IMG/VR virus record: IMGVR_UViG_3300006480_000028
Coordinates: 1-21,602 of that record
Length of the DNA stretch: 21,602 nucleotides
Source of the DNA: a virus
Reading direction: 5' to 3' (one strand)
Shown here: in pieces, positions 1-21,602 of the stretch
Position numbering within the stretch: position 1 is the first letter of the stretch
Layout of the letters: every line of letters starts with the position of its first letter
Program-made: the position numbers and the translations under genes
Notes under the pieces: model-generated
Databases searched by the model: none
Told to the model about the DNA's origin: nothing
Seen by the model: the letters and a program-made list of their open reading frames with translations, nothing else

Positions 1-57
1 AGATGAATGGTTCAAGGTTGGGCTTCCTGCTTCTATGCAGATCAAAGAGGTGGCATA

Positions 58-276
58 ATGTGGGCTTATTATACTGAAAAAGATCAGCTTCGCACATATC
101 AGAGCGGTGTCTTCAAGAGCCTTGAGGACATCGTTCCACAGATCAAGTTGATTACAGGCTTATGTGAAAACCTACCTGATGTTCACCTCGCTCTTAACTT
201 GACGACTATGTCTTGGTATCACTACGACGATAGCGAGTGGTCGTGGATCGGTGACTCTGTATTCCAACAAAAGTAG
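58..276 (+). CDS. Small protein of unknown function
   Basis: A 72-residue protein that I do not recognise. It is rich in aromatic residues (several Trp and Tyr) and acidic towards the C-terminus, with no signal peptide or membrane segment. I chose the ATG at 58 because AAAGAGGTGG lies just upstream (GAGGTG at 47-52, spacer 5), a near-perfect Shine-Dalgarno match. The frame is open back to an in-frame stop at 4-6, so an ATG at 7 would give 89 residues; its own ribosome site would lie outside the window. The gene ends just before a short hairpin and a long non-coding region, so it is probably the last gene of an upstream operon. Confidence 0.6.
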   Translation: MWAYYTEKDQLRTYQSGVFKSLEDIVPQIKLITGLCENLPDVHLALNLTTMSWYHYDDSEWSWIGDSVFQQK

Positions 277-284
277 TTGACGTG

Positions 285-304
285 TTGGGGGCTTTTGCCC
301 CCAA
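285..304 (+). terminator. Hairpin downstream of the first gene
   Basis: Perfect 8-bp stem (TTGGGGGC / GCCCCCAA) with a TTTT loop, 9 bases after the stop codon. There is no T-run after it, so it is either a weak intrinsic terminator or an mRNA 3'-end stabiliser. A second imperfect hairpin follows at 317-345 (12-base arms with two central mismatches, AGGTTT...AAACCT). Confidence 0.5.
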
Positions 305-348
305 TGCTATTCCTACAGGTTTGAGTGACTCGCTCACGTAAACCTCCA

Positions 349-372
349 TCATAATGTCATAATATCATAATA
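349..372 (+). repeat. Three tandem 8-bp TCATAATR repeats
   Basis: TCATAATG, TCATAATA and TCATAATA run head to tail, followed by TC. They sit in the 286-base gap (277-562) upstream of the small terminase gene. The same gap holds an interrupted palindrome GATAT-G-ATATC at 406-416, another GTTAT-G-ATAAC at 427-437, and three GATAA units between 432 and 450. Together these look like binding sites for a regulator, or iteron-like sites. Which of the two cannot be told from sequence alone. Confidence 0.45.
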
Positions 373-480
373 TCTTTGTAAGTGGTTCTTTAACCTTGGT
401 TTGTTGATATGATATCGTGTTTACAGGTTATGATAACAAGATAACGATAAGCCGTCGTGGGTCACTTTTGCTTCACTAAA

Positions 481-509
481 TACATTGTTTACTGGAAATA
501 TACATTGTT
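481..509 (+). promoter_or_regulatory. Direct repeat TACATTGTT x2 upstream of terS
   Basis: TACATTGTT occurs at 481-489 and again at 501-509, exactly 20 bases apart, about two helical turns. Both copies lie 50-80 bases before the small terminase gene. This spacing suits a dimeric or cooperatively binding regulator on one DNA face. No convincing -35/-10 pair was found here, so this is a candidate operator rather than a defined promoter. Confidence 0.3.
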
Positions 510-562
510 GCGGTGGGTAAGATTTGCTGGTATGTTTACTTTGTTAAGTACATGGAGACAGC

Positions 563-1195
563 TTGTTGGCTACTGAAGTAACTACATTGGAATCCCTTGA
601 GTATACGCCCGTCGCACCATCAGAGTGCGGTAACTACTGGGTGACTCCTGATGGTAAGAAACACCGTCCTCTCTCGCCACGTCATAAAAAGTTCTGTTCG
701 CTGTATGTACAGGGTATGTCTGGAGCTGAGGCCGCTCGCAAATCTGGTTTCACAAAACACAAATTTGGTGCGAAAGCGCAAGGCTCTGCTCTACTTCGCA
801 GAAATCCTCTCATCGCTAATCATATCATCGACCTGTTGAAAAAAGAGATCGAGCGACAGAATGTTTCTATGGAGTCGCATCTTACTGAACTTTCCCGTCT
901 GCGTGATGAAGCTGTTGATTCAGGGCAAATATCCTCGGCTATTAGTGCAGAGATCTCGAGAGGTAAAGCGGCAGGGTTGTATATTGAGAAGAAGGAAGTG
1001 ACCGTCAACAAAGTCGAAACGATGTCTGATGAAGAGCTAAGATCAAAGTTACAGGATTTGTTGGACGGTGGCAATATGAAAGTAGTGAACCATGTATCAA
1101 ACGGAGAAGAAACTTTATCAAGCATTGAAGACCAACTTGACCAAGGTTCATTGGCAGAGGATCGAGACGGGAGCATTACAGCAGGGAGTTCCTGA
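563..1195 (+). CDS. terS: Terminase small subunit
   Basis: Small terminase subunit of 210 residues, which recognises phage DNA and starts packaging together with the large subunit. Residues about 37-85 carry the signature of the XtmA/Terminase_2-type family: LSPRHKKFC, then a helix-turn-helix-like stretch with GAEAARKSGF, then GSALLRRNP and a following helix. The middle is helical and charged; the last 40 residues are acidic and low in complexity. The start is TTG at 563, preceded by GGAG (554-557). The ATG at 552 is in another frame and hits a stop within ten codons; TTG at 566 is an alternative start. The 3' end overlaps the nuclease gene by 104 bases. The large subunit lies 5.8 kb downstream, an unusual separation. 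Confidence 0.8.
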   Translation: MLATEVTTLESLEYTPVAPSECGNYWVTPDGKKHRPLSPRHKKFCSLYVQGMSGAEAARKSGFTKHKFGAKAQGSALLRRNPLIANHIIDLLKKEIERQNVSMESHLTELSRLRDEAVDSGQISSAISAEISRGKAAGLYIEKKEVTVNKVETMSDEELRSKLQDLLDGGNMKVVNHVSNGEETLSSIEDQLDQGSLAEDRDGSITAGSS

Positions 1196-1496
1196 TGTCA
1201 ATGCCTGTTATCATGGTACAGAGTTTTGGCTTGAACTTAAATGTACATCTACTGATACTGTTTCACTGACTCCGTTTCAATGTTCATGGCACATGCGTCG
1301 CGCATCAGTTGGGGGTAGGTCATGGATACTAGTCGCCCATTCAAAACACAATGTTTTGACGCTTCATCGTGGAAGTGATGCTCTGAGGTTATTGGACCAT
1401 GGGGTTTCATCATCTACTGCATTCTCATACCATGCGCCGATTGATTGGCCTCAGTTTTTGCATGATGTTTGTTTGACTGACCGACTGACTGATTGA
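1092..1496 (+). CDS. VRR-NUC-type PD-(D/E)xK nuclease
   Basis: A 134-residue protein resembling the small phage VRR-NUC nucleases (PD-(D/E)xK fold, related to Holliday-junction-type nucleases). Visible active-site pattern: Glu25 in RIETG, GVPDV with Asp35, ELK with Glu48 and Lys50, and Gln63 in TPFQCSWH. The likely role is cutting branched or double-stranded DNA during replication or packaging; the exact substrate is unknown. The ATG at 1092 lies inside terS in another frame. The family-typical charged N-terminal helix and the catalytic motifs begin inside the overlap, so the long overlap is probably genuine. The C-terminus is read through a TGAC/TGAT repeat (LTDRLTD). Next to terS it likely belongs to a packaging or DNA-processing unit. 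Confidence 0.7.
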   Translation: MYQTEKKLYQALKTNLTKVHWQRIETGALQQGVPDVNACYHGTEFWLELKCTSTDTVSLTPFQCSWHMRRASVGGRSWILVAHSKHNVLTLHRGSDALRLLDHGVSSSTAFSYHAPIDWPQFLHDVCLTDRLTD

Positions 1497-1503
1497 TTGA
1501 CTG
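1473..1503 (+). repeat. TGAC/TGAT tandem repeat, copy 1
   Basis: Tandem 4-base units of the form TGAC or TGAT, slightly broken by one ACCG. TGA triplets begin at 1474, 1478, 1486, 1490, 1494 and 1498, covering all three + frames. The nuclease gene ends inside the repeat. Related copies lie at 2044-2057, 2137-2164 and 2731-2743. Confidence 0.75.
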
Positions 1504-1554
1504 CAGTTCCAACCATTCATAATTTTGTTTATTTTGTACTTTACTTCTTCCTCT

Positions 1555-1573
1555 TACTATACTATATTATAAT
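1555..1573 (+). promoter_or_regulatory. Probable promoter of the first winged-helix cassette
   Basis: A perfect TATAAT lies at 1568-1573, just after the 12-mer TACTATACTATA (1555-1566). That 12-mer recurs at 2214-2225 in the next promoter. No good -35 fits the TATAAT at 17 bases. An alternative pair is TTGTAC (1534-1539), 16 bases, then TACTAT at 1555-1560. An inverted repeat AGGCG-GT-CGCCT (1582-1593) sits at the expected transcription start and may be an operator. Confidence 0.5.
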
Positions 1574-1627
1574 CATGGTTAAGGCGGTCGCCTAGCCAGC
1601 TGCTCACAGTCAAGAAAGGACATTATT

Positions 1628-1990
1628 ATGACTGCAGTTTCTAAGAAGAAGGCTACTTCAAAAAAAGCCACTGTTAAGACAGCTTCTGCTACTTTGAAAG
1701 TTGTTGACCCCGCTGGTAACTCTGGCATCCCTGCTCCAGCTCCTAAAGGTTTTGACGGTCGTAAGATCAAGCTTGTTGCTTTGTCTAAAGAAAATCGCCG
1801 TTTGCCTAATCAGGCCGTTGTTGTCTTGAATACGCTCAAGGCTCTCGGTGCTGACAAAAAGCCCGTCACTCAGGCTGAGCTGATTGGTGCCATGCTTGAA
1901 AATGGTCTCAAGACTGTTCAGACACCAAAGCGCATTTATACATTCTACCGCAAGGATTTGTTGGAAGAAGGTTACATCGCATACGCATAA
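1628..1990 (+). CDS. Lys-rich-tailed winged-helix-like protein (paralogue of 2874-3224)
   Basis: A 120-residue basic protein. The first 24 residues form a Lys/Ala/Thr tail (KKK at 6-8, KK at 12-13), a histone-H1-like composition. Residues 33-37 are GIPAP. The core at about 58-118 reads as short helices ending in a basic strand, with LPNQA (59-63), TQAELI (81-86), TVQ (96-98) and TFYRK (105-109), compatible with a winged-helix DNA-binding fold. That fold is inferred from pattern, not from a match to a named family. The gene at 2874 shares all these motifs. Ribosome site AGAAAGGA at 1613-1620, spacer 7. Its 12 Leu codons include no TTA or CTA, and it favours GCT, AAG and CGC/CGT, which suggests high expression. 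It has its own promoter and terminator. A regulator or nucleoid-type protein is plausible. Confidence 0.75.
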   Translation: MTAVSKKKATSKKATVKTASATLKVVDPAGNSGIPAPAPKGFDGRKIKLVALSKENRRLPNQAVVVLNTLKALGADKKPVTQAELIGAMLENGLKTVQTPKRIYTFYRKDLLEEGYIAYA

Positions 1991-1997
1991 GTCAGCG

Positions 1998-2024
1998 AGG
2001 GCGGTCATCATTTGACCGCCCTTT
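1998..2024 (+). terminator. Intrinsic terminator of the first cassette
   Basis: Perfect 10-bp stem AGGGCGGTCA (1998-2007) / TGACCGCCCT (2013-2022) with loop TCATT, followed by a short T-rich tail. It begins 8 bases after the stop codon. Confidence 0.8.
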
Positions 2025-2043
2025 CTTCATCCCCGTCGTTTGC

Positions 2044-2057
2044 CTGACTGACTGACT
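2044..2057 (+). repeat. CTGA tandem repeat, copy 2 of the all-frame stop element
   Basis: Three and a half CTGA units. TGA begins at 2045, 2049 and 2053, one in each + frame. It lies just downstream of the first cassette's terminator. Ten bases further on is CTTCATCATCAT (2068-2079), repeated identically at 2661-2672 after the next terminator. Confidence 0.75.
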
Positions 2058-2104
2058 ATGTACTACCCTTCATCATCATTTGAAAAACAACAACCGCAGC
2101 GCAA

Positions 2105-2125
2105 TCAAAAATCAAAGATTTTTGA
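2105..2125. repeat. Perfect inverted repeat in the cassette gap
   Basis: TCAAAAATC and GATTTTTGA form a perfect 9-bp stem with a 3-base AAA loop. A smaller GACC-AA-GGTC follows at 2124-2133. A competing longer-range pairing is CAATCAAAA (2102-2110) with TTTTGATTG (2134-2142). This could be an operator, a cruciform or an RNA hairpin. The gap 1991-2256 has no coding potential that I can support. Confidence 0.55.
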
Positions 2126-2136
2126 CCAAGGTCTTT

Positions 2137-2164
2137 TGATTGATTGACTCTTTGTTTGATTGAC
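2137..2164 (+). repeat. TGAT/TGAC tandem repeat, copy 3
   Basis: TGATTGATTGAC gives TGA at 2137, 2141 and 2145, one in each + frame. A second block TTTGATTGAC gives TGA at 2157 and 2161. Confidence 0.7.
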
Positions 2165-2213
2165 TCGGGCTGACAACTCTGACTATTTTGCTGTAGCTTT
2201 CGTAAGCGTTGTA

Positions 2214-2227
2214 TACTATACTATAAT
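2214..2227 (+). promoter_or_regulatory. Probable promoter of the second cassette
   Basis: TACTATACTATA (2214-2225) runs into a perfect TATAAT (2222-2227), 29 bases before the start codon. The same 12-mer is at the first cassette's promoter. The -35 region at 2199-2204 (TTTCGT) is weak. An inverted repeat GCTT-TCGT-AAGC (2196-2207) overlaps it, so activation or repression there is possible. Confidence 0.5.
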
Positions 2228-2256
2228 AGTAACTAATTATAGAAAGGAAGATAGTT

Positions 2257-2607
2257 ATGAATATGCCAAAACCAAAGACCCCCGAACAACAGAAGGCAGA
2301 AGCACTAGAAACTTATGCAAAGACTTTTAGCTTTGCGGTTGAAGTCTTAGAGTTTCTCTCTAAAACTAAAGGTGGGGTCTTTGCTAAGACCTCTGTAAGT
2401 GCTGCTTGGTATCACGATGGTTCTTTTGAGCGTGTTATGTATGACCCTGATTTGGCTGTCGATGATCAGTTGCCGTTGTGTCCAACTGCTGAGTCGTATG
2501 CCGAAGGGTCTACGTTCGGTTCTACCATGGGTCTTATGTCTCCCCAAGACGTGTCTGACTATTGGGAAATTATTCCTACTGCAAATGTGGCACCACTGTC
2601 TGGCTAA
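2257..2607 (+). CDS. Acidic protein of unknown function
   Basis: A 116-residue protein that I do not recognise. It is clearly acidic (about 16 Asp/Glu against 8 Lys/Arg), with a charged N-terminus (residues 1-20), a helical stretch around 22-37 and a mixed C-terminal half containing SAAWYHDGSFERVMYD and DYWEIIP. There is no membrane segment or signal peptide. Ribosome site AGAAAGGA at 2241-2248, spacer 8, identical to those of the cassettes on either side. It is flanked by its own promoter and a UUCG-capped hairpin, so it is a stand-alone unit rather than part of the late operon. Small acidic phage proteins expressed alone are sometimes host-takeover or anti-defence proteins, but nothing here shows this. 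Confidence 0.7.
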   Translation: MNMPKPKTPEQQKAEALETYAKTFSFAVEVLEFLSKTKGGVFAKTSVSAAWYHDGSFERVMYDPDLAVDDQLPLCPTAESYAEGSTFGSTMGLMSPQDVSDYWEIIPTANVAPLSG

Positions 2608-2622
2608 TTAAATAACTTTTGG

Positions 2623-2640
2623 GGGCGGCTTCGGTCGCCC
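2623..2640 (+). terminator. UUCG-loop hairpin ending the second cassette
   Basis: GGGCGGC / GTCGCCC form a 7-bp stem (one G-U pair) capped by a TTCG tetraloop, a very stable RNA hairpin, 15 bases after the stop codon. The tail is pyrimidine-rich (TCTCTC) rather than a T-run, so termination may be partial. Confidence 0.65.
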
Positions 2641-2730
2641 TCTCTCATCATCTCTCCCCTCTTCATCATCATATGTTTGCCGTGCGCATGCGTCAGTATT
2701 CGCTCGATTGATATTGACTGTCTTCGTTCT

Positions 2731-2743
2731 TTGATTGACTGAC
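2731..2743 (+). repeat. TGAT/TGAC tandem repeat, copy 4
   Basis: TTGATTGACTGAC places TGA at 2732, 2736 and 2740, one in each + frame. Looser copies (GATTGA, ATTGAC) lie at 2706-2720. The surrounding gap 2608-2873 holds only this repeat, two palindromes and the promoter below. Confidence 0.7.
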
Positions 2744-2770
2744 TCGCGGTCGTGTGCGTGTTTTAGGCGT

Positions 2771-2784
2771 GTAAATTAATTTAC
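2771..2784. promoter_or_regulatory. Perfect 14-bp palindrome, candidate operator
   Basis: GTAAATTAATTTAC is its own reverse complement. It lies 20 bases before the -35 element of the third cassette promoter. With the palindrome at 2804-2817 it forms a pair of candidate operators with centres 33 bp apart. Confidence 0.5.
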
Positions 2785-2803
2785 GTTTTATGTTATTTTT
2801 TAC

Positions 2804-2832
2804 TTTACTATAGTAAAAAAGTGCTATATAAT
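2804..2832 (+). promoter_or_regulatory. Promoter of the third cassette with overlapping palindrome
   Basis: TTTACT (2804-2809), a 17-base spacer and a perfect TATAAT (2827-2832) form the clearest sigma70-type promoter in the window. A perfect 14-bp palindrome TTTACTATAGTAAA (2804-2817) covers the -35 box and half the spacer, where a repressor would block RNA polymerase. TTACTATA is shared with the first cassette promoter (1554-1561). Confidence 0.6.
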
Positions 2833-2873
2833 TAGGGTATAAGTTAAATAGCTAACACAGAAAGGACTAAGCT

Positions 2874-3224
2874 ATGACTAAAATTTCTAAGCCTACTACT
2901 AACGCTACCGTAACCCCTACCGTTAATAAAGCGTCTGTCGCGCGGTGCGGTATCCCCGCCCCTACCGCTAACGGGCGCGGTAATTTAAAGGTGTCCTTAA
3001 CTAAGGACGTAAAAGCTAACTTAGCGGCGTTAGATAAGCCGCTACCCGCGCAGGCGCAGGCTATTTTATACGTACTAGACCAGCTAGGCGGTACGGCCAC
3101 ACAGGCGGACTTAATTAAAGAGTTAGATACGGGCGAGGTATTAAGTACCGTACAGGGTGCTACCCGTATCGTTACTTTTTACCGTAAAAAGCTTATAGCG
3201 GCTAACTTAATAAAAGTAGGCTAA
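2874..3224 (+). CDS. Winged-helix-like protein, divergent paralogue with atypical codon use
   Basis: A 116-residue basic protein, clearly homologous to 1628-1990: GIPAP (26-30), LPAQA (57-61), TQADLI (76-81), TVQ (92-94) and TFYRK (101-105) fall in the same order and spacing. The N-terminal 25 residues are Thr/Lys/Val-rich rather than Lys-rich. A C-terminal winged-helix-like DNA-binding core is inferred. Ribosome site AGAAAGGA at 2859-2866, spacer 7. The codon use is striking: 9 TTA, 3 CTA and 1 CTT for Leu, the reverse of its paralogue, and the trinucleotides TTG, CAA and TCA are absent from the coding sequence. CTAG and GCTAAC motifs are frequent here and downstream. Its own palindrome-covered promoter suggests autoregulation. 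It was probably acquired separately from its paralogue. Confidence 0.75.
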   Translation: MTKISKPTTNATVTPTVNKASVARCGIPAPTANGRGNLKVSLTKDVKANLAALDKPLPAQAQAILYVLDQLGGTATQADLIKELDTGEVLSTVQGATRIVTFYRKKLIAANLIKVG

Positions 3225-3234
3225 CGGCCTAGCG

Positions 3235-3256
3235 GCTAGGGGCTAACGCCCCTAGC
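3235..3256 (+). terminator. First hairpin after the third cassette
   Basis: Perfect 9-bp stem GCTAGGGGC / GCCCCTAGC with a TAAC loop, 10 bases after the stop codon. There is no T-run. It precedes the stronger terminator at 3273-3306, and the loop is complementary to GTTA in the loop region of that hairpin. Confidence 0.6.
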
Positions 3257-3272
3257 TAACGCAAATTTGAGT

Positions 3273-3306
3273 CCCTAGCCGTTAGCGTTACGGCTAGGGG
3301 TTTTTT
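3273..3306 (+). terminator. Strong intrinsic terminator of the third cassette
   Basis: Perfect 10-bp stem CCCTAGCCGT (3273-3282) / ACGGCTAGGG (3290-3299) with a 7-base loop, followed by G and six Ts. It separates the cassette region from the late operon. A competing pairing of GCTAACG (3255-3261) with CGTTAGC (3280-3286) would break its left arm. Confidence 0.85.
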
Positions 3307-3520
3307 ATACCCCACACCCATAAAACCGCGCCCACACATATAGAAAGTCACAAGGCATAACGCTGTTACGAGATATGCCCAAAATTCTTGAATCAGGAAC
3401 CTTCTACCCCACTCCCATAAAATAGTAAGAAGGTCAAGGAACCTTCTACAGGGGATTTTGTTTTGCGTAAAAATGATATATGTTTATGCTGAGTTTATAT
3501 TTATCTAAAACAAAGTTGAG
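3307..3520 (+). promoter_or_regulatory. Non-coding control region before the late operon
   Basis: No gene is supported here. It holds an 18-base direct repeat TACCCCACWCCCATAAAA (3308-3325 and 3405-3422, one mismatch), a 13-base direct repeat AGGAACCTTCTAC (3395-3407 and 3437-3449, 42 bases apart), and inverted repeats GGCATA/TATGCC (3354-3379) and AGAAGGT/ACCTTCT (3428-3447). A weak promoter candidate is TTGCGT (3463-3468), 16 bases, TATGCT (3485-3490). This is the most likely place for the late promoter and its activator sites. Confidence 0.45.
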
Positions 3521-5089
3521 ATGATGAACACTCCAGGTGATAGAAGCGGCGGTTTTGGTGATCGTCCTGATACAGGTTCCCCCGCCTCTTCTTTGGGGTC
3601 AAGTGGTAGATCTTATAGTGTTGAGCCTTCAAGCAACAATCAAGTTGGCAGTAGCGACGAGGGTGATAATAATCAACCGATGAGCCAAACGGCTTATAAT
3701 AAAGCTCAAGGTATTACTGCAACAAACCCTTATGGTAATCAAGGTTTCTTTAGTCGAGTTTTTGGAATCGACCCATCGAAAATTTCGTATACAAACTTAT
3801 TATCGCAAGATCAAATAAATAAGATTGCGGCTAATCAGTATTCGAAATATCGAAACCCATTTAACGATCCTAGTCAACCAGCATATAATCCTAATTTTGC
3901 TTCTGGCGATATGGCGTCGGGTATTTTACGTTCAGGTGTGCGTACAGGTCAAAAGGTTATTGATCCAAGAACAGGACAAGAAACAACCGTAGAATCATTT
4001 CGTGCGCCAATGGGTTTAGCTGATACAGCTGCATCTTTAGCGTTAGGGGCTAATATTCCTATTGTAGGTTCTGCGTTAGCGGATGTAGGAACACGGGTAA
4101 AAGGTCTAGAAGGTCAACCGCCGACGATTGATGGTCAACAGGCGACTGAAAGAGGTAGTTCACTTTTATCAGGTATTCTTGGTCCAGCTGTTGAACAATT
4201 AACAACAGGTGGTGGAAGTGGTCGTCTTTTAGATCAAGTTATGCAAACAGCATCAAATTTATTTAATCGACCTCAAGAAACAAAAGTTGAACGAGCACCT
4301 GCATCAGATAAAAATAAAGCAGATGAACTTATTCGTGATACGATTCGCAATACCGCTCAAGATAGGTTTACATCAGGTCAGCCGTTTGATTTAGACCAAC
4401 CAACACCATCAAGGTTCCAAAGTCGTCCAGAAGTTAATTTACAAAGAGGACCGAAAACGATTCAAGATCCAACTTCGGCAGTTCCTTCTCAAATAGAAAT
4501 TAATCAAAGACCGTTACAACGTGATCAAGGAATTATGGATGCTTTAATGGGTGGCGCACGTGACGGTGTTAATCCTCCATCGGTTGCGGGTTTAGCTAAT
4601 ATACCAACGCAACAAGTTGCAGACGCATCGACTTCTGAATTTTTAAGTAGGGGTGCGGCTAATACTATAAACGATATTCTCGAAACTTTTCAAAAAGGAC
4701 CAAGACCTGTTGACCTTGGTCCAGGACAATTAAAGTTTTCAATAGACCCGTTTGGCGAAGAAAAAAGTATAGGCGGTACATATACTATGCCTGTTCAAGA
4801 TTTAGGGTTAGGTAGTTTATTATCGCAAAACCAAGCTCAACAACCAGCTAGTGACGCATTCCAAATAGCTGATACATCAATGCTTGGTAATTTTATGAAA
4901 CAAGGTAATTTAAAAAGTCAAGGTGGAGGCTTCTTTGGTAGCGATAAAGGTGGTGCAAGATACTATCAGTTTGGCACTAAAGGTTCAAGTAGACCCTCTA
5001 GGTCTTCCAGCGGCGACGGTAACGTTTTTGATAAAATGTTACAAATGTTTAAATTCGATCCTAATCGAGGTGCTGGAAAGTTCGGCTAA
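3521..5089 (+). CDS. Large Gly/Ser/Gln-rich protein, probably virion-associated
   Basis: A 522-residue protein that I do not recognise. The N-terminal 60 residues are low-complexity (Gly, Ser, Pro, Asn) and probably disordered. Around residues 165-195 there is an Ala/Gly-rich hydrophobic stretch (LGANIPIVGSALADVG) that could be membrane-active. The long middle is polar and Gln/Arg/Pro-rich. The C-terminus has YYQFG, then a Ser/Arg-rich linker and a short basic end. It is the first gene of the late operon, with only a weak ribosome site (GTTGAG) before ATGATG. The stop overlaps the next start by one base (TAATG), so the next two genes are translationally coupled. The position upstream of terL and the composition suggest an internal or ejected virion protein; this is inference. 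Confidence 0.65.
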   Translation: MMNTPGDRSGGFGDRPDTGSPASSLGSSGRSYSVEPSSNNQVGSSDEGDNNQPMSQTAYNKAQGITATNPYGNQGFFSRVFGIDPSKISYTNLLSQDQINKIAANQYSKYRNPFNDPSQPAYNPNFASGDMASGILRSGVRTGQKVIDPRTGQETTVESFRAPMGLADTAASLALGANIPIVGSALADVGTRVKGLEGQPPTIDGQQATERGSSLLSGILGPAVEQLTTGGGSGRLLDQVMQTASNLFNRPQETKVERAPASDKNKADELIRDTIRNTAQDRFTSGQPFDLDQPTPSRFQSRPEVNLQRGPKTIQDPTSAVPSQIEINQRPLQRDQGIMDALMGGARDGVNPPSVAGLANIPTQQVADASTSEFLSRGAANTINDILETFQKGPRPVDLGPGQLKFSIDPFGEEKSIGGTYTMPVQDLGLGSLLSQNQAQQPASDAFQIADTSMLGNFMKQGNLKSQGGGFFGSDKGGARYYQFGTKGSSRPSRSSSGDGNVFDKMLQMFKFDPNRGAGKFG

Positions 5090-5940
5090 TGTCAGAAGTC
5101 CGTCCTCGTAATATTGACACATCTGGTATATTAAAGTTAATGCGCTCTGGCGGTGATTTCGCTCGTCTATTTGACGATGGTCCGAAAGCAAGCCCTACAG
5201 ATCCTATAAAAATGTACCGTGGAGAAGCGTTAAGAAAAACTACTGAAACGTTAGTTCCTGACGAATTAGTTGGTAAATTTAATACTCCTAATCCTAAAAA
5301 AGCAAGAAAATATCCTGAAGATTTTGCTCTTGGTGGTAAAATTACAAGGTCGTTTGAAACAACAGCGGAAGATTTATTAAGAAACGCACATAAAGCACAT
5401 ATGTATCATGGTAAAGTTGCTTTAGATTTAAACCTTGCTAAAGGTGTACCTTCAGATAAAGCATCTTCATTATTTGCGGAGTATGCAAACGAAGTTGACG
5501 ATTTCTTTGTTAAAGAATTTAAAGATTTAAAAGAAGGCCGTATGTCAAAAGAACGGCTTATGCAACTTGCGATGACGTCTATGGACGAAGGTATATTCGA
5601 CCAACGTGGCAAGATCGATGTTTCAGAAACATTTAAACGTGGTAATATTCCTGTAGCCGCTAGTGTAGGTATTGGTCGTTTATCAAAAGAAGCACTGCCT
5701 TATTTACTAAAGGGTGCGGGTATTGCAGCTTTGCCCTTAGATCTTGTTTTAGGTGCGAATAAAACAGGAACGGACCCCCAAGAAGAAATAGCTCAAGCTA
5801 TGGGAATAAGTCCAAACTTATTATATAATATGCCAGAAGAAGAATTTGCCCAAATAGAATCAATGTTTCGCCAGACTATGGCGGCTAGGGCAAAACAAGA
5901 CAGTGCAGATGCTCAATCGATTGATGCGACAGTACCATAA
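5089..5940 (+). CDS. Unknown virion-region protein with an ADP-ribosyltransferase-like N-terminal motif
   Basis: A 283-residue protein. The N-terminal third has MYRGEALR, then about 20 residues later GKFNTPNPKKARKY and GKITRSFETT. This order (Arg-containing YRGE, then a G-aromatic-x-T-P...A..Y block, then a Ser-rich strand) resembles the (F/Y)RG and following motifs of phage ADP-ribosyltransferase-like proteins. The expected catalytic Glu motif is not obvious, so catalysis is doubtful. The C-terminal half has a hydrophobic Gly/Ala segment near residues 190-225 (LPYLLKGAGIAALPLDLVLG), possibly membrane-associated, and a charged helical end. It overlaps both neighbours through TAATG junctions, so the three proteins are probably made together. 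It may be an internal virion protein delivered into the host. Confidence 0.6.
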   Translation: MSEVRPRNIDTSGILKLMRSGGDFARLFDDGPKASPTDPIKMYRGEALRKTTETLVPDELVGKFNTPNPKKARKYPEDFALGGKITRSFETTAEDLLRNAHKAHMYHGKVALDLNLAKGVPSDKASSLFAEYANEVDDFFVKEFKDLKEGRMSKERLMQLAMTSMDEGIFDQRGKIDVSETFKRGNIPVAASVGIGRLSKEALPYLLKGAGIAALPLDLVLGANKTGTDPQEEIAQAMGISPNLLYNMPEEEFAQIESMFRQTMAARAKQDSADAQSIDATVP

Positions 5941-7004
5941 TGGAAGCTCAACTAAAACCATATGAACCAACTTTTCGTGAACGTTCGACTACGGTTCTTG
6001 CTAATTTCTTACGTGATAAACTTGGTGTTAATAATTATAAATCGTACGATATCGCACGAGGAATAATGGGTGATGAAAATGCATCATCTATGTTAGAAGC
6101 GTTAGGAGTAGCTGATTTTACACCTGCTGGTGCATTATTTGGTGGTCAAGAAGGAGCGAGAATGTATCAGCGTTCCGACGACCTTTTAGGAAAAGGTATA
6201 GGAGCAGGTACTGTAGCAGTAAGTGCGCTCGAAGGTCTTGGACCTTTAGGTCTTGCAATTAAAACTGGAAGAAAAGTTTTACCGAAAGCTGTTAAACCAG
6301 ACGAACCTGATAAAGGACGGCGAACTGTTGTAAAAGGATTAGCAGCATTACCTGTTGCTGGTTCAGTAGTTGCTAAAGGTATTGCTGATTTACCAATAGG
6401 TACAGCATCTAAAATAGCAAAAGCCGTACCGAATGTAACAGGGTCTAAATTATTAGACGGATTACCTTTTGTACAAAATCAACTTAAAGATGTTTTTTAT
6501 CTTAGACTTGATTCTCCAAAACCAGATTTACAAGGGTTATATCACTTAGATTCAATAAAAACAGAATTAGAAGAACTAGCAGGTATGCCAAGATTTCCTG
6601 GACCGTCTCTTAGAAACAAAGAAGAACTGTTAGATAAACCTTTAGACGATTTTCTTCCGAGGGTGCAAGACGATAAAAGAGAACTTGTTGAAGAGGTTGT
6701 ACGTGAAGGGTATGCAATGGATATTCAATCTCCAATTACTTTTGAATTAATTGAAGATTTTATACAGCAAAACCCTGGAATGACTTTACGGAAAGCTATA
6801 GAAAAAATAGATACTGAAATTAATACCATTCTTAAATCTAAAGATATGGAGCTTTCTGACTTAGATTTATCTTCAGGATATTTAGTCGATACAGAAATGC
6901 AAATAGAGCTAGGTGCAAACCGCCCAGTATATATGGGTGCGCCAATGAAAAATACAGATCCTGATAAAACTTTTCGTGTAGGAGATGTAAGTGAAATGTT
7001 CTAA
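5940..7004 (+). CDS. Unknown protein with hydrophobic glycine-rich segments, probably virion-associated
   Basis: A 354-residue protein that I do not recognise. After a charged N-terminus, residues about 55-110 are Gly/Ala-rich (TPAGALFGGQEG, then KGIGAGTVAVSALEGLGPLGL). Residues about 128-165 hold a second weakly hydrophobic stretch (LAALPVAGSVVAKG). The C-terminal half is acidic and helical with no motif I know. The repeated small-residue hydrophobic pattern is shared with the two genes before it, which suggests a co-functioning set, perhaps proteins ejected with the DNA that act at the host membrane. The start overlaps the previous stop (TAATG). The end lies 17 bases before terL. Confidence 0.6.
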   Translation: MEAQLKPYEPTFRERSTTVLANFLRDKLGVNNYKSYDIARGIMGDENASSMLEALGVADFTPAGALFGGQEGARMYQRSDDLLGKGIGAGTVAVSALEGLGPLGLAIKTGRKVLPKAVKPDEPDKGRRTVVKGLAALPVAGSVVAKGIADLPIGTASKIAKAVPNVTGSKLLDGLPFVQNQLKDVFYLRLDSPKPDLQGLYHLDSIKTELEELAGMPRFPGPSLRNKEELLDKPLDDFLPRVQDDKRELVEEVVREGYAMDIQSPITFELIEDFIQQNPGMTLRKAIEKIDTEINTILKSKDMELSDLDLSSGYLVDTEMQIELGANRPVYMGAPMKNTDPDKTFRVGDVSEMF

Positions 7005-7021
7005 GATAGTTAGGTCTAAAA

Positions 7022-8500
7022 ATGTTAGATAACTTAGACCTTTCACACCTCCCTAGAGAAAAACAAGAACTCGCTTTTATTCTTGCTGAAGAATTACAAC
7101 AGCGTGAAACTCGTAAATTAGCTCGTGATGATTTTCTAACTTTTGTTAGAACAATGTGGCCGTCGTTTATTGAAGGTGCGCATCATCGCAAAATGTCACA
7201 AACGTTTAATCGTATTGCTAGGGGTGAATTAAAACGTGTAATTATTAATATGGGTCCACGACATTCGAAATCAGAGATGTCGTCGTATATGCTTCCATCT
7301 TGGCTCTTGGGTCTTAAACCTGACTTAAAAATAATTCAAGCGACACACACAGGCGAACTTGCTGTGCGTTTTGGTAGAAAAATTCGTGATCTCGTAGATA
7401 CAGAAGAATATAAAAGGATATTTGAAAATGTGGCATTGCGAGCAGATTCCAAGGCCGCTGGACGGTGGGAAACATCCAAGGGTGGAGAATATTTTGCGGC
7501 TGGTGTCGGAGGGGCTATTACTGGTCGTGGTGCTGATGTACTTATTATTGACGATCCGCACTCGGAACAAGACGCAATGTCCGAAACCGCAATGGAATCA
7601 GCCTACGAATGGTACACGTCAGGTCCAAGACAGCGTCTCCAACCAGGAGGAACAATCATTTTAGTCATGACTCGATGGTCTAAAAAGGACTTGACGGGTC
7701 AATTATTAAAAGCACAAGCCCTTGATCCTAAAGCAGATCAATGGGAGGTCATAGAATTTCCTGCTATTATGCCTTCTGGCAACCCCTGTTGGCCTGAATT
7801 TTGGAAAATAGAGGAATTAGAGGGTATTCGTGCGTCATTACCGCATCAAAAATGGTCTGCACAGTGGATGCAAGAGCCAACAGGCGGTGAAGGAGCGATA
7901 ATTCAGCGTGAATGGATAAGAAAATGGGAAAAAACTAGCCCCCCAGTAGCTGAATATATCATACAAAGCTATGATACAGCGTTTTTAAAGTCAGAAAAAG
8001 CCGATTTTAGCGCAATTACGACTTGGGGCGTCTTTTTAAACGAAGATGACGGTCAATATAATATAATTTTGCTTGATTCTATCAAAGATCGGTTCGATTT
8101 TCCTGAATTAAAACGTGTTGCGCACGAAAATTATATACATTGGGATCCTGATTCAGTTATTATCGAAGCAAAGGCATCAGGTTTGCCTTTAACTCAAGAA
8201 TTACGGGCGATGGGTATACCTGTACAAAATTATTCGCCTAATAGAGGCAATGATAAGATTGCTAGGACAAATGCTACTGCCCCTATGTTTGAATCAGGAC
8301 TTGTTTGGGTTCCAGAAACTAGGTTTGCAGAGGAGTTAGTAGAGGAATTATGTGAATTCCCCAATGGAGATCATGATGATCTGGTGGATTCGACCACCCA
8401 AGCACTCCTCAGGTTTAGACAAGGTGGGTTTATTCGGCAACCTACGGATTATGAAGACGAGGAACTGGAATATAAACTCAAAAAATTTATGTATTATTGA
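7022..8500 (+). CDS. terL: Terminase large subunit
   Basis: The DNA packaging motor and nuclease, 492 residues, a normal length. The ATPase half has a Walker A GPRHSKSE (78-85), a Walker B VLIIDD (173-178) and a coupling motif VMTRWSKKDLTG (215-226). The RNase-H-like nuclease half has Asp318 in SYDTA, Glu382 in IIEAKASG and the Asp pair 452-453 in GDHDDLVDS. All expected catalytic acids are present, so it should be active. It resembles the Terminase_6-type family. The ATG at 7022 has a weak upstream AGG. It lies directly before the portal gene, the usual order, but far from the small subunit at 563. It acts at the portal vertex during head filling. Confidence 0.95.
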   Translation: MLDNLDLSHLPREKQELAFILAEELQQRETRKLARDDFLTFVRTMWPSFIEGAHHRKMSQTFNRIARGELKRVIINMGPRHSKSEMSSYMLPSWLLGLKPDLKIIQATHTGELAVRFGRKIRDLVDTEEYKRIFENVALRADSKAAGRWETSKGGEYFAAGVGGAITGRGADVLIIDDPHSEQDAMSETAMESAYEWYTSGPRQRLQPGGTIILVMTRWSKKDLTGQLLKAQALDPKADQWEVIEFPAIMPSGNPCWPEFWKIEELEGIRASLPHQKWSAQWMQEPTGGEGAIIQREWIRKWEKTSPPVAEYIIQSYDTAFLKSEKADFSAITTWGVFLNEDDGQYNIILLDSIKDRFDFPELKRVAHENYIHWDPDSVIIEAKASGLPLTQELRAMGIPVQNYSPNRGNDKIARTNATAPMFESGLVWVPETRFAEELVEELCEFPNGDHDDLVDSTTQALLRFRQGGFIRQPTDYEDEELEYKLKKFMYY

Positions 8501-8511
8501 GGTAGTTTACG

Positions 8512-10872
8512 ATGGCTGTTGAAAAATCGATTGCGCAAATAATAAGCGAAGCCCCTGTTGAAACAGAAGTTGAAGTAGAAACAACTTCCGAAGACCAACT
8601 ACCTTTGTTTGAAAGTGACGATACCGTTATGTTAGAAGACGGTAGCGCAATCGTCGGTTATGTAGAGGATGAAAACGAATTAGGTGGTGATTTTTACGCT
8701 AACCTAGCAGAGGAGATGGATGAGGCTGATCTTCAAGACCTAGCTTCTGAGTTAGTTGAATCTTATAAAGATGACGTAGAATCTAGACAAGAATGGCTAG
8801 AAGGCTATACAGATGGTCTAGATTTACTTGGTATTAAGACAGATGACCGCGAAGAACCATTTAGAGGGGCTTCTGGTGTTTATCACCCGCTATTAGCAGA
8901 AAGTGCAACACAGTTTCAAGCAGGTGCATATAAAGAATTGCTTCCACCAGGAGGACCAGTACAAACTCGTATTGTAGGTTCAGAAACTAAAGAAGTTTTA
9001 GAACAATCAGAACGTGTTCGTAATTATATGAATTTTTTAGTTTTGGATGTCATGGAAGAATTTGACCCAGAACTGGATCAAATGTTATTTTATTTACCTC
9101 TATCGGGGTCAACGTTTAAGAAAACGTATTATGACCCTGCATTAAAAAGACCAGTAAGTAAATTTGTAAATCCTGACGATTTAGTTGTTGCTTATACTGA
9201 ATCTAGCTTAGAAGCAACGTCTCGTTTTACGCACGTTGTTACTATGAACGCTAATGACGTAAGAAAACTTCAAGTTTCTGGGTTTTATCGTGATACTTTA
9301 GTTTTAGCTGACGAAGTCGACGATACGGATACTTCAGAGGATAAAGTACAAGAATTAACAGGTTTTCGACGCAATATCCAGTCTAACGACATGGTAACAT
9401 TGTTAGAAATGCATGTTGATCTTGATATTCCTGGATATGAAGACCAAGATGAAGAGGGCGAAGAGACAGGCATAGCTGTTCCGTATATCGTTACGATACA
9501 CGAAGATACTATGGATATTTTGTCTATACGTCGTAATTATAGACAAGACGACCCTACCAAGACTAAGATAAGATATTTTACACACTATAAGTTTCTTCCA
9601 GGACTTGGGTTTTATGGGTTTGGGTTGATTCATATGATTGGCGGTTTAACTAAATCAGCTACGTCTATTTTACGTCAACTTATTGATGCAGGTACATTAG
9701 CTAATTTACCAGCTGGATTTAAAGCAAGAGGGCTTCGTGTTCGTGATGAAGACTTACCTCTTCAGCCAGGAGAATTTCGTGACGTTGATGCTCCAGGAAG
9801 TTCTATTCGTGAAGCAATTATGCCTTTACCGTATAAAGAGCCGTCAAGCACCCTTCTCCAGATGCTTGGGGTACTTATTGATAGTGGCCGACGTTTTGCG
9901 TCCGTCACCGATCTAAATATCGGCGAAGGTAGTCAAGCTAATCCTGTTGGTACAACTGTTGCCCTTCTTGAGCAGGGAACAAAAGTTCTTAGTGCAATAC
10001 ATAAAAGATTACATTTTGCACAACGTCAAGAATTAAGAATTTTAGCAGAAGTTGTTAAAAATTATCTACCTGCTGAATATCCGTACCAGATAGAAGGTTA
10101 TGACGCAAATGTAAAAACAGACGATTTCGATGAACGTATCGATATTGTACCTGTAAGCGATCCAGCTATGTTTAGTATGAGTCAACGTGTGACTTTAGCT
10201 CAAACACAGCTACAATTAGCGCAATCTGCGCCACAATTACATGATCTACACGAAGCATATAGGAGAATGTACCTTGCGCTTGGCATCCAAAATATCGACA
10301 AAATTCTCCCACCTAAAGACGAGCTTGTTCCTAAAGACCCTGTCTCTGAAAATATGGACGCTCTTACAGGTAAACCAGTTAAAGCGTTTGAGTCTCAAAA
10401 TCATAATGCTCATATTGCAACGCATAGTGCGTTTTTGCAAGATCCAAATATTCAAAAGAATGGTATCGCTCAGCAAGTTCTTATGGCGCACATGCAAGAA
10501 CATCTTGCGCTTCAGTACAGGCAACAAGTAGAACAAATACTTGGTATGCCTTTACCAGCGGAAGGTCAAATTATGGACCCACAACAGGAGGCTATGCTTG
10601 CTCAGGCGACCGCCCAAGCAACACAGCAAATTAGTCAAATGGCACAACAAGCTGCAGGAACAGGTCAATTTGACCCAATCGTACAACTTAAACAACAAGA
10701 ACTTCAAATACAACAACAAGAAGTTCAGCGTAAAGCGATGGCTGATCAAGCTCGTAATCAACTTGAAGCGGCTAAACTTCAGCAAGATGGTGAACTTAAA
10801 AAAGCAGAAATTTCCTCTGACGAGGATATCGCTGCACTTCGTGCAAATGTAACACTCGCTACAAAGAGGTAA
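8512..10872 (+). CDS. Portal protein (P22-like)
   Basis: A 786-residue portal forming the dodecameric ring through which DNA enters and leaves the head, and on which the connector assembles. It follows terL by 11 bases, with GAGGTAG as ribosome site. The first 60 residues are acidic. Residues about 116-155 hold the family-typical FRGASGVYHPLLAES and AYKELLPPGGP segments. The size is like P22 gp1 (725) and much longer than lambda- or HK97-type portals. Residues about 685-765 are a Gln-rich coiled coil, resembling the P22 barrel region that projects into the head. This supports a short-tailed phage with P22-like head architecture. Confidence 0.85.
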   Translation: MAVEKSIAQIISEAPVETEVEVETTSEDQLPLFESDDTVMLEDGSAIVGYVEDENELGGDFYANLAEEMDEADLQDLASELVESYKDDVESRQEWLEGYTDGLDLLGIKTDDREEPFRGASGVYHPLLAESATQFQAGAYKELLPPGGPVQTRIVGSETKEVLEQSERVRNYMNFLVLDVMEEFDPELDQMLFYLPLSGSTFKKTYYDPALKRPVSKFVNPDDLVVAYTESSLEATSRFTHVVTMNANDVRKLQVSGFYRDTLVLADEVDDTDTSEDKVQELTGFRRNIQSNDMVTLLEMHVDLDIPGYEDQDEEGEETGIAVPYIVTIHEDTMDILSIRRNYRQDDPTKTKIRYFTHYKFLPGLGFYGFGLIHMIGGLTKSATSILRQLIDAGTLANLPAGFKARGLRVRDEDLPLQPGEFRDVDAPGSSIREAIMPLPYKEPSSTLLQMLGVLIDSGRRFASVTDLNIGEGSQANPVGTTVALLEQGTKVLSAIHKRLHFAQRQELRILAEVVKNYLPAEYPYQIEGYDANVKTDDFDERIDIVPVSDPAMFSMSQRVTLAQTQLQLAQSAPQLHDLHEAYRRMYLALGIQNIDKILPPKDELVPKDPVSENMDALTGKPVKAFESQNHNAHIATHSAFLQDPNIQKNGIAQQVLMAHMQEHLALQYRQQVEQILGMPLPAEGQIMDPQQEAMLAQATAQATQQISQMAQQAAGTGQFDPIVQLKQQELQIQQQEVQRKAMADQARNQLEAAKLQQDGELKKAEISSDEDIAALRANVTLATKR

Positions 10873-10874
10873 AA

Positions 10875-11258
10875 ATGGCTAACAAACGTGTAAAAGAACT
10901 TATGGAAATGTTAAGAAACACAGATGATCCTGATCAGATTGAAATTTTAAAATTTGATTTAGATGAGGCTTTAGGAAGAAAGGACGCAGGAATGAAAAAA
11001 GGTGTGAAAAAACGTTCAACTGGCGGTTCTGGAATGACTGATAAACAAAAGAAATTTGCTGCTTTAGCAGAGCCAAAAGATAAAATCACCTATGCAGATA
11101 AGATTGCGGGTGCTACAAAGAAAACTAATAAAGTAAGAAAAGCTGGCGGTGGTGCATACGGTGGCGGTAATTTTGGCGGTGATGAAGTTTTAGCTGCTAA
11201 AAGAAGCAAAGGTGGAGGTATTGCTATTAAAGGCACAAGTTTTAAAGGCACGTTTTAA
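10875..11258 (+). CDS. Small Lys/Gly-rich protein of unknown function
   Basis: A 127-residue protein. An N-terminal helix (residues 1-35, EMLRN...DLDEAL) is followed by a basic, Gly-rich, probably disordered region with AGGGAYGGGNFGGDE near 93-107 and KRSKGGG near 111-117. The KGG-type motifs resemble those of the gene at 17141. It starts 3 bases after the portal stop, with AGAGG as ribosome site, and overlaps the next start (TAATG). It sits between portal and chaperonin; a role in head assembly or as a minor virion component is inferred only from position. Confidence 0.65.
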   Translation: MANKRVKELMEMLRNTDDPDQIEILKFDLDEALGRKDAGMKKGVKKRSTGGSGMTDKQKKFAALAEPKDKITYADKIAGATKKTNKVRKAGGGAYGGGNFGGDEVLAAKRSKGGGIAIKGTSFKGTF

Positions 11259-11449
11259 TGGATTTGTACACTTATCTGTTAGATAAGATTGAAAAAAGAC
11301 GAATAGAAATAAGCGATACGCTTATGTCTAACGGTATTGCTAATATGGAGCAATATCACCATCTTATGGGTCAGGTTTCTGCATTTAGCGACCTTGAGTC
11401 CATAATAAAAGAAACCCGAAAAAGAATGGAGACTGCCGACGATGACTAA
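11258..11449 (+). CDS. Small helical protein of unknown function
   Basis: A 63-residue protein, nearly all helical and charged (DKIEKRRIEISD, then HLMGQVSAFSDLESIIKETRKRM). The pattern of a short coiled hairpin with a central MGQ turn is common among tiny proteins encoded near phage portal genes. It overlaps the upstream gene by one base and the chaperonin gene by 8 bases. No catalytic motif is visible and I do not assign a function. Confidence 0.65.
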   Translation: MDLYTYLLDKIEKRRIEISDTLMSNGIANMEQYHHLMGQVSAFSDLESIIKETRKRMETADDD

Positions 11450-11915
11450 AAGGTTATACGTTCCTGACCATGTAATAAAGGAACGCCAAGCCGCTAACGA
11501 AGCGCAAACGCAAAAGAAAAAAGATTTATTAAATCCTGCTACTTTTGCACTTTCTGATAAAGTCGATGAAACACGACCTGCTTTAGAAAGACTTCCTAAA
11601 CCCACAGGCTGGCGTATCCTCATACTTCCCTATACTCTTCCTGAGTCTACAAAAGGTGGTGTTATACTATCTGATGAAACTCGTACGAGAGAACAACTCG
11701 CTACAAATATAGGCTATGTTGTTTCTCTTGGACCAGATGCATATGCAGACACAAATAAGTTTCCTGATGGTGCATGGTGTAAAAAAGGCGATTGGGTAAT
11801 GTTTGGTCGTTACGCTGGGTCACGATTTAAAATTGATGGTGCAGAGCCTCGTCTTCTAAATGATGATGAGATTCTGGCTGTTATAGATGACCCTCGTGAT
11901 ATTTTAGCTGTTTAG
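11442..11915 (+). CDS. GroES/Cpn10-like co-chaperonin
   Basis: A 157-residue protein with a GroES-type core. From about residue 46: PTGWRILILPY, then TKGGVILSDETRTREQLATN (the mobile-loop region), then GYVVSLGPDAY, GAWCKKGDWVMFGRYAGSRF and LLNDDEILAVI. This order matches the Cpn10 beta-barrel with its mobile loop. The N-terminal 45 residues are an extra basic helical extension. By analogy with T4 gp31 it may replace host GroES so that GroEL can fold the phage capsid protein, which fits its place between portal and scaffold/capsid genes. Its ATG lies 8 bases inside the previous gene. Confidence 0.85.
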   Translation: MTKRLYVPDHVIKERQAANEAQTQKKKDLLNPATFALSDKVDETRPALERLPKPTGWRILILPYTLPESTKGGVILSDETRTREQLATNIGYVVSLGPDAYADTNKFPDGAWCKKGDWVMFGRYAGSRFKIDGAEPRLLNDDEILAVIDDPRDILAV

Positions 11916-11924
11916 GAGTAAAAG

Positions 11925-12812
11925 ATGGCAGAAGAAAAAGAAAAAATTGAAGAAAACGTAGAAATCGAAGTAGAAGAAGCTGAAGCTGAAGAAAAACAAG
12001 AAGAAGTTGTTGCTCAAGAAGCTGAAACAGAACAACCTTCGTCTGACTCAGAACATGAAGAATATTCTGAAGGCGTTAAAAAACGCATCGATCGTTTGAC
12101 GTATAAGATGCGTGAAGCGGAACGTCGCGAACAAGCGGCATTGGAATACGCTAAAAATATAAAAGAAGAAAATGAAAAACTAACAAAAAATTATTCTGAA
12201 GCAGGTTCTGCGCTGGTTACTGAAACAAGTGGCCGCATAAAGAGTCAACTTTCAGAAGCTAAACGTGCATTAAAATTAGCTTATGAAGAAGGCGATTCTG
12301 AAGCTATGGCAGATGCACAAGAGTTAGTTGCTAAACTCAGTGTTGAAAGTGATCGTCTTTCTAGGGAAGAAGCTCAATGGAAACAAAGACAAGAAGCGCA
12401 AACCGAAACAGAAGTTGAAACCCCAAAACAGCCAGAACAGCCTCAACAGGCGGCTGCACCTGCCGATCCGAGAGCACAAAAATGGGCTTCAGAAAACGAA
12501 TGGTTTGGAAAAGATGAAGGAATGACCTTTACAGCGTTCTCAATTCATCGTAAACTGATCGAAGAAGAGGGATATAATCCCCAATCTGAAGATTATTATG
12601 CTGAGATTGATTCTCGCATGCGTAGAGAGTTTCCTCATAAATTTGAGGAAGAAAAATCTGGACAACGGAAACCCGCCCAAACCGTTGCTCCTGCCAACCG
12701 AAACTCTAAAACTGGGCGCAAGACAGTTCGTTTGACTCAAAGTCAAGTGGCTATCGCAAAGAAACTCGGTGTTCCACTTGAGGAATATGCGAAACACGTG
12801 AAGGAGGCTTAA
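11925..12812 (+). CDS. Head scaffolding-like protein
   Basis: A 295-residue, very Glu/Gln/Lys-rich protein. The first 50 residues are almost all acidic. Residues about 50-150 are a long charged coiled coil (KKRIDRLTYKMREAERR and on). A Gln/Pro/Ala linker follows, then a compact block with WASENEWFGKDEGMT and ID-MRREFPHKF, and a basic C-terminal helix (VRLTQSQVAIAKKLGV) suited to binding the coat protein. This is the expected layout of an internal scaffold that guides procapsid assembly, and it lies just upstream of the capsid genes. The start has GGAG 6 bases upstream. Confidence 0.7.
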   Translation: MAEEKEKIEENVEIEVEEAEAEEKQEEVVAQEAETEQPSSDSEHEEYSEGVKKRIDRLTYKMREAERREQAALEYAKNIKEENEKLTKNYSEAGSALVTETSGRIKSQLSEAKRALKLAYEEGDSEAMADAQELVAKLSVESDRLSREEAQWKQRQEAQTETEVETPKQPEQPQQAAAPADPRAQKWASENEWFGKDEGMTFTAFSIHRKLIEEEGYNPQSEDYYAEIDSRMRREFPHKFEEEKSGQRKPAQTVAPANRNSKTGRKTVRLTQSQVAIAKKLGVPLEEYAKHVKEA

Positions 12813-13274
12813 ATGTCTGAAAATAGCAAGAGAACTCCTCGCGCTTCTGAAACACGTTCAAAAACTGAGCGCAGAAAACCGTGGCGACCAGCTTCATCCC
12901 TTGAAGCACCGCAACCTCCTGAAGGTTATCAATTCAGGTGGGTAAGAACAGAAATTCGTGGCGAAGAAGATCGCAAAAACGTTTCTGGTCGAATCCGAGA
13001 AGGATATGAACCTGTTCGTGCAGATGATTATCCAGACTTTGATGCTCCTACCATTGAAGATGGTAAGCATGCAGGAGTCATCGGTGTTGGTGGGTTGATG
13101 TTAACTAAAGTGCCACAAGAGATAGTAGAAAGCCGTGATGAATATTTTGCGTCGCAAACTTCTGATCAAATGACAGCGGTGGACAATGATCTCATGAAGG
13201 AACAACATCCTTCTATGCCTATTTCGAAAGATAGGCAGTCTCGTGTAACCTTTGGTGGTCCTAACACTAAGTAG
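12813..13274 (+). CDS. Conserved capsid-region protein of unknown function
   Basis: A 153-residue protein. The basic N-terminus (residues 1-28, many Arg/Lys) is followed by RPASSLEAPQPPEGYQFRWVRTEIRGEEDRKNV and a GRIREGYEPVRADDYP block, a pattern I know from proteins encoded next to capsid genes in many marine phages. The C-terminus ends in VTFGGP. It starts right after the scaffold stop, with AAGGAGG as a strong ribosome site. The small size and position fit an assembly factor or minor capsid protein. The function is not known. Confidence 0.65.
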   Translation: MSENSKRTPRASETRSKTERRKPWRPASSLEAPQPPEGYQFRWVRTEIRGEEDRKNVSGRIREGYEPVRADDYPDFDAPTIEDGKHAGVIGVGGLMLTKVPQEIVESRDEYFASQTSDQMTAVDNDLMKEQHPSMPISKDRQSRVTFGGPNTK

Positions 13275-13305
13275 GCCACATAGTTAAACCCGTAAGGAGT
13301 GGATA

Positions 13306-13872
13306 ATGGCAAATAAAGACGCCGCTTTTGGGCTAAAGCCCGTCCGTACTTTGGGTGGTGTAGCGAACTTCACAACAAACGAGTACGATATTGCAAGTAA
13401 CCATAGTAATGCAATTTTTCAGGGTTCACCTGTTATCGCTACTGCCGCTGGTGGTATCGATGTTGCAGCTGGTTCTTCCGATAAAATCGTAGGTGTTTTT
13501 CAAGGTTGTTCTTATACTGACCCAACATCTGGAGAACCTGTATTTTCGAATTACTATCCAGGAAGTATTGCTGCCTCTGATATCAAAGCACTTGTATATG
13601 ATGATCCGTATATTGTATACGAAATCCAGTGCGATGGTACGATGGCTGCAAACTCTGTAAATGCAAACGCAGATACGACTTCAACTGGTAGCGGTTCGAC
13701 TGTTACAGGAAGATCGATTGCAGAAATTTCCTCTACTGTAGGAACTGCTACTGCACAACTTCGGATTATCGGGTATAGTAAAGACCCCGATAATAGTGAT
13801 TCTAGCTCTGCTAATGGTAACGTGTACGTTCTAATTAACGAACACGCCTATCGGCAGGGTGTAGGCGTATAA
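13306..13872 (+). CDS. Probable head decoration or minor capsid protein
   Basis: A 188-residue beta-rich protein. It starts AFGLKPVRTLGG and continues with IFQGSPVIATAAGG, KIVGVFQGCSYTDPTSGEPVFSNYYPG and VYDDPYIVYEIQCDG, blocks typical of a phage head protein encoded directly before the major capsid gene. A Thr/Ser/Asn-rich stretch (residues 115-135) precedes the last strands. The ribosome site is strong (AAGGAG). Codon choice is closer to the capsid gene than to the early late-operon genes, suggesting high expression. A decoration-type role is inferred from position and fold pattern. Confidence 0.6.
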   Translation: MANKDAAFGLKPVRTLGGVANFTTNEYDIASNHSNAIFQGSPVIATAAGGIDVAAGSSDKIVGVFQGCSYTDPTSGEPVFSNYYPGSIAASDIKALVYDDPYIVYEIQCDGTMAANSVNANADTTSTGSGSTVTGRSIAEISSTVGTATAQLRIIGYSKDPDNSDSSSANGNVYVLINEHAYRQGVGV

Positions 13873-13885
13873 GGAGCTTTGAATA

Positions 13886-14794
13886 ATGGCAATCTCTAGA
13901 GCACAACTGGCTAAAGAGCTTGAGCCTGGACTCAATGCTCTCTTTGGCATGGAATATGGTCGTTACGAAAACGAGCATTCAGAAATCTTCGAAACAGAGT
14001 CATCAGACCGTGCGTTCGAGGAAGAAGTAATGCTAACTGGCTTCGGTGCGGCACCAACCAAAAATGAAGGTGGAGCGGTAAATTTTGATGACGCGCAAGA
14101 GTCATTTACTTCTCGCTACACACACGAAACCATTGCTTTGGCTTTCGCAATCACTGAGGAAGCTATTGAAGATAACTTGTATGACCGTTTGGCATCTCGT
14201 TATACTAAAGCACTGGCTCGTTCTATGGCTCATACGAAGCAAGTTAAAGCTGCAAGCGTATTGAATAATGCGTTTAACTCTAGCTTTACTGGTGGCGACG
14301 GTAAGGAGCTTTGCGCTACTGACCACCCACTAGATGGTGGAGGCACTTTCTCTAATGAGCCATCAACTGCCGCTGATTTGAATGAAACCTCTCTTGAAGA
14401 CGCTATGATTAGTATCTCTGGTTTCGTTGATGAGCGTGGATTGAAGATTGCTCTTCGTGGAATGAAGCTAATTATTCCACCTGCACTTCAGTTTATTGCA
14501 GAACGTCTAATGGCCTCAACTATGCGTGTTGGAACCGCCGACAACGATATCAATGCTCTCCGCAGCACAGGTATGTTGCCGAACGGATACACCATTAATC
14601 ACTTCTTGACTGATACAGATGCGTTCTTTATCAAGACAGATGCGCCTAATGGATTCAAGCATTTTGAACGTGCGCCAATTCGTACAGCGATGGAAGGTGA
14701 CTTCGATACTGGTAATATGAGGTTTAAAGCTCGTGAGCGTTATAGCTTCGGGTTTTCAGACCCACGTTGTGTTTTTGGTTCTCCAGGAGCATAA
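13886..14794 (+). CDS. Major capsid protein (HK97-fold type)
   Basis: A 302-residue coat protein. The N-terminal helix ELEPGLNALFGMEY is followed by an acidic extended arm, then TSRYTHETIALAFAITEEAIEDN (E-loop and spine-helix region). The middle holds an Ala/Lys-rich helix (ARSMAHTKQVKAASVLNNAF) and CATDHPLDGG. The C-terminal domain contains MKLIIPPALQFIAERL and ends RYSFGFSDPRCVFGSPG. It matches the pattern of Mu gpT-like/HK97-fold capsid proteins in marine phages. It has a good AAGGAG ribosome site and a strong terminator right after, and its codons look tuned for high expression, as expected for the most abundant virion protein. Confidence 0.85.
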   Translation: MAISRAQLAKELEPGLNALFGMEYGRYENEHSEIFETESSDRAFEEEVMLTGFGAAPTKNEGGAVNFDDAQESFTSRYTHETIALAFAITEEAIEDNLYDRLASRYTKALARSMAHTKQVKAASVLNNAFNSSFTGGDGKELCATDHPLDGGGTFSNEPSTAADLNETSLEDAMISISGFVDERGLKIALRGMKLIIPPALQFIAERLMASTMRVGTADNDINALRSTGMLPNGYTINHFLTDTDAFFIKTDAPNGFKHFERAPIRTAMEGDFDTGNMRFKARERYSFGFSDPRCVFGSPGA

Positions 14795-14810
14795 TTCTAT
14801 TACTACTTTT

Positions 14811-14840
14811 AAAAGGGCGACTTTTCAGTCGCCCTTTTTT
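14811..14840 (+). terminator. Strong intrinsic terminator after the capsid gene
   Basis: Perfect 12-bp stem AAAAGGGCGACT (14811-14822) / AGTCGCCCTTTT (14827-14838) with loop TTTC, followed by more Ts. Being A-rich on the left and T-rich on the right, it may work on both strands. Genes continue on the same strand 67 bases later. The rest of the gap (14841-14907) has TATAGTAAA and two TGACA motifs but no convincing promoter. Confidence 0.9.
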
Positions 14841-14907
14841 CGTTTATAGTAAATTTATCCTGACAACTCCATCGGGGGGTTGACACTAGCCACGACAGGA
14901 GAAAAAC

Positions 14908-15384
14908 ATGGCTAATACTACTTTCAACGGTCCAGTCCGTTCCGAAAACGGATTTTCGAGTCTTGTAGGCGGTAAAGACGCCCCAACAAATACAATGACT
15001 CTTTCCACATACAGCACGTCAATAACTATTGCAGCGTCTGGCACAGAGCATAAAGAAGCATCCATTGGCATACCGTCTAATTTTATTCCTATGGGTTGCG
15101 CCATCACTGTAACAAGTGCGGCAGCTAACAACGTCAATCTTGTTGACATTGGTACAGATGCAGACACAGATGGATTTGTAGACGGTATTTCTGTTGCAAT
15201 TAATTCAACTGGTTTTAAGGGTTTCTTCCCTTGTAACGGTGTTCTTGGTATGTCAGGGGGTGCAACCACTGCGGCTACAGAAACAGCTGACGAAGTTGAA
15301 GTTGTTATTGATGGCACAGCAGGTGCTGGTGGTGTTATTGCTCTGAAATTCTTTGGTATTTCATCTGATTCACCAACTGCTTAA
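14908..15384 (+). CDS. Small structural-type protein
   Basis: A 158-residue beta-rich protein with many Ala, Gly, Ser and Thr. The start TTFNGPVRSENGF resembles the N-terminus of structural proteins found just after marine phage capsid genes. The rest (ITIAASGTEHKEASIGIPSNFIPMG...ALKFFG) alternates short strands and turns, as in head fibres or spikes. No catalytic motif. Ribosome site ACAGGAG 7-8 bases upstream. Being first after the capsid terminator, it depends on read-through or an unrecognised promoter. Confidence 0.6.
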   Translation: MANTTFNGPVRSENGFSSLVGGKDAPTNTMTLSTYSTSITIAASGTEHKEASIGIPSNFIPMGCAITVTSAAANNVNLVDIGTDADTDGFVDGISVAINSTGFKGFFPCNGVLGMSGGATTAATETADEVEVVIDGTAGAGGVIALKFFGISSDSPTA

Positions 15385-15396
15385 TGGGAGACTCAG

Positions 15397-15672
15397 ATGG
15401 CTGGACCAATTTTTGCTAAAACAGCAACATCAACGGGCAGTCTATTTGGTGGGCGCACTCGACTAAAATCATTTGTTGTAAAAACAGCTGGGTCGGGTAG
15501 TCCTGCCGCAGTTTTTAAAGACGGTGGCGGCTCAGGAACAACATTGCTAACTATGGCATTTTTAACGTCTGACGATACGCAAGTAACTATTCCTGAAAAC
15601 GGTATGGTGTTTGAGACAGACTGTCATGTTACTTTGACGAATATAGACTCTATTACTGCTTTCTTTGGGTAG
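15397..15672 (+). CDS. Small structural-type protein of unknown function
   Basis: A 91-residue beta-rich protein. It contains RTRLKSFVVKTAGSGS, then FKDGGGSGTTLLTM, and ends with strands in PENGMVFETDCHVTLTN. The KDGGGSGTTLL turn is like that of short beta-sandwich virion proteins. A GGGAGA ribosome site lies before the ATG. Its place between capsid and connector genes suggests a virion role; I cannot name a family. Confidence 0.55.
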   Translation: MAGPIFAKTATSTGSLFGGRTRLKSFVVKTAGSGSPAAVFKDGGGSGTTLLTMAFLTSDDTQVTIPENGMVFETDCHVTLTNIDSITAFFG

Positions 15673-15677
15673 TAGTT

Positions 15678-15977
15678 ATGGCAACAAAGAAAAAACGTAA
15701 GTCTAAACCAATAAAGACTTCCGTTAAGTCAGGGAATTTCCGCTCCACTAAAAGTGGGGCGGGAATGACAGAAAAAGGTGTTCGGGCTTATCGTCGCGCA
15801 AATCCAGGAAGTAAACTCAAAACCGCTGTTACGGAAAAAAAGCCGTCGAAAGCCCGTGCAAAACGGCGTAAATCGTATTGTTCAAGATCTGCTGGACAAG
15901 CGAAAATGCATAATATCAACTGCCGCAAAACGCCCAAAAAACGTATCTGTGCGGCAAGAAGACGTTGGAAGTGTTAA
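15678..15977 (+). CDS. Very basic Cys-containing protein (marine phage type)
   Basis: A 99-residue, extremely Lys/Arg-rich protein. Its centre reads SGAGMTEKGVRAYRRANPGSKLKTAVT, followed by KARAKRRKSYCSRSAGQ and CRKTPKKRICAARRRWKC. This GxxxTxKGxxxYRxxNPGSKLKTAVT...RRKSxC arrangement is a conserved block in cyanophage and pelagic phage proteins (possibly DUF6321; number from memory, not checked). Four Cys in the last third could bind a metal. The function is unknown; the charge suggests nucleic acid binding, perhaps packaged with the DNA. It starts 5 bases after the previous stop, with a poor ribosome site. Confidence 0.7.
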   Translation: MATKKKRKSKPIKTSVKSGNFRSTKSGAGMTEKGVRAYRRANPGSKLKTAVTEKKPSKARAKRRKSYCSRSAGQAKMHNINCRKTPKKRICAARRRWKC

Positions 15978-15978
15978 A

Positions 15979-16137
15979 ATGAAAGTAGCTGATGTTTTAA
16001 AAAAGCTCGAAAAACACGAAAAATCGTGTGATAAGAGGTATGAACAAATACAAAAACAGCTTGATCGTTTAGATTTAAAAATCTGGGGATTAGCTGTTTT
16101 AATTATATTTGCGCCGTTTATAAGTAGAGTATTCTAA
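15979..16137 (+). CDS. Small XhlA-like coiled-coil membrane protein
   Basis: A 52-residue protein: an N-terminal charged coiled coil (residues 3-34, KKLEKHEKSCDKRYEQIQKQ and on) followed by one membrane segment (about 36-50, IWGLAVLIIFAPFI) and a short SRVF end. This is the layout of haemolysin XhlA-type proteins, which often work beside holins in phage lysis. A longer open frame reaches back to 15778, but it would be read inside the previous gene. I chose the ATG at 15979, two bases after the TAA, because only this part looks like protein. The end overlaps the next ATG (TAATG). No other lysis gene is seen here, so an envelope-anchoring role is also possible. Confidence 0.65.
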   Translation: MKVADVLKKLEKHEKSCDKRYEQIQKQLDRLDLKIWGLAVLIIFAPFISRVF

Positions 16138-16304
16138 TGGCTATTGGTCGTAGTTCTATGCGACAACAGGTTACAAAACCGCCACAAAAACGAAAGTGGA
16201 GTGCAAAACGAAAGCGTTCTGTTAATTGTAAAAATCCAAAAGGGTTTAGTGAAAAAGCGCATTGTGCTGGGAGAAAGAAACGTGGCAAAAAGAAAAGATC
16301 CTAA
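16137..16304 (+). CDS. Tiny basic protein with paired Cys
   Basis: A 55-residue, strongly basic protein with about 20 Lys/Arg. It is recognisable by NCKNPKGFSEKAHCAGRKK near residues 30-48: two Cys 12 apart around KNPKGFSEKAH, a block I know from small marine phage proteins. It starts in the TAATG junction with the membrane protein and ends 22 bases inside the next gene. The tight overlaps and biased protein composition support it as real. Function unknown; possibly nucleic acid binding. Confidence 0.6.
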   Translation: MAIGRSSMRQQVTKPPQKRKWSAKRKRSVNCKNPKGFSEKAHCAGRKKRGKKKRS

Positions 16305-16572
16305 AGTAGGTACGGGTAAAAAACCAAAAGGCAGTGGTAGAAGACTCTACACAGATGAAAATCCAAAAGATACAGTATCAATAAAATTTGCCACACCCGC
16401 AGACGCAAGATCTACTGTAGCTAAAGTTAAAAAAATTAATAAACCTTTTGCTAGAAAAATACAAATATTAACCGTAGGAGAGCAACGAGCAAAAGTAATG
16501 GGAAAAACGCAAGTTGCTAGTATTTTTAAAAAAGGAAAAGAAGCTATAAGAAGGAGTAATAAAAATGCCTAA
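16282..16572 (+). CDS. Basic conserved protein with GTG start
   Basis: A 96-residue basic protein: VGTGKKPKGSGRRLYTDENPKDTVSI, then FATPADARSTVAKVKK, PFARKIQILTVGEQRAKVMGK and a Lys-rich end. This is a compact alpha/beta pattern familiar from marine phages, with no known function. I chose GTG at 16282 with GGGAGA 7 bases upstream. The open frame runs further back to 16144, but that part overlaps the previous gene and does not look like protein. The helix-strand-helix arrangement with many Lys may bind DNA or RNA. Confidence 0.65.
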   Translation: MAKRKDPKVGTGKKPKGSGRRLYTDENPKDTVSIKFATPADARSTVAKVKKINKPFARKIQILTVGEQRAKVMGKTQVASIFKKGKEAIRRSNKNA

Positions 16573-16843
16573 AGACGCTTGTTATCATAAAGTTAAAGCT
16601 CGTTATAGTGTATTTCCTAGTGCTTATGCTTCAGGTGCCATTGCAAAATGTAGAAAAGTTGGTGCGGCTAATTATGGTAAAAGTAAAAAGAAAAAGCCTA
16701 AAGTAAGAAAAGCATCAACAGGCGGTTATGGAAAGACTATTGCTGCTAGACAAGTAGCAAAACGACCGTCAAGTAACAAAAATGTAGCACGTGGTTGTGG
16801 TATTGTAATGCCAAATAGAAGAAAAGAAACTCAATACAGTTAA
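16565..16843 (+). CDS. Basic protein with PSAYASGAIAKCRK signature
   Basis: A 92-residue basic protein. The first 40 residues, ACYHKVKARYSVFP, SAYASGAIAKCRKVGA and NYGKSKKKK, are a signature conserved in many cyanophage, pelagic phage and giant virus proteins. A Lys/Gly-rich linker follows, then VARGCGIVMPNRRKETQYS, with RGCG and RRK also typical. Cys near residues 6 and 29 may be paired or bind metal. It overlaps the upstream gene by 8 bases and has a strong AAGGAG ribosome site. Function unknown; its abundance in marine viruses suggests a virion or DNA-associated role. Confidence 0.7.
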   Translation: MPKDACYHKVKARYSVFPSAYASGAIAKCRKVGAANYGKSKKKKPKVRKASTGGYGKTIAARQVAKRPSSNKNVARGCGIVMPNRRKETQYS

Positions 16844-16853
16844 TGGGTCGAAT

Positions 16854-17144
16854 ATGGCTGTTAGAAAAACAAAAGCTGGTCTTGCTCTCAAAAGGTGGTT
16901 TAAAGAAGACTGGAAGGATGTTCGCACGGGGAAGAAATGTGGGCGTCGCAAAGGTGAAAAACGGGGTACTCCATATTGTCGCCCCAGTAAAAGGATTTCT
17001 TCAAAAACACCAAAAACAGCAAGCGAGTTGTCTGCAAAAGAAAAAAGAAGTAGAATTAGGCAAAAAGTAAAATTAGGTCAACCTACAAAAGGTAAACCAC
17101 GTAATGTTAAACCACTAAGACGGAAGAAGAGGAAAAAGTCATGA
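16854..17144 (+). CDS. Basic protein with LKRWFKEDWKDV...CGR...YCRPSKR signature
   Basis: A 96-residue protein, over one third Lys/Arg. The N-terminal block GLALKRWFKEDWKDV, then CGRRKG, TPYCRPSKRIS and TPKTASEL, matches a family shared by marine phages and large eukaryotic algal viruses (possibly DUF5872; number from memory). The two Cys (in CGR and YCRP) are part of the signature. The tail is a run of Lys/Arg. It follows the previous gene by 10 bases and overlaps the next by 4 (ATGA). Function unknown. It is the fourth of the basic proteins in this block. Confidence 0.7.
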   Translation: MAVRKTKAGLALKRWFKEDWKDVRTGKKCGRRKGEKRGTPYCRPSKRISSKTPKTASELSAKEKRSRIRQKVKLGQPTKGKPRNVKPLRRKKRKKS

Positions 17145-17446
17145 TGAAGAAAAAGGGTATGGCAAAAGGCGGCTACAGAGGCGGCGTTAAAAAAATGAAA
17201 AAAGGCGGTGCTGCTGGTGGGGCTGAGATTAATGTCGAAGAACTAAATCCAGGAAAAATGGTTGATGTCACTGCAATGGCTACTGGCGGCTATATGGACG
17301 ATAAAGCTGTATCTAGAATGATGGGTGGTGGTAGACCAAAAGGCATGGCTAAAGGTGGTGCAATGGGCGGTGTTAAAAAACGCTCTAAAGGTGGATCAGC
17401 TGGCGGTCTTAATGCAGCTATAAAAAGAGTTAAGGCTAACAAGTAA
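17141..17446 (+). CDS. KGG-repeat basic protein
   Basis: A 101-residue Lys/Gly/Met-rich protein. Two copies of a 22-residue unit lie at residues 6-27 and 68-89, of the form GMAKGGxxGGVKK followed by KGGxAGG, with 17 of 22 residues the same. Between them is a less basic stretch (EINVEELNPGKMVDVTAMATGG). KGG repeats are low-complexity and probably flexible. ATGATG gives two possible starts; AGAGGA lies upstream. It closes the basic protein block. A DNA-binding or virion-filling role is possible but unproven. Confidence 0.65.
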   Translation: MMKKKGMAKGGYRGGVKKMKKGGAAGGAEINVEELNPGKMVDVTAMATGGYMDDKAVSRMMGGGRPKGMAKGGAMGGVKKRSKGGSAGGLNAAIKRVKANK

Positions 17447-17447
17447 A

Positions 17448-18125
17448 TTGCCTTATCTTCAAAGTAACATTACGCACTTTAAATGCTGGGTGCGTAGAGA
17501 GTACACGCATAACCACGCAAAATACCACGGTGAGTTTTTACACGCAATGGCTATTGCAGTAACAACGATGCCAAGTCGTTGTTTAAGTTTTCAAGTATTA
17601 TTTACAGGTTTCGAGGTAGATGATACTGATGAACCTAATGTCCACGGTGGCGCAATGTGGGCAAGAATGCCAATTACAGCGTTAGTTGGCGATACACCTT
17701 TTGATAAATGGCCTGAGCCTATGCCTGTTCATTTTGCTCAACCTTGGGATTGTATGTCTCACACACATGCTGTTTATCGTCTAGATCGTGCGCATCCATG
17801 TCCTTGGCTTGCTAAAATAGACGGTCAGTTTTTTCCTGCAAAATATTATTTTACAGTCGATTATACTGAAAGCGAGGTAGCAGACGATCCTGCTCAGCAT
17901 AAACAAAGTCATGTTTTAGAGCTTTTAGATGCAGGAAAATGGACAGGAAATATTGTAGCATTACCAAATAATAGAGTGCGTGTTACACATCCTGCTTGGT
18001 TTGCAACGGGAGAAGGTCCACCAGATTTTCGTCCATCACAGCATATACACTATTCAAAATCAGATTTAGACTATACAATGGACGTGAATCAGATCTTCGA
18101 CAATTTATATGCGAAGGATGAATAA
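17448..18125 (+). CDS. Conserved His-rich marine phage protein of unknown function
   Basis: A 225-residue protein strikingly rich in His (about 15) and Trp (7). Recognisable blocks are MPYLQSNITHFKCWVR, YHGEFLHAMAIAV, HGGAMWARMPI, AQPWDC, HTHAVYRLDRA, DPAQHKQSH and HIHYSKSDLDYT. I recall the same blocks from environmental marine phage genomes, always near connector genes, with no assigned function. The start is TTG at 17448, two bases after the previous stop; the N-terminal block is conserved in the relatives I recall, which supports that start over internal ATGs. The ribosome site is weak. The end overlaps the next start (TAATG). A structural or metal-binding role is possible. Confidence 0.65.
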   Translation: MPYLQSNITHFKCWVRREYTHNHAKYHGEFLHAMAIAVTTMPSRCLSFQVLFTGFEVDDTDEPNVHGGAMWARMPITALVGDTPFDKWPEPMPVHFAQPWDCMSHTHAVYRLDRAHPCPWLAKIDGQFFPAKYYFTVDYTESEVADDPAQHKQSHVLELLDAGKWTGNIVALPNNRVRVTHPAWFATGEGPPDFRPSQHIHYSKSDLDYTMDVNQIFDNLYAKDE

Positions 18126-18781
18126 TGGCTGTATCAGGTTCTAAAAACTTTAATATTGACGTTTCTGACGCCATAGAAGAAGCCTATGAGCGTTGTGGTG
18201 TAGAAGTTCGTACAGGTTATTCTTTAAGGACAGCTAGGCGTTCTTTAAATTTAATGTTAGCAGAATGGGCTAATAGAGGAGTTAACCTATTTAGTTTAGA
18301 ACAAGTAACTACGACGCTAACACAAGGTACGTCTAACTACACATTAGGTATAGAAACTGTTGATATTTTAGAGATGGTTTTACGTCGGAATAATACTGAT
18401 GTAACAATGACAAGAATGTCAAGAGCAGATTATCTTCATTTACCTAATAAAACAACTCAAGGTAGACCTTCTCAATTTTTCGTTGATCGTCAAGTAAACC
18501 CTGTCTTGTATTTATGGGCAACGCCAGAAAACTCAACAGATCAAATTATTTATTATCGTCTCGTACGAATAGACGACGCAGATGATTATAATAATGATTT
18601 TGATGTTCCATTTAGATTTTATCCATGTTTAGTTTCTGGATTAGCTTATTATTTAAGCATGAAAGTTTCTCCTGATCGTGTTAATCTTTTAAAAGGGGTG
18701 TATGACGAAGAATTTGCGAGAGCAGCAACAGAAGATAGAGATCGCACTAATTTACGTTTAGTTCCTAGGATTATTGCATAA
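18125..18781 (+). CDS. Tail tubular / P22 gp4-like connector protein
   Basis: A 218-residue protein with the pattern of head-completion adaptors that sit under the portal. The N-terminal helices are DAIEEAYERCGVE and RTARRSLNLMLAEWANRGVNLFSLE, then short strands (GTSNYTL, VDILEMVLRR), SRADYLHLPNKTTQGRPSQFF, YLWATPEN and a C-terminal helix pair AYYLSMKVSPDRVNLLKGVYDEEFARAATEDRDR. This matches gp4-like/tail-tubular-A-like proteins of short-tailed phages. It probably binds the portal ring and extends the channel. Ribosome site AAGGA upstream; the start overlaps the previous stop. Confidence 0.75.
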   Translation: MAVSGSKNFNIDVSDAIEEAYERCGVEVRTGYSLRTARRSLNLMLAEWANRGVNLFSLEQVTTTLTQGTSNYTLGIETVDILEMVLRRNNTDVTMTRMSRADYLHLPNKTTQGRPSQFFVDRQVNPVLYLWATPENSTDQIIYYRLVRIDDADDYNNDFDVPFRFYPCLVSGLAYYLSMKVSPDRVNLLKGVYDEEFARAATEDRDRTNLRLVPRIIA

Positions 18782-19353
18782 TGGCATATACTTCTGGAAA
18801 ACATGCAAAGTTTATTTCTGATCGTAGTGGGGTTGCATATCCTTATTCTGAAAGAATAAAAGAATGGAACGGTGCTATTGTTCATATTTCAGAATATGAA
18901 GCAAAACACCCACAATTAGAACCAAGTGTTGTAGGGGACGACCCTCAAGCATTAAAAGAAGCTAGACCAGACCGTACAGAGCCTGCGGTTATTCGTTTAT
19001 TAAGACCTAACTGTTTTAAAACGGGTACAGCAGGATCACCAGTTTTAACTGTTACTGAGCCGTCACACAATAGGACTACGGGTGATGTGGTTCGGTTTAG
19101 AAAAGTTACAAGTTTTGATGGTTTTACAAAAGTAAATATTGAGCGTTCTTCAGGTTATGCTATTACCGTTATTGATGAAAACTCATATACAATTACTATT
19201 GCTGGAGATACAGCAACAGTAGGAGGCGTCCAAGGTGGCGGTAAAAATGCAACTGTTGGTATAGGGTCGGGAGTTTTACCTTCACCAGCGACAACGTTTG
19301 ACTCATCAAATATCAAACTAGATTCGACAACTAAGACTTTTGACGAGGGCTAA
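18781..19353 (+). CDS. Virion protein related to zinc-ribbon phage proteins, cysteines absent
   Basis: A 190-residue protein. The first 65 residues, HAKFISDRSGVAYPYSERIKEWNGAIVHISEYEAKHPQLEP, follow the layout of a family that carries a CxxC...CxxC zinc ribbon (CDRCGF...C..C.E.KHPQL). Here the four Cys positions are Ser, Ser, His and Glu, so a classical zinc site is unlikely. The second half (residues about 75-175) is a beta-rich domain (VLTVTEPSHNRTTGDVVRF, VIDENSYTITIAG) such as those that assemble onto tail surfaces. It begins in the stop of the connector gene. It probably belongs to the connector/tail complex. Confidence 0.65.
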   Translation: MAYTSGKHAKFISDRSGVAYPYSERIKEWNGAIVHISEYEAKHPQLEPSVVGDDPQALKEARPDRTEPAVIRLLRPNCFKTGTAGSPVLTVTEPSHNRTTGDVVRFRKVTSFDGFTKVNIERSSGYAITVIDENSYTITIAGDTATVGGVQGGGKNATVGIGSGVLPSPATTFDSSNIKLDSTTKTFDEG

Positions 19354-20004
19354 ATGGCAAAACAAACAGTAGGAATTGGCTCTGCTGCAAATGATGGAAC
19401 GGGTGATACTCTTCGTATTGGAGCAGATAAGATAAATGACAACTTCAACGAAATCTATAATGCGTTGGGGAACGGTACAGCTTTAACTGATATTATCGAC
19501 ACAAACGGTCTTATTAATGTTAACTCTGGCTCAAACATTATTGTTTTTTACTATGCTGCTTTAACTGATTTGCCTAGTGCATCGGCTTATCATGGTGCGA
19601 TTGCTCATGTTCATGCAAATGGTGGAATGTATTTTGCTCACGGTGGTAATTGGATAAGACTTAATGATGAAGTCAGTGGTCCTACAACTAAATATACAAC
19701 AACAGCGGCTAATGGGTCTGCCTATACCTTTTCTGGTCCTGGTGCTACTGCTGGTAATAATCCTAACTTTACCTTTTATAAGGGTCACACATATTTAATT
19801 GATAATTCTACTTATGTTGGAAGTCATCCTTTGCAGATACGAACATCTGATGGCGGCTCTGCTTTTACAACAGGAGTTACTGAAAATTTTAATAGCACTG
19901 CAGGGTTAACTCAGTTTATTGTGCCACATGAACCTAGTGATACATCATTAGTGTATCAATGCACTAACCACAGTAGCATGGTCGGAAATATAACAATAGT
20001 ATAG
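19354..20004 (+). CDS. Tail fibre-like protein with cupredoxin-like C-terminal domain
   Basis: A 216-residue protein. Residues 1-40 are the N-terminal block common to phage fibre-type proteins (GSAANDGTGDTLRIG, then KINDNFNEIYNALG). Residues about 62-105 form a small beta unit. The C-terminal third, from NPNFTFYKGHTYLID on, looks like a cupredoxin: His158 in SHPLQ and Cys203, His206 and Met209 in YQCTNHSSMVG. These are the four ligands of a type 1 copper site, with the Cys-x2-His-x2-Met spacing seen in amicyanin. It could bind copper or use the fold as an adhesin. The start follows the previous stop directly, with GAGG overlapping the stop. A virion surface role is likely; copper binding is inferred. 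Confidence 0.7.
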   Translation: MAKQTVGIGSAANDGTGDTLRIGADKINDNFNEIYNALGNGTALTDIIDTNGLINVNSGSNIIVFYYAALTDLPSASAYHGAIAHVHANGGMYFAHGGNWIRLNDEVSGPTTKYTTTAANGSAYTFSGPGATAGNNPNFTFYKGHTYLIDNSTYVGSHPLQIRTSDGGSAFTTGVTENFNSTAGLTQFIVPHEPSDTSLVYQCTNHSSMVGNITIV

Positions 20005-20014
20005 CGAACAAAAA

Positions 20015-20659
20015 ATGTCATTTACATACGCACAACTTAAACAAGCTGTACAAGATTTTTCAGAAAACACTGAGACGTCTTTTGTTACAAACCTTCCTGT
20101 GTTTATTCGCGGCGCAGAAGATCGTATTTTTTCTGTTGTAGATCTTGAGTTGTTTCGTAAAAATGCAACATCCGCTTTAAGTAATAATGATCCTTTTTTG
20201 AGCTGTCCAACTGATTTTTTAGCTCCTTTTTCTTTTAGAATAACAACTGCAAATAATGAAAGATTTCTTTTAATAAAAGATGTAAACTATATTCAAGAAT
20301 ATAACAAAAGTATTTCTAACACACTTCCAAAATATTACGGTATTTATGATATCGATAATTTTATAGTTGGCCCAACACCAGATAGCAACTACACAGTAGA
20401 GCTACACTATTACTATAGACCCGCAAGTATTACTGCTGGCGCAGATTCTGCGAAATCATGGTTAAGTGAAAACGCCCCTAACGCTCTTCTTTACGGCTCG
20501 CTTGTAGAAGCGTATACATATATGAAAGGTGAGCCTGATATGATGCAACTGTACGAACAAAGGTTTGCGCAGGAAGTTCAGCGTCTGAAAGATTTAGCAG
20601 AAGCTAGAGAAAACTCAGATGCATATCGCAGGGGTCTACCTGATAGGCCAAGGACTTAG
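20015..20659 (+). CDS. Second connector/adaptor-like protein
   Basis: A 214-residue protein of the phage head-tail adaptor/tail-tubular type. The N-terminal helix TYAQLKQAVQDFSEN, then LPVFIRGAEDRIFSVVDLELFRK, strands including FLSCPTDFLAPFSF, a central YGIYD block, and VELHYYYRPASI followed by a helical end (NALLYGSLVEAYTYMKGEPDMMQLYEQRFAQEVQRLK). The overall order resembles the other adaptor at 18125, so this phage seems to have two stacked ring proteins, or one adaptor and one stopper. No good ribosome site precedes the ATG. The C-terminus is Arg-rich. Confidence 0.7.
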   Translation: MSFTYAQLKQAVQDFSENTETSFVTNLPVFIRGAEDRIFSVVDLELFRKNATSALSNNDPFLSCPTDFLAPFSFRITTANNERFLLIKDVNYIQEYNKSISNTLPKYYGIYDIDNFIVGPTPDSNYTVELHYYYRPASITAGADSAKSWLSENAPNALLYGSLVEAYTYMKGEPDMMQLYEQRFAQEVQRLKDLAEARENSDAYRRGLPDRPRT

Positions 20660-20668
20660 GAGTAACAA

Positions 20669-21109
20669 ATGGCAACGAGTAATGCAGCAACCACATATCT
20701 TGAGCATCGACTGCTCAATTTTATTTTTAAAAACAACGCAGCTATTGGTGGTGTGACTTTTGCTTCACCAGGAGACAGCATTTATGTTGGTCTTGCAACG
20801 GCAGTTTCTGACGCAGAAGCTGGCTCTTTAACTGAAGCTAATTTTGGCAGTTATGCAAGAGTTCAAATTACTGCGGCAAACTGGACTTTAGCAAGCTCTA
20901 GCACAGATCAACAGACGATAAAAAATACTAATAACTTTGAGTTTCCAGCATCAACTAGTGGTTCCAATGTTGTGACACACGCATTTATTGCAGATGCAGC
21001 GAGTAGTGGAAATATATTGTTTATTGGTGCGTTAGATGCTTCAAAAACAATTGCTACAGGTGATGTTTTCCGTATTAACTCAAACAACTTGACTATTGAA
21101 TTGAAGTAA
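20669..21109 (+). CDS. Tail fibre-type (gp80-like) protein
   Basis: A 146-residue beta-rich protein with the pattern of small phage tail fibre/structural proteins: TTYLEHRLLNFIF, then DSIYVGLATAVSD, GSYARVQITAANWT, a Thr/Asn-rich stretch, VVTHAFIADAASSGNILFIGALD, then GDVFRINSNNLTIELK. The sequence lifestyle - helix, L-x-T strand, G-Y-A-R block and D-x-x-x-G-N block - is that of the family. AGGAG lies upstream as a good ribosome site. The end overlaps the next start (TAATG). It is probably part of the distal tail or a baseplate-like hub. Confidence 0.65.
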   Translation: MATSNAATTYLEHRLLNFIFKNNAAIGGVTFASPGDSIYVGLATAVSDAEAGSLTEANFGSYARVQITAANWTLASSSTDQQTIKNTNNFEFPASTSGSNVVTHAFIADAASSGNILFIGALDASKTIATGDVFRINSNNLTIELK

Positions 21110-21489
21110 TGGCTCTTGTTCTGAAAGACCGAATAAAAGAAACCACGACTACCACTGGCACAGGCACTTATACGCTTGCTGGTGCAGTAGGTGGTTTTGA
21201 AGCTTTCAGTCAAATAGGTAATTCAAACACCACATACTATTGCTGCACAGACGGAACTGACTTTGAGATAGGTATCGGCACCTACACTGCATCTGGTACA
21301 ACCTTGGCCCGTACCACAATATTGCAGTCTAGCAACTCCGATGCCGCTGTTAACTGGACATCAGGCACTCGCACTGTTTTCTGCACGTTGCCAGCAGAGA
21401 AGATGATATTTAACAATGCGAGTAATGTAGCGCAGAACTTTACAGAACAAGACCCGAATGCGTTGGCATTCGCAATAGCATTGGGATAG
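21109..21489 (+). CDS. Small tail or fibre structural protein
   Basis: A 126-residue protein with a pattern that recurs in phage tail fibre operons: LKDRIKETTTTTGTGTYTLAGAVGGFEAF, then YYCCTDGTDFEIGIGTYT, TLARTTILQSSNSDAAVNW and TRTVFCTLPAEKM. These are successive beta strands around conserved DRI, TGTG and G-TY-LARTT motifs. It starts in the stop of the previous gene. Two adjacent Cys (YCC) and a later Cys are present. It is likely a fibre or capsid-associated surface protein; the exact place in the virion is unknown. Confidence 0.65.
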   Translation: MALVLKDRIKETTTTTGTGTYTLAGAVGGFEAFSQIGNSNTTYYCCTDGTDFEIGIGTYTASGTTLARTTILQSSNSDAAVNWTSGTRTVFCTLPAEKMIFNNASNVAQNFTEQDPNALAFAIALG

Positions 21490-21493
21490 AAAA

Positions 21494-21602
21494 ATGGCTA
21501 ACGCATTTAAAACATTTACAGACACCGCAGTGGGGACAGCCAACGCAGATGTTTATACCTGCCCCAGCGCGACAGAAACAACAATTATCGGATTGAACAT
21601 TG
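21494..21602 (+). CDS. Start of a further tail structural protein (partial)
   Basis: The first 36 codons of a gene that runs past the window end. It begins MANAFKTFTDTAVGTANADVY, followed by TCPSATETTIIG, the type of N-terminus found in small beta-rich tail proteins after fibre genes. It starts 5 bases after the previous stop. Nothing more can be said from 36 residues. Confidence 0.55.
   Translation, partial: MANAFKTFTDTAVGTANADVYTCPSATETTIIGLNI

Follow-up and report, generated by a model that had tools for sequence, protein, structure and literature searches.

The 216-aa protein encoded at positions 19354-20004 of the analyzed window was found to end in a domain (aa 108-216) that almost certainly has the cupredoxin fold. 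With its complete predicted type 1 site, this domain is, on balance, best read as a true cupredoxin that is displayed on the virion surface by a gp9/gp10-like tail protein and may be used in host contact.

The window, that is, the whole stretch of DNA analyzed, is a 21.6 kb viral contig with genes for the portal, the major capsid protein, an SU10-type adaptor, and a gp80-type fibre. For its capsid and portal proteins, the nearest described phages are the Pelagibacter phages HTVC023P, HTVC027P, and their kin (73% and 69% for the major capsid protein), and the host of the window phage is likely, judging from sequence, to be SAR11-type or related. Among the other genes, the protein encoded at 17448-18125 matched phrog_3704, annotated as a ferredoxin (E 4e-27), and matched no Pfam family; the ferredoxin annotation looks doubtful. 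The features of the 216-aa protein are as follows.

19354..20004, + strand: ORF of 216 aa, a tail or baseplate attachment protein with a gp9/gp10-like N-terminus, an HxH module, and a C-terminal cupredoxin domain
19360..19488, + strand: T4 gp9/gp10-like N-terminal segment (aa 3-45; PF07880), by which gp9/gp10 are anchored in the baseplate of T4
19540..19668, + strand: module with invariant His80, His85-x-His87, and His96 (aa ~63-105), common to cyanophage tail fibres and gp9/gp10-like proteins
about 19675..20001, + strand: cupredoxin domain (aa 108-216), from profile homology, the AlphaFold model, and structure matches
19825..19827 (CAT), + strand: His158, first predicted copper ligand, followed by the invariant Pro159, from alignment to known ligands and invariance
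19960..19962 (TGC), + strand: Cys203, which ends the second-last strand and is predicted to bind copper as a thiolate, from alignment and the model
19969..19971 (CAC), + strand: His206, predicted copper ligand, from alignment and invariance
19978..19980 (ATG), + strand: Met209, predicted axial copper ligand, from alignment and invariance

Fold and predicted copper site of the C-terminal domain

A profile built from 55 related domains (A1) was searched against all solved structures in the PDB, where it matched nitrite reductase (E 1.1e-4), plastocyanin (5.6e-4), and amicyanin (8.6e-4). Auracyanin, azurins, and pseudoazurin were also returned, and the matches were almost only cupredoxins until an E-value of about 0.5-0.6. 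Among the 55 profile members, weak matches were found in 28 for the NCBIfam amicyanin model (TIGR02657; E up to 1, best 3.1e-7) and in 21 for Pfam Copper-bind (best 1.3e-4). Single-sequence searches with the window's own domain returned no match in PDB, Pfam, or NCBIfam, TIGR02657 included, and recognition therefore depends on the family profile. When the domain was aligned by hhalign with four phage plastocyanins, an E-value of 1.1e-4 and a probability of 57% were obtained.

The AlphaFold model of the domain had a pLDDT of 89.4 and a pTM of 0.83, with an outer loop of lower confidence. Its best structural match was the first (type 1 copper) domain of Hyphomicrobium nitrite reductase (2dv6; Z 10.6, 2.3 A, 94 residues), rusticyanin matched at Z 9.5, and the best matches were all cupredoxins (Z 10.6 to 8.7). 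The cupredoxin-like fold proposed by the first-pass annotation was thus borne out by profile homology to type 1 copper proteins and by the predicted structure. The interval proposed for it, 19759-20004, was correct in its C-terminal position but started too late, because both the homology and the first two strands of the model begin at about aa 108 (19675). Separately, 'beta-sandwich proteins' of Pithovirus and Marseillevirus, known as predicted structures, resemble the domain (19672-20001) in fold (Foldseek E 6e-5).

The four residues first singled out as ligands (His158, Cys203, His206, and Met209, with Cys-x2-His-x2-Met spacing) are present exactly as claimed, and in the profile-PDB alignments each of them falls on its counterpart among the copper ligands of plastocyanin and amicyanin. 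Their strand context, also part of the original claim, agrees with the plastocyanin arrangement: in the domain model, Cys203 closes the second-last strand, Met209 stands immediately before the last, and His158 lies just ahead of a strand. For the spatial closeness of the four side chains, which had been named beforehand as a test, the evidence comes from this alignment to solved folds and from the strand positions. The domain shares its Greek-key beta-sandwich, its His-Cys-His-Met order, and this strand context with type 1 cupredoxins such as amicyanin, plastocyanin, and the N-terminal domain of the Hyphomicrobium nitrite reductase, and its Cys-x2-His-x2-Met loop is the same as that of amicyanin. 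It differs from them in the lack of a signal peptide, in the fusion to a phage tail anchor, and in the Pro after the first ligand His.

Conservation of the four ligands in relatives had been set beforehand as a test, and His-Cys-His-Met was carried by all 24 homologues under 70% identity. In a second subfamily, which is more distant (S-TIM66 type), 26 of 27 sequences under 80% identity carried it as well; in the one that did not (HGNAMG), the Met seems to have been shifted in the alignment. Only one of the six search patterns included any ligand residue, and the homologue set was therefore not selected for ligands. Among 25 homologues under 75% identity, eight of 105 columns were invariant (P, G, H158, P159, Y201, C203, H206, and M209), so that the ligands form the most conserved part of a domain whose outer loops vary; the chance of all four falling among the eight is about 1.5e-5. 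A chance constellation of four residues is ruled out by homology, fold, and invariance.

The domain is estimated as quite likely to bind copper in the virion. A relic that kept the fold, binds no metal in life, and retains the residues for other reasons is very improbable: the weakness of the individual family scores would fit it, but the ligand invariance reaches under 35% identity and spans two subfamilies. Moreover, among 81 close relatives the codons of the ligand His and Cys differ freely at synonymous sites (CAT/CAC and TGC/TGT) with the ligand residues constant, and adjacent loop residues change.

The residue after the first ligand His is usually Asn or Ser in cupredoxins, and the Asn usually offers a backbone NH to the copper thiolate. 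The invariant Pro159 removes this NH at the predicted thiolate and could alter the redox potential of the site. The His158-Pro159 pair resembles the HPF found at the T1 sites of multicopper oxidases.

Tail anchor, HxH module, and virion location

The N-terminal segment matched PF07880 over the cut-off (35.5 bits vs 25), although the match covers only 45 of the 175 profile positions. Over the same ~40 residues, the protein resembles T4 gp9 and gp10 and matched their structures in the PDB (gp10, 2fl8, E 2.4e-6; gp9, E 0.0023); for the cupredoxin domain, no match to T4 proteins was found. The 216-aa protein also matched phrog_677, the cyanophage baseplate wedge tail fibre connector gp9 (E 6.7e-48), with aa 107-216 falling on the C-terminal part of that family. 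The gp9/gp10-like N-terminus indicates that the protein is a tail or baseplate attachment protein, and the earlier placement of the ligand set at the end of a tail-type protein accordingly holds.

The same N-terminal anchor, C-terminal domain, and four ligands were found in the phrog_677 gp9 connector and the gp10-like baseplate proteins of S-WAM1, P-TIM40, and S-SZBM1, and the S-SZBM1-type baseplate protein shares the HxH module as well. These proteins are longer than the window protein (about 400-500 aa vs 216) and belong to T4-like cyanophages, in contrast to the HTVC023P-related window phage. SSZBM1_206 of Synechococcus phage S-SZBM1 (498 aa) combines the gp9/10 N-terminus, the HxH module, and a cupredoxin domain with all four ligands (HPFEIR...YQCTIHSGM), and nine of its peptides were detected when particles purified on CsCl were analyzed by LC-MS (PMC9146016). 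Hence, at least one protein of the gp9/10, HxH, and cupredoxin architecture is a virion protein.

The HxH module, with the pattern HG-x3-HVH ... AHGG, adjoins the cupredoxin domain and was matched in 32 phage records, nearly all of cyanophages. The full-length AlphaFold model was weak over the N-terminal half, this module included (mean pLDDT 70).

Distribution of the domain among virion proteins

The cupredoxin module is common in marine phages and not peculiar to the window phage. With the window's own domain as the query, the viral contig collection yielded 561 matching stretches; 324 phage records also matched, all of which were marine cyanophages except for three labelled merely as marine viruses. 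In the related isolates HTVC023P and HTVC027P, the domain was not found at the sensitivity used, and it is therefore dispensable in this lineage. When genomes were scanned with a hand-made consensus, no relatives emerged; with a real sequence from the second subfamily as the query, 25 loci were returned, in which phage-like contigs were mixed with bacterial genes.

Cupredoxin domains also occur on homologues of three other window genes, and all of them retain the ligands; the module is thus borne by at least three further kinds of virion protein.

18125..18781, + strand: SU10 adaptor-like virion protein, whose homologue in phage 023Pt_psg01 carries a second-subfamily cupredoxin domain at its N-terminus
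18781..19353, + strand: neighbouring protein, whose homologue (L270) has a C-terminal cupredoxin domain
21109..21489, + strand: small protein, whose homologue (L289) has an inserted cupredoxin domain

The L289 and L270 contigs come from bacterial assemblies (a Flavobacterium SAG and a Porticoccaceae MAG) and have a tail gene cassette that resembles that of the window; both are probably phage. Additionally, some long fibre-like proteins contain tandem cupredoxin domains with retained ligands, and standalone cupredoxin proteins exist, one of which is annotated PetE. In very long Bacteroidetes proteins of over 2400 aa (L278, L279, and L285), the second-subfamily domain occurs together with the ligand motif. 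Two single-cell genomes of SAR86 encode 174-177 aa proteins that contain this domain and what looks like a lipoprotein signal (L283 2535-3068; L288 3838-4360), and in both genomes the gene adjoins one for a conserved signal-peptide-bearing protein.

Role of the predicted copper site

The presence of the module on varied virion proteins, with the ligands kept, is more in keeping with a surface module on display than with a single fixed enzyme. A copper-loaded surface module for host contact, or for the stiffening of a tail domain, is favoured over an electron-transfer enzyme, and host contact, which is suggested by location and modularity, may quite possibly be the main role. Under the favoured reading, the protein, which lacks a signal peptide, would be synthesized in the host cytoplasm and would take up copper there or, more likely, after lysis; the scarcity of copper in the cytoplasm is a point against this reading. 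The bound metal would join the His loop and the Cys-His-Met loop into a locked, rigid surface patch that serves host attachment or docking in metal-poor seawater.

The main rival, judged rather unlikely, is that copper serves as a purely structural clamp, replacing a hydrophobic core or a disulfide in a small exposed sandwich, with no part in host recognition or electron transfer. The small size of the beta-sandwich and the lower model confidence of its outer loop would suit a clamp, as would the strongest conservation falling on the ligands amid variable outer loops and the recurrence of the module at different positions on different virion proteins. However, many phage surface sandwiches, such as Ig-like and lectin-like domains, are stable without metal, and a complete His-Cys-His-Met set with an axial Met exceeds what a clamp needs.

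A second rival, which is improbable, would make the metal a lure or cargo, as proposed for iron on tail fibres in the Ferrojan or Trojan Horse hypothesis, where tail metal engages a metal-uptake receptor of the host; alternatively, the virions would act as seawater copper ligands. The invariant His-x-His module in the same protein is in keeping with it, as it resembles the HxH iron motif of T4 gp37 that has been discussed for marine phages (PMC11705849), and so are the exported lipoproteins with the same domain type that SAR86 bacteria encode. Against it, copper in a type 1 site is buried and would be poorly released, there is no known receptor, and the hypothesis is itself unproven. The window protein shares a conserved HxH and the idea of metal on a tail with the HxH iron-binding tail fibres (the T4 gp37 tip and Alteromonas phage R22Y). 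In these fibres, in contrast, iron is held between six His of a trimeric needle, whereas the predicted site of the window protein is mononuclear and of copper type, and lies within a folded domain, with Cys and Met among its ligands. A broader version of the favoured reading, in which many different tail proteins and virion surface proteins bear a mobile blue-copper module that is loaded with copper after lysis and forms, together with the HxH site, a dual-metal device for host docking in metal-poor seawater, is speculative and distinctly unlikely in full.

To our knowledge, type 1 copper sites have been described in electron-transfer proteins and oxidases but not in virus particles. Literature searches, which covered mainly open-access papers, returned no report of a cupredoxin in a virion or as a tail module. 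The cupredoxin superfamily is old; what had no description in the papers covered is a widely shared tail and virion module with an intact predicted copper site. Such a conserved site on the tails of phages that are abundant in the ocean (those of Prochlorococcus and Synechococcus and a SAR11-phage relative) would make virion copper directly testable. If the tails do bear copper, a role for it in phage-host contact would open up and virions would join the marine copper ligands; if the dual-metal reading is true, virions would be a sizeable pool of organically bound copper.

A redox role was also considered, whether as electron transfer, as a sensor of the host surface that switches between Cu(I) and Cu(II), or as a plastocyanin-like auxiliary metabolic protein, and is given little probability. 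It is in line with the full type 1 ligand set, the axial Met of which is typical of electron-transfer cupredoxins, and with the PetE annotation of one standalone copy. On the other hand, the residues that flank the exposed His206 are variable and polar instead of forming a conserved hydrophobic docking patch, and no conserved redox partner gene was seen adjoining; both argue against simple electron transfer. The lack of a signal peptide and the tail-type N-terminus count against a stand-in for plastocyanin, as does the finding that four of the six cyanophages checked that carry the tail domain have a separate petE with a signal peptide.

The plastocyanin-like auxiliary metabolic gene in particular is ruled out by the absent signal peptide, the C-x2-H-x2-M spacing in place of C-x2-H-x4-M, and the tail-type N-terminus; true phage petE genes have the signal peptide and the C-x2-H-x4-M spacing and are located elsewhere. 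Annotation calls for caution here, as some tail copies receive the name PetE or could end up in tallies of auxiliary metabolic genes. A published account of viral nirK concerns a metabolic gene and not a tail domain (PMC8115048). The copy of Synechococcus phage S-SCSM2R (L087 2797-3303), which is annotated PetE, adjoins large structural-type genes and has no signal peptide, and its label is probably a mis-annotation.
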